Positions 1 to 64,000 of a stretch of 64,000 nt of DNA are shown here, in pieces (within the stretch, counting starts at the first letter, position 1; the number at the start of each line of letters is the position of its first letter). Source of the stretch: Spirochaetes bacterium GWF1_51_8 (GTDB taxonomy: Bacteria; Spirochaetota; Brevinematia; Brevinematales; GWF1-51-8); the NCBI GenBank assembly GCA_001829415.1, contig MIBE01000003.1, positions 3,765 to 67,764 on the forward strand. The letters run 5' to 3'. The notes beneath the pieces were generated by a model. The model was not told where the DNA came from. It saw only the letters and a program-made list of their open reading frames with translations, and searched no databases. A program made the position numbers and the translations under genes.

Positions 1-2
1 TA

Positions 3-1385
3 GCTTCTCTCTTTTTCCTGTCCTGCTCAGCGATTCCCGTCCCGAATAATCCTGCCGTCAAAAATAATATCATGCCCACACCTTATGCGTCGTCCGAAGA
101 ATTGGACGCCGTGACGAATCTCGGAAGCGAGTATACGTTCTGGAAGGTAACTCGTCCTTTCGCTGTAATGGAATTGGAAGCGTTCTCGGAAGAATACGGA
201 TGGGTCAACGCGACCCTCTCGGAACGAGCGGTGCTTCTTTATGACGGCGAATCCAAACCGAAGTATTACGAGTTTAGAGTGATTCAGGATGGTAAGGAAG
301 TCGGAGCGATCGTGACCGTAGCGCAGAAAAAAGACGGCGGTCCGGTAGTAAAAATCACTAAGACAATGAAGGATTACGGCAAGATTTTATTACAAAGCTT
401 GGATTTCAAAATCATCGCCAATGGAACGGGGTATGCCTTCGCGCCGCTTTCCGTACCGGGTGACGACATAATTTTCGCTGTCGATCCCGATAGCGGCGGA
501 CTGACAAACGTAAGCGTTGATATAGGTTTTACAGAGTTTATTACGAATATTTCACCGGAACTTCGCTCAAACCTCGGATTCACCAATGATACAATAATTC
601 AGGAAGGGATACAAGCGGAAACACAAAACCGGGCTGAAAATGAGAGTTTGTGGATATCAATAGAAGAGGATAGGAGCAACATTCTTGCCCTTTCCGACGA
701 AATGATTCAAGGCAATGTTGTTATCGAGACGAACAATCCTCCGATTGCAGCAAATTCCAAAGCATACCCAAAGATTGGTATTGTTAAAAAAATCAATACA
801 CTACCTCAGTTTGATACCCCGTTAATGAAAAGTATAGCCGGTACTAATTTGTGGGTTTGTCTAAATGATATTTGGAAATATTACAATTTTGGCGACTACT
901 GGTATTGGTGCGGCCCTACCTCTCTGCATTGGGTTGAAATAGGTTTATTTGGATTAGCATACAAGACACCTCTTCAATGGTCAAATGATTATGTTTTAAT
1001 TAATCAAAATACGGGTTCGTCCGGGTGGAACGGGATCAGTTGGCCGTGGCTGTTAAACGACGCGCTCCGATCCGTAACAGGCAAACAATATGGAGTGAAA
1101 GGTCATCATTGTCATTGGTGGGAAACCGCGAAAAACTACATAATCAACGATAAACTACCTCTTCTCTCACTGAGAACCGGTAAAAAAATCGGAACCGGTA
1201 AAAAGGATTATCAGTGGCATTATCGTGTAATATATGGGGTCGGTGAAATGGGCATTAAAATTGGAGGTATGATTTTTCATAATACTCAATTCTTTTTCAT
1301 TCACGACAATAGATATGACGGAGGCGATTTCGTGGAACCTAAAAACCAGGGTTTTCATTTCGCGATGTATCCGGTAATTCATTAA
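3..1385 (+). CDS. Putative lipoprotein with C39/papain-like cysteine peptidase-type C-terminal domain (5' end outside window)
   Basis: The frame is open upstream of the listed ATG to the window edge and encodes ASLFFLSC-SAIPVPNN, a lipobox-like signal end, so the true start lies outside the window. C-terminal motif DYWYWCGPTSLHW and later QWHYRVIYGVGE fit a Cys/His peptidase fold. Confidence 0.6.
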   Translation, partial: ASLFFLSCSAIPVPNNPAVKNNIMPTPYASSEELDAVTNLGSEYTFWKVTRPFAVMELEAFSEEYGWVNATLSERAVLLYDGESKPKYYEFRVIQDGKEVGAIVTVAQKKDGGPVVKITKTMKDYGKILLQSLDFKIIANGTGYAFAPLSVPGDDIIFAVDPDSGGLTNVSVDIGFTEFITNISPELRSNLGFTNDTIIQEGIQAETQNRAENESLWISIEEDRSNILALSDEMIQGNVVIETNNPPIAANSKAYPKIGIVKKINTLPQFDTPLMKSIAGTNLWVCLNDIWKYYNFGDYWYWCGPTSLHWVEIGLFGLAYKTPLQWSNDYVLINQNTGSSGWNGISWPWLLNDALRSVTGKQYGVKGHHCHWWETAKNYIINDKLPLLSLRTGKKIGTGKKDYQWHYRVIYGVGEMGIKIGGMIFHNTQFFFIHDNRYDGGDFVEPKNQGFHFAMYPVIH

Positions 1386-1405
1386 ATAAAGGGAGGGAAA
1401 AAACT

Positions 1406-2470
1406 ATGAAAAAATATTTTATTCTATTTTTGTTTGCGTTTACATTAACTTCCTGCGGCGGAGGAGATAGATTATATTACGACCCGATATTAAAATATGA
1501 AAAAGCGGGATTTGTCTGTACGAAAATTTTGCCGGGATACGAAAATACTCACAGCGTAAGCGCATGGCTGTCGAGCAATCGAGTAATAGTGAGGTATAAA
1601 CCATCAGGAGGGACATCCGGAGCTTATCTTTATGATACTATTTCTAAAGCCGCCGAATCTCTCGATTACTTTTGGGGATTACCCATTTCAGGATACCAGC
1701 ATGTATCGAATAAAATATTCGGAATATATTATGATTATGGAACAATATTGAAATTTTACGAAATGTCGCTCGAAACAAAAACAGCCGTCACCGATATAGT
1801 TGATTTGTCTACCGGATATACCAATTTTCCCGGAACGAATGCGGGCGGTTATTGGCCTGCTTTCAGTCCGTCTAAGAAGATTGTCAGGATATATGACACC
1901 GATTCATATATTCTTGATTTTGATATGCAGTTTTTAGCAAAAGTGGATTATCCCCCTCATAGCGCGGGACCCGGCAGTATAAGATTTATTGTTACTTACT
2001 CTAATATTATTATGACGGACGGTCAAGGCGATTTTTTGCTTATCAATCTTTTTGATTATTCGACGAATCATATTTCCGTTCCTAGTTTAATCGGATTTGC
2101 ATATTCCATTGAAAGCGCGTCGCCTAAAGAAAAATATTTGGTTATTAGAAAACCGATTACTTACCCCGATTTCAGGGATTACGGGCTTGCGATTGTCGAT
2201 CTTGTCGACAAAACGTGTTCGGATTTATACTCCATGGACGGGGTGAATTATCAATCATCATTATTGAATGAACCCGGCGTAACGCTTACCGAACCTATTC
2301 AAAGTCCTCTGGTATGGGATTCGCAAGGATTCATCTCGTCCGATTTGAAGAAAATCGCATTTAAAGTCACCTATGTTCCCGGAGGATATGACAGTATTTC
2401 TGGGAGAAGTATAGATGATTTGGATGGTCTCTGGGTTATTGATATTTCCTCGCTCAATCTGTCAGAATAA
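1406..2470 (+). CDS. Hypothetical lipoprotein (possible beta-propeller-like)
   Basis: N-terminus MKKYFILFLFAFTLTSCGGG is a lipoprotein signal; RBS-like gggaggg upstream. Confidence 0.75.
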   Translation: MKKYFILFLFAFTLTSCGGGDRLYYDPILKYEKAGFVCTKILPGYENTHSVSAWLSSNRVIVRYKPSGGTSGAYLYDTISKAAESLDYFWGLPISGYQHVSNKIFGIYYDYGTILKFYEMSLETKTAVTDIVDLSTGYTNFPGTNAGGYWPAFSPSKKIVRIYDTDSYILDFDMQFLAKVDYPPHSAGPGSIRFIVTYSNIIMTDGQGDFLLINLFDYSTNHISVPSLIGFAYSIESASPKEKYLVIRKPITYPDFRDYGLAIVDLVDKTCSDLYSMDGVNYQSSLLNEPGVTLTEPIQSPLVWDSQGFISSDLKKIAFKVTYVPGGYDSISGRSIDDLDGLWVIDISSLNLSE

Positions 2471-2480
2471 ATACTATCCA

Positions 2481-2515
2481 AAAGAGGGGATACCGGAGTT
2501 TATCCCCTCTTTTTC
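2481..2515 (+). terminator. Rho-independent terminator after 1406-2470
   Basis: aaagaggggata...tatcccctctttttc: GC stem followed by T tract. Confidence 0.8.
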
Positions 2516-2696
2516 ATTACGCGCTGTATAAAATATCGATTCAATAGTTGTCATATTCCCGATATATGATATAAAGAGCATTCGAGATTTCGCGGTATTC
2601 CGCGGGAGCGTTTCAGCCGAGGACGGCCGCTGTATCCTCTGTATCGAGAGAACCGGGAAGCGTCCGGCCTGATTTTCCCGTCATTCATATCCTCTA

Positions 2697-2725
2697 TTGA
2701 CATCGCGGCTTTCCCGAAATATAAT
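2697..2725 (+). promoter_or_regulatory. Perfect consensus sigma-70 promoter
   Basis: TTGACA, 17-nt spacer, TATAAT. Confidence 0.8.
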
Positions 2726-2757
2726 AAGGGCAGTTCAGGGTGAAAAAAGGCGGAAAT

Positions 2758-4782
2758 ATGCCGGCTCGTTTTACACTTGAGGTGTGGATACTGCTCTGTA
2801 TCAATTATCCTTTATTCGCGGGTCAAACCGCGCAGAAACCGTTAGAAACCGCGCCGTTAAAAATAGTCCACGGCTGGGAGTTCTATTGGGGCGACCTGCC
2901 GGGATACTCGGTATCCAATTCCTTGTTCGATCCCACCCCTGAAGTATCGGGATGGAAACCACTTGTGCTCGACGGCAACCCGCCGTGGGGCGAACGCCAA
3001 ACCGTGATCTGGTACCGTCTGACACTTCCCGCCGGGGTATGGAAACACCCTTCGCTCTATTTCGATACGGAGATCGCGACCGGCAGTACCTTCTATATCG
3101 ACGGCAAACCGTTCTACACGTCGCCATTGACCTATACCGGATCGTGGCATATCGTCCCGTTACCGGAAAACTTCGCCGGGAAAACAGTCTATATCCGTGT
3201 GCAGTCCTACCGTATCTTTGTCGGGATATACGGCTGGGTGTGGATCGGCTCGGAAGGGACGTTCTGGGCGTCGGTGGTCAATTCGGATATCGTCAAATTC
3301 AGCCTCGCTATCGTCTCGATAGCGCTCGGGATTTTCGCGGGCATCCTTCAGCTTATCTTCCGGAAGCGCGAGGGCTTTTCCTATGCGGCGTTCGGGGCAT
3401 TCGCGGTCTGCGCGGGGTACTACATTTTCTCGAAGTCCGACCTGAGGATGCAGGTGGTCATGGATCAGGGCGTCTGGTCGTATATCGAACTTCTCACTCT
3501 TAACCTCATCCCTCCGACGATCACGCTCGCGTTCTACTATACCTTCATATCGAAGAACAATATTTTCGTTCTCAGGCTCGCGCAGGTGCTGTTTGTCGCC
3601 GCCGCCGCTTTTGTCGGGCTCGACCTCGCCGGGATCATCCCGCTTATCCATCTCCTCCTGACAGTGCAGGTCATGATCATGATCGGGGGGGTGTACCTGA
3701 TCGCGCTCGCGGTGAGGTATATGATCGACGGCGATGTGGACGCGCGTATCTACGCGGCCGGATTCGGCTTCATGATCCTGTTCGGTATCTATAACGTCCT
3801 GAGCGCGCTCGAAATACTCCCCGGCAATAAGAGCACCGTGCACTACGGGATGTTTTTCTTCCTGCTCTCGTTCGTCGTGATTTTCATCCGGCGCTTCCTG
3901 AGTATCAACCAGAAGATCAGCGCATACAACTCCGAACTGGAGAAACAGGTCACAAGCCGCACCGCCGAGCTAAACGACCTGAACCGCACCCTGCTCACCC
4001 ATACGGAATCCATTCTCAGGGAAATCCAGATGGCGAAACGGGTGCAGGAGCATATCCTTCCCGATCTCCAGCGGATGCCTAAACGCCCTGAACTGGGGTT
4101 CGGATCGAGGTATGAGGCGATGGAGTCCGTCGGAGGAGACCTGTACGACGTCATCCGTGTGGGGAAGAACGGCTACGGCTTCCTGATCGCCGACGTCTCC
4201 GGCCACGGTGTCGCGGCCGCGCTGATCACCGCGATGGTCAAGGTCGACTTCAATACGCATTCCCGTTGGGGCGTCTCTCCCTCCGATACGATCCATGATG
4301 TGAATAAAGACCTTTACGAGTTTATCGGCGACCTCGAGTACTTCCTCACCGCCTATTACTGTATCCTCAATCTCGAAACGGAAGAGTTCCAGTACAGCAG
4401 CGCCGGTCACCATCCGGCGATCCTGCTCCGGCGTTCCACAGGAGAATCGTTTGTCCTCAACACCCCGGGCACGATCATCGGGAGTTTCGAGGATTTCGAA
4501 TGGAAAACGGAAAGCATGAAGCTGGTAGCGGGCGACAGGATACTGCTGTATACCGACGGGATTGTCGAGGCGCGTAACGAGGCCAAGAAGCTCTGGGGTT
4601 ACGATAGCCTGATGGCGTCCGCGAAGAGGCACGCAAAGCTCGAGATCACTTTGTTTGTCGACGCGATCAGCGAGGACATCAGCCGTTTCTGCGGCAAACA
4701 GCCGCGCGACGACGACAGGGCGCTCTTATGTGTGGACTACATCCCCCACGAGGACCCCGCGATCGTTATGAAGAAAAGCTGA
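2758..4782 (+). CDS. 7TM (7TMR-DISM-like) SpoIIE-family PP2C protein phosphatase
   Basis: N-terminal signal and extracellular domain, multiple TM helices, coiled coil, then SpoIIE motifs (GGDLYDV, DVSGHGVAAALITAMVK, YTDGIVEARN). Start moved from GTG 2740 to ATG 2758 because the promoter leaves almost no leader before 2740 and aaggcgg precedes 2758. Confidence 0.85.
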   Translation: MPARFTLEVWILLCINYPLFAGQTAQKPLETAPLKIVHGWEFYWGDLPGYSVSNSLFDPTPEVSGWKPLVLDGNPPWGERQTVIWYRLTLPAGVWKHPSLYFDTEIATGSTFYIDGKPFYTSPLTYTGSWHIVPLPENFAGKTVYIRVQSYRIFVGIYGWVWIGSEGTFWASVVNSDIVKFSLAIVSIALGIFAGILQLIFRKREGFSYAAFGAFAVCAGYYIFSKSDLRMQVVMDQGVWSYIELLTLNLIPPTITLAFYYTFISKNNIFVLRLAQVLFVAAAAFVGLDLAGIIPLIHLLLTVQVMIMIGGVYLIALAVRYMIDGDVDARIYAAGFGFMILFGIYNVLSALEILPGNKSTVHYGMFFFLLSFVVIFIRRFLSINQKISAYNSELEKQVTSRTAELNDLNRTLLTHTESILREIQMAKRVQEHILPDLQRMPKRPELGFGSRYEAMESVGGDLYDVIRVGKNGYGFLIADVSGHGVAAALITAMVKVDFNTHSRWGVSPSDTIHDVNKDLYEFIGDLEYFLTAYYCILNLETEEFQYSSAGHHPAILLRRSTGESFVLNTPGTIIGSFEDFEWKTESMKLVAGDRILLYTDGIVEARNEAKKLWGYDSLMASAKRHAKLEITLFVDAISEDISRFCGKQPRDDDRALLCVDYIPHEDPAIVMKKS

Positions 4783-4783
4783 A

Positions 4784-4961
4784 ATTTATCTTCATTTGAA
4801 ATAGGGAGTCACATTGATGACAAAGTACGAATCGGCAGGACTGTTATCACTCTGAATCGTGAACGTTTTGACAAGCAGGGTAAAGCAGTTTGTATCAGCG
4901 GCAGATTGCTTCGTAAAACCTGACGGTTTTCCTCGCAATGACACATTCGCGAAAGCTCCGG
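4784..4961. repeat. Degenerate copy of dispersed repeat R1 between convergent genes
   Basis: Contains ttgatgacaaa, aagcagtttgt, agattgcttcg and cctcgcaatgacac blocks matching R1; flanked by a 22-bp direct repeat (4761-4782 and 4962-4983). Confidence 0.55.
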
Positions 4962-4983
4962 GATCGTCATGAAGAAAAGCTGA

Positions 4984-7900
4984 TTATTTCTTCCCGTTGA
5001 ACTCCATCGCGATGACGGTGATATCGTCGTTCAGTTCTGTATTATTCGCGAAGAGAAGGACGTCGCTGACAACCGCGTCCGTCATATCGGTCAATGTTCG
5101 TTTCCGGTGCTCGTCGACAGCCGCGAGGAGCCGTTCTTCCCCATACTCCGATCCCTTCTCGTTAAATTCCTCGAATAAGCCGTCCGAGAACAGGAAAAGC
5201 CGGGTCCCTTTTTCAAACGCCACCGAATTCGACATATACACTTCGTTGGACTTGAAACCCACGAGTTTACCCGGCGACCCGAGCCGTTCGACGATATTCT
5301 TGCGGATCAGGAACTGGTAGGGATGCCCCGCGCAAGAGAAATCGATCCGGTGTTCCTTCATACGGATATCCGCGATGAAACTCGTGAAGAATACCGCGAG
5401 GTGATAGTATGAAATGAGGAATTCGTTATTCAGCACTTCGAGAAGCTCGCTGGGTTTTTCGATCAGGTGCTTCAGCTTCTCATACTCGCTTTTGATGATC
5501 ATGGTGATGAGCGCGGCGGGAACCCCGTGCCCGGACGCGTCCGCGATGAACACCCTGAACCACCCGGGCTTGATCTCCGAGATGTCGTAAAAGTCGCCGC
5601 CGACCATATTGAGCGGTAGGTACTTGGTGATCAGTTCTATCCCGGGGAGGTCGATATCGGCAGACGGTAGGAGTCTTTCCTGGAATGTCTTCGCGAGCTT
5701 CAAGTCCTGCATCATCGCGCGGTCGTTCTCCTTGAGCCGTTCGTATGCGGCGGAGAGCTCACGGGTGCGCTCCTCGACCTTTTGTTCGAGGGAGCGGCTG
5801 AACGCGTCCAGTTCGGCGTAGATGCGGGCGTTCTCGATAGCGACGGCGGCCTGGCTCATAAAGACGTTCAGCAGTTCGATATCCTCGTCGGTGAACACAA
5901 AACTCGACAGCGGGTTATCGAGGTAGCAGACCCCGACCAGCGACTCGTGACGCAGAATCGGCACACACAGGACGGATTTCAGATTGTAGCGCACGATGCT
6001 CTGGAAGCGGATCAGTTCGGCGTCCGCCTCGGCGTTGGTAGTTAAAAGCGCCTTCTTCGTCTCCGAGACCGTCCGGATAATATTGCGGGAGTACTCCTCG
6101 GTCTGCGCGCCGGAGATATCGTATTTAACCTTCAGGAGCAGTTCGTTATCGAGCGGCTCGGCAAGGAAAAGATATCCTCGCTGAGCCCCGGTGACCTCGA
6201 TCGCCTTACGCAGGATGTGATCGAGGAGCTCGTTGATGTTCAGGATCGAGCTGATATCGCGGGTGATCGCTATCACCGACGACAGCCTTTCTTTATATTT
6301 CAGCCTTTCGATAGAAGTCGAACTTTCGGCTTTATTCGACTGGATGCCCAGCAGTTCGGAACATCGCTGGAGATACATCCGGGAATCGATTTCCCAGAAA
6401 ATCTTATAGGCTTCTTCGAAAAGCGCGTGGCTTTCCGAATACCTCTGCATCTGTTTCATCGCGAGTCCATACTCGTAGTACCCTCGTCCCGTCTCATATC
6501 TCCGGTTTATTTTCTTCGCGGCGTCGATGCTTCTCTGGAAATAGTTCGACGACATATTAGTATAGCCGCTCGCGAAAAGGAACTTCGCGTTCACCCGGAG
6601 CGCGTTCGGGTAAAAAGTCGCTATATGACGGGTTTTTCTCAGCGCGGTGCGGCAGAGGGCGGATATTTTTTTCAGGGCTTCGGACTTTTCACCTGGCTTG
6701 AGAAGGTATTGGGTCGAGAGGTATTCCGCGAGATAGATCTCGGCCTCGATAGGGTAGAGCAGATCGACGTACTGGTACATGAAGCGGTATTTCTCATGCA
6801 GCAATCTCCCTTCGCGGATGAGCTGTTTCCCTTCGGAATACTCGCCTTTTTCCATGAGGACGTTGGCAAGGTGGATTAGAGCCTGCGCGTAAACAAAGAT
6901 CTGATCCTGTTTTTTCCCCTCTTCGATAGCCAGCTTCCCGTACTGGATCGACTGCTGTATTTCACCCCGTTCGAGATGGATCAGCATCTGCTCCTGGTGA
7001 AACGCGGCGACGGCGTAGTTATCCTTCGAGCTCAGCCCGATCTGCTGGAACTTGCGGTTCATTTCTTCGGCATTGGAATAGTCGCCGGTATAGATATAGT
7101 CGTTGATGATATTGTTGACGACAAGCACCTTTTCTTTCAGGTCGCCGATCTGGTCGAGATACTCCATACGCTTCCTGAACAGTTCCATCGATTCCTGAAA
7201 CTCGCCCGCCCATTGCTTATGCAGGCCGTAGAAAAACTGGGCGTTCGTCTTGGCGTCGCTACTGCCGATCTTTTCACCGATAGCGATGGCCTTACGGAAT
7301 ACCTTATCCGCCATCGAGAACTGCTTCCCGTATGTCAGCAATGTTGCGTACATTGATAGGGCGTTGATATTCTCCGGCGTATTCGGGAGATACCATGAGG
7401 TGAAGTTCATACTTCTCATAATCGCCCGGATTGACTTGAGCGGGTCGGAGAGGCCGTATCCGATATTGAGGAAACGGTAGAACTCGAACCTGAGACGCAT
7501 CTTTTCACGCTTCCGGGGGTTCCGGGTGATATGCTTCGGTTTCGGGATCAGTTTCAGGAAGAAGTACTTGATCATTTCTTTAAAGAAACCGATCAGCGCG
7601 ATGGTACGGGATTTCGGCAGACGGTCTCCGAGGAGGGCGAGGCCGAGTCTCGCGTACTTCTCGAAAAGCTCCATATTGGCTTTCTGGTAGTACGCCTTAC
7701 CGAGTTTGCAGTAGACTCGGCTCTTCTCGAACGGGTCTTTGATAAACGAGAGCGCTTCCTTGAAAAACTCTATCGCGAGGTCGTTATTCCCGATAGTCAG
7801 GTTGAGGTTCGCGATCTCTATCTGCGCATGGAGCCAATCGGGAATGTTTTCCCTTTCCCAAAACCGCATCCGGCAGATTTCATGATAGGAGATCGCCTCT

Positions 7901-10167
7901 TCGTAGGCGAACGCTTCCTTGGCGATGCGTCCGGCCTTCGAGGCGTAATGGAGCAGTTTATCCTCGTTGTCGGTATCGATGAAATGCCTGACGAGGTCGA
8001 ACACGTACAGGCTGGGATTTTCCTTATACTCGTCGCTTTCCTCGATCAATGTCGCGGCGCGGAGATGGAGCGCCATTTTCATCTCGGGGCTGTTCAGGTT
8101 ATAGAACGCTTCCCGCACACGGTCATGCGCGAAGTACGCGTAACCGCGTTCGCCGGAGATTTCGCTCAGCAGGTTCAGCTTGACAGCCTGGGTTACCGCG
8201 GAGACGATGTTGTCCGGGGGCATACCGGGGAACATCCGGAGAAGGAAGCCGAGCGGAATCCGCTTGCCGAACACGGCGGCTACCGCGACAATCTCCCGTG
8301 CGTCGCCCGGAAGGGCGTGTATCTTTTTCATCAGTGTATCGACTACCGAACGGGAGTATTCCAGTTTTTGCGCCGCGGCGCGGTTGAACTTCCAACGTTT
8401 CTGATCGGGGTAGAGTATCCTCGCTTCGATCATCTGGCGGATCAGCTCTATAGTGAAGAACGGATTACCCCGTCCTTTATCGTAAATCTTCTCGTTAACC
8501 TCGTCGAGCGTCCCCGCCTCGATCATTTCGCCGCTCAGGATTTCCCCGGCGAGCTTTCGCGATTCTTCCAAGCCGAGGGGGTTAAGCCTGATCTCGAACG
8601 CGGTTTTCGCGAAATCGGGATTGTCGTGAAGGAAGTGCTCCAGCTTGGAACTTTTCGGTACGTCGTCGGGCCGGTAGCTCGCGGCGACAAAAAGATGATG
8701 CCCCTGTATGCTATGGGAAAGCTCGTTTAGGATCGAGACGGTGCCGTCGTCGGCGTAATGGATATCTTCGAGCATCAGTACCATTCCCTGCTCGATATCC
8801 GCGAGCGCGGTCAGGAAAGAAGAGATAAAGGTGAGAAAGCGCTGGTTCTCCTTCTCGATCTCAATTTCCTCAAGGGGTTTGCATTCGCCTATCAACTCGC
8901 GTGTCAATGGGGAGAGCTTAATCAGGATTTCGCCGAGGTCGCCGGTTTTCTCCCTGACCGCCGCGCGGACTGCGTCCTGTTTCTCCTTTGGGTAACGTCC
9001 GAAGTGCCGGATGTATTCCTCGATCGCCTCGCGGAGAGAATGGTAGGGGGTTTTGAGCGAAGTGCCAGAATAGTTTCGGCCTTCGATGCAGGGAATGCCC
9101 TTTGTGAGAGCAAGCCCGCGGATTTCCTCGAGCAGCCTGGTTTTTCCGATTCCCGCCTCGCCGCTCACAACACACACCCTTCCCTTACCGGCGATGCCGT
9201 CGATATAGAACTTGCACAGCCGCGCCATCTCGTTCCCGCGCCCGGCGAGTTCGGCATGGTAGGTCAGGCTGCCGATGATATCGGAGCGGTCTATCTCGAA
9301 CGCTTCCTTACCGTCGCGAAGGAGCTTTAGGTCGTTCAAAAGGCTTCTCGCGGTCTGGTAACGTTTCTCCGGCTCCTTCTCGATCAGCTTCAGGATGATC
9401 TTCTCGAGCGATAATGGAATCTTCGGGTTTATGGTAGATGGGTTGTCGGGGATTTTCGCGATATGCTGGTGGATAAGCGCGGAGATTTCGGTACTGTTGA
9501 ACGGCAGTTCGCCGGTGAAGAGTTGGTAGCCCAGTATGCCCAGCGAGTACAGGTCGCTCCGTTCGTCCACGCCGCGTTTCAGGATACCGGACTGCTCGGG
9601 CGACATATAGCTGATCGTACCGATAATCAGGTCTCGGTCGCTGATGCGCGACAAGTCTTTCATCTGCGCCATCCCGAAGTCGATCAGCTTCACCCGGCCG
9701 CGTTTGTCTACTATAATATTGCCGGGTTTCAAATCCTTATGGACTATCCCCTTGTTATGGATATATTCGAGGGCTTCGGTAATCGACATGAAGATGGTGA
9801 GGTTTTTCTCGATAGACGACTTCATCGACTGGCGGATCGTGTCCTGCAGGTTCGAGCCGTCGAGATACTCCATGACTATGAACGGAACAGTGCCCGCCTC
9901 GATAGTATCGACATCGCCGACTTCGAAGACCTTGACAATGGACGGATGGTCCATGTTGAGGATAGTGCTCGCCTCGAAACGGAAACGGATGATATCTTCG
10001 ATCCGGTTGGACAGGGAATGCGACTTGAGCAGTTTAACCGCGACGCGCGTATCGGAAACAAGGTCTTTACCGAGAAAGACCTCGCTCATCCCGCCCTCTC
10101 CGATTTTTTCAGTGACAACATACCGGTCTAACAGCGTCAGGTTCGAAAAACTCAAAAGAATCCCCAT
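4984..10167 (-). CDS. Multidomain Ser/Thr kinase - AAA ATPase - TPR - GAF - SpoIIE PP2C phosphatase
   Basis: Kinase motifs (VTEKIGEGGMSEVFLG, IVHKDLKPGNIIV, LIDFGMA), Walker A GEAGIGKT, long helical TPR region, GAF-like segment, coiled coil, C-terminal GGDFYDI/DASGHGVPAALITM/FSDGLFEE. Confidence 0.9.
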   Translation of the reverse strand: MGILLSFSNLTLLDRYVVTEKIGEGGMSEVFLGKDLVSDTRVAVKLLKSHSLSNRIEDIIRFRFEASTILNMDHPSIVKVFEVGDVDTIEAGTVPFIVMEYLDGSNLQDTIRQSMKSSIEKNLTIFMSITEALEYIHNKGIVHKDLKPGNIIVDKRGRVKLIDFGMAQMKDLSRISDRDLIIGTISYMSPEQSGILKRGVDERSDLYSLGILGYQLFTGELPFNSTEISALIHQHIAKIPDNPSTINPKIPLSLEKIILKLIEKEPEKRYQTARSLLNDLKLLRDGKEAFEIDRSDIIGSLTYHAELAGRGNEMARLCKFYIDGIAGKGRVCVVSGEAGIGKTRLLEEIRGLALTKGIPCIEGRNYSGTSLKTPYHSLREAIEEYIRHFGRYPKEKQDAVRAAVREKTGDLGEILIKLSPLTRELIGECKPLEEIEIEKENQRFLTFISSFLTALADIEQGMVLMLEDIHYADDGTVSILNELSHSIQGHHLFVAASYRPDDVPKSSKLEHFLHDNPDFAKTAFEIRLNPLGLEESRKLAGEILSGEMIEAGTLDEVNEKIYDKGRGNPFFTIELIRQMIEARILYPDQKRWKFNRAAAQKLEYSRSVVDTLMKKIHALPGDAREIVAVAAVFGKRIPLGFLLRMFPGMPPDNIVSAVTQAVKLNLLSEISGERGYAYFAHDRVREAFYNLNSPEMKMALHLRAATLIEESDEYKENPSLYVFDLVRHFIDTDNEDKLLHYASKAGRIAKEAFAYEEAISYHEICRMRFWERENIPDWLHAQIEIANLNLTIGNNDLAIEFFKEALSFIKDPFEKSRVYCKLGKAYYQKANMELFEKYARLGLALLGDRLPKSRTIALIGFFKEMIKYFFLKLIPKPKHITRNPRKREKMRLRFEFYRFLNIGYGLSDPLKSIRAIMRSMNFTSWYLPNTPENINALSMYATLLTYGKQFSMADKVFRKAIAIGEKIGSSDAKTNAQFFYGLHKQWAGEFQESMELFRKRMEYLDQIGDLKEKVLVVNNIINDYIYTGDYSNAEEMNRKFQQIGLSSKDNYAVAAFHQEQMLIHLERGEIQQSIQYGKLAIEEGKKQDQIFVYAQALIHLANVLMEKGEYSEGKQLIREGRLLHEKYRFMYQYVDLLYPIEAEIYLAEYLSTQYLLKPGEKSEALKKISALCRTALRKTRHIATFYPNALRVNAKFLFASGYTNMSSNYFQRSIDAAKKINRRYETGRGYYEYGLAMKQMQRYSESHALFEEAYKIFWEIDSRMYLQRCSELLGIQSNKAESSTSIERLKYKERLSSVIAITRDISSILNINELLDHILRKAIEVTGAQRGYLFLAEPLDNELLLKVKYDISGAQTEEYSRNIIRTVSETKKALLTTNAEADAELIRFQSIVRYNLKSVLCVPILRHESLVGVCYLDNPLSSFVFTDEDIELLNVFMSQAAVAIENARIYAELDAFSRSLEQKVEERTRELSAAYERLKENDRAMMQDLKLAKTFQERLLPSADIDLPGIELITKYLPLNMVGGDFYDISEIKPGWFRVFIADASGHGVPAALITMIIKSEYEKLKHLIEKPSELLEVLNNEFLISYYHLAVFFTSFIADIRMKEHRIDFSCAGHPYQFLIRKNIVERLGSPGKLVGFKSNEVYMSNSVAFEKGTRLFLFSDGLFEEFNEKGSEYGEERLLAAVDEHRKRTLTDMTDAVVSDVLLFANNTELNDDITVIAMEFNGKK

Positions 10168-10331
10168 TTATATACTAGCTCATTATAACCTGAAAGCGGG
10201 GAAATGAAAAGCGGGGAATTGAATTTCCCGAATAAAAATTTTTCCCGTAAGTATAATCGAAAACGGGAAACTACCGAAATATTAAATAGAGGCGACAAGG
10301 ATGTCGCTGCCAAATCATCAAGGAGGATGAT

Positions 10332-11204
10332 ATGATTATCAACCACAACATCAGCGCGATCTTTTCCCAAAGACAGCTGACGGTCAACAACTGGGACGCT
10401 GACAAGTCCATCGAGAAGCTCTCATCCGGTATGAAGATCAACAAAGCCGGCGACGATGCTTCCGGTCTTGCCGTGTCTGAGAAGATGCGTACCCAGATCC
10501 GCGGTCTCTTCCGCGCGAACCAAAACGTCATGGACGGTATCTCGTTCATCCAGACTGCTGAAGGTTACCTTGAAGAATCCCAGCAGATCCTCCAACGTCT
10601 TCGTGAACTTGCCGTGCAGGCGGCTAACGGTATCTACGATGTTACCGACCGTATGATGATCCAGGTCGAAGTTTCCGAAATGATCGACGAACTCGACCGT
10701 ATCGCGTCGCACGCGCAGTTTAACGGGATGAACCTCCTGACCGGACGTTTCGCGAAACCTACCGGCACCAACACCGTGATGGCCAGCATGTGGTTCCACA
10801 TGGGCGCGAACATGGACCAGAGAGAAAGAGTCTACATCGGCACGATGAACTCCCAGGGTCTCGGTCTCAAGGCTCCTGTGGGCAACCCCGAAACCGCTTC
10901 TTTCATCAGCTTGAGCACCCCGGACAAGGCCAACATGGCGATCGGTCTGATCGACCAGGCGTTGACCAAAGCCAGCAAGCAGAGAGCGGACCTCGGCGCG
11001 TACCAGAACCGTTTACAGCACGCGTCCAAGGGTTTAATGGTCGGGTTCGAGAACCTGCAAGCCGCGGAATCCCGTATCCGCGACACGGACATGGCCTACG
11101 AAATGTCGAATTTCGTCAGAGCCCAGATCCTCACTCAGGCCGCGACAGCGATGCTCGCACAGGCGAACCAGAAGCCTCAGCTTATGCTCCAGCTCCTGCG
11201 GTAA
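10332..11204 (+). CDS. flaB: Flagellin, spirochaete FlaB type
   Basis: [15 protein letters not shown]...[28 protein letters not shown]-terminal [14 protein letters not shown]...[19 protein letters not shown] aaggagga. Confidence 0.95.
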
Positions 11205-11229
11205 CCGGATCAACACAGTACAAACCCAT

Positions 11230-11258
11230 AAAAGCGTCCCCGCAAGGGACGCTTTTAT
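11230..11258 (+). terminator. Rho-independent terminator of flagellin gene
   Basis: aaaagcgtcccCGCAagggacgctttt hairpin followed by T-rich sequence. Confidence 0.85.
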
Positions 11259-11343
11259 TTTTATCTGCGGTGTGTTACATAAATACTTGTTAAAACATTC
11301 CGATCAATGTAAAATACATTTAGGCTGATTATCGGAGAAAACA

Positions 11344-11649
11344 ATGATGACAGTTGTTCTCGACAGAGAAACAATCATATCTGAATTGAAAAACCTTAAG
11401 TCCGGCTTTGCTGAGGATTTCGGTTTGACTCGGCTTGCTTTGTTCGGTTCGTTTGCCCGTAATGAAAATATTCCTGAGAGCGATATCGATATCGTAGTCG
11501 AATTGAACCAGCCGGACTTGTTTGCGCTGGTGCATATCAAGGAGATAATAGAACGGAATCTGAATCATCCGGTCGATGTGATTCTTAACAGTAGTTTTAC
11601 AAATCCGTTCCTGAAGAAGCGCATCCAAAATGAGGCGATAGATGTATGA
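11344..11649 (+). CDS. MNT-type nucleotidyltransferase (MntA-like antitoxin)
   Basis: Minimal NTase signature LALFGSFARNENIPESDIDIVVEL. Confidence 0.8.
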   Translation: MMTVVLDRETIISELKNLKSGFAEDFGLTRLALFGSFARNENIPESDIDIVVELNQPDLFALVHIKEIIERNLNHPVDVILNSSFTNPFLKKRIQNEAIDV

Positions 11650-11701
11650 AAGGGGGTTGGTTTTAGAGGTTTTACATTTTCATAGGAGGAAAGTATGTTA
11701 A
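11642..11701 (+). pseudogene. Possible truncated HEPN-toxin start (19 aa)
   Basis: Overlaps the MNT stop in the coupled arrangement typical of MNT/HEPN pairs and reads MYERGLVLEVLHFHRRKVC*. Confidence 0.35.
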
Positions 11702-12495
11702 GAATTACCAGTTATGTTTTATTATTACTTTTTTCTACAACCACTATGCTTACTTCAAGTAAAAATCAACTAGACAGTAAAGGATCGTATTTTTCACTGA
11801 AAGATGTTAATTTAAAAAATCCTCAAAATGTACTCGATTACTTTTTATTACTCCCTAATGACTTTTTTTCTGAGTTTAATCAAAAAGGGTATAATATAAT
11901 GAGTAATTTTATTCACGGGAAATCATCATTGGAATGGGCAAAAATTGATGATGTAGTTATTGATAAAAAAAATGCTTTCATTCATATAAGTGTTAATATA
12001 AACGAAAGTGTTTATTATGTTGATTTTACCTATTTTCTAGATTCAAAACAGGAAAAAGTATTTGGTTTTACTACAAGGATTTTTAGGCAGCAATTAACAA
12101 ATAGTTTTAGTGCTATTTTTTTAGAATATAAAGATAAGAAATATTATAAAATAAATGGAAAAGTTCTTCCAAATATTAACTTTCAAACTTTTTGGGATGA
12201 AAGCTTAAAACTACCTGAAAAAAAATATCAGATCTATCAACTTGAATATATATTACCCCAACATGGTACAACTGTTTCAGTATATTTTCATGAAATCTAT
12301 TTTTTAATTGATCCATTCGATAATTCTCATGATAAATATGGAATTGATCAAAATGACTATTACTCTAAGGTAATCACAAAATATAAATATGGAAAAATCG
12401 ATTTATCATGGAATAAAGAAAAGGGTATCTTTTCTTTTAAAAAAAAATACACAATCTCTGAAGTTGAAGAAGATTACGATTGTGAGTGCAAATAG
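11695..12495 (+). CDS. Hypothetical AT-rich exported protein
   Basis: N-terminal hydrophobic segment MLRITSYVLLLLFSTTTMLTSS; intact 266-aa ORF after aggagg; AT-rich compared with neighbours. Confidence 0.6.
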   Translation: MLRITSYVLLLLFSTTTMLTSSKNQLDSKGSYFSLKDVNLKNPQNVLDYFLLLPNDFFSEFNQKGYNIMSNFIHGKSSLEWAKIDDVVIDKKNAFIHISVNINESVYYVDFTYFLDSKQEKVFGFTTRIFRQQLTNSFSAIFLEYKDKKYYKINGKVLPNINFQTFWDESLKLPEKKYQIYQLEYILPQHGTTVSVYFHEIYFLIDPFDNSHDKYGIDQNDYYSKVITKYKYGKIDLSWNKEKGIFSFKKKYTISEVEEDYDCECK

Positions 12496-12605
12496 AATTT
12501 CACTTTCTACTTGTCAGTTGTTACTATTTTTTCCATCACCACAGTCGTCGCTATCTGCGGATGCGCGGAATCGCGGTATAGCTTGTCGAATCGCTCATTC
12601 CGGTT

Positions 12606-13115
12606 TTAGGATATAACCGGTTCGCTTTTCGAGTGGTCTTCCTGAAGGTACTTTATCCTGATCGTGCACCCCGTTTCGATATTGCTCCTGACCACCGTTT
12701 CGGAAGGCACCCTGTCCTTTCTATCAGTATATTCGTTTCCTTCATTATCCCTGTACTCGTACTCGACAATGGAATAGACCGGCTGGTTATTGATCAAAAT
12801 GGAGAAGTTTCTATCGACATAAGTGACAAGAGCGTCAGTCTCGATCCCGGTTTGAAGAATCCTTTTCGCGAGACGCGATTTGTTCAGCTTTTTGATTAGT
12901 CCGATAAGACTTAAAATAAGTAAAACAGAGCCGATGACAATAAATAGTATCGACACACCGTACTGAATTCCGATTCGCGTTGTTTGTTCCGCGATGGACG
13001 GATTGTTTTGGATGTTTGTTCCCTGCAGAGCGGCGGAACCGTTTTCCGCGTGAAAATAAACGAGTATGCCTAATACCAAAAAGATTATCCCATTAACGAC
13101 AAATACGATGGTCAT
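12606..13115 (-). CDS. DUF3592-like two-TM membrane protein
   Basis: Two TM segments around a soluble domain containing ILINNQPVYSIVEYEYRDNEGNEYTD. Confidence 0.55.
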   Translation of the reverse strand: MTIVFVVNGIIFLVLGILVYFHAENGSAALQGTNIQNNPSIAEQTTRIGIQYGVSILFIVIGSVLLILSLIGLIKKLNKSRLAKRILQTGIETDALVTYVDRNFSILINNQPVYSIVEYEYRDNEGNEYTDRKDRVPSETVVRSNIETGCTIRIKYLQEDHSKSEPVIS

Positions 13116-13138
13116 TGTTTCCCCCTTAAATCGAAGGT

Positions 13139-13534
13139 TTATGTACCGTTTCCGCCATTCAGCCGCTCCCCCTCCAGCACCACCACTGCCGTGGCCATCA
13201 AGCGGTTGTGCGATAATGACACATGGATGCGGGGCGAGCCGATCGACTCCCAGCGCGCCAGCGTTTCGCCGTGAAGCCTGATCTCCGGCTTGCCGGTCGG
13301 CAGATTGTACACCTCGATCTCATGGAACGAGATCACGCCGAAGCCCACGGCCTTATAATAAGCCTCCTTCGCGGAAAAACGCGCCGCGAGATGGGTGAAC
13401 GGCTCGGCGAAGGTGTGGCAGTATTTCAATTCGTCCTCGGTGTAGACCCGTTTGATAAACTTCTCCCCGCGCTTCTCGAAAACACCCTTAATCCTCTCTA
13501 TCTCGATGATATCGATACCCATTCCAGCGATCAT
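13139..13534 (-). CDS. acpS: Holo-[acyl-carrier-protein] synthase
   Basis: MIAGMGIDIIEIERIK...RVYTEDELKYC...RFSAKEAYYKAVG...VSLSHNRLMATAVV. The listed ORF is over-extended; start placed at the RBS-preceded ATG. Confidence 0.92.
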   Translation of the reverse strand: MIAGMGIDIIEIERIKGVFEKRGEKFIKRVYTEDELKYCHTFAEPFTHLAARFSAKEAYYKAVGFGVISFHEIEVYNLPTGKPEIRLHGETLARWESIGSPRIHVSLSHNRLMATAVVVLEGERLNGGNGT

Positions 13535-13774
13535 ATTCGGCTCCTTTATTCCATATTTTAGCAGATTTCGGGGAATCCGGCAACCTATCGCGGAATGGCG
13601 GGAATTATGATACGAACACGCCGGAATCCGCTGAAAACATGCGTCGAAATGACACAATATTTCCGGGGGCGGCTTTCCGGACGAATCCGATAACTGATAG
13701 CAGGATAACGAGATATAAATATTCGCGAATGGTACGCGGATTGCGATATATATGCAAACAGACAGGAGAACGAT

Positions 13775-14668
13775 ATGATAGAAGCAAAAGAAGCTATGAA
13801 TAAGTCGCTGGAACTGAAAAAGTATGAATCGATTTTAAGAAAGAACGCAATCTCCGTGTATCTGAAAGAGATCGATAGAATACCTTTGTTAAACCGTGAA
13901 GAAGAAATAAACCTCGCGATTCGTTCCTCTGAGGGTGACAGGCACGCGAAGGAAACGCTGATTGTTTCCAACCTGCGTTTCGTCATCTCGATCGCGAAGA
14001 AGTACCAGGGAAAGAACATCCCGCTCGCCGACCTGATCAGCGAGGGCAACCTCGGTCTGATCACCGCAGTGGAGAAGTTCGATTACCGCCGCGAGGTGCA
14101 TTTCATCTCTTACGCGGTGTGGTGGATTAAACAGGCGATCATGAAGGCGATATCCGAAAAGTCGCGCATGGTGCGTCTGCCGATGAACCGCGCGAACGAG
14201 CTGATGAAGATCGGCAAGTTTATTGAGAACTACTCGAAGGTTTACGGGAAACGTCCCGATAACGAGGAGATCGCGAGCGGACTTTCGATGAACAAGGACG
14301 AGATCAAGAAACTGATCGACCTCTCGACCAATTCGTCGCTGGAAGAAATGATTCCAGACGATACCTCCGGCGCGGACGAAGTGATCTTCAGCCGTGAGAC
14401 CGACGATGTAGCGAGCAATCCGGATCATGTCGCGATCTACGCCAGTCTCAAGGAGAATATCCAGACTCTTCTCCAGAGGCTCGGGGAGCGCGAACGGGAG
14501 ATTATCGAGTACCGTTTCGGGCTGAACGGCAAGGAGCCGCAGTCGCTGAGCAAGATCGGCGAAAAGATGAAACTCACTAAGGAACGCATCCGCCAGCTCG
14601 AGAAGATCGCTCTCGACCAGATGAAGAACAGCGAAGACAGCCGTCACCTCTACACCTACCTAAACTAG
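13775..14668 (+). CDS. RNA polymerase sigma-70 family factor (RpoD/RpoS-like)
   Basis: Region 2: LIVSNLRFVISIAKKYQGKNIPLADLISEGNLGLITAVEKFDYRREVHFISYAVWWIKQAIMKAI; region 4: EREIIEYRFGLNG...LTKERIRQLEKIALDQMK. Confidence 0.92.
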   Translation: MIEAKEAMNKSLELKKYESILRKNAISVYLKEIDRIPLLNREEEINLAIRSSEGDRHAKETLIVSNLRFVISIAKKYQGKNIPLADLISEGNLGLITAVEKFDYRREVHFISYAVWWIKQAIMKAISEKSRMVRLPMNRANELMKIGKFIENYSKVYGKRPDNEEIASGLSMNKDEIKKLIDLSTNSSLEEMIPDDTSGADEVIFSRETDDVASNPDHVAIYASLKENIQTLLQRLGEREREIIEYRFGLNGKEPQSLSKIGEKMKLTKERIRQLEKIALDQMKNSEDSRHLYTYLN

Positions 14669-14678
14669 TACAATATTC

Positions 14679-14966
14679 AGGCCGTCCGAAAGGGCTTGAT
14701 GACAAACTCATTTTGTCATTGCGAGGCGTCATGGTGAGTGCTTGCCCCGACTTCATCGTCGGGATGCAGAACCATAGCCGAAGCAATCTATTTAATTACT
14801 GAATATATAAGTTAAATAGACTGCTTCGCCGCTTCGCGTCCTGTCTACCTTCGGTAGCCCGCCTTCCGCCTTCGTCAGAAGGTGGACAGGAAGGCAGGCT
14901 CGCAGTGACAAAAAATCGTACACTTCATGACTTCGTTAATACACCCGAAAAGACGGCCTTTTTTTC
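14679..14966 (+). terminator. Intrinsic terminator of the sigma gene, split by the R1 insertion
   Basis: aggccgtc (14679-14686) pairs with gacggcct (14952-14959) followed by a T tract; removing R1 and one CCGAAA copy restores AGGCCGTC-CGAAAA-GACGGCCTTTTTTT. Confidence 0.7.
14692..14943 (-). repeat. Dispersed palindromic repeat R1 (largest copy, inverted orientation)
   Basis: tttgtcattgcgag...ctcgcagtgacaaa termini and inner arms cgaagcaatct/agactgcttcg; flanked by CCGAAA direct repeats (14686-14691 and 14945-14950). Confidence 0.85.
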
Positions 14967-15053
14967 ACATAATAATAATACGATTTTTCCTTTTTTTTCT
15001 TTTCAATTCGGAAGTTTTATTCTATAATATGTGCGTAAATAAAGGAGTTTTCA

Positions 15054-16394
15054 ATGAATCCCGGACTAAAATGGGGTGATGTCGCTTTTCTTTTCTGGAT
15101 CGCACTCGGAATCGGGGTGGTGGCAGTCATCCTGATAATCGTATTCCGTTATCTGAAAAAAGACAACGCCATGGGTTCGGTTGAAAGTTTAATTAAAACA
15201 GGTAATTTCAGCAAGGCTCTTGCACTCGCGCAGAAGCACCAGAAAGGCAATCCCAACGACTATGTGGTCAAGTATTACATAGCGCAGGCTTACGAAGGGC
15301 TCCATGATTACGACTCCGCCGCCCATTACTACGAAAAAGCCTCTGTCGCGGCGTCCTCCTCCCACAACGATGAAATGAAGCCCCAGATCTACCTGAAAGT
15401 CGGGCAGTTGTATAAAAAGAAACGGATGTATAAGGAAGCGCTCGGATATTTCCTGCTGGTGCTCGATAAAATTCCCACCCATAGCAAGGTGCTTTACGAG
15501 GCGTCCAGTCTCCTTTTCGACACAAAGAATTTCCAGAAGGCTAAGGGGTATCTCGAGACGTTGGTCAAGATCAAGCCCGACAATGTCAAGGCAAGGCTTC
15601 TTCTCGGGAAGTCATGCTACCATCTGAACGAGTTTAACGATGCCGCGAGTCATCTTGAGCCATTAGTAGCCAAGATGCAGAATTCCGACCCGGATTATAA
15701 GGATGCGGTCTATTATCTGGCGGACGCCCTTGCGCTCACAAAGCGTTACGATAAGGCGGTGGATGCGCTGTCGAACCTGATGAACGATAAGATGATTTTC
15801 GAGGACGTGCTGCTGAAAATAGTCAATGTTCTTGTGCGGTCCAACAACCTGCAGCGCATCATGGATTTCTCGAACCGTTACCTGAACGTGGTGTCGCCGA
15901 GCACAAAGGTGGCGCTTCTATATGAATCCGGGAGCGCCTTATTTAAGGACGGCGAGGTTTACCGCGCGCTTTATCTCTGGCGCGACGCCGCGACTATCGA
16001 TAAAAACTATAAGGATTTGCCGGATATCCTGAAAAAATACCGTGTATTGCTCGACAACCCCAAGATGGAAAATATCCTTTCAAAAAATACAGTTCAGTTT
16101 CAGGACTATGTCGGCCGGTTTCTCCGTCTGCGCACGGCGAGCCAGATTATCAAACAGCAGAACTATTGGATCATCAAACAAAGCGATACCAGTTACGTGA
16201 TTTGCAAGGTTCCGTTCCCTCTCACTCCGATGGATCTCGAAGGGATATCTAAGGATTTGAAGAGCGAGGTGATCGCGAATTTCACGATCAACGTTTATTC
16301 ACTTTTCGGGCTGACTCCCGAGTGTGGAAATCATTTTGTTTTTAGAAAAATCAATTTAGTACAAGGCGCGGATTTTCTGAAAAATTTGGTATAA
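15054..16394 (+). CDS. Membrane-anchored TPR protein
   Basis: N-terminal TM helix (WIALGIGVVAVILIIVFRYL), TPR units, C-terminal alpha/beta domain. Confidence 0.75.
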   Translation: MNPGLKWGDVAFLFWIALGIGVVAVILIIVFRYLKKDNAMGSVESLIKTGNFSKALALAQKHQKGNPNDYVVKYYIAQAYEGLHDYDSAAHYYEKASVAASSSHNDEMKPQIYLKVGQLYKKKRMYKEALGYFLLVLDKIPTHSKVLYEASSLLFDTKNFQKAKGYLETLVKIKPDNVKARLLLGKSCYHLNEFNDAASHLEPLVAKMQNSDPDYKDAVYYLADALALTKRYDKAVDALSNLMNDKMIFEDVLLKIVNVLVRSNNLQRIMDFSNRYLNVVSPSTKVALLYESGSALFKDGEVYRALYLWRDAATIDKNYKDLPDILKKYRVLLDNPKMENILSKNTVQFQDYVGRFLRLRTASQIIKQQNYWIIKQSDTSYVICKVPFPLTPMDLEGISKDLKSEVIANFTINVYSLFGLTPECGNHFVFRKINLVQGADFLKNLV

Positions 16395-16403
16395 GGTGAA
16401 TTT

Positions 16404-17750
16404 ATGTCTGACGGAAAAAACGAGTTCAGAGTTGAACTCTTTGTAAAGTTTCTTTATCCCGGGATTATCCTGAAGGGCGACGCGTATACTTACAGCGGCG
16501 AGAAGGTCTGGGCAGGAAACACCCCGTTTACCGAAGACGCGATCAAGAAACTGATCGAACGCGGAATCCAGAAAGTATTTTACACACGCGCACGGGTGGT
16601 TAACGATAAAGGAACGGGAAACCCGATGGTTTCCGAAGAAATCCTTAAAAAAGCGGTGGATATCTCCCATGAGCTCGAACAGGCCGTGACCTCGAAAGCG
16701 ATCATTCCCGAAAAGGGGGTAAACGAGATTGTCGACGGCTTCATCAACAATATCTCGACATCCGAGGGGACAGTCCTCAACCTCATGGAACTAAAGGAAT
16801 ACGACGACTACACCTACACCCATTCCATCAATGTCTGCCTGCTGTCGATCCTTTTTGCCAAAAAGCTGAACTACAACGAAAAAGGCCTGAAGATTATCGG
16901 TACCGGAGCCCTCCTTCACGATATCGGCAAAATGATGATATCGAAGGAAATCCTCAATAAACCTTTAGGTTTAACCCGGGAAGAATTCGAGATCATGAAA
17001 AAACATCCGGTCTTCGGTTACGAGATTATCCGTTCGCAGTCGAACTTCGGGACGCTGATTCAGAAAGTCGTCCTCCTTCACCACGAAAAACACATCGGCA
17101 AGGGATACCCGTTCGGCCTGCGCGGCGAGCAGATCGGCGAGATCGCGCAGATAGTCAGTATGGCCGACGTGTTCGACGCAGTCACATCGGAACGCCCCTA
17201 TAAGCCCGCGCGTCCGTACTGGTACGCGCTTTCGCAGATCAAGAAAGACAGCGGTATTGCGTTCGCTCCGCGCCTCGCGCGTGCGTTTGTCGACGATATG
17301 CCGAAATACCTGACCGAGAATGAGATTTTCACGAAGGGCTGTTATGTGCTCCTGAATTCAGGCGAAGTAGGCGAGGTGATCGATTACCGTTTTCCGCAAT
17401 CCCTCAAACCAGTCGTCAATATCTATATCAATTCCAAGAAAGAAGTCGTCCGTTACCCGATCCCGGTCAATCTCGAGTTCGATGACAGCCGGAATATCGA
17501 AAATGTGCTCGAGGACGATGGGATTATCAAGAAACTGGGCGAAATAAAAGATAGTTTCGCGAAGAGAAAAGAGAAAACCCCGTATGTATTTCCCGACGAC
17601 ATTCCGAAACCGGAACATGAGGCAAGCGGGATGTCGATCGCGGAGGCGGCGAGGGAAGCCGCTCCGATTCCAGAGGCGGCAATGGATGCCGCGAAGAAGG
17701 CCGAGCCGGACAAAGACCTTTTTATCGAAAACGAGAGCGATTTGAAGTAA
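16404..17750 (+). CDS. HD-GYP domain protein (putative c-di-GMP phosphodiesterase)
   Basis: LLHDIGKMMIS, HPVFGYEII, LLHHEKHIGKGYPFGL, SMADVFDAVTSERPYKPA. Confidence 0.88.
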   Translation: MSDGKNEFRVELFVKFLYPGIILKGDAYTYSGEKVWAGNTPFTEDAIKKLIERGIQKVFYTRARVVNDKGTGNPMVSEEILKKAVDISHELEQAVTSKAIIPEKGVNEIVDGFINNISTSEGTVLNLMELKEYDDYTYTHSINVCLLSILFAKKLNYNEKGLKIIGTGALLHDIGKMMISKEILNKPLGLTREEFEIMKKHPVFGYEIIRSQSNFGTLIQKVVLLHHEKHIGKGYPFGLRGEQIGEIAQIVSMADVFDAVTSERPYKPARPYWYALSQIKKDSGIAFAPRLARAFVDDMPKYLTENEIFTKGCYVLLNSGEVGEVIDYRFPQSLKPVVNIYINSKKEVVRYPIPVNLEFDDSRNIENVLEDDGIIKKLGEIKDSFAKRKEKTPYVFPDDIPKPEHEASGMSIAEAAREAAPIPEAAMDAAKKAEPDKDLFIENESDLK

Positions 17751-17760
17751 CAACTACCAT

Positions 17761-20544
17761 GTGATAAATAGAGTGATCATAGAGGACAGCGTTCTTTCCA
17801 TGAACAGACTACCCGAAACCGGGAAAAGGGGGAAAATTTTTCCGGCGGACGGCGCCGGAGATTCATGTAAGGAGTCGTGTCCGCACACTTCCCCCGATAG
17901 CCGTGATGCGGGGAAGAAGGAAGGTTCGACCGCCGTGACCGAAGCTCAATACAGTACGGGATTGCCCGGTCTGGACAGTATCATCAAGGAACTCATCCCG
18001 GGCGATAATATCGTCTGGCAGATCAATTCTCTGGACGACTACCGGCTCTTCGTCAAACCGTTCTGCGACACGGCGTTACGCAGAGGCCAGCCGGTCACTT
18101 ATTTCCGTTTCTCCAAGCACCCGCCCCTGATCGTAGACAATCCCGATGTCAAGACGTTCGTGCTCAATCCCGAGAACGGGTTCGAGAGCTTCGTGCTCGA
18201 TCTGCACCAGATCGTTCACGAGAACGGGCGCGGCGGATGCTATGTCTTCGATTGTCTTTCCGACCTCGCGGCGGATTGGTTCAGCGATCAGATGCTTGCC
18301 AACTTCTTTATGCTGACTTGTCCCTTCCTGCTCGATATGGAAGCGATCGCCTATTTCGCGATCGAGAAGTTCAAGCATTCTTCCTATGCGACTTCGCCCA
18401 TTGTCGATACCACCCAGCTTTTTCTCGATATCTACCATTATAATGATAAGGTCTATATTCACCCGATCAAGGTGGAACAGCGTTATTCCACCACCATGCA
18501 CATGCTTCATCACTGGAAGGACGATGAGTTCGTTCCGGTGACATCCAGTTCTCTCAATGCTGCGATCCTCGCGAGCCAGCCGCTGATCGGCTCGGAATCC
18601 GCGAGCCGCCAGTACGATATCTGGAACCGGACGTTCAAGGAAGGCCAAACGATCCTCGAGAATATCCGTAACGGTATCCGCGACCCCGAAGCGGAGGACG
18701 CGATCCTCGATAAACTCCTTCGGATGTCTATCACCCGTGATGAGAAACTGTTCGGACTGGTACGGGAGTATTTTACTCTCGAGGACGTGCTCGAGATCGG
18801 GAAACGGATCATCGGGACGGGGCTGATCGGCGGGAAGTCGGTCGGTATGCTCCTTTCGCGGGCGATCCTCCGTAAGAACGAACCCCGGCTCGACAGTGTT
18901 CTCGAAATCCACGATTCGTTTTATATCGGGTCCGACATATTCTATACCTTTCTCGTGCAGAACGGGTGCTGGTGGGCGCGCGAACAGCAGAAAGACCTCG
19001 ATCATTTCCTCCAGCACGCCGAGCACGCCCGCCGCCTGATCCACAGAGGGCGCTTCCCCGATTATATCGTCAAGTTCTTTTCCGATATGCTCGACTATTA
19101 TGGGCAGTCGCCGATCATAGTCCGTTCCAGCAGTCTCCTCGAGGACAACTTCGGCAACGCATTCTCCGGCAAGTACGAGAGCGTATTCCGCCCGAACAGG
19201 GGCCCGCGCGAGAAGTGCCTCGAAGACCTGATGATCGCGATCAAGACGATCTACGCGAGTACGATGAGCGAGAAGGCATTGCTCTACCGCGCGCAGTTCG
19301 ACCTTCTGGGGAGCGACGAGCAGATGTCTCTCCTTGTCCAGCGGGTATCGGGAGATATGCATTCGAATATCTTTTATCCTTATATCGCGGGCGTGGCCTA
19401 TTCGTTTAATCCCTACGTCTGGAGCGACTATATCGATCCCGCGTCGGGAATGCTCCGGCTCGTTTTCGGGCTCGGCACCCGCGCGGTCGACCGTTCCGAC
19501 TCGGACTACACCCGGATTGTCGCGCTGAACGCTCCCGAACGCCGGCCTGAGAGCGGCGCCGACGAACTCCGGCGCTACTCGCAGAAACGGGTCGATGTGC
19601 TCGACCTCAACGCCAACCGGCTTGTGTCGCTTGACTTCGAAGAGGTGATGGCATTCAGTCCCGACCTCAATATCGACCTGATCGCGTCGAGAGACCTCGA
19701 AATGGAGAAGCGTGTCGAGGAAAGCGGGAAGAGCGGCGCCTATTCCGGCATCATCACGTTCGACGGGATACTCCGCGATACGGACTTTGTGGCGAATATG
19801 CGCGAAATGCTCCGTGTGATCCACGAGGCGTACCGTTACCCGGTCGACGTCGAGTTTACGGCGAACCTCACGGATGACGGCGGAATCAAGATCAATCTCG
19901 TGCAGTGCCGACCGTTCCAGGCGAAGAATAAAGGCGCAATCGCGGAAATCTCGCCCGATATCGGCGAAGAGGATATCGTGTTCAGGACGGGCGGCCCGGT
20001 GATCGGGCAAAGCCGGATCGGCATGATCGACAGGGTGATCTATGTCGTCCCGAACAAGTATTCCGAACTGCGGATCAGCGATAAATACACGGTAGCGCAG
20101 ATGATCGGCAAGATCGTGAAGAAAGAAGGTGTCAAGAAGCAGAGGAAAATCCTGCTGATGGGGCCGGGGAGATGGGGTACGACTACGCCGTCGCTCGGGG
20201 TACCGGTCGCGTTCTCGGATATCAGCAATATCGAGTACCTCTGCGAGATCGTCGCGATGAGCGAGGGGATTGTTCCCGACGTATCGCTCGGGACGCATTT
20301 CTTCAACGACCTCGTCGATTTCGATATCCTTTACCTCGCGGTCTATCCCGACAGGCAGGACACCGTGCTGAAAAGCGCCGTTTTTGAAAACGCGCCGAAT
20401 AAGCTGACGTCTCTCCTGCCGGACGCCGGGGAGTACGAAGCTGTCATCAAGGTGCTGGATACATCGGAAATCCCCGAGCTTGCGAACCTGAGGCTCTACG
20501 CGGATACCCAGAACCAGTCCGTCGTATGCTACAAGGAGCGGTAA
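17761..20544 (+). CDS. PEP/pyruvate-binding (PPDK N-terminal-like) protein with N-terminal KaiC/RecA-like region
   Basis: ATP-grasp-like motifs PIIVRSSSLLEDNFGNAFSGKYESVF; N-terminal STGLPGLDSIIKELIPGDNIVWQI resembles the KaiC-family start but has no GKT/S P-loop. Confidence 0.75.
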   Translation: MINRVIIEDSVLSMNRLPETGKRGKIFPADGAGDSCKESCPHTSPDSRDAGKKEGSTAVTEAQYSTGLPGLDSIIKELIPGDNIVWQINSLDDYRLFVKPFCDTALRRGQPVTYFRFSKHPPLIVDNPDVKTFVLNPENGFESFVLDLHQIVHENGRGGCYVFDCLSDLAADWFSDQMLANFFMLTCPFLLDMEAIAYFAIEKFKHSSYATSPIVDTTQLFLDIYHYNDKVYIHPIKVEQRYSTTMHMLHHWKDDEFVPVTSSSLNAAILASQPLIGSESASRQYDIWNRTFKEGQTILENIRNGIRDPEAEDAILDKLLRMSITRDEKLFGLVREYFTLEDVLEIGKRIIGTGLIGGKSVGMLLSRAILRKNEPRLDSVLEIHDSFYIGSDIFYTFLVQNGCWWAREQQKDLDHFLQHAEHARRLIHRGRFPDYIVKFFSDMLDYYGQSPIIVRSSSLLEDNFGNAFSGKYESVFRPNRGPREKCLEDLMIAIKTIYASTMSEKALLYRAQFDLLGSDEQMSLLVQRVSGDMHSNIFYPYIAGVAYSFNPYVWSDYIDPASGMLRLVFGLGTRAVDRSDSDYTRIVALNAPERRPESGADELRRYSQKRVDVLDLNANRLVSLDFEEVMAFSPDLNIDLIASRDLEMEKRVEESGKSGAYSGIITFDGILRDTDFVANMREMLRVIHEAYRYPVDVEFTANLTDDGGIKINLVQCRPFQAKNKGAIAEISPDIGEEDIVFRTGGPVIGQSRIGMIDRVIYVVPNKYSELRISDKYTVAQMIGKIVKKEGVKKQRKILLMGPGRWGTTTPSLGVPVAFSDISNIEYLCEIVAMSEGIVPDVSLGTHFFNDLVDFDILYLAVYPDRQDTVLKSAVFENAPNKLTSLLPDAGEYEAVIKVLDTSEIPELANLRLYADTQNQSVVCYKER

Positions 20545-20555
20545 ACTGAGGGGAA

Positions 20556-20747
20556 TTTAACGAACTCATAATATACATGATTTTTTGTCACTGCGAGACG
20601 CGAAGCGACGAAGCAGTCTGTTTAATTTATATATCTAGTAATTAAATAGTTTGCTTCGGCTATGGTTCGGCCTGTCTCCTTCTCCGAAGGTGAAGACAGG
20701 CAAGCTCACCATGACGCCTCGCAATGACAAAATGGTTTGTTATCACT
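20556..20747 (+). repeat. Dispersed palindromic repeat R1
   Basis: ttttttgtcactgcgag...ctcgcaatgacaaaa; flanked by ACTGAGGGGAA / ACTGAGAGGGAA. Confidence 0.85.
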
Positions 20748-20770
20748 ACTGAGAGGGAACGATTTCACGA

Positions 20771-20799
20771 TTGCGTTTTTTGGAAAATCGATATAGAAT
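20771..20799 (+). promoter_or_regulatory. Candidate gdhA promoter
   Basis: TTGCGT, 17-nt spacer, TAGAAT. Confidence 0.45.
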
Positions 20800-20835
20800 C
20801 TTCATTGCATAAAATATCCTTTGAGTTGTCAAGGA

Positions 20836-22325
<1,490 letters not shown>

Positions 22326-22340
22326 CTATTCATGTTATAG

Positions 22341-22372
22341 CAAAGCGGTGGACAAGTTCCGCCGCTTTGTTT
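22341..22372 (+). terminator. Candidate terminator of gdhA
   Basis: caaagcggtggacaagttccgccgctttgttt hairpin. Confidence 0.6.
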
Positions 22373-22431
22373 ATATTTATACGGATTGACAACCGCGCTT
22401 CTCAATATTTTGAAATATCCGTTCCGCGGGC

Positions 22432-22544
22432 TTATAAGGGCGGTTCTGAAAACCTTGATTTTTCTAATAGTTCAAGACATAATTGAATATAAATTGCCCA
22501 ATGGTCACTTCCTTAAATGGTTATTTATAAGTGACTATAATAAA
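22432..22544 (+). repeat. Dispersed repeat R2, copy a
   Basis: ttataagggcggttctgaaaac...cccaatggtcacttcctt...ggttatttataagtg shared with copies at 51.0 and 55.2 kb. Confidence 0.6.
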
Positions 22545-22611
22545 CATACGCGCGGGAATGATTTCCGTTACCGCGCAGTATGGAATGCAATTATTCGTAT
22601 CGGAGAAAATA

Positions 22612-23511
22612 ATGTATAAAATCCTGAAGAAAAAAATGCTCGGCTCGCAGATTGTCCTGATGGATATCGAAGCGCCGAGGGTCGCGAAGGCTTCGCTGCC
22701 CGGCCAGTTCGTGATCGTGATCATGGACGAAAAGGGCGAGCGTATCCCGTTAACGGTATGCGACTATGATATCAAGAAAGGCACGGTAACGATCGTGTTC
22801 CAGACAGTGGGCGACACCACGAGACGGATGGCGGGGTTCCGCGAAGGCGACTCGTTCTTCGCGTTCACAGGCCCCCTCGGTCACCCGTCGGATTTTGTGA
22901 AGGAACCGCTCGAGGAAGTAAAAAAGAAAAAGTTCATTTTTATCGGCGGCGGAGTCGGCGTCGCGCCTGTCTATCCCCAGGTCAAATGGCTGAAGGAGCA
23001 CGAGGTCGACGTGGATGTGATTATGGGCGCGAGGAATAAAGACCTCATTATCCTCGAGGACGAAATGAAAAAGGCCGCGAAGGACGTATATGTCTGCACC
23101 GACGACGGTTCTTACGGTTTCCACGGGCTTGTCACCGACTGTCTTACCGACCTCGTAAAGAATAAAGGGAAATCGTACGATCACGCGGTGATTATCGGCC
23201 CGATGATTATGATGAAGTTCGCCGCGAAACTGACGAAGGAACTCGGCATCCCGACAGTGGTCAGTCTCAACACCATCATGGTGGACGGCACCGGGATGTG
23301 CGGCGCATGCCGTGTGAATGTCGGCGGAGCGGTGAAGTTCGCGTGTGTGGACGGGCCGGAGTTCGACGGTCACGCGGTGGACTATGACGGTGCGATGCGG
23401 AGAATGGCGATGTATAAGACCGAGGAAGGCCGGAAGGCGCTCCGCACCACGGAAGGAACTACTCACAAGCCCGAAAAGGGCTGCGGTGTACAGGGGGCTC
23501 AAATTGGTTAA
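22612..23511 (+). CDS. nfnA: Ferredoxin-NADP+ reductase subunit alpha (NfnA/SudB-like)
   Basis: FNR-like fold, FIGGGVGVAPVYPQ, C-terminal [2Fe-2S]-type cysteines MCGACRV...KFACVDGPEFDGH. Start at 22612 (listed ORF over-extended). Confidence 0.88.
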   Translation: MYKILKKKMLGSQIVLMDIEAPRVAKASLPGQFVIVIMDEKGERIPLTVCDYDIKKGTVTIVFQTVGDTTRRMAGFREGDSFFAFTGPLGHPSDFVKEPLEEVKKKKFIFIGGGVGVAPVYPQVKWLKEHEVDVDVIMGARNKDLIILEDEMKKAAKDVYVCTDDGSYGFHGLVTDCLTDLVKNKGKSYDHAVIIGPMIMMKFAAKLTKELGIPTVVSLNTIMVDGTGMCGACRVNVGGAVKFACVDGPEFDGHAVDYDGAMRRMAMYKTEEGRKALRTTEGTTHKPEKGCGVQGAQIG

Positions 23512-23512
23512 C

Positions 23513-24892
23513 ATGAAGCGTACGCCTATCGGGGAACAGGCGCCCGAAAAAAGGATCACAAATTTCGATGAAGTCTGCCTCGGATACACGAAGGAGCAGA
23601 TGATAGAAGAAGCGAACCGTTGTCTCCAATGCAAGACCCGCCCGTGTGTGGACGGATGCCCCGTCGCAATCAAGATACCGGAATTTATCCAATACCTGCG
23701 GGACAACGACTTCGAGGCGGCATGCAAAAAAATCGCCGAAGACAGCGCGTTACCGGCGGTCTGCGGACGAGTCTGCCCGCAGGAGACCCAGTGTGAAGAA
23801 CGCTGTGTGCTCGCCAAGAAGGGCGACGCTGTCGCTATCGGGAAACTCGAACGTTATGTCGGCGACTGGACGCGCGAGCACAAGTTCAACCTCAACGATC
23901 CGGTCACGCCCAACGGCCACAAGGTCGCGGTGATCGGGAGCGGTCCCGCGGGATTGACCTGCGCGGGCGACCTCGCGAAGCTCGGGTACGAGATCACCGT
24001 CTTCGAGGCATTGCACAAGACCGGCGGGGTGCTGGTCTACGGTATCCCCGAGTTCCGTCTCCCCAACTCGGTCGTCGAATACGAGATCGACAACCTGAAG
24101 AAGCTCGGCGTAAAGTTCGAGACGAACGTGATTGTCGGACGGACGGTGACTATCGACCAGCTGATGGACGAGGAAGGCTACGAGGCCGTGTTTGTCGGGA
24201 GCGGCGCGGGATTGCCGATGTTCATGAACATCCCCGGCGAGGACCTGAACGGAGTCTATTCCGCCAACGAGTTCCTTACCCGGAACAACCTGATGCAGGC
24301 ATATGACGACAATTTCGATACGCCGATCCGTCCGGGCAAGAGCGCGGCGATAGTCGGCGGCGGCAATGTCGCGATGGACGCGGCCCGTTCGGCGAAACGT
24401 CTCGGCGCGAAGTCTTATATCGTCTACCGCCGTTCGGAAAAAGAACTCCCCGCCCGCGCGGAGGAAGTCCATCACGCGATGGAAGAGGGGATCGAGTTCC
24501 ACCTGCTGACGAACCCGGTCGAAATCCTCGGCGACGAGAAAGGCTGGGTGCGCGCGATCCGTTGCATCCGCATGGAGTTGGGCGAACCGGACGAGTCCGG
24601 CAGACGGCGCCCAGTGCCCGTGAAGGGCTCGGAATATGAAATCCCGGTCGAGACGGTGGTGATCGCTATCGGAACCAGCCCGAACCCGTTGATCTCCCAG
24701 ACCACGCCCGGCCTCGAACTGAACAAGTGGAAGGCGATAGTGATCGACGAGGAGACCGGCAAGACGACCCGTGAGGGCGTATACGCCGGGGGCGATGCGG
24801 TATCCGGCTCGGCGACCGTGATCCTCGCGATGGGCGCGGCGAGGAAGTCCGCGAAGGCGATCGACGAGTATATCAAGAGCAAGAAGAAGTAA
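23513..24892 (+). CDS. nfnB: NADPH-dependent glutamate synthase beta-like subunit (NfnB/SudA-like)
   Basis: CLQCKTRPCVDGCPVAIKIPEFI, CGRVCPQETQCEERC, VIGSGPAGLTCAGDLAKLGYEITVFEA; directly downstream of nfnA. Confidence 0.9.
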   Translation: MKRTPIGEQAPEKRITNFDEVCLGYTKEQMIEEANRCLQCKTRPCVDGCPVAIKIPEFIQYLRDNDFEAACKKIAEDSALPAVCGRVCPQETQCEERCVLAKKGDAVAIGKLERYVGDWTREHKFNLNDPVTPNGHKVAVIGSGPAGLTCAGDLAKLGYEITVFEALHKTGGVLVYGIPEFRLPNSVVEYEIDNLKKLGVKFETNVIVGRTVTIDQLMDEEGYEAVFVGSGAGLPMFMNIPGEDLNGVYSANEFLTRNNLMQAYDDNFDTPIRPGKSAAIVGGGNVAMDAARSAKRLGAKSYIVYRRSEKELPARAEEVHHAMEEGIEFHLLTNPVEILGDEKGWVRAIRCIRMELGEPDESGRRRPVPVKGSEYEIPVETVVIAIGTSPNPLISQTTPGLELNKWKAIVIDEETGKTTREGVYAGGDAVSGSATVILAMGAARKSAKAIDEYIKSKKK

Positions 24893-24897
24893 GATAG

Positions 24898-24927
24898 ACA
24901 GGGGGAGCGCAGGCTCCCCTTTTTGTT
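24898..24927 (+). terminator. Rho-independent terminator of nfnAB
   Basis: caggggga-gcgcaggctccccttttt-type hairpin. Confidence 0.75.
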
Positions 24928-24946
24928 TCAGCGCGGATGAGTATAG

Positions 24947-24979
24947 AATGTGTATAGTTTTTAGAAAAGTATACACATT
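24947..24979. promoter_or_regulatory. Perfect 10-bp inverted repeat upstream of the Fic promoter
   Basis: AATGTGTATA (24947-24956) and TATACACATT (24970-24979). Confidence 0.55.
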
Positions 24980-24980
24980 G

Positions 24981-25009
24981 TTGACAGATTACCCTTAGCA
25001 TTTTATATT
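24981..25009 (+). promoter_or_regulatory. Sigma-70 promoter of the Fic gene
   Basis: TTGACA, 17-nt spacer, TATATT. Confidence 0.65.
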
Positions 25010-25014
25010 AGATT

Positions 25015-26352
25015 ATGCGAAAAATAGAAACGCCCAAGATTACCGATCCGGATTTCACTGGCTTGGATGAACTGAAACAAGAAATTGATAAAAATCGAGA
25101 GTTATTGGATAGTCTAAACTATCCGGAATATTTGCATTGGGAGAAGATTCAGTACAAAGAGTTTCAGGGTAGAAGTTCAATCGATGTATGGAAATTATTG
25201 AAAAAGTATAGGGTGATGGAATCGCGGAAAACAATAATTCGCGATGAAAATGGAAAATGTTTTACATGGTTTAAAACTCAAGGGATTGAAAAGTGCCTCA
25301 TTGCATTTGATAGTTCTTTCTCACCTAAATCTATTCAAGAATATTTAATGACTAAAGAGTTTTTTTCCAGTTTAATTGAAGAATCAATCGCATCATCAGT
25401 GTTAGAAGGAGCTAGTACTACAAGAAAAATCGCAAGAGAAATGATACTTACTGAACGAAAACCTCGAGATGTATCCGAGCAAATGATAATAAATAATTAT
25501 AACGCGATGGATAAAATATTAAACGTATATTCGGATATGGAAATAAGTTTAGAAATTCTTTTTGAATTGCATTTCATTCTCACAAATAAAACCTCTCTTC
25601 CGGAAAACGAACAAGGAAAATTCCGCTTAAATGAACATAATATAACGGTTCAAAATACCTTTGATAATGATGTGCTCCACATCCCGCCGAAAATGGAATT
25701 CGTAAGAGATGAGATTAAGAATCTGATAGATACGGCAAATGATAAAATTCCAATCGCGGATAGTATTATTCATCCCATTGTAAAAGCGATCATGCTTCAT
25801 TTTTGGATCGGTTATCTTCACCCGTTTACTGATGGAAACGGACGTTTAGCGCGTGCGATCTTTTATTGGTATCTTCTTAAAAATGGATATCATAAAGTGA
25901 TTTATTTTCCAGTTTCATTATTTCTAAAAAATAGCCCGGCGAAATACAAAAATGCTTATATATATTCTGAAAGAGATGATAATGATCTTACATATTTTAT
26001 TACGTACAATACCAATTCATTAATTTCCTCAAGTTTGATGTATATTAATAAATTAGATAGAATAGAAAAAATTCTGAAAACCGAATTAGACAGTTTCTTG
26101 GCTAAGTACACCTTGAATGAAAGACAAAAAGATTTCATTTTAACAGGACTAGTTGATCCCGATGAAAGGAATTCTTTTAAAAAATATATGAATATATATA
26201 AAATATCGAGGCAGACTGCAATAAAAGATTTGAGATCACTAGAAAGCCAAGGGCTGCTTATCTCAAAAAAAGTTGGGAAAATTGTATATTTTTATCCCGG
26301 GAAAGCAATGAAAAAATCACGAAGCAAAAGAGGCAAAGGATTACCTCAATAA
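25015..26352 (+). CDS. Fic/DOC family protein with N-terminal inhibitory motif
   Basis: Fic motif HPFTDGNGRLARAIFYW; inhibitory-helix-like SSVLEG; C-terminal wHTH-like region. Confidence 0.92.
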   Translation: MRKIETPKITDPDFTGLDELKQEIDKNRELLDSLNYPEYLHWEKIQYKEFQGRSSIDVWKLLKKYRVMESRKTIIRDENGKCFTWFKTQGIEKCLIAFDSSFSPKSIQEYLMTKEFFSSLIEESIASSVLEGASTTRKIAREMILTERKPRDVSEQMIINNYNAMDKILNVYSDMEISLEILFELHFILTNKTSLPENEQGKFRLNEHNITVQNTFDNDVLHIPPKMEFVRDEIKNLIDTANDKIPIADSIIHPIVKAIMLHFWIGYLHPFTDGNGRLARAIFYWYLLKNGYHKVIYFPVSLFLKNSPAKYKNAYIYSERDDNDLTYFITYNTNSLISSSLMYINKLDRIEKILKTELDSFLAKYTLNERQKDFILTGLVDPDERNSFKKYMNIYKISRQTAIKDLRSLESQGLLISKKVGKIVYFYPGKAMKKSRSKRGKGLPQ

Positions 26353-26426
26353 AAATAATCCACTCGCGGGGTTGAAATTATGAAAATCTGTATTATCATA
26401 TATATAGTATGTTTTCAGGAGGCATT

Positions 26427-27767
26427 ATGAAAAAGTCGGGGATTTTGTCTCTATTGGCCGTATTCACGGTCATATTTTTTATCGCGGGATGCGCGATCTT
26501 TGTTCCGATCAATGTTCAGCTCCTTCCGATGAAAGGAAACGGGACTTACACATACAGTAACGCCCAGCTCACCATCGACGGCGGGATGCGTATGCTGAAG
26601 ATGCAGGGCTCCCATTACGAAATGGGTTACGCCTACGGTTACCTTCTCGGCAATGAGATCATCAACACCCTTCAGCATTATGTCTACTGGGTGCTTCTGC
26701 TGAAGTATCCGTTGCAGACCTACGACGATGTGTACAGCTTCCAGGCGAAGTTCGACTGGGACCCGGGCTATTCCAACGAAATGGTCGGGATGCTCGAAGG
26801 TATCTACGCGACCGTTCCCGAAAGCAACCTCATGATCTCTCCGCCCAACGGCGAAGTCCATAAACTGGGTTTGAAGGACCTGATGGTCATCAACACGATC
26901 GGCGACTGGACATGCTCCAGTTTCGCGGCATGGGGCCCGGGCCAGACTACCGGTAACGGCATGCTTCTCGCCCGCAACTTCGACTATTTGGTCGACAGCA
27001 GTTCGATGTGTAAAATGTTCCATATGGTGACGGTCTGCAAGCCTAACGACGGCTCGTACTCATGGGTCGGAGTGGGTGTATGCGGAGTGCTCGGCGCGAT
27101 GACCGGGATGAACCAGTATGGCGTTGCCGGCGTCCTCCACAACACCGATTTCTTCCCTACTACCGACGATTACGGGTATATGGGTCGTCTGTTCGCGCTC
27201 AGAAAGATTTTAGAACTGACCGGGCCTGCTCAGGGTCCTTCGGATGTTGAAACATTGCTCGACGGCTACCCGGCATACTACGGCAACAACATTTTTGTCT
27301 GTTTCAGTAATACGTCACTCCCTCTGAACGATCAAGCCGCTGTGTTCGAGTATGACGGCGACAGTACACAGCCTTCCGGCCGCGCAACCGTCCGTTACGC
27401 TTCCGATAACGCCACCCTTCCGAATAACGCCTATTTCATCCAGAGCTTTAATCTGACAAACTGCATGATCAATGTGAACCATTACCTCAAACGTAAGACT
27501 TCCGCGCCGGGATATACCGACGACAGCGGCGAACGTTACGTCCTCATCCAGCACTACATGACGAACGCCATCCTGAACGACGGCAATGTCACCGAGTCCG
27601 AAGCGAAGAACATTCTGATGTACGTGGACGACTACTTCACTCTCCACAGCGTGATCTTCGAACCGCGTATCGGAAAACTGATTATCTACCTCAACGACAC
27701 CCCGAACAAGACGGCGTGGGAGTGCAAGGAATACAATTACACCTTGACCGATCTATTCAACTGGTAA
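26427..27767 (+). CDS. Lipoprotein of the peptidase C45 / acyltransferase (Ntn-hydrolase)-like family
   Basis: Lipobox IAGC; GSHYEMGYAYGYLLG; candidate Ntn Cys in GDWTCSSFAAWG...LLARNFDY; RBS aggagg. Confidence 0.7.
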   Translation: MKKSGILSLLAVFTVIFFIAGCAIFVPINVQLLPMKGNGTYTYSNAQLTIDGGMRMLKMQGSHYEMGYAYGYLLGNEIINTLQHYVYWVLLLKYPLQTYDDVYSFQAKFDWDPGYSNEMVGMLEGIYATVPESNLMISPPNGEVHKLGLKDLMVINTIGDWTCSSFAAWGPGQTTGNGMLLARNFDYLVDSSSMCKMFHMVTVCKPNDGSYSWVGVGVCGVLGAMTGMNQYGVAGVLHNTDFFPTTDDYGYMGRLFALRKILELTGPAQGPSDVETLLDGYPAYYGNNIFVCFSNTSLPLNDQAAVFEYDGDSTQPSGRATVRYASDNATLPNNAYFIQSFNLTNCMINVNHYLKRKTSAPGYTDDSGERYVLIQHYMTNAILNDGNVTESEAKNILMYVDDYFTLHSVIFEPRIGKLIIYLNDTPNKTAWECKEYNYTLTDLFNW

Positions 27768-27785
27768 TCGATTCTAAAACTTTTG

Positions 27786-27815
27786 TCCGGCGGAGCAATC
27801 CGCCGGATTTTTTTA
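27786..27815 (+). terminator. Rho-independent terminator
   Basis: tccggcggagcaatccgccggattttttt. Confidence 0.85.
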
Positions 27816-27908
27816 TGTATTTTTCATGTCACGCCCGCGAGCTATGTATGCCTCCCATTCCCCGCCGTTTGTTTACCTTTTTCGCGATTCCCGTTATGAT
27901 ACCCCGAG

Positions 27909-29054
27909 GTGCGTTTTTACATGACAACCGGTATCGATTTCCGTTTTTACTTTTCGCCCGATAGAATAGCCGTGCCGTTCGGGCTTTCCGCTCCGATAAA
28001 AGTGTTCCGTTGTACGCGGGAGACGGATTTAACGGAGCTTTTCCGCGCGCTCGAAACGGAGAGCAGTGCGGGGCGTTGGGTTGCGGGATATCTCTCCTAC
28101 GAGGCGGGTTACCTATTCGAGGAAAGGCTGCGCGGGTATGCGCCGTCCGGCGAACTGGGGCTTTTCGCGGTCTTCGATGCACCCGGGGAAATCACGGCTG
28201 TACCGTCAGCCCGGGATTACACATTCGGATGGGGCGGCGCGGATTTGTCCCGTGAGGTCTATGAGAAGAAGGTCGAGAGGATACGCGGGTATCTCCGTGA
28301 CGGCGATATCTACCAGGCGAACTTTACGTTCAAGGGAAAGTTCCGTATCGAGGGCGGCAGGCAGGGCTTTTTCGACTACCTCTTCCGCAGGCAGAACCCG
28401 GGATACGCCGCGTATCTCAAAACCGGCGGGCGGGAAATCCTGTCGCTGTCGCCGGAATTGTTCTTTCACCTGAAGGACGGGACTGTCCGGATGAAGCCGA
28501 TGAAGGGGACGATCCGCCGGGGCGATACTCCCGCGGAGGATATAGACCTGCGGAACCGGCTCCGCGCCGACGAGAAAAACCTCGCGGAGAACCTGATGAT
28601 CGTCGATTTGATCCGGAACGATGTTTCGAGGATCGGGCGGAATGTCCGTGTGGAGAAGTCGTTCGAGATAGAGGAATACCCGACCCTTTATCAAATGACC
28701 TCGACCGTCGCGGCGGATATCGCGCCCGGAACCTCATATTTCGATGTCTTCGCGGCGCTTTTCCCATGCGGCTCGATCACCGGCGCGCCGAAAATTCGCG
28801 CGATGGAGATTATCCGTGAGACGGAACTTGGGCCGAGGGGTATCTACACGGGCGCTATCGGCTGGATCGCGCCGTGGGGGGAGATGATGTTCAATGTCGC
28901 GATCAGGACGCTTGTGATCGAGAACGGGGCGGGCGAAATCGGGGTCGGGAGCGGGATAGTCTACGACTCAGTGCCGGACGCCGAGTATGACGAATGTCTC
29001 CTGAAAGCCGAGTTTCTCAATTCCGCCGAGAGGGAGGGAGACCATGCCGGATAA
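27909..29054 (+). CDS. pabB: Aminodeoxychorismate synthase component I
   Basis: DGDIYQANFT, LSPELFF, MKGTIRRG, LMIVDLIRNDVSRIG, FPCGSITGAPKIRAMEII. Start could be GTG 27909 or ATG 27921. Confidence 0.92.
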   Translation: MRFYMTTGIDFRFYFSPDRIAVPFGLSAPIKVFRCTRETDLTELFRALETESSAGRWVAGYLSYEAGYLFEERLRGYAPSGELGLFAVFDAPGEITAVPSARDYTFGWGGADLSREVYEKKVERIRGYLRDGDIYQANFTFKGKFRIEGGRQGFFDYLFRRQNPGYAAYLKTGGREILSLSPELFFHLKDGTVRMKPMKGTIRRGDTPAEDIDLRNRLRADEKNLAENLMIVDLIRNDVSRIGRNVRVEKSFEIEEYPTLYQMTSTVAADIAPGTSYFDVFAALFPCGSITGAPKIRAMEIIRETELGPRGIYTGAIGWIAPWGEMMFNVAIRTLVIENGAGEIGVGSGIVYDSVPDAEYDECLLKAEFLNSAEREGDHAG

Positions 29055-29679
29055 CATCGAATTTTCTATTCTGGAGTCGATACTTTGGAAAGAGGGCGAG
29101 TTTACCCTTCTCGAGTACCATCTCCGCCGGATGAAAAACTCCGCCACCGAGTTCGGCTTCCTGTTCAGGGAGGAAGACTTCTACGGCACGCTCGACAGGA
29201 TATGCCGTGACGGCTGTGATCACGGGACTCCGGCAAAGGTGCGGATATTCCTTTCCCGCGAGGGTACGATGCGAGGCGACGCCGAACACATTGTCCCCAT
29301 CCTCTCGCGCGAGGTGAAGGTCTGGCAGACGCCTATCGATCCGGATAACAAATTCCTCTATCACAAAACCACCGTCCGTGACCATTACCGTGAAGCCTCC
29401 GAAGTACTCGCGGACAATGGGTATGCCGATATCCTTTTTTTCAACAAGCGGGGCGAGATGACCGAGGGGACGCGCGCGAATTTCTTCTGGCGCGAGGGGG
29501 AAGCCCTTTACACGCCCCCGGTGATCTGCGGACTTCTGCCGGGTACCTACCGCGCGAGCCTGCTCGACCTCGGTATCGTGCGTGAGAAAGTTATCCCTTA
29601 CAGCGGCCTTGCCCATGCGGATAAAATCTTTATCGGGAACTCCGTGCGCGGGCTGATCGAAGTTAATGTGTTGACCTGA
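29044..29679 (+). CDS. pabC: Class IV aminotransferase (aminodeoxychorismate lyase)
   Basis: LLEYHLRRMKNSA, FFNKRGEMTEGTRANFFW, PPVICGLLPGTYR; overlaps pabB. Confidence 0.88.
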   Translation: MPDNIEFSILESILWKEGEFTLLEYHLRRMKNSATEFGFLFREEDFYGTLDRICRDGCDHGTPAKVRIFLSREGTMRGDAEHIVPILSREVKVWQTPIDPDNKFLYHKTTVRDHYREASEVLADNGYADILFFNKRGEMTEGTRANFFWREGEALYTPPVICGLLPGTYRASLLDLGIVREKVIPYSGLAHADKIFIGNSVRGLIEVNVLT

Positions 29680-29927
29680 GAATTCCTAGTAGTTTCTCTC
29701 CTGTTATACAAACTAATGTTCATAAAGAAGGCTCTATTTTAAAAAGTAAAACAGTCGGAATAGTTTGTTTGTGAAAAATTGCACTTTTTGCTTGCGTTTT
29801 TTATTTTTTGCTTTATTATTTACGTGCGAATAGCTAGTCCTCTTATCAACAATCGAGAATAATGAAAAGGGGACAAGTAATCATTTCCATTACTATTCTA
29901 TTGAAATGATCACAAGTGAGGTGTGAT

Positions 29928-30962
29928 ATGAAAAATGTTATTCTGCGTAAATCCCGTCTAAACGATTTTATTTCCATCCTCGCGACAATGGAGAAGGTGA
30001 TGGCGCCGGTCGCCAAAGGCCCGAAGCATTTCGCGTTTGAGGAAGTGAAATCGGCTAAGGAAATTTCGCTCAATTACATCCCGACCATTCTGCCCCCGAA
30101 AAAATACTTCATGCCGCAGCACGAGACCCTTCTGGAATACGACACCCGTGAGGGCCAGAAGATGCGCGCGGTGGCCGAAGTGGAGAAGATTGTCCTGTTC
30201 GGGGTGCATACCTGCGATCTCGCGGGGGTGCAATGCCTTAATATCGTGTTCTCCGACCGTCCGAAAGACCTGAACTACCTGATCCGCAAGAACAAGATCG
30301 CGATCATCGGGTTCGAGTGCAATTTCTACTGCGACGAGGACGCAAGTTGCGGACTGATGGGCAACTATCTGCCGAAGGGCGGGTACGATATGTTTTTTAC
30401 CGACATCGGGGACTATTTTTTCGTGCATGTCAATACCCAGCTTGGCGAGGAACTGATGAACAAGACCGGGGTGCATGAAGAGGCGCGGATGGAGCATATG
30501 AACGCGCTCGAGGCGCTGCGTGAGAAGAAAAAGACGATCTTCAAGAACGAGGTCGATGTCGATAAAAACATGATTCCCGAGCTGTTCAAGAAGGGTTTCG
30601 ACAGCAAGGTCTGGGACGATCTCGGCGAACGCTGTATCTCGTGCGGGAACTGTACCAATGTCTGTCCCACCTGCTACTGTTTCGACGTATACGACGATCC
30701 GGACTTCGGGGCCAAGACCGGTAAGCGTATCCGGGTCTGGGACTCCTGCCAGAACGAGCCGTTCGCGAAAGTGGCCGGTGGCGAGAGTTTCCGTTCGCTC
30801 CGTAAGGACAGAAAGCGTCACCGGTTCAACCGGAAGTTCCGTTACCCGGTAGAGCGTTACGGCAAGTTCTTCTGCACCGGGTGCGGACGCTGTACGCGTG
30901 TTTGTATGGCCAGGATAAACCTGAAAGATACTATTAGATCTCTGGCGAAGGAGTATAAATAA
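29928..30962 (+). CDS. hydB: Sulfhydrogenase beta subunit-like 4Fe-4S protein
   Basis: CISCGNCTNVCPTCYCFDV and CTGCGRCTRVCMARINLK; first gene of a BGDA-ordered cluster. Confidence 0.85.
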   Translation: MKNVILRKSRLNDFISILATMEKVMAPVAKGPKHFAFEEVKSAKEISLNYIPTILPPKKYFMPQHETLLEYDTREGQKMRAVAEVEKIVLFGVHTCDLAGVQCLNIVFSDRPKDLNYLIRKNKIAIIGFECNFYCDEDASCGLMGNYLPKGGYDMFFTDIGDYFFVHVNTQLGEELMNKTGVHEEARMEHMNALEALREKKKTIFKNEVDVDKNMIPELFKKGFDSKVWDDLGERCISCGNCTNVCPTCYCFDVYDDPDFGAKTGKRIRVWDSCQNEPFAKVAGGESFRSLRKDRKRHRFNRKFRYPVERYGKFFCTGCGRCTRVCMARINLKDTIRSLAKEYK

Positions 30963-31804
30963 TGGAAAAAATGAATATCAACCGTTCGGCATATAGAATC
31001 AAGGAAGCGAAAATCCTCAGTGCGAGAATGCTGACCGACACTGAAAAGCTGTTCGATATCGCGCTCCAGAACGGCGAAAGCCTCGACTACGAACCGGGAC
31101 AGTTCGCGGAAGTGTCGATTTTCGGGGTAGGCGAAGCGCCTATTTCGATCTGCTCGTCGCCTACGAAACGGGGCTCGTTCGAGCTCTGTGTCCGCGCGGT
31201 GGGCGAAGGCCGTTTCACGAACGCGATGCACAAGATGGAAGCGGGTGACGATATCGGAATCAGAGGCCCGTTCGGGGTAGGCTTCCCGGTGCAGATGTTC
31301 GAGGGGAACGATTTGATGCTGGTCGCCGGAGGGCTGGGGATCGCTCCGCTCCGTTCGCTCATCAACTATGTCCTCGATAACCGCCGCGATTTCGGCAAAG
31401 TAAACATCCTGCTGGGATGTAAAACGCCGCTCAATATGCTTTTCGGCGATGAGATCGAGACATGGCAGACCAGAATGGATATCAACTTCAGTTGTACGGT
31501 GGACAAGGGCGCGCCCGATTGGAAGGGGAATGTCGGATTGATCACATCGCTCATCCCTGGTGTCGACCTCGACCCCGCGAACACCTACGCGGTGGTGGTA
31601 GGCCCGCCCATCATGTATAAATTCGTCATCAAGGAACTGACCGGTAAAAAAATACCCGATAACAGGATACTCGTCTCTCTCGAACGCCACATGAAATGCG
31701 GGCTCGGGAAATGCGGGCATTGCCAGATTCACAATATCTACTGCTGTCAGGACGGGCCCGTGTTCGTCTATGAAAGAATTAAAGACCTGAAGGGGGCGAT
31801 CTGA
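30962..31804 (+). CDS. hydG: Sulfhydrogenase gamma subunit (FAD/NAD(P)-binding)
   Basis: EPGQFAEVSIFGVGEAPISICSSP, LVAGGLGIAPLRSLINYV, MKCGLGKCGHCQI; overlaps neighbours by translational-coupling junctions. This is the sulfhydrogenase gamma subunit, not the FeFe maturase HydG. Confidence 0.88.
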   Translation: MEKMNINRSAYRIKEAKILSARMLTDTEKLFDIALQNGESLDYEPGQFAEVSIFGVGEAPISICSSPTKRGSFELCVRAVGEGRFTNAMHKMEAGDDIGIRGPFGVGFPVQMFEGNDLMLVAGGLGIAPLRSLINYVLDNRRDFGKVNILLGCKTPLNMLFGDEIETWQTRMDINFSCTVDKGAPDWKGNVGLITSLIPGVDLDPANTYAVVVGPPIMYKFVIKELTGKKIPDNRILVSLERHMKCGLGKCGHCQIHNIYCCQDGPVFVYERIKDLKGAI

Positions 31805-32544
31805 TGAGAAAACCAAAAATCGCGTTTTTCGACTTCGCTTGCTGTGAAGGATGCCAGCTGCAGGTAGCTAATCTGGGAGAAGCGCTTCTCGATATTCTGG
31901 AAGCGGTGGATGTGGTGGAATTCCGCGAGGTCATGTCCGAGAAATGGACGCAGAGTTTCGATATCGCGGTGATCGAGGGAAGCATCACGACCCAGCACGC
32001 TGTCGAACGGATTAAAGAGATACGCGGGCGTTCGCAGATACTGATCGCCTACGGCTCGTGCGCCACGATCGGCGGCGTCAACGGTATGAAAAACAACTAC
32101 CCCCTCGAAGATATCCGCCGTTATGTCTACAACGACAACGCCGAGTTCTTCGATACCATTCCCACCCGCGCGGTGCATCAGGTGGTCAACGTCGACTATT
32201 ATGTCAACGGCTGTCCGATCTACCCGCCGGAATTCATCGCGGTGCTCAAGGCCGCGCTCGCGGGACTGCCGTACCATGTCCCGGATAATGCCGTCTGCGT
32301 GGAGTGCAAGCTGAACGAAAATGTCTGCATGTACGAGCGCGGGCTGACCTGTGCCGGGCCGATTACCCGTTCGGGATGCAACTCATGGTGTGTCAATAAC
32401 GGCAACATCTGCTACGGGTGCCGCGGCATGATGTCCAATCCCAACGAAACCGGGTTTCAGGAAGTCCTGAAAAAGTACGATATCACGGTGGACCTCATCA
32501 TGAACAAGATGAACATGTATAATAAATGCCGGGAGATTAAATAA
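31804..32544 (+). CDS. hydD: NiFe hydrogenase small (delta) subunit
   Basis: FACCEGCQLQ, GSITTQHAVE, YGSCATIGG, NGCPIYPPEF, GPITRSGCNSWC. Confidence 0.9.
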   Translation: MRKPKIAFFDFACCEGCQLQVANLGEALLDILEAVDVVEFREVMSEKWTQSFDIAVIEGSITTQHAVERIKEIRGRSQILIAYGSCATIGGVNGMKNNYPLEDIRRYVYNDNAEFFDTIPTRAVHQVVNVDYYVNGCPIYPPEFIAVLKAALAGLPYHVPDNAVCVECKLNENVCMYERGLTCAGPITRSGCNSWCVNNGNICYGCRGMMSNPNETGFQEVLKKYDITVDLIMNKMNMYNKCREIK

Positions 32545-33866
32545 TGGGAAAAAATATAAATATTAACGTGGAATACCTGACCCGTGTAGAGGGTCACGGG
32601 AATATCGTGGTGAATGTGAACGACGGGAAGCTCGAGCAGTGCATGCTGGAGATCGTCGAAAGCCCCCGTTTCTTCGAGGGGATGCTCCGGGGGCGCTCTA
32701 TCTTCGAAGCCCAGCATATCACCTCGCGTATCTGCGGCATCTGCGCCTGCGGCCACACTCTCGCGTCGATACAGGCCGCCGAGGACGCTATCGGCTTCAC
32801 TCCCAGCAAGCAGACTATCGAGTTACGCAAACTGCTCCTGCATTTGGAAAACCTCGACAGCCATATCCTGCATATCTATCTTCTTGTCGCGCCCGACCTT
32901 CTCGGGGTAAAGAGTTTTGTGCCGTTAATCGATTCCCATAATAAAGTAGTCCGCCGTGCGCTTCGGATGAAGAAAACAATCAACGACGTCTGCGACATTC
33001 TTGCCGGGCGGCATATCCACCCGATATCGAGTATTGTCGGAGGGTGGACGAAGCTGCCGAGGGAAAAAGACCTTGACGCGATGCTCGCGCTGTTGACCGG
33101 GATGATTCCCGATATGAACGCGACTGTCGAGCTCGCGGCGTCGCTCAAGTTTCCCGAGTTTCAGCGCGAGACCGAGTATGTGGCGCTGGTCAGCGACGAC
33201 GCCGAGTACCCGCTGCTGATGGGCGATGTCGGTTCCACCGACGGCGTGCGGATGAACAAGAAGGATTATAAGAAGATCACGAACGAATTTATAGTGCCGC
33301 ATTCTTCCGCGAAGCACGCGAAGCTGAGCCGCGCCTCTTACGCGGTGGGCGCTCTCGCGCGTTTCAACCTGAACGCCGGCAAGCTCCGCAAGGAAGCAAA
33401 AGGGATCGCCGACGCTATCGGCCTTAAGCCTATCTGCGTCAATCCCTACCTGAATACCGCCGCTCAGCTTGTCGAATGCGTGCATTGTCTCTATGAAGCG
33501 ATCGACATCCTGACCCGTTTCAAGGAAAAGGGCGTCGACCATTCAGAAGCGATTGTGGTCGGGCTGAACGAGCAGAAGAAGGTCAAGATCAAACCCGGGT
33601 TAGGGGTGGGAGCGGTCGAAGTCCCGCGCGGCATCCTTTTCCACAGCTACGAGGTGGATGAGAAGGGCTTGATTGTCAACGCCAACTGCATCATCCCCAC
33701 CGGGCAGAACTGCAACAATATCGAGCGCGATATGCAGAAGCTCGTCCCCGAGATCATGGAGAAGAAGGAAGAGGAAATCACTCTCGCTCTCGAGATGCTT
33801 GTCCGCGCTTACGACCCGTGCATCTCCTGCTCGGCGCATTTTTTGGATGTAAAATTTGTTAAATAA
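32544..33866 (+). CDS. hydA: NiFe hydrogenase large (alpha) subunit
   Basis: RICGICACGH (L1) and C-terminal DPCISCSAH followed by a short FLDVKFVK extension. Confidence 0.94.
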   Translation: MGKNININVEYLTRVEGHGNIVVNVNDGKLEQCMLEIVESPRFFEGMLRGRSIFEAQHITSRICGICACGHTLASIQAAEDAIGFTPSKQTIELRKLLLHLENLDSHILHIYLLVAPDLLGVKSFVPLIDSHNKVVRRALRMKKTINDVCDILAGRHIHPISSIVGGWTKLPREKDLDAMLALLTGMIPDMNATVELAASLKFPEFQRETEYVALVSDDAEYPLLMGDVGSTDGVRMNKKDYKKITNEFIVPHSSAKHAKLSRASYAVGALARFNLNAGKLRKEAKGIADAIGLKPICVNPYLNTAAQLVECVHCLYEAIDILTRFKEKGVDHSEAIVVGLNEQKKVKIKPGLGVGAVEVPRGILFHSYEVDEKGLIVNANCIIPTGQNCNNIERDMQKLVPEIMEKKEEEITLALEMLVRAYDPCISCSAHFLDVKFVK

Positions 33867-34326
33867 AGAGATCGTCGAATACTTCAAAGACCCCGCGTCG
33901 CCGACACTCATCATCACTGTCGGGAATAACCTGCGTGCCGACGACGGGGCCGGGCCGTATATCGCCTCGAAACTGGAAGAACCGCCCGCCGGGACGCTTG
34001 TGCTCGACGCGGGCGAGAATCCCGAAAACATCGTGGACGACGCCGTGGAGCTTTTCCCCGCACGCGCGGTGATGATCGACGCCGCCGATTTCGGCGGTAC
34101 CCCGGGCGAAGTCCGTTTCATCCCGGACGAACTCATCCCTGATAACCCATTAAGCACGCACGCGTTTCCGCTCCCGGTCATCACGAAGATCATCCGGAAA
34201 GACGCGCGCTGTAATGTCCGTTTCCTCGGGATTCAGGTGAAAACTATCGAGATGGGCGCGGATATGAGTCCCGAAGTGACCGCGGCATCGGACGAGCTTG
34301 TCAAACTGATACTCCGGAAGAAATAA
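33856..34326 (+). CDS. NiFe hydrogenase maturation protease
   Basis: TVGNNLRADDGAGPYIASKL...LVLDAGENPEN...DAADFGGTPGE; HypD/HycI-type endopeptidase pattern; overlaps hydA. Confidence 0.9.
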   Translation: MLNKEIVEYFKDPASPTLIITVGNNLRADDGAGPYIASKLEEPPAGTLVLDAGENPENIVDDAVELFPARAVMIDAADFGGTPGEVRFIPDELIPDNPLSTHAFPLPVITKIIRKDARCNVRFLGIQVKTIEMGADMSPEVTAASDELVKLILRKK

Positions 34327-34406
34327 ATCCTGCATCCGGCGTGGGATTATCTGGTATTTTTTCCGCATTTCATTTATAATTTGGGTATTAATCTCCCGGA
34401 GGATAC

Positions 34407-35705
34407 ATGTGTTACGCCATACCCGGCAGGGTTGAAACAATCGAAGACCGGTATGTGACGGTCGATTATTTCGGCGAGAAGAAGCGCGCGATCAACGAGC
34501 TCGACGGGCTGAAAATCGGCGACTATATCTACGCCCAGGGCGGTTTTGTGATCCAGAGCCTGCCCGAGCCCGAGGCGAAATCGATCCTCGCGGTCTGGAA
34601 GGAGACGTTCTTCGAGCTTCAGGAAATGGACTTACGGCTTTCGCGGCTGGATACGGAGTCGAAGGGTGTCGACGCGAAGACCCTCAGAATACTCGATAAA
34701 GCCGCCGAGGGACGCGAGTTGAAACCCGAAGAGCTGTACCATCTGATTACCCTCGAAACCCCCTACGAACGCGAACTGCTCTATAAGACCGCGAACTTTC
34801 TGAGGCGGAAGTACCTCGGCAACTCATGCTGTGTTCACGGCATTATCGAGTTCTCGTCCTTCTGCAAACGGAATTGTCATTACTGCGGAATATCGACCAA
34901 TCATACAGGCTTGAAACGTTATAGGATGACCGACGACGAAATCCTCGACGCCGTCCGCGAGGCGGTGGAGGTGCACGGCTTTCAGGCGCTCGTGCTCCAG
35001 TCCGGCGAAGACCCGGAGTTTTCCGCGCCGAAGCTCGCGGAACTGATCCGTGAAATCAAACGGCGGCACCATTGCCTGATCTTCATCAGCGTGGGCGAGA
35101 TCGGTATCGACGGGCTGAAGGAACTGTACGACGCGGGCGCGCGGGGTATCCTGCTCCGTTTCGAGACGTCCGACCCCGAACTCTACGCGAAACTTCACCC
35201 CGGCTCATTGCTGGAAACGCGCCTCGAGCATCTCAGGAAGGCGTTCGAAATAGGCTACCTGATTGTGACAGGCGGACTGATCGGGCTTCCCGGGCAGACC
35301 CCGCGCGATATCCTGAACGACATCCTGCTCGCGAAGGAGCTTCACGCCGAGATGTTCAGCTTCGGCCCGTTCGTCCCCCATCCCGATACCCCGCTTGCCG
35401 GGAACAATACCCCGGATGTCGAACTGATCCTCGGAACGCTTGCCGCCGCGCGTATCGCCGATCCCGAGAACGCAAAGATTCTCGTGACGACGGCGTTCGA
35501 GACTGTCGATCCCGGCGCGCGGGAGAAGGGCTTGATGGCGGGCGCGAACTCGGTGATGCTGAACGTGACACCGGAGCGTTTCAGGGAGTGCTACGAGATT
35601 TACCCGAACAGGGCACATTCTCACGAGGGCATACCCGAGCAGATCGAGACGACCCTCTCGTTACTGCGGGGACTCGGCCGCGCTCCGACTGACTTGGGTG
35701 TTTAG
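34407..35705 (+). CDS. HypC-like domain fused to HydE-like radical SAM protein
   Basis: N-terminus MCYAIPGRVETIEDRYVTVDYFGEKKRAINELDGLKIGDYIYAQGGFVIQSL (HypC/HupF pattern); then FSSFCKRNCHYCGI (radical SAM CX3CX2C) and HydE-like VLQSGEDPEF, GGLIGLPGQT, NVTPERFRECYEIYP. Confidence 0.85.
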   Translation: MCYAIPGRVETIEDRYVTVDYFGEKKRAINELDGLKIGDYIYAQGGFVIQSLPEPEAKSILAVWKETFFELQEMDLRLSRLDTESKGVDAKTLRILDKAAEGRELKPEELYHLITLETPYERELLYKTANFLRRKYLGNSCCVHGIIEFSSFCKRNCHYCGISTNHTGLKRYRMTDDEILDAVREAVEVHGFQALVLQSGEDPEFSAPKLAELIREIKRRHHCLIFISVGEIGIDGLKELYDAGARGILLRFETSDPELYAKLHPGSLLETRLEHLRKAFEIGYLIVTGGLIGLPGQTPRDILNDILLAKELHAEMFSFGPFVPHPDTPLAGNNTPDVELILGTLAAARIADPENAKILVTTAFETVDPGAREKGLMAGANSVMLNVTPERFRECYEIYPNRAHSHEGIPEQIETTLSLLRGLGRAPTDLGV

Positions 35706-35733
35706 GCTTATTTTTATCAAGAAGTATATAACA

Positions 35734-36144
35734 TCAGAAGATGAATGGATTGATAATTCTTAGATTACCTTCGATTTTTTGATTGTTATTTAAGTCTTCG
35801 GTGTACAATACGGAACAAAAATTCTCTATTGCGGAAGCGATAATCAGACTGTCATAATAAGAAAAGGAATACCTTTCGGCAAGACGATAGGCGGATTGAA
35901 TTGTATGATAGTCAATGAGAACTAAATTTGAATTCTGAACGATTTTATTTGTAATGCTAGCAATATCAGAATACGTCATCTTTAATTTGCGGTTCATGAC
36001 ATTGGAAATTTCACTGATCACTTGTGTAGAGAGAAAAGGTTGACCTTGCAGTAAGGAAACGGATTTCATTTTCTTTTCAGTTTCGTCCCCGATAGCGTAT
36101 AAAATTACGGAAGAATCGAGGAAGTAATTATCTTTCATTCGCAT
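35734..36144 (-). CDS. PIN-domain toxin (VapC-like)
   Basis: YFLDSSVILYAIGD, acidic PIN residues, SFSYYDSLIIASAIENFCSVLYTEDL. Confidence 0.8.
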   Translation of the reverse strand: MRMKDNYFLDSSVILYAIGDETEKKMKSVSLLQGQPFLSTQVISEISNVMNRKLKMTYSDIASITNKIVQNSNLVLIDYHTIQSAYRLAERYSFSYYDSLIIASAIENFCSVLYTEDLNNNQKIEGNLRIINPFIF

Positions 36145-36337
36145 CGTTCCGGTCGAATTTAAAGCAGGTCAAATCCTTATGAAACCGATTGAAGAACATA
36201 GAAATGTCGGACTTTTTTTCCGAATCATCGCTGCTTTCAGGATTCAGGATGATCTGGATTTCCTGTCTGATATTAGGTTTTTCCTGATCGGTCAGCACGA
36301 CTTTTCCGTTATCATAAATCCCATGCAGGATAATCAT
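36128..36337 (-). CDS. Putative cognate antitoxin
   Basis: Short ORF directly upstream of and overlapping the PIN ORF; MIILHGIYDNGKVVLTDQEKPN antitoxin-like N-terminus. Confidence 0.65.
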   Translation of the reverse strand: MIILHGIYDNGKVVLTDQEKPNIRQEIQIILNPESSDDSEKKSDISMFFNRFHKDLTCFKFDRNDANER

Positions 36338-36355
36338 ATAAATCCTCCATGATGA

Positions 36356-36384
36356 ATTATACCCTTATTATGAGGGTTTGTCAA
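36356..36384 (-). promoter_or_regulatory. Consensus promoter of the TA operon with internal palindrome
   Basis: On minus strand TTGACA-aaccctcataataaggg (17 nt)-TATAAT; ACCCT...AGGGT inverted repeat within/adjacent to the spacer. Confidence 0.75.
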
Positions 36385-36403
36385 ACCGAAAAGTAAAACC
36401 GAA

Positions 36404-37807
36404 CTATTTTACGGAAATGCCGACGATAGTGATGTCGTCGTTAGCGGGATGCGTCCCGATAAACCCGCAGACCGTTTTTAACAGGTACTCGACGATATAC
36501 TCGAGTGTCTGCTCGGAACGCACCTTTTCGATTTCGGCAACCAGCCGTTCAAAACCGAATTCCTCGTTCGCCCTGTTAAACTCCTCGTACAATCCGTCGG
36601 TAAAAAGCAAAATGCGGTCGTTCTGCTGTAACTGCACTGTCTGCTGGGTGTACTTGATCGCGCTCTCGACCCCGATAATCTTTCCGGTGGCGGAAAGGGG
36701 TAGAATCCCAGAGTTTTCGCGGAGGATCATTTGGTTGTTATATCCGGCGGAGGAATAACGGAGTTCGTTACGGAGAGTGTCGATATCGACCACGATAGCG
36801 GGGAAAACGAGATTGATACGGTGATACCCGTCGAGGATATTGATATTGAGCGCTTCGGTTAGTTCGGCGGTATTGTCGATGATCGATTTCAGCTTTTCGT
36901 ACTCGCTCTTTATGATCATGGTGACAAACCCGGCCTCTACCCCGTGCCCGGTGGCGTCGGCGAGGAACACACGGATCACGCCCTCGCGCAGTTTGTACAC
37001 ATCGTATATATCCCCGCCGACTTTAATCAGCGGCAAGTACTTGATATAGAACTTTATCCCGAAGATCGCGTCGATATTCCGGGGGAGCAGGCTTTCCTGG
37101 AGCTTTTTCGCGAGGTCGAGCTCGGTTTCCAGTTTATTCTCTTTCGACGTCAGGTCTTTATTCTGTTCCTCGATAATGATCCTGTTTTTGAAATCGCTGA
37201 TATTCGCGCGCAGGATAATCTGCGAGAAGAACCATGCGATCAAGGTGAACATGGAACTGGAGATGTAGATAGGGATCGCGAGCGCGGGATTGGTCTGGAA
37301 GACCGAAACCCCTAATGTCATCAGGACAAACGACAGGACGAACATGAGAAAGCTCATGAGGGGATGGTATACCCCGAACGCCGCCATGACATAAAGGATG
37401 AGGAGATAGATTTGTACCGGCGAACCCGCGATCTGGTCGACCGATGTTTTTACCGCGCCCCAGATCAGCGAGAGCGCAATGGAGGAATAGACATAGAGGC
37501 GGTGAGGGAGTTTGAGCTCGGATGCTGAATAGGGCGGCTTGATAAACGAGGCAACCGCAAAAATCGCGGCGAAACCGCCGAGCACAAGATGCATGATAAA
37601 TTGTTCGGGGCTGAACATATTAGAGAGGAAATAGACGATCACCGCGATATTCGCGAAGGCGACAAAAATCATCGCGACCCGACCCCGGAAGAAGAGCTTG
37701 TATTCGGTTTCCCGGAAGAAATCTTTGCGCTGCCGCGGATTGAGTGTGTTCATGCCGCCGGTAAAAAAATCCGTGATCATGCTGAGTATTCCGTGAGTGT
37801 CTGTCAT
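36404..37807 (-). CDS. Membrane SpoIIE-family PP2C phosphatase
   Basis: About six TM segments, coiled coil, GGDIYDVYKL, DATGHGVEAGFVTMIIK, FTDGLYEEFN. Confidence 0.88.
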   Translation of the reverse strand: MTDTHGILSMITDFFTGGMNTLNPRQRKDFFRETEYKLFFRGRVAMIFVAFANIAVIVYFLSNMFSPEQFIMHLVLGGFAAIFAVASFIKPPYSASELKLPHRLYVYSSIALSLIWGAVKTSVDQIAGSPVQIYLLILYVMAAFGVYHPLMSFLMFVLSFVLMTLGVSVFQTNPALAIPIYISSSMFTLIAWFFSQIILRANISDFKNRIIIEEQNKDLTSKENKLETELDLAKKLQESLLPRNIDAIFGIKFYIKYLPLIKVGGDIYDVYKLREGVIRVFLADATGHGVEAGFVTMIIKSEYEKLKSIIDNTAELTEALNINILDGYHRINLVFPAIVVDIDTLRNELRYSSAGYNNQMILRENSGILPLSATGKIIGVESAIKYTQQTVQLQQNDRILLFTDGLYEEFNRANEEFGFERLVAEIEKVRSEQTLEYIVEYLLKTVCGFIGTHPANDDITIVGISVK

Positions 37808-38004
37808 ACGAATTCCTGAAGTTAATTGGATACTATTATAGTATGGTTTTATAGTATTTTCAAATTTCGGATTTCACGATTATATTGCACGGCGTAACAA
37901 GTTTGTGAAATTGATATATAATCCTCGCCGAGATAAAGACGAAATCTTGCTTTTCCCCGAAAATATGGTATCCTTATAATAAGGTGAAAAAGATGGAGGC
38001 GGGT

Positions 38005-39540
38005 ATGAAACGTCTTATTCGTATTTTGTGGGTGTTATTCACGGTCATTCTCGTCCCGGTGTTCGCGGAGGCCAAGGTTCTCAAGGCCCTGCTGATCATC
38101 CAGGACAACTATATCGACAATAACCTGAACGGGATCGCGGAAGATGTCCGGCTCGATCTCGGGCATGTCCAGTCGTTCCTCAACGGCCTCCAGAAGGGCA
38201 AGGTCATCGATGTCGAAATCACTATCCTGAAGGGAAAGAACGCGACCTATGCGAATATGGATAAGCTCCTGAAAAATGTCGAAACCGAGAAGGACGACGT
38301 GATCCTTTTCTATTTCAGCGGGCACGGCGGGATGGAGAAGGATAAGACCTTCCTGTTTACCGCCGACTCGAAGAAGTTCTGGCGTGACGATGTCGAAAAG
38401 TATCTCAAGTCCAAGTCGGCCAAACTCAAGATCGCGGTCTCCGACGCGTGCAGCAGTTCCATCGGCGGGATGGATTCACGCGGATGGTTCGAGGATGACG
38501 GCGAACTCGAAGAGAAGCAGAACGCCTATATCGAAATCTATAAAAACCTTTTCCTGAACTACGAAGGTCTTCTCTATGTCACTTCCGCGAGTCCCGGCGA
38601 GTACGCATGGGGATTCGGGAGCGGCGGGTCGTTCACAGTCTCGTTCTTCAACGAAGTCCTCTATAACGATCCAAAGTTTACATGGGAAGAGACTATCGCC
38701 GACGCACAGCAGTTGACGCAGGAGAAATTTACCTACATGGTCAATATGGGAAATTTCCCCGACTCGATGAAAAAGGACCTGAAGAAAAAAGGGATCACCG
38801 GACAGCACCCGTACATCTATTCGATGGCGAGCTCTATCGATAAAAACGCTGAACCCGTGACGCCTATCGTGCCCGACTCCGGTGGAAAGGACGGCGATAT
38901 AATCGTCCGTAACGATACTAAGAAATCGCTGACATTTTTTGTCGATAAGAATACCAAGTACGACGATAGCTGGGCATGGAAGAACGTCGAGACCTTCTTT
39001 ATCCCCGCCGGGGAATCGGTCTCGATGAAGTCGTCCAAGGCACTCCTCGTGTTCTTCAAGCAGGACCGTGAGAAATATGTTTCCTACTCGCTCAAACCCG
39101 GGAAGTACGCCTTCTCGTTAAATCAGAAGAAGCTGATCGATCTCTATACCGATACCGCCGGGAAGGAATCCAAGAAATCTTCCGCGAAGATGAACCCGAT
39201 CCTCGGAAAATGGATTTGGGATATGTGGACTGTCGACGATATCAATAAAGGAAGCAAGTCGAAAAGCGGTGTGACCTACATTATCGAGTTCAAGGCCGAC
39301 AACAGTTTTATCATCACCGATATGAAGGGTAAAAAGTCGGAATGGGGTAAATGGAATATCGATCTTGTTTCCGGCGCCGAATATCTGGATATTGCCGCCG
39401 ATGACGGCAAGACAAAGACCAGTCTCCAGATGAAAGTGACTTTCCTGAAAAACTCGTATGTTCAGCTCGTCCCGACGATGGTCAACGGGGAGAAGAAGAG
39501 CACTGACGATATGCCGCAGGTATTTTTATACAAACAGTAA
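38005..39540 (+). CDS. Secreted caspase-fold (C14-like) peptidase with C-terminal lipocalin-like domain
   Basis: Signal peptide MKRLIRILWVLFTVILVPVFAEA; His motif ILFYFSGHGGMEKDK; Cys motif IAVSDACSSSIGG. ATG 38005 preceded by ggagg. Confidence 0.85.
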   Translation: MKRLIRILWVLFTVILVPVFAEAKVLKALLIIQDNYIDNNLNGIAEDVRLDLGHVQSFLNGLQKGKVIDVEITILKGKNATYANMDKLLKNVETEKDDVILFYFSGHGGMEKDKTFLFTADSKKFWRDDVEKYLKSKSAKLKIAVSDACSSSIGGMDSRGWFEDDGELEEKQNAYIEIYKNLFLNYEGLLYVTSASPGEYAWGFGSGGSFTVSFFNEVLYNDPKFTWEETIADAQQLTQEKFTYMVNMGNFPDSMKKDLKKKGITGQHPYIYSMASSIDKNAEPVTPIVPDSGGKDGDIIVRNDTKKSLTFFVDKNTKYDDSWAWKNVETFFIPAGESVSMKSSKALLVFFKQDREKYVSYSLKPGKYAFSLNQKKLIDLYTDTAGKESKKSSAKMNPILGKWIWDMWTVDDINKGSKSKSGVTYIIEFKADNSFIITDMKGKKSEWGKWNIDLVSGAEYLDIAADDGKTKTSLQMKVTFLKNSYVQLVPTMVNGEKKSTDDMPQVFLYKQ

Positions 39541-39548
39541 CTCAAATA

Positions 39549-39580
39549 GAAAGCGGAAGGTTGATCTTCCGCTTTTTTTA
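39549..39580 (+). terminator. Rho-independent terminator
   Basis: aaagcggaaggttgatcttccgctttttttt hairpin. Confidence 0.85.
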
Positions 39581-39614
39581 TCGTATCGGGGATAAGTTTT
39601 CCATCGAATAAACT

Positions 39615-40871
39615 CTACGGGATGCTGACATAGTCCTCGGCGATTTTCCCTTTATTTTCGTCGATAAATTCCTTAATGACATCCGCCAGGCGTTTGATGC
39701 CCTCGACGATCTGGTCGTCTGTGGCGTAGCTGTAGTTGAGGCGCATCGTATTGTGCCCGCCGCCGTTAGGGAAGAACGGCTCTCCGGTCACATAAGCGAC
39801 GTTATTCTCGATAGCCTTCGGGAGCATCGTAAGCGTATTGATATAATCCGGCATCACGAGCCAGAGGAAAAGTCCGCCCTGCGGCTTGTTCCATCTGACA
39901 TCCTTCGGAAAATGCGTCTCGAGCGCATCGATCATGAGGTCGCGTTTCTTCCGGTAGAGATTGACGATTTCCTCGATATGCGGGAAGAGGATGTTATGGT
40001 ACATCGCCTCGAACACGCAGAATTGCCCGAAACTGTTCGTGCAGAGGTCTTCGGCCTGCTTCGCGATAGACACCTTACGGATAATCTCTTCGGGCGCGGC
40101 CATCCATCCCACGCGGAAACCCGGGGCGAGGATTTTCGAGAACGTGCCGAGGTAGATGACGCGGTTTTCATCGTCAAAGCTCTTCATGAGCGGCTCGCGT
40201 TTTCCCTCGAAGCGCAGGAGACCGTAGGGATCGTCTTCGACAAGGATCAGATCGTACTTGCACATGATCTCGTATATCTTCTCGCGCCGTTTGTGCGGGA
40301 TAGTGACCCCGGTCGGGTTCTGGAATGTCGGGACGAGATACATGAACTTCGGGTGCTCCTTCCTGCGGTCGAGGTATTTCAGCTTGTCCTCGAGCAGTTC
40401 CGGAACCATGCCCTGTTCGTCGATCGTCACCGCGCTGATCGACGCTTCATGGGCGACAAACGCCATGATCGCGCCGAGGTAGGTCGGGTTCCCGGTCAAC
40501 ACCTTATCGCCGGGGTTGAGGAATACCTTCGAGATCAGGTTCAGTCCCTGCTGGGAACCATTAGTAATCAGGATATTCGACATCTGCTGGGGCGCGCCGT
40601 AATGTTCGCCCATCCCTCTCGCGATCACATCACGGAGCTTGTTGTGGCCCTCGGTCGTCCCATATTGGAGAGCGTCCCGCGCATGCGACGCCATGACATG
40701 ATCCATGACGGGTTTCAGCTTTTCTATCGGGAATGCGTCGGGATTGGGAAGCCCGCCCGCGAAACTAATCATTTCCGGGCTATTCAGCAGTTTCAGGAGT
40801 TCCCTGATCTCGGACGACTTCATGTTATTCGACGATTTCGAAAACATGTGAGCAAACGTAGACTTCATCAT
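39615..40871 (-). CDS. PLP-dependent aminotransferase (class I/II, 2-aminoadipate transaminase-like)
   Basis: ISFAGGLPNPDAFP, NGSQQGLNLISKVFLNPGD, PTFQNPTG, VEDDPYG, LGTFSKILAPGFRVGW. Confidence 0.92.
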   Translation of the reverse strand: MMKSTFAHMFSKSSNNMKSSEIRELLKLLNSPEMISFAGGLPNPDAFPIEKLKPVMDHVMASHARDALQYGTTEGHNKLRDVIARGMGEHYGAPQQMSNILITNGSQQGLNLISKVFLNPGDKVLTGNPTYLGAIMAFVAHEASISAVTIDEQGMVPELLEDKLKYLDRRKEHPKFMYLVPTFQNPTGVTIPHKRREKIYEIMCKYDLILVEDDPYGLLRFEGKREPLMKSFDDENRVIYLGTFSKILAPGFRVGWMAAPEEIIRKVSIAKQAEDLCTNSFGQFCVFEAMYHNILFPHIEEIVNLYRKKRDLMIDALETHFPKDVRWNKPQGGLFLWLVMPDYINTLTMLPKAIENNVAYVTGEPFFPNGGGHNTMRLNYSYATDDQIVEGIKRLADVIKEFIDENKGKIAEDYVSIP

Positions 40872-40947
40872 AAATACCTCATATCGCGCCTTATTCCGGA
40901 TATTATAGACTTTTAGCGGGATTTCGTCAAAAGAATAGCCCTTTCGA

Positions 40948-40975
40948 TTGACAAAATTATTGAGAGAGGTATGAT
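40948..40975 (+). promoter_or_regulatory. Candidate sigma-70 promoter
   Basis: TTGACA, 16-nt spacer, TATGAT. Confidence 0.55.
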
Positions 40976-40993
40976 ATAACGTGAGGAAATACG

Positions 40994-43900
40994 ATGACGA
41001 ATTATTCGATCAGCGGACTCATCGATTCGGTCAAGCTTGAAAAATTTCTCGAGGAGGCGTTCGCTTTCTCGGGTATTCCGATGGGGATCATGGATTCCGA
41101 CGGGAAACTGGTTTTTATGACCGGACAGCAGGAACTCTGTGTCAATTTCTTCAAGCGGAACGAGGTTACCCTCAAAGAATGCCGGGCCGAGTTTCAGCAG
41201 ATCAAGGACACTGTCATATCCGGCGCGCCCGCGGAGTTTTCCTGCCCGAGGGGAATGCATAATATCGTCGAGCCGGTTTTTTGCGAAGGCCGCGTGATCG
41301 GGGGCGTATTCTTCGGGCAGTTCATTCTCGAGGGCGGGGGCGGGAGGGAGGCTCTTGCCGAAAGTTATCCGGATCATCAGAAAGACCCCACTGCGTTCAG
41401 GGACGCCGCCGGGAAAGTTGTTGAAATTTCGCGCGAAAGGCTTGTTAAAATCAAGGAATTCTATCTCTACCTTCTCAATGTGCTGATCGAGGACGGATTG
41501 AAGGAAATCCGCCGCGCGGACAGCGAGGAACGTTTCCGCGAGATGTTCCAGCACTCCCCTCTCGGGAGTATTCTCCTCGAACCCGACGGGAGAATATCCG
41601 CGATGAACGAAAAAGCCGTCGATATGATCGGCGGGAAGAACATCTCGCGCATGCCGTCCCTGTTCAAGGAATGGTTCCCTCTCTACAAATCGCGGCTCGA
41701 CGCCGGGGAGACGGTGGAGTTCCACGAGGAGTTCCCGGCGGATCAGGATGCCCGTAAGTCAATCGTGCGGTTCGTAGTCAGCCCGTTTCTTCGCGACGGC
41801 TCGGTGAAAAATCTCCTGCTCCAGATGGAAGACGTCACAACGTTGATCGAGGGTCTCGAGAGCCTCAAGCGAAACAAGGTGTTTCTCTCGTCGATCCTGA
41901 AAAGCATTCCCAACGCGGTGGTGTGTGTCCTCGATAAAGACGACCGGCCCGTGCTGGTGGACGGGCATGAGGCGAGGGAACTTGGGTGGACTAACGAAAA
42001 CTTTCATAAGAAAATTTCGGCCGCTCGGATGTCTGCCGAAGGGAAGAAAAAGATACTCGATGCCGTCGCCGGGGCGCATCAGGGAAAGCATACCTCGTTC
42101 GAACAGGATTACGGGGGCAGAAGCTACCATGTGGATGTGATCCCGATGACGGAAGACGGCGGTGCGATCGAGAATATCCTTCTGCTCGCGATTAATATAT
42201 CCGGCATCCGCAGGATGGAAGATTCGCTTGCCGAGACCGAACGGAGGATCCGTTTCCTGACCGAGAATATGGCGGATGTGGTCTGGTCTACCGATGTAAC
42301 CGGCAAGTTCACCTATATGAGCCCGTCATGCCGCCATATCTACGGCTATTCGCCCGAGGAACTGGTCGGGGCGACGATTTCACAGTTCTTCGGCGAGAAG
42401 TATATGACTACATTCCAGCAGGTCATCAGGCGGAGAATAGAGAGTTTTATGAAGGGCGAGCCTTATTTCTCGCCTGTCCGTCTCGAAGCGGAGATGAAGA
42501 AGAAGGACGGGAGCCTGATCTGGGTCGAACTTGTCAGTAATCCGCTGGTCGATTCTCATAAGAAGCTGGTCGGTTTTGCCGGCGTGACCCGTGAGATACA
42601 GGAGCGCAAGATGACCGAGACCGCGCTCGAGGACAGCAGGCGGCAGTACCGCGACCTTGTCGAACAGATCAACTCCGTCATCTTCAGCCTTACCCCGCGA
42701 GGGCAGATCGTGTATATGAGTCCCGCGCTCGAACGGGACTACGGATATAGTCCGGGCGAGACTATCGGGAAATTTCTCGCAGATTATGTCCATGAGAGCG
42801 AGAAGCGGGTTTTCAGTAAACAGCTTAAGAGCCTGAAAGAAAGCGACAGGACTTCCGTAGAACTAAGGTTCAGGAAGCGCGACGGGGAGTACCGTTGGGT
42901 GCAATGCCTCTGCTCGTCGGTCTACACGAAGGGGGCGATCTCGGGGATACAGGGCGTGCTCAACGATATCTCCGAGAGGAAGCGTTTCGAACTCGAGCTT
43001 GAGGCTGAGAAGGAGCGCCTCTCGGTGACACTCGGGTCGATGGCCGACGGGATGATCAGCACCGATCTCGAAGGTTTTGTCGTTCAGATGAACCGGAACG
43101 CTGAAACTCTGACCGGTTGGGAGATCGGGACTGCGGCCGGGAAACCGGTGCGCGAGGTCTTCAACACCCGTGTGGGCGAGGGCAACGCCGCGCTCGACCT
43201 GACAGTCTCTCTCAAGAAAGGGAAAGGTTCGTACGTCCGCCGCTTCTACGATGTGACCCTCTTTGCCGCGGACGGCGGGATTGTTAGGATTTCAGGCAGT
43301 GTCGCGTCGATACGCCTGCCGGATAATTCCGATGGCGGGACGGTGATCGTGTTCCGCGATATCGGCGAACAGAAACGGCTCGAGGAAGAGATGCGGAAGC
43401 GCGATAAGCTGGAGTCTTTGGGCATACTCGCTGGCGGGATCGCGCACGATTTCAACAATTATCTCACTGCTATCCTCGGGAATATCTCGCTCGCCAAGTA
43501 TATCGCCCAGAACGATGCACACCTTGTCGAACTGCTTCAGGACGCTGAAAAAGGCGTTTTCCGTTCGCGCGAACTCACCCTTCAACTGCTGACATTCTCG
43601 AAAGGGGGCCAGCCTGTCAAACGGCCGGGCGACCTCGGCAGGACGGTTTCGGAAACGGTGCGTTTCTCCCTGCGCGGCACCAGCGTCAATTACAATTTCG
43701 ACATCCCTGAAAGCCTTCCCCTCGCCGAGTACGACGAAGGCCAAATCTCGCAGGTATTCAACAACCTTTCGATCAACTCGGTGCAGGCTATGCCCGACGG
43801 CGGAACGGTTTTTGTAAAGATGGAGACGGTCAGCCCGGAGAATACGCCGTTAGTCAATCCCGAGGCGTCGAAATATGTCGCGATCACATTCAGTGATAAC

Positions 43901-44515
43901 GGTCCGGGTATCCCGAAGGAGAACCTCGAGAAAATCTTCGATCCGTTTTTTACCACGAAGGCGTCCGGAAGCGGGATAGGGCTCACGACGGTCTTCTCGA
44001 TCATCAAGCGTCACGGCGGAATGATCGAAGCCGGGTCTGAAAAAGGGCGGGGCGCTCAATTTAAAATCTATCTGCCTGCCGAGGAGTCCCAGTCTTTCGG
44101 AACGACTGACGAGGACGGGAAGATATTTACCGGAGAGGGCAGGGTGCTTGTGATGGACGACGAGCCGGGCGTGCTGAAGACATCGGTGGCGATCCTGAAA
44201 ACGCTCGGATACCGGGCGCAGGGCTTCCCGAACGGCGAGGAGCTGATCGAGGAGTATCGGCAGTCGTTCGTGACGGGCGGACGTATCAAGGCGGTCATCC
44301 TCGACCTGACGATCCCAGGAGGAATAGGCGGCGAAGAAGTATTGACCAAGCTGAAGCGGATCGATCCCGGCGTAACCGCGATAGTCGCGAGCGGATATTC
44401 CAACTCGCCCGTGATGTCGGATTACAGGAAGTTCGGGTTTGCAGGTATGCTCGCGAAGCCTTACCGTGCTGAAGAATTGAGCGCGCTGTTAGTCAAAATT
44501 AAACCTAAGCCCTGA
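40994..44515 (+). CDS. PocR-type sensor/PAS hybrid histidine kinase with receiver domain
   Basis: N-terminal PocR-like domain, repeated PAS motifs, [36 protein letters not shown]-terminal [10 protein letters not shown]...[11 protein letters not shown]. Confidence 0.92.
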
Positions 44516-44807
44516 GGAGATTGATGATTTCCCGTGAGGGAAGCAGAGTTCTACCCTCATCAGCGATCGTGCTTTTATAGAAATCGCATTCCATGCAGTT
44601 GAATATCTTCTGCGCGAATGTCCCCTGCACCTTACCGCCGCAAAACGTACCCGATATCGCCCAACAGCTTCTGCCGCCGTTGACACCCCCGTGGATGCCC
44701 CCGGCTTTAGTAGTGGATGCGGCGGGGCAGACGCCTAATTCGACACATTTCGAGCCGCCGGTTTCGCGGCCGCATTTCTTAAACTCCCAACAGTTCATCT
44801 TTGCCAC
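44505..44807 (-). CDS. Small Cys-rich two-CW-type domain protein
   Basis: MNCWEFKKCGRE...CVELGVCPAA...GRSCWAISGTFCGGKVQGTFAQKIFNCMECDFYK. Confidence 0.75.
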   Translation of the reverse strand: MAKMNCWEFKKCGRETGGSKCVELGVCPAASTTKAGGIHGGVNGGRSCWAISGTFCGGKVQGTFAQKIFNCMECDFYKSTIADEGRTLLPSREIINLLRA

Positions 44808-44879
44808 ATTACCCTCCGAAGGTTACACCCACCCTCACAGTAGTATTATAACACAGAATGAACAAAAATCAAGCGGCGA

Positions 44880-46487
44880 TTAGTAATGTTTCCTCTTTCC
44901 GGCGGGCGGATTGGAATCCTTCGCTTTCTCGACAAGCGGCCGGTTGCCGTGGTTATTCTTCCTGAACGAGTTCAGGATGACCTCGGCGTCCTCGAACGAG
45001 ACGGTGATAAAGGAAAACTCCTCGAGCACGCGGACATCGTGAATCCGTTGGGCTTTCACCCCGGCTTCTTTCTCGATAAAGTCCACGACTTTCTTGGCGT
45101 TCATTCCCTTGTTGCGCCCGAGAGCGACAAACAGGCGGGATTTCCCTTTTTTATCGATAGACACTTTTCTGATCTCGTTGTAGTTAGCAGGGTCGAGCTC
45201 GTCCTGGAACGAATAACGCAGGATAGCGGAAACAAGCGATTCGGGGTCGGCGGTTTCGAGGAGTTCCTTTGCGAAGGTGCGGTATATCTCGATCTCGTTA
45301 CTTCCCAACAACTCGTGCACGTCCTCTTTAATCCTGCTCCGTTTCTGCTCGATCACCTGATCGATACCGGGAAGGTCTTCCTTGCGGATATCCGCGCGGG
45401 CGATTCTCTGGATATAGAGCAGTTTCCGGTATTCGTCGGATGTGACGAACGTGATGGCGGTGCCTTCTTTACCCGCGCGGCCTGTGCGGCCGATACGGTG
45501 CACATAGGACTCGGGGTCCTGAGGCAGGGAGTAGTTGATCACATGGGTCAGGTTATTGACATCGATACCGCGCGCGGCGACATCGGTCGCGACGAGGATA
45601 TTGAGGCGCTGGCCTTTGAATTTCTCCATGATCCGTTCGCGCTGGTATTGCGAGACATCCCCGTGAAGGGCGTCAGCCTCATACCCGCGGTCGACAAGTT
45701 TATTCGTCACTTCGTCTACATCGACTTTTGTGCGGCAGAATATGAGTCCGTAAAACTCCTGCTCGACATCCATGATCCGGCAGAGGGCCTCGAACTTGTC
45801 GCCCTCGGCGACCTCGAAGTATATCTGGTCGGTCGTTTCTACCGTCAGTTGTTTTTTCTGGATGCGGATAAACTCATAGTCGCGCATATGTCTCCGCGCG
45901 AGATCGAGTATCGCATCGGGCATAGTCGCCGAGAAGAGGAGCATTCTCCTTTTATCGTTGGTGTGGCTGATGATCTTTTCGGTATCCTCGATAAAACCCA
46001 TATTGAGCATTTCGTCGGCCTCGTCGAGTACCATATAGGATATCTTCGAAAGATTGAGACTTTTACGGTTGATATGGTCGATCACGCGCCCGGGAGTACC
46101 GACAACAATATCCACGCCCGATTTCAGGCGGCGGAGCTGTTGTTCGATAGACGACCCGCCGTAGATCGGCAGGATATGAAAGTTTTTCTGGCCGCGGAGC
46201 GAATGGATCTCTTCCGAAACCTGGATCGCAAGTTCGCGTGTCGGGCACAGAACTAAAGCCTGCACATATCCCTGACCGGGTTCGATCTTTTCCAGGATCG
46301 GCAGTCCGAACGCGGCGGTTTTACCGGTTCCGGTCTGCGCCTGTCCGACTATATCTTTGGTGCCGTTTAATGCAATCGGAATGACTTTTTCCTGAATATC
46401 CGTAGGTTCTTCAAAACCTTTGTTGCCTAATGCGAGAATGGAGTTCTCTGAAAGACCTAAATTCCTGAAGCTCTGCAAATCGTTCAT
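44880..46487 (-). CDS. DEAD-box RNA helicase (DeaD/CsdA-like, C-terminal DbpA-type RNA-binding domain)
   Basis: AQTGTGKT, PTRELAIQ, VLDEADEM, SAT, HRIGRTGRAG; C-terminal FVALGRNKGMNAKKVVDFI. Confidence 0.94.
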   Translation of the reverse strand: MNDLQSFRNLGLSENSILALGNKGFEEPTDIQEKVIPIALNGTKDIVGQAQTGTGKTAAFGLPILEKIEPGQGYVQALVLCPTRELAIQVSEEIHSLRGQKNFHILPIYGGSSIEQQLRRLKSGVDIVVGTPGRVIDHINRKSLNLSKISYMVLDEADEMLNMGFIEDTEKIISHTNDKRRMLLFSATMPDAILDLARRHMRDYEFIRIQKKQLTVETTDQIYFEVAEGDKFEALCRIMDVEQEFYGLIFCRTKVDVDEVTNKLVDRGYEADALHGDVSQYQRERIMEKFKGQRLNILVATDVAARGIDVNNLTHVINYSLPQDPESYVHRIGRTGRAGKEGTAITFVTSDEYRKLLYIQRIARADIRKEDLPGIDQVIEQKRSRIKEDVHELLGSNEIEIYRTFAKELLETADPESLVSAILRYSFQDELDPANYNEIRKVSIDKKGKSRLFVALGRNKGMNAKKVVDFIEKEAGVKAQRIHDVRVLEEFSFITVSFEDAEVILNSFRKNNHGNRPLVEKAKDSNPPAGKRKHY

Positions 46488-46579
46488 TTGTACCTCTTAA
46501 TTTCGTTATATAAGTATAAACAGAATGCTGAAAAAAAGCAATTCTATACTCCCGCGTGAAGAAATATTAACGGTATTTA

Positions 46580-46608
46580 TTGCGTTTTTTCAGGGAGTTC
46601 TGTATAAT
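46580..46608 (+). promoter_or_regulatory. Candidate sigma-70 promoter
   Basis: TTGCGT, 17-nt spacer, TATAAT. Confidence 0.6.
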
Positions 46609-46631
46609 TGCTTTAATGGGGTGTAAAAAAC

Positions 46632-49600
46632 ATGGAAAAAAGTAATATTTCCGGGTTTGACTCGGTGCTTTTTCCTGTACTCTCGCGTCTTCATCTTCTG
46701 GAATACTCCTGCGCGGTGATCTCATCCGACTCTAACCTTATAGAAGCAACGGAGTTATTTTCATCAATTTTCTCAATCGGCATTCAGGAATCTTTAGGCC
46801 ATAACCTCTTCGAACTCCTAGGAATCTCCCCGGAATCGAAAGCCGAATTCGAGTCATACATTCACGGAATTTTCGGCGACGGTTCCGGTGCCGCTAGAGT
46901 TTTTCCATTTTTAATACGCGGAGATACAATTCATGTCGCATTGATGGGGTTTACGAACGGCAACGGCAGGGGGATTTTGTTCGCCGAGGCCGTAAGGGCC
47001 GATCACCCGGAGTGGGCGCTTCTGGAGAAAGAAAACAGCGACATCCTGATACCTGTCGACCATATCCCAATCGGTTTCTGTGTTCATTCCAAAGGAGTCA
47101 TTGTCTATGTGAACAAAACGGCGCTTGAGATTCTCGCGGCGCGTCCCGGCGAAAACTATATAGGGAAGAGCGCAATCGAATTCGTTCATCCCGATTATCG
47201 GGCGAAGGCCATCGAGCGTATCGGAAAAATTCTTACCGAAAAGGGCGAAATGCCGCTCATGGAAGAGAAATTCGTGAAAAGCGACGGGACTTATATCGAT
47301 GTCGAGGTGTTCGGAACATATATCGAATATCACGGCGTTCCGGCGACACTCGTGCTCTTTCGCGGGATCGGCGCCCGCAAAGATATGGAAGAACGCCTCC
47401 GGAATAGCGAGAAACGTTATCGCGAGCTTTTCAATTCCATGCTGGACGGCTTCGCGTTTCATAAGATGGTATTCGATGAAAACAACCGACCGGTCGATTA
47501 TATCTTCCTCGAGATGAATCCTGCGTTCGAGAAGATGTCCGGCCTTTCGGCGGAGGAGGTAGTCGGGAAGAAGGTGATGGACGTTCTGCCGGACACGGAG
47601 CCGTTCTGGATCGAGACTTTTGGCAAGGTGGCGTCGACCGGAGAATCGGCCAGATTTGAGAATTATACCGCGCCGCTCGATAAGTACTTCGAAGTGACTG
47701 CGTACTCCTCCGCGAAAGGATATTTCGCGTGTATTTTCCGGGATATCACCCCGCAGAAGCACGCCGAACAGGCCTTGAAGCAGGAACGCGACCTCTTGGA
47801 CCATGTCATGGAGATCAGTCCCGTCGCGCTGACAATAGTCGACAGGGACGGTCAGATCGTTTTCGCGAACAGGAAAGCCGAGGAAGTACTAGGTCTGTCC
47901 CGCCGGGAGATCGAGAGCAGGACATACAACGCCCCGGCGTGGAAAATTTTATCGTTGGACGGAACACCGTTCTCCGAAACGGAAATACCGGTATCGAAAG
48001 TCCTGGCGACCAAAGAGCCTGTCAGTAATATCCGCCACCTGATCGAATTGCCGTCGGGTGAAAAATGTCTTCTCTCCGTGAACGGGACTCCCCTTTTCAA
48101 TGACGCGCACGAGATCGAAAAGGTCATCCTGACCTTCGAGGATATTACCGAGGCAAATAAGATAGAACGCGCGCTGACCCATATTATCGAAGCCTCGTCT
48201 CTGACCGGCACCGACTTCTTTAACTCGATGGTGCTGGGTTTCTCCGAGATTTTCGATATAGATTACGTGCTGATCGGCGAATTGTCGGTTTCCGGCGGCG
48301 GGCATGTCCAGACCCTTTCGGTCTGCCGGAGAAATATGCTGATCGAAAACTTCGAGTACGGCCTGAAAGATACGCCGTGCGAGGATGTGCTCGAGAAAAA
48401 GTTCTGCATTTTCCCGAGCGGGATCCGAGGGCTTTACCCCAACGCCAAGTTGATACGGGACAGGGAGATCGAGGGTTACGGCGGAATTGCCCTTTACAGC
48501 AGTAAAAGCAAGCCTATCGGGTTTCTGGTTGTGATGAATACCAAACCCATCGTAAGGACGGAGATGATAGAGAGATTTGTCAAGCTCTTTGCCGCGCGCA
48601 TCTCGAGCGAGATCGAACGCCTGCATATCGAGGAAGAACGCGGTAAGATCGAAGACCAGCTTCGCCAGGCGCAGAAAATGGAATCGATCGGGCGACTCGC
48701 GGGAGGGATCGCGCACGATTTCAACAACATGCTGACCCCGATCATCGGCTATGCGGATATGTTCCTGAATTATGAACTCACGCCCGAGCATCCGTTCTAC
48801 GCTCCGATGAAAGACCTGTACGATGCGGCGATCCGCGCGAAAAACCTGACCCATCAGCTTCTGGCATTCAGCCGGAAGCAGATGCTGATCCTGAAAAAGG
48901 TCTATCTCAACGAGATTATCGGACGGTTTTACTCGATGCTCCGCCGCACGATCCGTGAGAATATAGAGATCAAGTTCGAAGCTGAAACCGGGCTCTGGAG
49001 TGTCGAGGCGGATACGTCCCAGATCGAACAAATCCTCCTGAACCTCTGTGTCAACTCTCAGGACGCTATCTACGACAGGGGCGAGATCAGGATCGAAACG
49101 AAAAACATGGATATCGAAAAGGACATTCTTTTCAGCTCGGACGTCCTCAATGCCGGAAAGTATGTTCTGCTTCGGGTCACCGATTCCGGCGAGGGAATCG
49201 ACGACGCGTCCATCAAACTTATCTTCGAGCCGTTCTTCACCACGAAGAAGGATTTCGGGACGGGACTGGGGCTTGCCACGGTCTACGGAATAGTGAAGCA
49301 GCACAACGGGCATATCGAGGTGGAAAGCTCGAAGGACGGCGGGACGAAGTTTTCGATCTATTTTCCACGCGCGGATACGGAATTCAATCTTGGGTCGCAT
49401 GCCGACGAGCAGGGTTTGGTGCCGTCCATCCCGAAAGCATCATCCACGACGATCCTCGTGGTCGAGGACGATGTCACGGTCCGGAAACTGACCGAGAGTA
49501 TCCTGAAGAAGTGCGGATTCAATATCTTTGTCGCCGAGGACGGCACTTCCGCGCTCAGGCTCTATGTCGAGAATAAGGATAAGATCGGGCTTCTCCTGAC

Positions 49601-49802
49601 CGACCTGATCATGCCGGATATGACCGGGAAGGAACTGTCTGTCAGGATAAAGGAGATCACCCCGGATATCAAAGTCCTTTTCATGTCGGGATACTCCGGC
49701 AACCTTCTCAACTCGCACGGCTTCAAAGAAGAAGAAAATTTCTATATCCAAAAACCTTTCTCGATGAATCAGCTTGTTGAAAAGATCCGCCGGATTATTT
49801 GA
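46632..49802 (+). CDS. PAS hybrid histidine kinase with receiver domain
   Basis: Multiple PAS domains, [39 protein letters not shown], receiver ILVVEDDVTV...LLTDLIMPDMTG. Confidence 0.93.
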   Translation: MEKSNISGFDSVLFPVLSRLHLLEYSCAVISSDSNLIEATELFSSIFSIGIQESLGHNLFELLGISPESKAEFESYIHGIFGDGSGAARVFPFLIRGDTIHVALMGFTNGNGRGILFAEAVRADHPEWALLEKENSDILIPVDHIPIGFCVHSKGVIVYVNKTALEILAARPGENYIGKSAIEFVHPDYRAKAIERIGKILTEKGEMPLMEEKFVKSDGTYIDVEVFGTYIEYHGVPATLVLFRGIGARKDMEERLRNSEKRYRELFNSMLDGFAFHKMVFDENNRPVDYIFLEMNPAFEKMSGLSAEEVVGKKVMDVLPDTEPFWIETFGKVASTGESARFENYTAPLDKYFEVTAYSSAKGYFACIFRDITPQKHAEQALKQERDLLDHVMEISPVALTIVDRDGQIVFANRKAEEVLGLSRREIESRTYNAPAWKILSLDGTPFSETEIPVSKVLATKEPVSNIRHLIELPSGEKCLLSVNGTPLFNDAHEIEKVILTFEDITEANKIERALTHIIEASSLTGTDFFNSMVLGFSEIFDIDYVLIGELSVSGGGHVQTLSVCRRNMLIENFEYGLKDTPCEDVLEKKFCIFPSGIRGLYPNAKLIRDREIEGYGGIALYSSKSKPIGFLVVMNTKPIVRTEMIERFVKLFAARISSEIERLHIEEERGKIEDQLRQAQKMESIGRLAGGIAHDFNNMLTPIIGYADMFLNYELTPEHPFYAPMKDLYDAAIRAKNLTHQLLAFSRKQMLILKKVYLNEIIGRFYSMLRRTIRENIEIKFEAETGLWSVEADTSQIEQILLNLCVNSQDAIYDRGEIRIETKNMDIEKDILFSSDVLNAGKYVLLRVTDSGEGIDDASIKLIFEPFFTTKKDFGTGLGLATVYGIVKQHNGHIEVESSKDGGTKFSIYFPRADTEFNLGSHADEQGLVPSIPKASSTTILVVEDDVTVRKLTESILKKCGFNIFVAEDGTSALRLYVENKDKIGLLLTDLIMPDMTGKELSVRIKEITPDIKVLFMSGYSGNLLNSHGFKEEENFYIQKPFSMNQLVEKIRRII

Positions 49803-49847
49803 TATCCCCGCCTTACCCCGATAGAATAATCCCGAGGTGTTTTATCT

Positions 49848-50906
49848 ATGAAAAGAATACCCGTATGTATAGGATTCCTATTTGCACTTTCCGCGGCGGT
49901 ATCCGCGAAAGGGCCCTTGCCGCGTAACTGCGATTTCCCCGGGCATTACGCCGTGACAATCGATGGTTTAATCCCGTTAAGCGGGGGCGGGTTTCTCTTT
50001 CCCGGCGGATTGGGAGTAGAGGGATTCGCCTTGTTCTCCTACGCTGTCGGCGAGCTGTGGTGGGAGCATTACGCTGAGATCGGGATGTACGGCGCCGTGT
50101 ATGCGGGTTGGATCGATCTGCCGGGCGAATTCGCATGGACGTTCGGGTTCGATCTGTCCGGGCAATGGATAGATTATATCTATGCCGGGTTCGGTTCGGT
50201 GTTATCAAATCACCCGTTATCGATAGGGAGCGGGATTTCGGCGACACTCTTCGCCGTACAGCGGATATCGCCGTGGATGAAATTCGACTACACAGCCGGC
50301 GCCGGATTGAAGTCCGGCGATATCTCGTTAGCAGGTCAACCCGCGCTCGATACATGGAATATCGCCGGGAGGGTCGGCTGGGAGTTCCAATGGTGGAAGT
50401 ATGTCGGGATAGAACTGCGCGCGGAGATGAATGTCGGACTTCGGATTTTCGATGCCGCCGAACGGAACTATTTTACTACCCAGAGCATGCTGTTTTTCGG
50501 CGATTTCCGTTTCAATCTGGATAACTACAACACCCGGCAGATTGTTCTCAGCGCCGCGGCCATCCTTTCCGTGCGGAAAAGAATCTGCCCGGAGGAAATT
50601 TTCCCGGCTTCGTTCGTCGGACGTCTGCCGTTTGCCGTACGCTTCAGCCTGATGGAGACCGGCTTGTTCGCCCGGGCAGGTTTCTTTCTCGCCGAGGGCA
50701 GCCTATTCAGCCTGCTCGCCGATTGCGGAATACAGACGGCTAAAATGGATGACGGCATACCGGACAAATACACTGAAATCGCCGATGCGGCGTTATCCGC
50801 CGAACTCAAGCTCGCGGGTGTCCTGCTCAATGCGCGTATCGGCCTGATCTTCTATCCGGTCATGATCGGCGAAGTTTCCGCGGGAACGACTCTCTTCTTC
50901 GATTAA
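49848..50906 (+). CDS. Hypothetical exported (possible outer-membrane) protein
   Basis: Signal peptide MKRIPVCIGFLFALSAAVSAKG; beta-rich, aromatic-rich sequence. Confidence 0.6.
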   Translation: MKRIPVCIGFLFALSAAVSAKGPLPRNCDFPGHYAVTIDGLIPLSGGGFLFPGGLGVEGFALFSYAVGELWWEHYAEIGMYGAVYAGWIDLPGEFAWTFGFDLSGQWIDYIYAGFGSVLSNHPLSIGSGISATLFAVQRISPWMKFDYTAGAGLKSGDISLAGQPALDTWNIAGRVGWEFQWWKYVGIELRAEMNVGLRIFDAAERNYFTTQSMLFFGDFRFNLDNYNTRQIVLSAAAILSVRKRICPEEIFPASFVGRLPFAVRFSLMETGLFARAGFFLAEGSLFSLLADCGIQTAKMDDGIPDKYTEIADAALSAELKLAGVLLNARIGLIFYPVMIGEVSAGTTLFFD

Positions 50907-50961
50907 TCGCCGGTTTTTCGGCTCGAACTGCGCGAAAAGTTGAGCAAAACACGCATCCCTT

Positions 50962-51112
50962 TTAAAATAAAGGCGGTTCTAAAAACTATTAACATTTTTA
51001 ACGTTAATAATGATATATCTTTAAAATACGCCTAATGGTCCCTTCCTTGCCTGCCTTCTACGAAGGTAGACAGGCCACCGAGAATCGGTGGTTATTAGAA
51101 GTGTCCATAATA
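50962..51112 (+). repeat. Dispersed repeat R2, copy b, with internal hairpin module
   Basis: aaaggcggttctaaaaactatt...cctaatggtcccttcctt...ggttattagaagtgtccataa, containing cctgccttctacgaaggtagacagg. Confidence 0.65.
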
Positions 51113-51129
51113 CTGAATGGGAGGCGCAC

Positions 51130-51627
51130 ATGATCATATGCCCTAAATGCGACGCGGAAAACCCGAAAGGACAAAAGTTTTGTTCGGAATGCAAGGCCTA
51201 CTTAGGCCAAACGCCGTTCGGAACGGTACTTCTCGCATGGGCGATGATTCTCGGCGCGTATACCTACCTCGTCTCCACACTCGTACTTTTCTTTTCGCTG
51301 ATAATCGAACCGTTTGGGCTGGAACTCGCGTTGAAGCTCGCGGGCTCAATTTACGCGGTGCTCGCGGGGGGATACCTGCTGAAACTCAAAGGCTGGGCAT
51401 GGGTTCTGAGCCTGACCGGTTTTGTCGGGCTTGCCGGTTTCGGCGGATTTAACACGGTTGTCTATATTATCAACGATTTCCAGACGGAATGGGTCGAGAT
51501 GGTTCCATCATTCACCTATCTCGCGATCGGGATTTTCTGCATGATCGTCCTGTCTGTGAATTCCGCGTACTATTTCATGGATCCCAATAAACCCGAGAAG
51601 AAAAAAGCTGTCAGGGCGGCGGGTTAG
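51130..51627 (+). CDS. Zinc-ribbon membrane protein
   Basis: MIICPKCDAENPKGQKFCSECKAYL followed by several TM helices; RBS gggagg. Start moved from 51088. Confidence 0.7.
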   Translation: MIICPKCDAENPKGQKFCSECKAYLGQTPFGTVLLAWAMILGAYTYLVSTLVLFFSLIIEPFGLELALKLAGSIYAVLAGGYLLKLKGWAWVLSLTGFVGLAGFGGFNTVVYIINDFQTEWVEMVPSFTYLAIGIFCMIVLSVNSAYYFMDPNKPEKKKAVRAAG

Positions 51628-51646
51628 TTCTTTTTCACGAAATCGC

Positions 51647-51674
51647 TTGACAAAACATAATTTTAACATAGAAT
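51647..51674 (+). promoter_or_regulatory. Candidate sigma-70 promoter
   Basis: TTGACA, 16-nt spacer, TAGAAT. Confidence 0.55.
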
Positions 51675-51701
51675 ATCTTACCGCCACATAGGAGAAATCG
51701 T

Positions 51702-53801
51702 ATGTCGAGTTCATTCCGGCTGATTTTTGACGCAATTAGTTCGAAGGAACGGGAAGACCTGAATTTCTGGATTCCCGAGCGATGGATCACGGCAAAGGAA
51801 GTGAAGGTGCTCGAACGGAAGGGCACGAACGCCAAGGTCGAGCCGTGCGCGTACCTGACAGCCCAGTTCAAGCAGATCGAAAAGCTATATAAAGAAGATA
51901 CGGACTACCGCAAGGCCCTTTCCTCGACGATGGGCTATAAGATGGACAAGGGCAAGGTTGTCGATAACGGTGTCAAGCGGATGCCCGGCGACTGGCTGAG
52001 CGGATCGAATATCTACGGGATGTATGTCCGCAACTTTACGGCGTTCGACCACGATCAGGACGGCGTCCTCGGCGGTTCGAAGAAGAACATCACCCTGAAT
52101 CAGCAGGGCGTGAAGGAAACCGGCACCTTCCTAAAATCGATGGCGCTCCTTCCGTATATCAAGTCCTTCGGGTTCGATACCGTCTATCTCCTGCCGATCA
52201 GCCAGACCGGCACGGCGTACAGGAAGGGCGAGCTCGGTTCGCCTTACGGGATGAGAAACAACTTTAAGATCGATACAATGTTTCACGACCCGATGGTGGA
52301 CGAATACGGCCCCGATGTCGAGTTCCGCGCGTTTGTGGAAGCGGCGCATATCCTCGGGATGCGCGTGATGCTGGACTTTGTCCCGCGCACCGCCGCCCGC
52401 GACTCGGACTTCATCAAGGAGCATCCGGACTGGTTCTACTGGATTCTCCGCGATGCCGATAAGAACTACCATTCGCCCGAGTTCACCCGCGACGAACTCC
52501 ACGAAATCCACCGCCGCGTCGACCATTGGCATGACACCAAAGAGAAGCATATGATACCGCCGCACCAGGACTATGTCAGCCTGTTTACCGAACCGCCTCA
52601 GCCCGAGACAATCGAGTATGTCAGCCCGGAAGCGGGATATGTCGGCAAGGTGGGCGGGAAGGAAGTGGTCGTACCGGGCGCGTTCGCGGACTGGCCGCCG
52701 GACGATATCCAGCCGCCGTGGACCGATGTCACCTATTATAAGCTTTACGAAGACCCCGGTTTCAACTATGTCGCATATAACACGATCCGGATGTACGACA
52801 GCCGTATCGCGAAAAAGAATAAAGCGCTCTGGGATACTATCGCGAACTTCATCCCGTTCTTTCAGGAAGAGTTCGGTATCGACGGCGCGAGAATCGATAT
52901 GGGCCATGCCCTTCCTCACGAGCTCGAGCATATTATTATCGAAGAAGCCCGCGATATCGATCCCGACTTCGGATTCCTCGCCGAGGACTTCAATGTCTGG
53001 GCGAGAGCGCGTGAAAAGGGCTACAACATGGTTATGGGCAACTCATGGTATACCTTCCCGAGGACGATGGCTCCGTCGGAGAACGGCGACAGCCTTGCGA
53101 AGCATTTTATCAAGGAACTGCCGAAATATCCCAATCCGGTCTGGGGAAGCCCCGAGACCGGGGACACCCCGCGCGCGGCGGCGAGAAAGGGAGGGATCAA
53201 GTTCTCGAAGGCGATCTGGACGATCCTGAACTGCCTGCCGAATATGGTGCCGTTCTGCTTCTCCGGCTTCGAGCTCGGCGATCACAAGCCAAACAACCTC
53301 GGCCTCGATTTTACGCCCGAAGAGATCAAGGTGCTCGGCCAGAAACCCCTCGCATTCTTCGACCGCGCCGACCTGTCATGGGACTCGCCGTTCGCCGACG
53401 AAATGGTCGCGCATGTGAAGAAGATCAACGAGTTCCGCGCCGAAAACAAAGGAAATATCCTGCATCTCGATAACTTCAAATGGGTCGAGAACGAGACGAA
53501 CGGCAAACCGTTCATGTCGCCGGAAAACCCGACGATCTCGTTTATCCGCTTTTTTGAAGAGAACATGCTCACTATCTTGACATCCGGCATGTTCGGTGAA
53601 ATCCTCTTCCCTATCGAAGTAGAGCGGGATTTCCTCGTGGTCGGGAATATGGACTTCGAGAACGAAGTGATCTCGACCGTCTCCATCGGGTATGACGAAC
53701 CGTTCGCGAATATATTCACGGGCGAAAAGTATAGAGCCGTCGACGGCAAAATGAACCTGCGCCTGAAACCGGGCGAAGTGATCCTCGCGGTCCGGGAATA
53801 G
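51702..53801 (+). CDS. GH13 alpha-amylase-family glycoside hydrolase/transferase
   Basis: FDTVYLLPISQTG, MRVMLDFVPRTAARDSDFIKEHPDWFYW, FGIDGARIDMGHALP, FLAEDFNV. Confidence 0.88.
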   Translation: MSSSFRLIFDAISSKEREDLNFWIPERWITAKEVKVLERKGTNAKVEPCAYLTAQFKQIEKLYKEDTDYRKALSSTMGYKMDKGKVVDNGVKRMPGDWLSGSNIYGMYVRNFTAFDHDQDGVLGGSKKNITLNQQGVKETGTFLKSMALLPYIKSFGFDTVYLLPISQTGTAYRKGELGSPYGMRNNFKIDTMFHDPMVDEYGPDVEFRAFVEAAHILGMRVMLDFVPRTAARDSDFIKEHPDWFYWILRDADKNYHSPEFTRDELHEIHRRVDHWHDTKEKHMIPPHQDYVSLFTEPPQPETIEYVSPEAGYVGKVGGKEVVVPGAFADWPPDDIQPPWTDVTYYKLYEDPGFNYVAYNTIRMYDSRIAKKNKALWDTIANFIPFFQEEFGIDGARIDMGHALPHELEHIIIEEARDIDPDFGFLAEDFNVWARAREKGYNMVMGNSWYTFPRTMAPSENGDSLAKHFIKELPKYPNPVWGSPETGDTPRAAARKGGIKFSKAIWTILNCLPNMVPFCFSGFELGDHKPNNLGLDFTPEEIKVLGQKPLAFFDRADLSWDSPFADEMVAHVKKINEFRAENKGNILHLDNFKWVENETNGKPFMSPENPTISFIRFFEENMLTILTSGMFGEILFPIEVERDFLVVGNMDFENEVISTVSIGYDEPFANIFTGEKYRAVDGKMNLRLKPGEVILAVRE

Positions 53802-53806
53802 TCGGG

Positions 53807-54421
53807 ATGTATTTTTCGGTTACGGGCCGTCTGCTCCATAAGGACGAGACTGTCGCGGTGATCGAAGCGGCCGGGGTGGGTTACGAGATCATGATCGGCC
53901 ATCCGGCGTACCAGGCATTGCCCGAGATCGGGATGGACGCGACGTTATATACTACGCTCATTGTCCGCGAGGACGCGATGATGCTGGTGGGATTTCCGTC
54001 GCCGGAAGACAAACGGTTTTACGAAAACCTGATATCCGTATCGGGAGTAGGCCCGAAAACGGGGCTGAAAATCCTGTCCGAGCTAACACCATTGCAGATA
54101 CGGAACGCAGTCATCGCCGAGGACACGTCAGTCCTCTCCAAAACCAAGGGCATCGGGCCCAAGCTCGCGTCGAGAATAGTCCTCGAATTGAAAGATAAAA
54201 TCCGCCACCTGATTGTCAACGAAGACACGTCCGGGAAAGACAACCTCGGGCGGAAACGTCTGGAAGTCCTGCTCGCGATGCGGGTGCTGGGCTACGCCGA
54301 TCAGGAAGTGAAGCCGTCCATCGATCAGGCGTTCCGTGATCCAGACATGTCCGGAAAGGACGTCGAGGAGATAATCAGGCATATACTGACCGGGCTGGTA
54401 CGCGGCGGAAAGAGGGAATAG
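53807..54421 (+). CDS. ruvA: Holliday junction branch migration protein RuvA
   Basis: MYFSVTGRLLHKDETVAVIEAAGVGYEI...LISVSGVGPKTGLKILSEL...TKGIGPKLASRIVLELKDKI. Confidence 0.94.
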   Translation: MYFSVTGRLLHKDETVAVIEAAGVGYEIMIGHPAYQALPEIGMDATLYTTLIVREDAMMLVGFPSPEDKRFYENLISVSGVGPKTGLKILSELTPLQIRNAVIAEDTSVLSKTKGIGPKLASRIVLELKDKIRHLIVNEDTSGKDNLGRKRLEVLLAMRVLGYADQEVKPSIDQAFRDPDMSGKDVEEIIRHILTGLVRGGKRE

Positions 54422-54437
54422 CCCGGGCACATCCGGG

Positions 54438-54626
54438 CTTGATGACGAACTCATTAAATTCATGATTTTTTTGTCACTGCGAGGAGCAGAGCGACAAAGC
54501 AGTCTGTTTAAATTTATACCCAGTAATTAAATAGATTGCTTCGGCTATGGTTCGGCATCCCGCCGTGGAAGGCGGGACAAGTGCTCACCATGACGCCTCA
54601 CAATGACAAAATGAGTTTGTCAACAT
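54438..54626 (+). repeat. Dispersed palindromic repeat R1
   Basis: ttttttgtcactgcgaggagcagagcgacaaagcagtctg...agattgcttcggctatggttcgg...cacaatgacaaaat; flanked by GCACATCCGGG / GCCCATCCGGG. Confidence 0.85.
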
Positions 54627-54648
54627 GCCCATCCGGGAGGGGCTTTCG

Positions 54649-55113
54649 ATGAGAATCGATCCGTTAGGTATAACCGAGAGAGGGAAGGGTAAAGGCGGGA
54701 AGCGTGTCGGGAATACCGGAATGTTTGCCGCGTCGTTAAACACGAGCGAGAGCGAACTCGAACGATTGATGGTAACAGGCGAAGAATCGATCGAGGGCGG
54801 CGATATTTTTAAAATAGCCGAAGACATCACGAAGCTCGGCGACACTCTCGGACGCGAACCCACCCCGGAGAACTTCACCAAATACAAGCGTCAAATCACA
54901 CGGTTTGTTCATATGCTGAGCGACAATTTCGAGATCAAGGACACATCGTCCCGGTCGGGATTCCGAAAGATCAATCTCTATAAATCCGTCGAGATCATCG
55001 ACCAGAACCTTGCGCGCCTCGCGGAAATCGTCCTTTCGCATGAGACGAACCGCCTCGAGGCGATGAAGCTCATCGAGGGCATTAAAGGTCTGATCGTCAA
55101 CCTGCTTTTATAA
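54649..55113 (+). CDS. DUF327 (YaaR-like) family protein
   Basis: Pattern MRIDPLGITERGK...LGREPTPENFTKYKRQITRFVHMLSDNFEIKD...INLYKSVEIIDQNLARLAEIVLSHE. Confidence 0.75.
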   Translation: MRIDPLGITERGKGKGGKRVGNTGMFAASLNTSESELERLMVTGEESIEGGDIFKIAEDITKLGDTLGREPTPENFTKYKRQITRFVHMLSDNFEIKDTSSRSGFRKINLYKSVEIIDQNLARLAEIVLSHETNRLEAMKLIEGIKGLIVNLLL

Positions 55114-55269
55114 GGGCAGTTGCAAAAACTATAAACAATCTTAATATTGAGCATTGTTATTTAATTAAACACGCCGAATGGTCATTTCCTTATATTAGTC
55201 ATCTGAAATGACCACAAGTGGACGCTACCTTGCCGCAGGAATACGGCGGTTATTAAAAGCGCCCATAAA
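55107..55269 (+). repeat. Dispersed repeat R2, copy c
   Basis: ttataagggcagttgcaaaaact...gccgaatggtcatttcctt...ggttattaaaagcgcccataaat; inner perfect arms ggtcatttc/gaaatgacc. Confidence 0.65.
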
Positions 55270-58200
55270 TTCATCCACTATCGCTTCGATGTTTTCCGCG
55301 AGCTTCTTTTCTGTCAACGCCGGGTCGTATTCCGCCGGGATCGAAGTCCCGTTCTCGATATCGTAGAGCAGGAGTTCGTCCGCCGGGTAGCCCATTTTCC
55401 CGAGGAGAAGGGCGTAGTATCCGAGCTGGCGGGAATAACGGCGCGTGTCGGTCACCGACAGTTTGTAGTCGATCAGTACGCCGCGTCCGCCCGAACGGAT
55501 GAAGCAGTCCGCCGTGCCCTTCACAAGCGGGGTGTAGCGGGTGTGCGCGAACGGGTAGTTGAATTCCCATTCGTGGCGGATCCATTCCGGCGCCGTGAAG
55601 TAATGTTTGTACAGCTCCGAACCGAAGTATATTCCCGCGAGGCGGAGCAGTTCTTCGCGCGTCCGTTTGTCCTCGAAACCCATTTCCTCGCCGGTCGCGT
55701 CGATGTAGGCAGTGTAGTCCGACGGCTTCGCGAACTGAAAAACCCCGTGCATGAACGTCCCGATTTCAGCGCGTCCGGCCGCAGTCACTATCTCGCCCTC
55801 TTCGATCTCGAGACTGTCGATCATGTCGCCGATAGGGTAGGATTTGATAATATACTTCTGCTTGAACTCGGAGGCGGCGAATTCCATATCGAGGAGCTGG
55901 GAAATCGTGATGACCGCCGGGAGAAGGGGCGAGACGGGTTTCAGCGGCGATGAGAGAAGCCTGTCCGCCCAATCGTCCGCGAGGCGCGAAACGTCTCTTC
56001 TCACATTCAGCGCGAGGTCGCCCGACGAGAACTTTTCGATCAGGCTGTCGATGTCCGTCTCTTTATCCCGGATAAACTTTTCGAGTTCCGGACGGGTGCC
56101 GGTACGGAAGATTTCCGCCCACGCGTCGATCGTTCTCCGCCCGTCGTTCATAAAGCCGAGGTAGAAAAAGTCGTCGCACGCGCGTGTCAGCGCGACATAG
56201 GCGAGCCGAATCTGTTCGGCATGGTTCTTCGCATCGGAGCGTTCTTTGAGCTTCACGTAATTCCTATCGCGGGCGATCAGGTCGAATCCGATCTTCGGGC
56301 ATCCGGGCTCGTCGCCGGTAAGAATATCGACAGGCGGGTTGTATGCCGATGTCGCGATATAGATCACCGCCTTCGCCTGCAATCCCTTCATGCTGTGGAC
56401 TGTCATGATCCGGACGACGTCGCAGACCTCGCCGAACAGCTTCGGGAACGCAAGCTCGGGTTTATTTGTCTGGAGATAGTAGATGAACTGGGTGAGATTG
56501 TATATTTCGCCCGTCTTGATACTCTCGATGAAGTTGAGGAAGAGCATCACCGCCGTGGCGTGGGATTTGCCGTCGGGCAGGGAATAAAGGTATATCATAT
56601 ATCCGGTTTCGTCGACAATCCTCCGAACGAGCGAAGAAATGTCGAGCTTGCTCTTGATCTTCACAAGCGACTCGAAGAACAGGATGTCTTCTCCCCCGCG
56701 CGCGAGAAGGGCGTCGTAGAGCGAGGACTTTGCCTTACGGGCGTCGTTCCGCAGGCTGAGCAGGGTGCCGTCGTCGAGCCGGAAGAACGGCGACTTTAAC
56801 AGCGCCGCGAAATGGTAATCGCTCCCCGGACGGTCAAGCGCGCGCAGGTAGATCACGATATCGCGGATGACGTCGTCGTCGAGCAGATTCCGTTTATCCG
56901 CGAAGACGAACGGGATATTTTCCGGGAGCAGTTCGCGGAAGATGGGGATCAGCGTTTTCTGCGGGGTTGTCGTCTTATTGAGCAGGATGAGGATATCGCC
57001 CGGCTTATACTTCTTGTTCTCCACCAGCGCCCGCACAAGCCGCGCGGCGTTCCGGTAGTTGGTTTCCTGCGCCGGCTTGGTTTCCCTCCCGCCCTCGTGC
57101 GACGAACGTACAAAATAAAAATCGCCCGTTCCGGTCTTATCGCCGCCGGGAATCTGGGGCTGGTATTCGATCCCTCCGCTTGCCGGATTGTCGAACAGGT
57201 TCGAGAACACCGTGTTGATATTGTTCACGAGCGCCGGGACGGAACGGAAATTCTTGCGGAGATACTTGACCGAGTCCGGGCCGAAGCGCCGCGCAAAATC
57301 TTCCGCCGTCTCGCGGAACACCGCGACATTAGCGTTGCGGAAGCTGTAGATCGACTGTTTCGGATCGCCGACAATGAACGGGACGATTGTAGGGGCGCTT
57401 TTTCCGCCGAAGAGCAGGGCGTAGAATATCCGTTTCTGGATATCGCTTGTGTCCTGAAACTCGTCGATCAAAAAGTAGCGGACATTGCGGCGGACACATT
57501 CCGCGAGCGATACGCTCCGCGCGAGCACGCCGTCGAGCAATGTCTCGATATCCGAAAACAGCAGTTCCCGCCGTTCGAGCTTCAGCTTGAAATAGGTATC
57601 GTATATCTCCCGCAGGACAGGGAGGATGAACGCGAAAAGAATTTTATGGATTTCGAACGACAGCGCGAGAACGGCGTCACGGATAGAGTTCTGGATCGCG
57701 GTCTTATCGCTTTTCTCCGATTTGCTGGTCGGTTCATACTTTAGCCCGATTAGATGTTCGATTCTCGACGGGTCGGCGCCGGAAAGCCTGGCGAGAAGCG
57801 CGGTCACGCCCTGCGGGGGCTTTTTTTCGTCCGCGGCGAGCCGCCTGCATAAACCCAGTATTCCGTCAATATGCGCCCCGGTTTTACTTCTCACGAAATC
57901 CGGGAGATCGGCGATTTCGATTGACGCAAGCTTATCCGCGTACTCGAGATAGCCCGTTTCGCGGAGCCGCGTTTCGAACTCGCCGAAACCCCTGTCGTCG
58001 GCGGTCTTCCGGATCGTCGCGATGAAATCCATCGTCTCGTTGATCCCTATCAGCGAGACAAGCAGGGCGAACCGGCGGCTGTTCTCGCGCATCAGCTTCG
58101 TGACCGCCTGGTGCGCGGCCTCGATCCCGATAGGCAGGTTGGATTCGTTTTCGGCGAACGCCGATATCCGCACGGACGGGTCGATCTCGGCCTCGACCGG

Positions 58201-58656
58201 ATACTTTTTCAGAAGGCCGAAGCCGTAGGCGTGGATTGTCGAAATGGGCGCGTCGTTGAGCGCGTTGAGTAACGAGTCCTCTCCCGTGAGGATCGCGCCG
58301 GCCGCGCCTTCCGGGTCAGGAAGCGGGGTATCGGAATACCGGCTGAGGTAAACAAACATTTCGAGCAGGTATTCCTTATTCAAACACTCGGCGAGTTTTT
58401 TACGGATACGGTCTCTGATCTCGGCGGCGGCTTTTTTGGTATAGGTGATCGCGACTATCGAACGGACCGCTTCCCACGGGCTCAGACGTTCGAAGCCGAG
58501 CAGGTAAAAGAGGCACGCGAGGTAACGCTCGGTCAGCATCGTCGTCTTGCCGCTTCCCGCCGAAGCTTCCAGCATGAGGGGTCGGTTGATCGCGTAAACG
58601 ATGCTCTCGTCGTCGAGCGTGATAAAAAGTGATTTCGGTTTATTATCAGGACTCAT
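55225..58656 (-). CDS. UvrD/REP-type helicase-nuclease (AddA/RecB-like)
   Basis: EASAGSGKTTMLTERYLA, YFLIDEFQDTSDIQ, VGDPKQSIYSFRNA; C-terminal GTADCFIRSGGRGVLIDYKLS...QLGYYA nuclease motif. Confidence 0.9.
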   Translation of the reverse strand: MSPDNKPKSLFITLDDESIVYAINRPLMLEASAGSGKTTMLTERYLACLFYLLGFERLSPWEAVRSIVAITYTKKAAAEIRDRIRKKLAECLNKEYLLEMFVYLSRYSDTPLPDPEGAAGAILTGEDSLLNALNDAPISTIHAYGFGLLKKYPVEAEIDPSVRISAFAENESNLPIGIEAAHQAVTKLMRENSRRFALLVSLIGINETMDFIATIRKTADDRGFGEFETRLRETGYLEYADKLASIEIADLPDFVRSKTGAHIDGILGLCRRLAADEKKPPQGVTALLARLSGADPSRIEHLIGLKYEPTSKSEKSDKTAIQNSIRDAVLALSFEIHKILFAFILPVLREIYDTYFKLKLERRELLFSDIETLLDGVLARSVSLAECVRRNVRYFLIDEFQDTSDIQKRIFYALLFGGKSAPTIVPFIVGDPKQSIYSFRNANVAVFRETAEDFARRFGPDSVKYLRKNFRSVPALVNNINTVFSNLFDNPASGGIEYQPQIPGGDKTGTGDFYFVRSSHEGGRETKPAQETNYRNAARLVRALVENKKYKPGDILILLNKTTTPQKTLIPIFRELLPENIPFVFADKRNLLDDDVIRDIVIYLRALDRPGSDYHFAALLKSPFFRLDDGTLLSLRNDARKAKSSLYDALLARGGEDILFFESLVKIKSKLDISSLVRRIVDETGYMIYLYSLPDGKSHATAVMLFLNFIESIKTGEIYNLTQFIYYLQTNKPELAFPKLFGEVCDVVRIMTVHSMKGLQAKAVIYIATSAYNPPVDILTGDEPGCPKIGFDLIARDRNYVKLKERSDAKNHAEQIRLAYVALTRACDDFFYLGFMNDGRRTIDAWAEIFRTGTRPELEKFIRDKETDIDSLIEKFSSGDLALNVRRDVSRLADDWADRLLSSPLKPVSPLLPAVITISQLLDMEFAASEFKQKYIIKSYPIGDMIDSLEIEEGEIVTAAGRAEIGTFMHGVFQFAKPSDYTAYIDATGEEMGFEDKRTREELLRLAGIYFGSELYKHYFTAPEWIRHEWEFNYPFAHTRYTPLVKGTADCFIRSGGRGVLIDYKLSVTDTRRYSRQLGYYALLLGKMGYPADELLLYDIENGTSIPAEYDPALTEKKLAENIEAIVDEFMGAFNNRRIPAAR

Positions 58657-58707
58657 AGGGTTATTTTAAAAGCGGCGGGCGGAAAAAACAAGTTCGCGCG
58701 GGAGATA

Positions 58708-58737
58708 AAAAAAGGCCCCGCATTCAGCGCGGGGCCG
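58708..58737 (-). terminator. Rho-independent terminator of the 58753-59607 gene
   Basis: On minus strand ggccccgcgctgaatgcggggccttttttt. Confidence 0.85.
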
Positions 58738-58752
58738 ATGTATGAATGATCT

Positions 58753-59607
58753 TTATGCTTCGGTGTAAGTACCCAACGCGATGTTGATATTGTAAACTTT
58801 TCCGGCAACGGTCAGAACAGCGGTAGATGTACCGTTAAACACGATAGTGAATGTAACGGTTTTCGAACCCTGCTTTACATAGCCGTTGACAGTACCCGAG
58901 GGTATTCCGCCGAATTCGGTGGAAGTCAGGTTATCATAGTCATAGTAAAGAGTAATCGCTTCGCCGATATCCGCACCGGTGATCGTGTAGGCGATCGAGC
59001 CGTCGACAACCAGCGAAGAACCGCCGCCGAAATACTTGAACGGATTTTCAAGATTGTCGCCGAACTGCCCTGTCATGGAGAAGGTTTTATTGTCCTTATC
59101 GGTTACGTTCATCGAGATCGAACCGAACATCCCTATCCCGAACGCGTTCAAATACGCGCCGTCCAGATATGATTCATTTGTAATATAAATTTGCGTCCAA
59201 GACGGAGAATTGGTCGAATAGAAAAGTGTGGTCAGGTCGGTATCCATACCTAAACTGCCGTTGCCGGTACCGAGATTGATCGAGAACGAAAATCTCATGC
59301 GGACATTGCCGCCGACATATGTATTCGTCCATGTGGTGCTGGTCATCGTAATACCGCTAAATTCTTCAGAAACCGTGATGCTGCCGTCGAGATTTGTAAC
59401 AGTTCCGAGGGGGGTAAAGCCCATTGTCTTATAGATCGACATCATACTCTTAAACGCGACGGGGTTGACTACTCCGGCCGACTGCGAGTTAGCGTTCGCG
59501 GTGGACGCAACATACTTCGCGACATTATCGTTCGACAACGCGTCGGAACAAGCCGTCAAATAACTGATCGCCAAAACCGCGGCAAACACCGCCAATACTT
59601 TTTTCAT
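58753..59607 (-). CDS. Hypothetical lipoprotein
   Basis: MKKVLAVFAAVLAISYLTACSDA lipobox; beta-rich remainder; RBS aggaggc. Confidence 0.8.
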   Translation of the reverse strand: MKKVLAVFAAVLAISYLTACSDALSNDNVAKYVASTANANSQSAGVVNPVAFKSMMSIYKTMGFTPLGTVTNLDGSITVSEEFSGITMTSTTWTNTYVGGNVRMRFSFSINLGTGNGSLGMDTDLTTLFYSTNSPSWTQIYITNESYLDGAYLNAFGIGMFGSISMNVTDKDNKTFSMTGQFGDNLENPFKYFGGGSSLVVDGSIAYTITGADIGEAITLYYDYDNLTSTEFGGIPSGTVNGYVKQGSKTVTFTIVFNGTSTAVLTVAGKVYNINIALGTYTEA

Positions 59608-59747
59608 AATATGCCTCCTGATTTCTATCCAAGTTGGAATCTTTAAAATAATATAACACGGACAGGGCGGAATTTCAAGTAAAAAGCGTCACATTTCTCC
59701 AGCACGGAACTCCCGCGGGAAGAGTGTAGAGTCAGAATAACCCGGTT

Positions 59748-60695
59748 CTACGCGGACGGAGTCTCGCCCGGGTTATTTTTGTTGAACTCGCGCAGGAGAA
59801 TCAGGTTCTCCATCTTCAGCTTGAAGTTATTGACGAGAATGTTCATCTTCTCGAGGTCGACCATATTGAATATCCCGTTCTCGCCCTCCTTTTCGGTCAG
59901 GTTCAGCACGCCGATACAGTTATCCTGGAGGAAGAGGCGGATCGGGAAAATGATAAACGATTTACTGCGGTACTGCGGTTTGTTTTTACGGCCGAGCTGG
60001 GGATGGGTTTCGACATTGGTGACGAAGATACGCTTGCCGGAAGTGAACGCGTATCCCGCGAAGCCGTCCTCGGCTTTGATCTCGATAGGGTCGGCGGTCT
60101 CGAAACCGATGCCGCGCACCATTTTCAGGTTTTTCTTCTCGGGGTTGTGAAGGAATAGCGAGACGCGTTTCGCGCCGGTAGTCTGGGAAGCGGTCTCCAC
60201 GAGAGAATTCAGGAGGTCGGGAAAGTTTTCCGTGCCGAGAAGCTGTATTTGTCCGGCGAGAACTTTCATTAACGTCTCTTCGCCGTCGGTTTCCCCGCCC
60301 GGTGCGCGGTTCTCCATCTTGTTGGAGTTTTCCCATATCCGGTCGATTACGTTCAGGCGGGAGGAGAGCAGGTGACGGATCGATTCGAGGTTGGCCATGA
60401 CGTCGATATTGCTCGCATCGTTTCCGGTAACTGAGAACTGGTCGAGCTGGGGCGACTCAGGCTTCGCTTCCGCTTTTACTTGCGGACGCAGGGAGAACAT
60501 GCTGAAATAGAGAATGAGCGTCAACGATGCGATCGCGAACAGGGCGAACAGGACGGTTTTGATCTCGAAGAGCACGAACTGGCTGTACTCACTGCCAACC
60601 GGCAAGAGCAGGAATTCCTTATAGAGAAGATAAACCCATAATCCGGCTATTCCGATCACCAAAACGCTCAAGATTATCCTGAATACTTTGCTCAT
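59748..60695 (-). CDS. Membrane-anchored GAF-domain protein
   Basis: Two TM helices, then GAF-like LLNSLVETASQTTGAKRVSLFLHNPEKKNLKMVRGIGFE...GFAGYAFTSGKRIFVTNVE. Start moved to the RBS-preceded ATG. Confidence 0.8.
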   Translation of the reverse strand: MSKVFRIILSVLVIGIAGLWVYLLYKEFLLLPVGSEYSQFVLFEIKTVLFALFAIASLTLILYFSMFSLRPQVKAEAKPESPQLDQFSVTGNDASNIDVMANLESIRHLLSSRLNVIDRIWENSNKMENRAPGGETDGEETLMKVLAGQIQLLGTENFPDLLNSLVETASQTTGAKRVSLFLHNPEKKNLKMVRGIGFETADPIEIKAEDGFAGYAFTSGKRIFVTNVETHPQLGRKNKPQYRSKSFIIFPIRLFLQDNCIGVLNLTEKEGENGIFNMVDLEKMNILVNNFKLKMENLILLREFNKNNPGETPSA

Positions 60696-60806
60696 GTCAT
60701 CCTCCGATACTTCCGGGCGGTTTAAAAATACATCTATCAATTTCAGCTTTTCAGGCTGTCTGTTCGACAGATTAGCCCAATGGGCATGATAAAAAGTACC
60801 CTTCGC

Positions 60807-62351
60807 TTACTGGAGCGCCACGTTCAGCGCTTTTATCAGCCCCCGCCTGTCGATAATAGTCAGGTTCTTGTTCTTCTGTGCGATAGTCAGCGCGTCTTCC
60901 TTGAACCGCGACGTGATCATCACGACTGTGTTCACGATGTTCATCGACTTCGCCGTCCCGAGCGCGTTTAAAAGAACGAAGCCCGAGACGTCGTCGTTAT
61001 GCCGTTTGATAATGACGAGATAGTCCAGACTGTTCTTCCGCGCGACAAACCCCGAGGCTTTGCCGTCGGTAAAGTCCGAGTCGTATTTTAACGTGATCTC
61101 TTTCTGGATCGTGAAGCCCATGAACTTCAGGATCTCACGGGACACCTCACGGAACCGTTTGATATTGAGCTGCTTGAACTGCTCGATCCGCGAGCTGGTG
61201 GCATTGGGATCGGCCTTCATCTCGCCGACATTCCGCGTAACTGTTTTTTCAAGGGTGTCGATATCGAAAAACTTCTTCGAGACGATATCGCGTGTCGGGA
61301 TCACGTCGCGTGTCGTGAGCCCGGGCATCAGCATCCAGCGTTCGGTCAGCCTCGCCATAACATCGTCGCTCAACTGTCCCGAGGTCAGTTCCTTCACGTC
61401 TTTATAGAAAAAGTCGAATTGCTTGAGGTCGTTCCATGTCGAGACGCCTTTCTCGGGCTTTCCGTCCTTGACATACGCCATACCGAGGTTGTAGAGAATG
61501 TTCTTCTTGTACTCCATTGCCTTGGGGTCGTCCACTGTATCGGTTTCCTGACGCGCGAGTTCGAGCGCGGTCACTGCGTCCTCGATCAGCCCAAGCCCCT
61601 TATAGCATTCGCCCATCAGGATGAACGACTTCGTCTTTTCCTCGAACGTCAGCGTTCCCCGGGTGGCGTTTTTCAGATGGCGGATAGCGTTCATGAAGTC
61701 CTTATTCTCCTTGAACAGCGCGGCGATGTAGAGATCGAGCTGGGGGATTTGCGATATTTTCTTGGCGATAGAGAACTCGCGGATCGCGATATCACGCCTG
61801 TTTGCCTCGGTCGCGACAAGCCCGGTGTAGAAATGGGCCTCGTAGTTCATCGGCTCCTGCCCCACCGCGCGCGACATGAAATCGAGCGCCTTCTCGAACT
61901 TCCGCTGGGACGCGTAGATCATCCCGATGTTGTAGCAGACTTCCGCGTCCTGCGGGTTTGTCATAAAACTGTTGTAGAGCGAAAGGAAGGCCTTGGGATA
62001 GTTCTTCAGGTGGAAATAGCTGATGCCGGAGTACTTATTGACATTGTAGACTTCTTTTAACGGGAGATCTTTTTCGTTCTTCAGCGCGATCTCGTACTCG
62101 ACCACCGCGCGTTGGTAGTTTTCGGTGCGGAAGAAGACATATGCCAGCATCGCATGATAGATCGGGTTGAACTCGTTCTTCAGGATAAGCTGGTTGTACA
62201 CCTCGGTCGCCCCGTCGAAATCCCCGGTCTCGATCATCCGGTTTGCTTTTTCAAGCAGGTTGGTTTTGTCCTTGAGAATATTCGCGATGGCGAGATAGAG
62301 AATCACGCCGATCGCGACAACAGCAAGGATATAAAGATAGCTGAATTCCAT
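60807..62351 (-). CDS. Membrane-anchored TPR protein with C-terminal Mrr/restriction-endonuclease-like domain
   Basis: N-terminal TM helix (YILAVVAIGVILYLAIANIL), TPRs, C-terminal YLVIIKRHNDDVSGFVLLNALGTAKSMNIVNTVVMITSRFKEDALTIAQKNKNLTIIDRRGLIKAL (Mrr-like pattern). Confidence 0.75.
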   Translation of the reverse strand: MEFSYLYILAVVAIGVILYLAIANILKDKTNLLEKANRMIETGDFDGATEVYNQLILKNEFNPIYHAMLAYVFFRTENYQRAVVEYEIALKNEKDLPLKEVYNVNKYSGISYFHLKNYPKAFLSLYNSFMTNPQDAEVCYNIGMIYASQRKFEKALDFMSRAVGQEPMNYEAHFYTGLVATEANRRDIAIREFSIAKKISQIPQLDLYIAALFKENKDFMNAIRHLKNATRGTLTFEEKTKSFILMGECYKGLGLIEDAVTALELARQETDTVDDPKAMEYKKNILYNLGMAYVKDGKPEKGVSTWNDLKQFDFFYKDVKELTSGQLSDDVMARLTERWMLMPGLTTRDVIPTRDIVSKKFFDIDTLEKTVTRNVGEMKADPNATSSRIEQFKQLNIKRFREVSREILKFMGFTIQKEITLKYDSDFTDGKASGFVARKNSLDYLVIIKRHNDDVSGFVLLNALGTAKSMNIVNTVVMITSRFKEDALTIAQKNKNLTIIDRRGLIKALNVALQ

Positions 62352-62365
62352 TTATACTCCTAAAA

Positions 62366-64000
62366 CTAAGACAGGAGATGCCCGATTTCGTCACATAAGT
62401 ATAATGCGATTTTATCATTTTTTTCCACTATATTGCGTGCTTCATCCGTCAATGGGATAGTAGAGATCAGTACGGCGTTTTCGGCGCCGTATTGCGGGAG
62501 CGCGCCGAGGAGATTCATGATCGTGATAAATCCTATGGGCTCACGCCATCTGCGCATACAGATAAGCGCTTTCGATTTTTTTATCCTGTCCTCGCAGTAG
62601 AGGTCGAAGCCCTGACCCTCGGAGTAGGCCACCTGGTCGATCTTGATCGTATCGCTGAGCACCCTGTAACCCAGCCGTTCGGCGATCTCCTTACCGAAAA
62701 GGAGATACGACGGGAAGTCCATGTCCTTCATCGACTGGCAGGGGTCCTTCGGGTCGATCCCGAGCGCTTTCAGACTGCGCGCGGCATTTAGCGGTTTTGC
62801 CTGAATCGTCTTGAATTTATCCTTCATTTCCTTCATGGTTTCTTCGGAGTATTTATCGAGAATCACTGTCGGGTCGAATGTCATCGAAACCTTCGGACCC
62901 CAAAGCTGCCAGATATTGTCCACCGCGAGGAATCGGGTTTCGAAATCGACATAGATCTGGTCGAGCTGTTTCTTCGCGTCCTTCGCGTTAGCCTCGAGGA
63001 TCGAATAGGAAACATCGAAACGCTTCGGGTCTCCGGTTTCGGCGATTTTTTCCTTTTCCTTCTTATACTTATCCATCGTGGTGAGGAGTTCGAAGATGAG
63101 GCTGTGTTTCTCCTTCACTTTGTTCTGTTCTTCCACGTTCATCCCGGTCATATCAACATTGATATCGAGAACGGAGTTTAGTTTTTCGAGCGCGAGATCG
63201 TAATATCCCTGCTTCATCCGCATCAGGATATACAGCATCGCGGTCTCTTCCCGCCATGCCGGATTCTCCTCGCTGGTTAGGATGCCTTCCAGTTTCTTAT
63301 GGAGTTCCTTCGCGACTTCGTAATTCTTGTCGAGCATATACGCCATCGTCAGCATTTTCAGCGCGAAATACATCTGGGGAAGAGAGAGGATTATTTTCTC
63401 GGAATTCACGACCTCCTCGATCATTTCCCGCGAACGGGCGTAGGTTCCGGTTTTAAGGTACAGATACGCGAGCAGGTATTTCAGTTCCATGTCCTGATTG
63501 GCCAGAATGTGCACTTTTTCGAGAAGGCTGAGGGAATCGTTGAGGTTATCCACCATCATCAGGCAGAAACCGTATTTTTTTTGGAAATCGGTGTTTTCCG
63601 GCATAGCGGGAAGACCTTTTTCATAGTAGGGGAGAGCCCGGTAAAACTGTTTCTGCGAGAAAAGGATGTCCGCGATATTCGCGATCACGTCTTTATGGGT
63701 AGAAAGGAGCTGATATGCCTGGATCAGATAATCGAGGGCTTCTTTATCGCGGTCGACCTTGCGGTAAAGCAATCCGGTACGCTTGAGGAGTTCGAACTTG
63801 CTGAAAAGCGTCGATTCTTTATTGATTCCAAGAATCCGGGTGTAGTATCCGATCGCTTCGAGATTGTTGTCTTTTTCTTCGTTGATATTCCCGAGGTGCC
63901 AAAGGGTATCTACGTCTTCGGGATTCTTCCTGAGAGAATCCATGAATATAGCCAGAGCGACATCCAGATTCCCGTCCTCGTACGCCTTTTCTGCTTCTTT
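62366..64000 (-). CDS. TPR protein with C-terminal Mrr-like domain (5' end outside window)
   Basis: TPRs, C-terminal GQGFDLYCEDRIKKSKALICMRRWREPIGFITIMNLLGALPQYGAENAVLISTIPLTDEAR. The frame stays open upstream of the listed Met to the window edge. Confidence 0.72.
   Translation of the reverse strand, partial: KEAEKAYEDGNLDVALAIFMDSLRKNPEDVDTLWHLGNINEEKDNNLEAIGYYTRILGINKESTLFSKFELLKRTGLLYRKVDRDKEALDYLIQAYQLLSTHKDVIANIADILFSQKQFYRALPYYEKGLPAMPENTDFQKKYGFCLMMVDNLNDSLSLLEKVHILANQDMELKYLLAYLYLKTGTYARSREMIEEVVNSEKIILSLPQMYFALKMLTMAYMLDKNYEVAKELHKKLEGILTSEENPAWREETAMLYILMRMKQGYYDLALEKLNSVLDINVDMTGMNVEEQNKVKEKHSLIFELLTTMDKYKKEKEKIAETGDPKRFDVSYSILEANAKDAKKQLDQIYVDFETRFLAVDNIWQLWGPKVSMTFDPTVILDKYSEETMKEMKDKFKTIQAKPLNAARSLKALGIDPKDPCQSMKDMDFPSYLLFGKEIAERLGYRVLSDTIKIDQVAYSEGQGFDLYCEDRIKKSKALICMRRWREPIGFITIMNLLGALPQYGAENAVLISTIPLTDEARNIVEKNDKIALYLCDEIGHLLS

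Follow-up and report, generated by a model that had tools for sequence, protein, structure and literature searches.

The window, i.e. the whole stretch of 64,000 nucleotides that was analysed, comes from the Brevinematales-type spirochaete GWF1_51_8, whose genome (3.54 Mb, 77 contigs) is 93.5% complete. It carries a group 3b-like NiFe hydrogenase operon (Table 1), the last gene of which encodes a fusion of HypC with a HydE-like radical SAM protein. An earlier note on this DNA had placed the fusion behind hydBGDA and a maturation protease, and this is borne out by the assignment of sulfhydrogenase-type beta, gamma, delta and alpha subunits and of a HycI-type protease. The gamma subunit is the "HydG" of the sulfhydrogenases and is distinct from the maturase HydG, which is meant by this name hereafter. 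The motifs of the alpha subunit are intact (RICGIC...H, PRG and DPCISCSAH), and the protein ends in a short cleavable tail. Downstream of the operon, at positions 37984-39540 of the forward strand, the window also encodes a 518-aa protein that resembles caspases (peptidase C14), as judged by eye from its sequence.

Table 1. The hydrogenase operon and the parts of its terminal fusion gene, in positions of the window
Feature	Position	Strand	Basis and remarks
Hydrogenase beta subunit (Fe-S, HydB/ShyB type)	29928..30962	+	NF040833/NF040829, PF17179
Hydrogenase gamma subunit (NAD(P)/FAD reductase)	30962..31804	+	PF00175, PF10418, PF00970; NF006220
Hydrogenase delta (small) subunit	31804..32544	+	PF01058; NF040831
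NiFe large (alpha) subunit, group 3b-like	32544..33866	+	PF00374, NF040832; motifs
HycI-type maturation protease	33856..34326	+	PF01750; TIGR00142/TIGR00072
HypC-HydE fusion gene	34407..35705	+	one uninterrupted ORF, 432 aa; both domains by Pfam/NCBIfam
HypC/HupF domain	34407..34598	+	residues 1-64; PF01455 match; Met1-Cys2 kept
HydE-like radical SAM (TIM barrel) domain	34689..35687	+	residues about 95-427; TIGR03956, T. maritima HydE match, Foldseek
Cys141-Cys142-x-His144	34827..34838	+	fusion-specific invariant motif; candidate second iron site
Radical SAM cluster motif C153-x3-C157-x2-C160	34863..34886	+	invariant in fusions and canonical HydE

The ATG of the fusion gene is directly preceded by ggagg, a good ribosome site, and the product begins with MCYAIPGRV. 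In Pfam, HupF_HypC matched residues 1-64 above its cut-off (E 2e-11) and Radical_SAM matched residues 147-306 (E 1e-20). The top NCBIfam model, by a wide margin, was TIGR03956 (HydE), which scored 251.0 bits on residues 96-407 and narrowly missed its equivalog cut-off of 254.6; some other members of the family exceed this value (e.g. L178, 322 bits). The HypC subfamily model TIGR00074 remained below its cut-off (38.7 versus 48 bits), and the HmdB model reached 52 bits for a cut-off of 320.9. The best solved relative by sequence was T. maritima HydE (residues 95-427, E 2e-71), followed by PylB and BioB, and HypC chains of solved structures matched the N-terminus. The predicted fold of the protein (pLDDT 91.9, pTM 0.91) was found by Foldseek to be closest to T. 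maritima HydE, with an rmsd of 1.5 Å and a TM score of 0.93 on the target. Pfam, NCBIfam and the fold thus agree with the earlier reading of a single 432-aa frame in which a HypC N-terminus continues into a full HydE-like domain.

When the N-terminal 165 residues were used to search 85,488 species genomes, 172 relatives were obtained, of which the best 80 were kept. These 80 were from Omnitrophota, Margulisbacteria/WOR-1/Saganbacteria, Elusimicrobia, Brevinematales, Ozemobacteraceae, Auribacterota, Deltaproteobacteria, WOR-3 and Scalindua. Full-length copies of the fusion number at least 60, in Spirochaetota, Omnitrophota, Margulisbacteria/WOR-1, Elusimicrobiota and further groups. The same architecture, which the earlier note had proposed to look for elsewhere, was present in 60 of 60 full-length homologues, all with both domains. 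The fusion is therefore not an assembly artefact, and an error joining two separate genes is out, the same join recurring in many phyla.

Within Spirochaetota, HypC was matched in 70 of 298 genomes, 64 times as a short stand-alone frame and six times as a fusion frame of 437-459 aa. In all six genomes of the latter kind, the fusion is the sole HypC. HypD was found in none of these six, whereas it was present in all seven spirochaete genomes with a stand-alone HypC that served for comparison; the same distribution, 0/6 versus 7/7, was obtained for HypE and for HypF above cut-off. For one gene, the probability of such a split by chance is 1 in 1716 (hand calculation). The genome of the window follows this pattern: the fusion is its only HypC match and HypD gave no match. 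Of a separate hypC and a hypABDEF set, for which a check had been suggested, there is thus no hypC, no HypD and neither HypE nor HypF above cut-off, while HypA and HypB are present. Contig 32 (G000:C32) encodes another NiFe large subunit, of the Ech/group 4 kind, with HypA and HypB alongside; these two genes are kept beside Ech-type hydrogenase genes in related genomes as well, and the spirochaete genomes carry both HypA and HypB at full length and not the mini-HypA described below. NiFe large subunits were detected in 6/6 fusion genomes and in 0/5 relatives with neither form of HypC.

The loss of HypD extends beyond the phylum. Among 48 further fusion genomes it is missing in 46, the two exceptions being both labelled Deltaproteobacteria, so that 52 of the 54 fusion genomes searched lack it; HypE and HypF were searched in the six spirochaetes, in one gapped Omnitrophota record and in part of one WOR-1 genome. 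Could these absences be an artefact of incomplete assemblies? Nearly all the genomes are MAGs, and CP070797, deposited as a chromosome, contains 173 gaps of 100 N. However, the six spirochaete fusion genomes are 87-99% complete, comparable to the stand-alone relatives, all seven of which had each gene, and HypD is also absent from the single-contig WOR-1 genome G300 (record titled curated_complete). We thus consider an artefact extremely improbable. The related possibility that HypDEF were merely missed was rejected as far as it can be tested, on the 0/6 versus 7/7 counts in Spirochaetota and on the 2/48 found for HypD elsewhere.

The same absences bear on the repair of an existing NiFe cofactor, offered in the earlier note as an alternative to its assembly. 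The HypC domain and the operon position would fit a protein that repairs or adjusts the cofactor too, but no builder would be left, HypD missing in 52/54 genomes and HypE and HypF in all six spirochaetes examined. Nothing in the data supports repair, which we hold to be highly unlikely.

At G000:C74:29717-30808, and in relatives, a product of about 530 aa is encoded that is similar to the C-terminal (Kae1-like) half of HypF and scores about 125 bits. Such proteins occur in 4/6 fusion genomes and also in relatives without a NiFe hydrogenase; for this reason, they were set aside as a source of cyanide.

The distribution of the [FeFe] maturases was then compared with that of the fusion. HydG (above cut-off) and HydF are present in 6/6 spirochaete fusion genomes. 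HydG is also found in most relatives without NiFe enzymes, and its presence therefore proves little within Spirochaetota alone. The earlier note had seen neither HydF nor an [FeFe]-type HydG; this holds for the window but not for the genome, in which HydG (450 bits) and HydF (563 bits) are encoded on contigs other than that of the fusion, together with a separate canonical HydE above cut-off (335 bits). The fusion is thus not simply the HydE of this genome. Because HydG coexists here with HydF and a canonical HydE, on another contig, the inference that it serves the NiFe enzyme is drawn from other lineages. Among the 48 further fusion genomes, HydG scored above cut-off in 44, and HydF in only 12, with one more in which HydF is split over two contigs. 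It had been suggested to look for the fusion in genomes devoid of HydF and HydG: HydF is indeed mostly absent, but HydG is nearly always there. According to the tables for the 48 genomes, at least 32 carry the fusion and HydG while lacking both HypD and HydF. Since the H-cluster cannot mature without HydF (PMC12752695), HydG must serve, in these at least 32 genomes, something other than an [FeFe] hydrogenase made by the known route. The absence of HypD, HypE and HypF is more telling than the absences to which the earlier note had drawn attention. Omnitrophota MAGs have been reported with a single hydrogenase each, NiFe or [FeFe] (PMC8542988). A few fusion genomes, namely L124, L129, L131 and related Omnitrophota that are positive for HydF, retain both machineries; next to the NiFe operon of L124, which carries the fusion, are a HydF fragment, HydG and a canonical HydE.

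In a tree of HydE domains, 40 fusion domains fell together in a single branch (SH-aLRT 99), separate from 17 canonical HydE including that of this genome; the tree was made by a quick method and its BioB outgroup sits on a long branch. The earlier note had named, as evidence against its reading, an [FeFe]-type setting combined with a grouping among canonical HydE. HydF and HydG do lie elsewhere in the genome, but the fusion and canonical HydE branch separately, and HydF is absent from most other fusion genomes. These data also bear on the view that the fusion is an [FeFe] HydE which acquired HypC by chance or for regulation, NiFe maturation being carried out by unrecognised stand-ins for HypD, HypE and HypF. 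It is a clear HydE homologue, and HydF and HydG accompany it in all six spirochaete genomes, as this view would have it. Against this, a separate canonical HydE is available in this genome, the fusion sits in NiFe operons and provides the only HypC, most fusion genomes have no HydF, and Cys2 of the HypC part is invariant (69/69 fusions, as in 24/24 stand-alone HypC). Such an origin is therefore very unlikely. The HydGs of fusion loci fell into several branches mixed with H-cluster HydGs, with no clean split by HydF status, which suggests that HydG was probably recruited more than once. The HydG of GWF1_51_8 branched with operon-linked HydGs of Omnitrophota and Elusimicrobia, and nearly all HydGs from fusion loci keep the C-terminal cluster motif.

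The residues of the two domains were examined by alignment. The position of E. coli H51 is His in 24/24 stand-alone HypC and Gln in 68/69 fusions (here Gln44). In E. coli, this His helps HypC to bind HypD (PMC9002611), and its replacement is consistent with a HypC that has lost its contact with HypD. The HydE part shares 44 columns with canonical HydE, including the cluster cysteines, and core residues are kept: R251, E253, R272, T361-T362, M384 and the lid Y396-x2-Y399. The motif C141-C142-x-H144 is invariant in 60 fusions, whereas canonical HydE has V, Y/H and an invariant R at these positions; the T. maritima chain numbering used in the alignment is, we assume, 10 above the native numbering. 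In the predicted model, the motif is located at the start of barrel strand 1 (residues 140-148), and hence at the barrel end away from the SAM cluster. Since the second iron site of HydG is at the bottom of the barrel (PMC6212873), the motif could, by likeness, be a docking site for iron.

The fusion loci display a recurring gene order, hydB-hydG(gamma)-hydD-hydA-protease-fusion, often with a HypA-like gene of 80 aa directly before the fusion and the maturase HydG after it. This mini-HypA (about 80 aa) directly precedes the fusion in 34 loci (e.g. L161:5566-5805 and L178:9755-9994) and matches positions 1-69 of the 112 of PF01155, so that the zinc-binding part is missing. Of the 53 loci with enough sequence downstream, 27 have HydG on the same strand at a distance of at most 2 kb, and of the 39 with enough sequence upstream, 29 have a NiFe large subunit no more than 9.5 kb away; group 4-type operons carry the fusion as well. 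In Omnitrophota bin140 (CP070797, L178:10001-12763), HypC, HydE and HydG are joined in one protein of 921 aa, the single example so far, in which the HydE part (322 bits) and the HydG part (489 bits) both exceed their equivalog cut-offs. The gene is preceded by a HycI protease and an 80-aa HypA in an Mrp/Mbh-type group 4 operon, and is itself free of N. HypB, HypD, HypE, HypF, HydF and the [FeFe] motif set were sought in this gapped record (CP070797.1, G298) and none was found; given the 173 gaps, these absences call for care and are used as supporting evidence. Two further genes were observed at fusion loci. The redox regulator Rex is encoded between the fusion and HydG in 24 records (e.g. 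L110:6105-6734), which suggests an expression controlled by NADH, and L133:12757-13014 is an 85-aa gene with only the C-terminal cluster domain of HydF, directly after HydG in the fusion operon.

In the [FeFe] pathway, HydG uses two tyrosines to produce Fe(II)(Cys)(CN)(CO)2 and transfers it straight to HydE, where reaction with a SAM-derived radical yields an Fe(I) species (PMC12752695). HypC, on its side, can bring the large subunit an Fe(CN)2CO bound at Cys2 (PMC11565642). With a HydE barrel attached to HypC, the hand-over from HydG to HydE and that from HypC to the large subunit meet in one protein, and the triple fusion adds the source of CO and CN. Comparative genomics strongly supports the earlier proposal that a HydE-like enzyme has been recruited, by way of its own HypC module, to assemble the NiFe cofactor. 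The fusion is probably the central maturase of a hybrid route in which the iron half of the NiFe site is built without HypD, HypE and HypF and is fed by HydG, its likely partner. We infer the chemical steps, the hand-over path and the route to the final ligands as follows. HydG would cleave tyrosine to give an Fe(CO)2(CN)(Cys) unit; the HydE-like domain would accept this unit, or a similar one, and, with the help of SAM, remove the cysteine, rearrange the ligands or do both. The resulting iron-carbonyl-cyanide fragment would then pass to Cys2 of the attached HypC, perhaps via the Cys-Cys-x-His site, and the HypC domain would dock on the large-subunit precursor and deliver it. HypA and HypB would then add nickel and HycI would trim the tail. 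Along the way, one CO would be exchanged for CN.

This exchange counts against the route: the known product of HydG bears two CO and a single CN, the reverse of the NiFe site with its two CN and one CO, so that an extra step is needed. The ligand pocket of the large subunits was searched for a change that would signal another ligand set, and none was seen: both CxxC pairs, PRG and the PT.QN segment (3b type) are kept, as in a relative with normal Hyp genes. Since these residues are unchanged, the mature enzyme probably carries the ordinary Fe(CN)2CO. Taken to its extreme, the proposal would have the HydG unit inserted almost as made, giving a non-standard Fe(CN)(CO)2 site, which for the same reason is less likely than Fe(CN)2CO.

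Also counted against a supply by HydG are the four of 48 fusion genomes without HydG above cut-off and the frequency of HydG in these anaerobes, including relatives without a NiFe hydrogenase. Both would be expected if the HydE-like domain itself made CO and/or CN, or activated another precursor, the fusion still replacing HypDEF and HydG being coincidental; the CCxH motif, which the fusion has for itself, points in the same direction. However, at least 32 fusion genomes have HydG and no HydF, HydG often adjoins the fusion and is once fused to it, and to our knowledge no enzyme of the HydE fold releases CO or CN. We thus regard self-made ligands as improbable and favour HydG as the source. It is likely, on the whole, that a third hydrogenase-cofactor pathway delivers tyrosine-derived CO and CN from HydG to NiFe hydrogenases via HypC-HydE, without HypDEF and HydF.

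If this is true, two maturation chemistries thought to be separate would be joined, across lineages, and a small gene set (the fusion or triple fusion with HydG, HypA and a protease) could serve to make NiFe hydrogenases in other hosts. Confirmation of the chemistry would establish the third pathway. As a rule for annotation, a hydrogenase of Omnitrophota, WOR-1, Elusimicrobiota or Brevinematales should not be taken for inactive on the sole ground that hyp genes are missing.

No description of the HypC-HydE fusion or of the accompanying loss of HypDEF was found in the literature searched, subscription papers and preprints lying outside the search. The component families are known; their combination and the linked loss of HypDEF are apparently new, and the system lacks defining features of both known pathways. 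HmdB of the [Fe]-hydrogenase is likewise a radical SAM relative of HydE and BioB serving a hydrogenase cofactor, but the cofactor and the organisms are others and the fusion scores far below its cut-off. HypX is similarly an added enzyme, which gives a diatomic ligand (formyl-THF-derived CO) to aerobic NiFe hydrogenases; it acts alongside HypCDEF and is no radical SAM enzyme (PMC11565642), and is in both respects unlike the fusion. The operon-linked HydGs resemble those of [FeFe] systems in being well above the HydG cut-off and in nearly all keeping the C-terminal cluster motif, and they differ in being linked or fused to HypC-HydE and a NiFe hydrogenase, often in the absence of HydF. With T. 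maritima HydE (PDB 3CIW/7O1O), the fusion shares the fold (rmsd 1.5 Å, about 39% identity), the cluster, the lid YxxY, the TT pair and the Met. It has, however, an N-terminal HypC, a clade of its own, a place in a NiFe operon and usually no HydF, carries CCxH where HydE has V-x-x-R, and has Gly in place of the invariant HydE Arg (chain position 165). With the Hyp pathway (HypABCDEF), it has in common the client enzymes, a HypC with invariant Met-Cys2, the HypA/HypB nickel arm and a HycI-type protease. It differs by the absence of HypD (52/54 genomes) and of HypE and HypF (all six examined), by a HypC joined to a radical SAM domain in which the HypD-binding His is Gln, and by its predicted source of CN, which would be tyrosine via HydG instead of carbamoyl phosphate.
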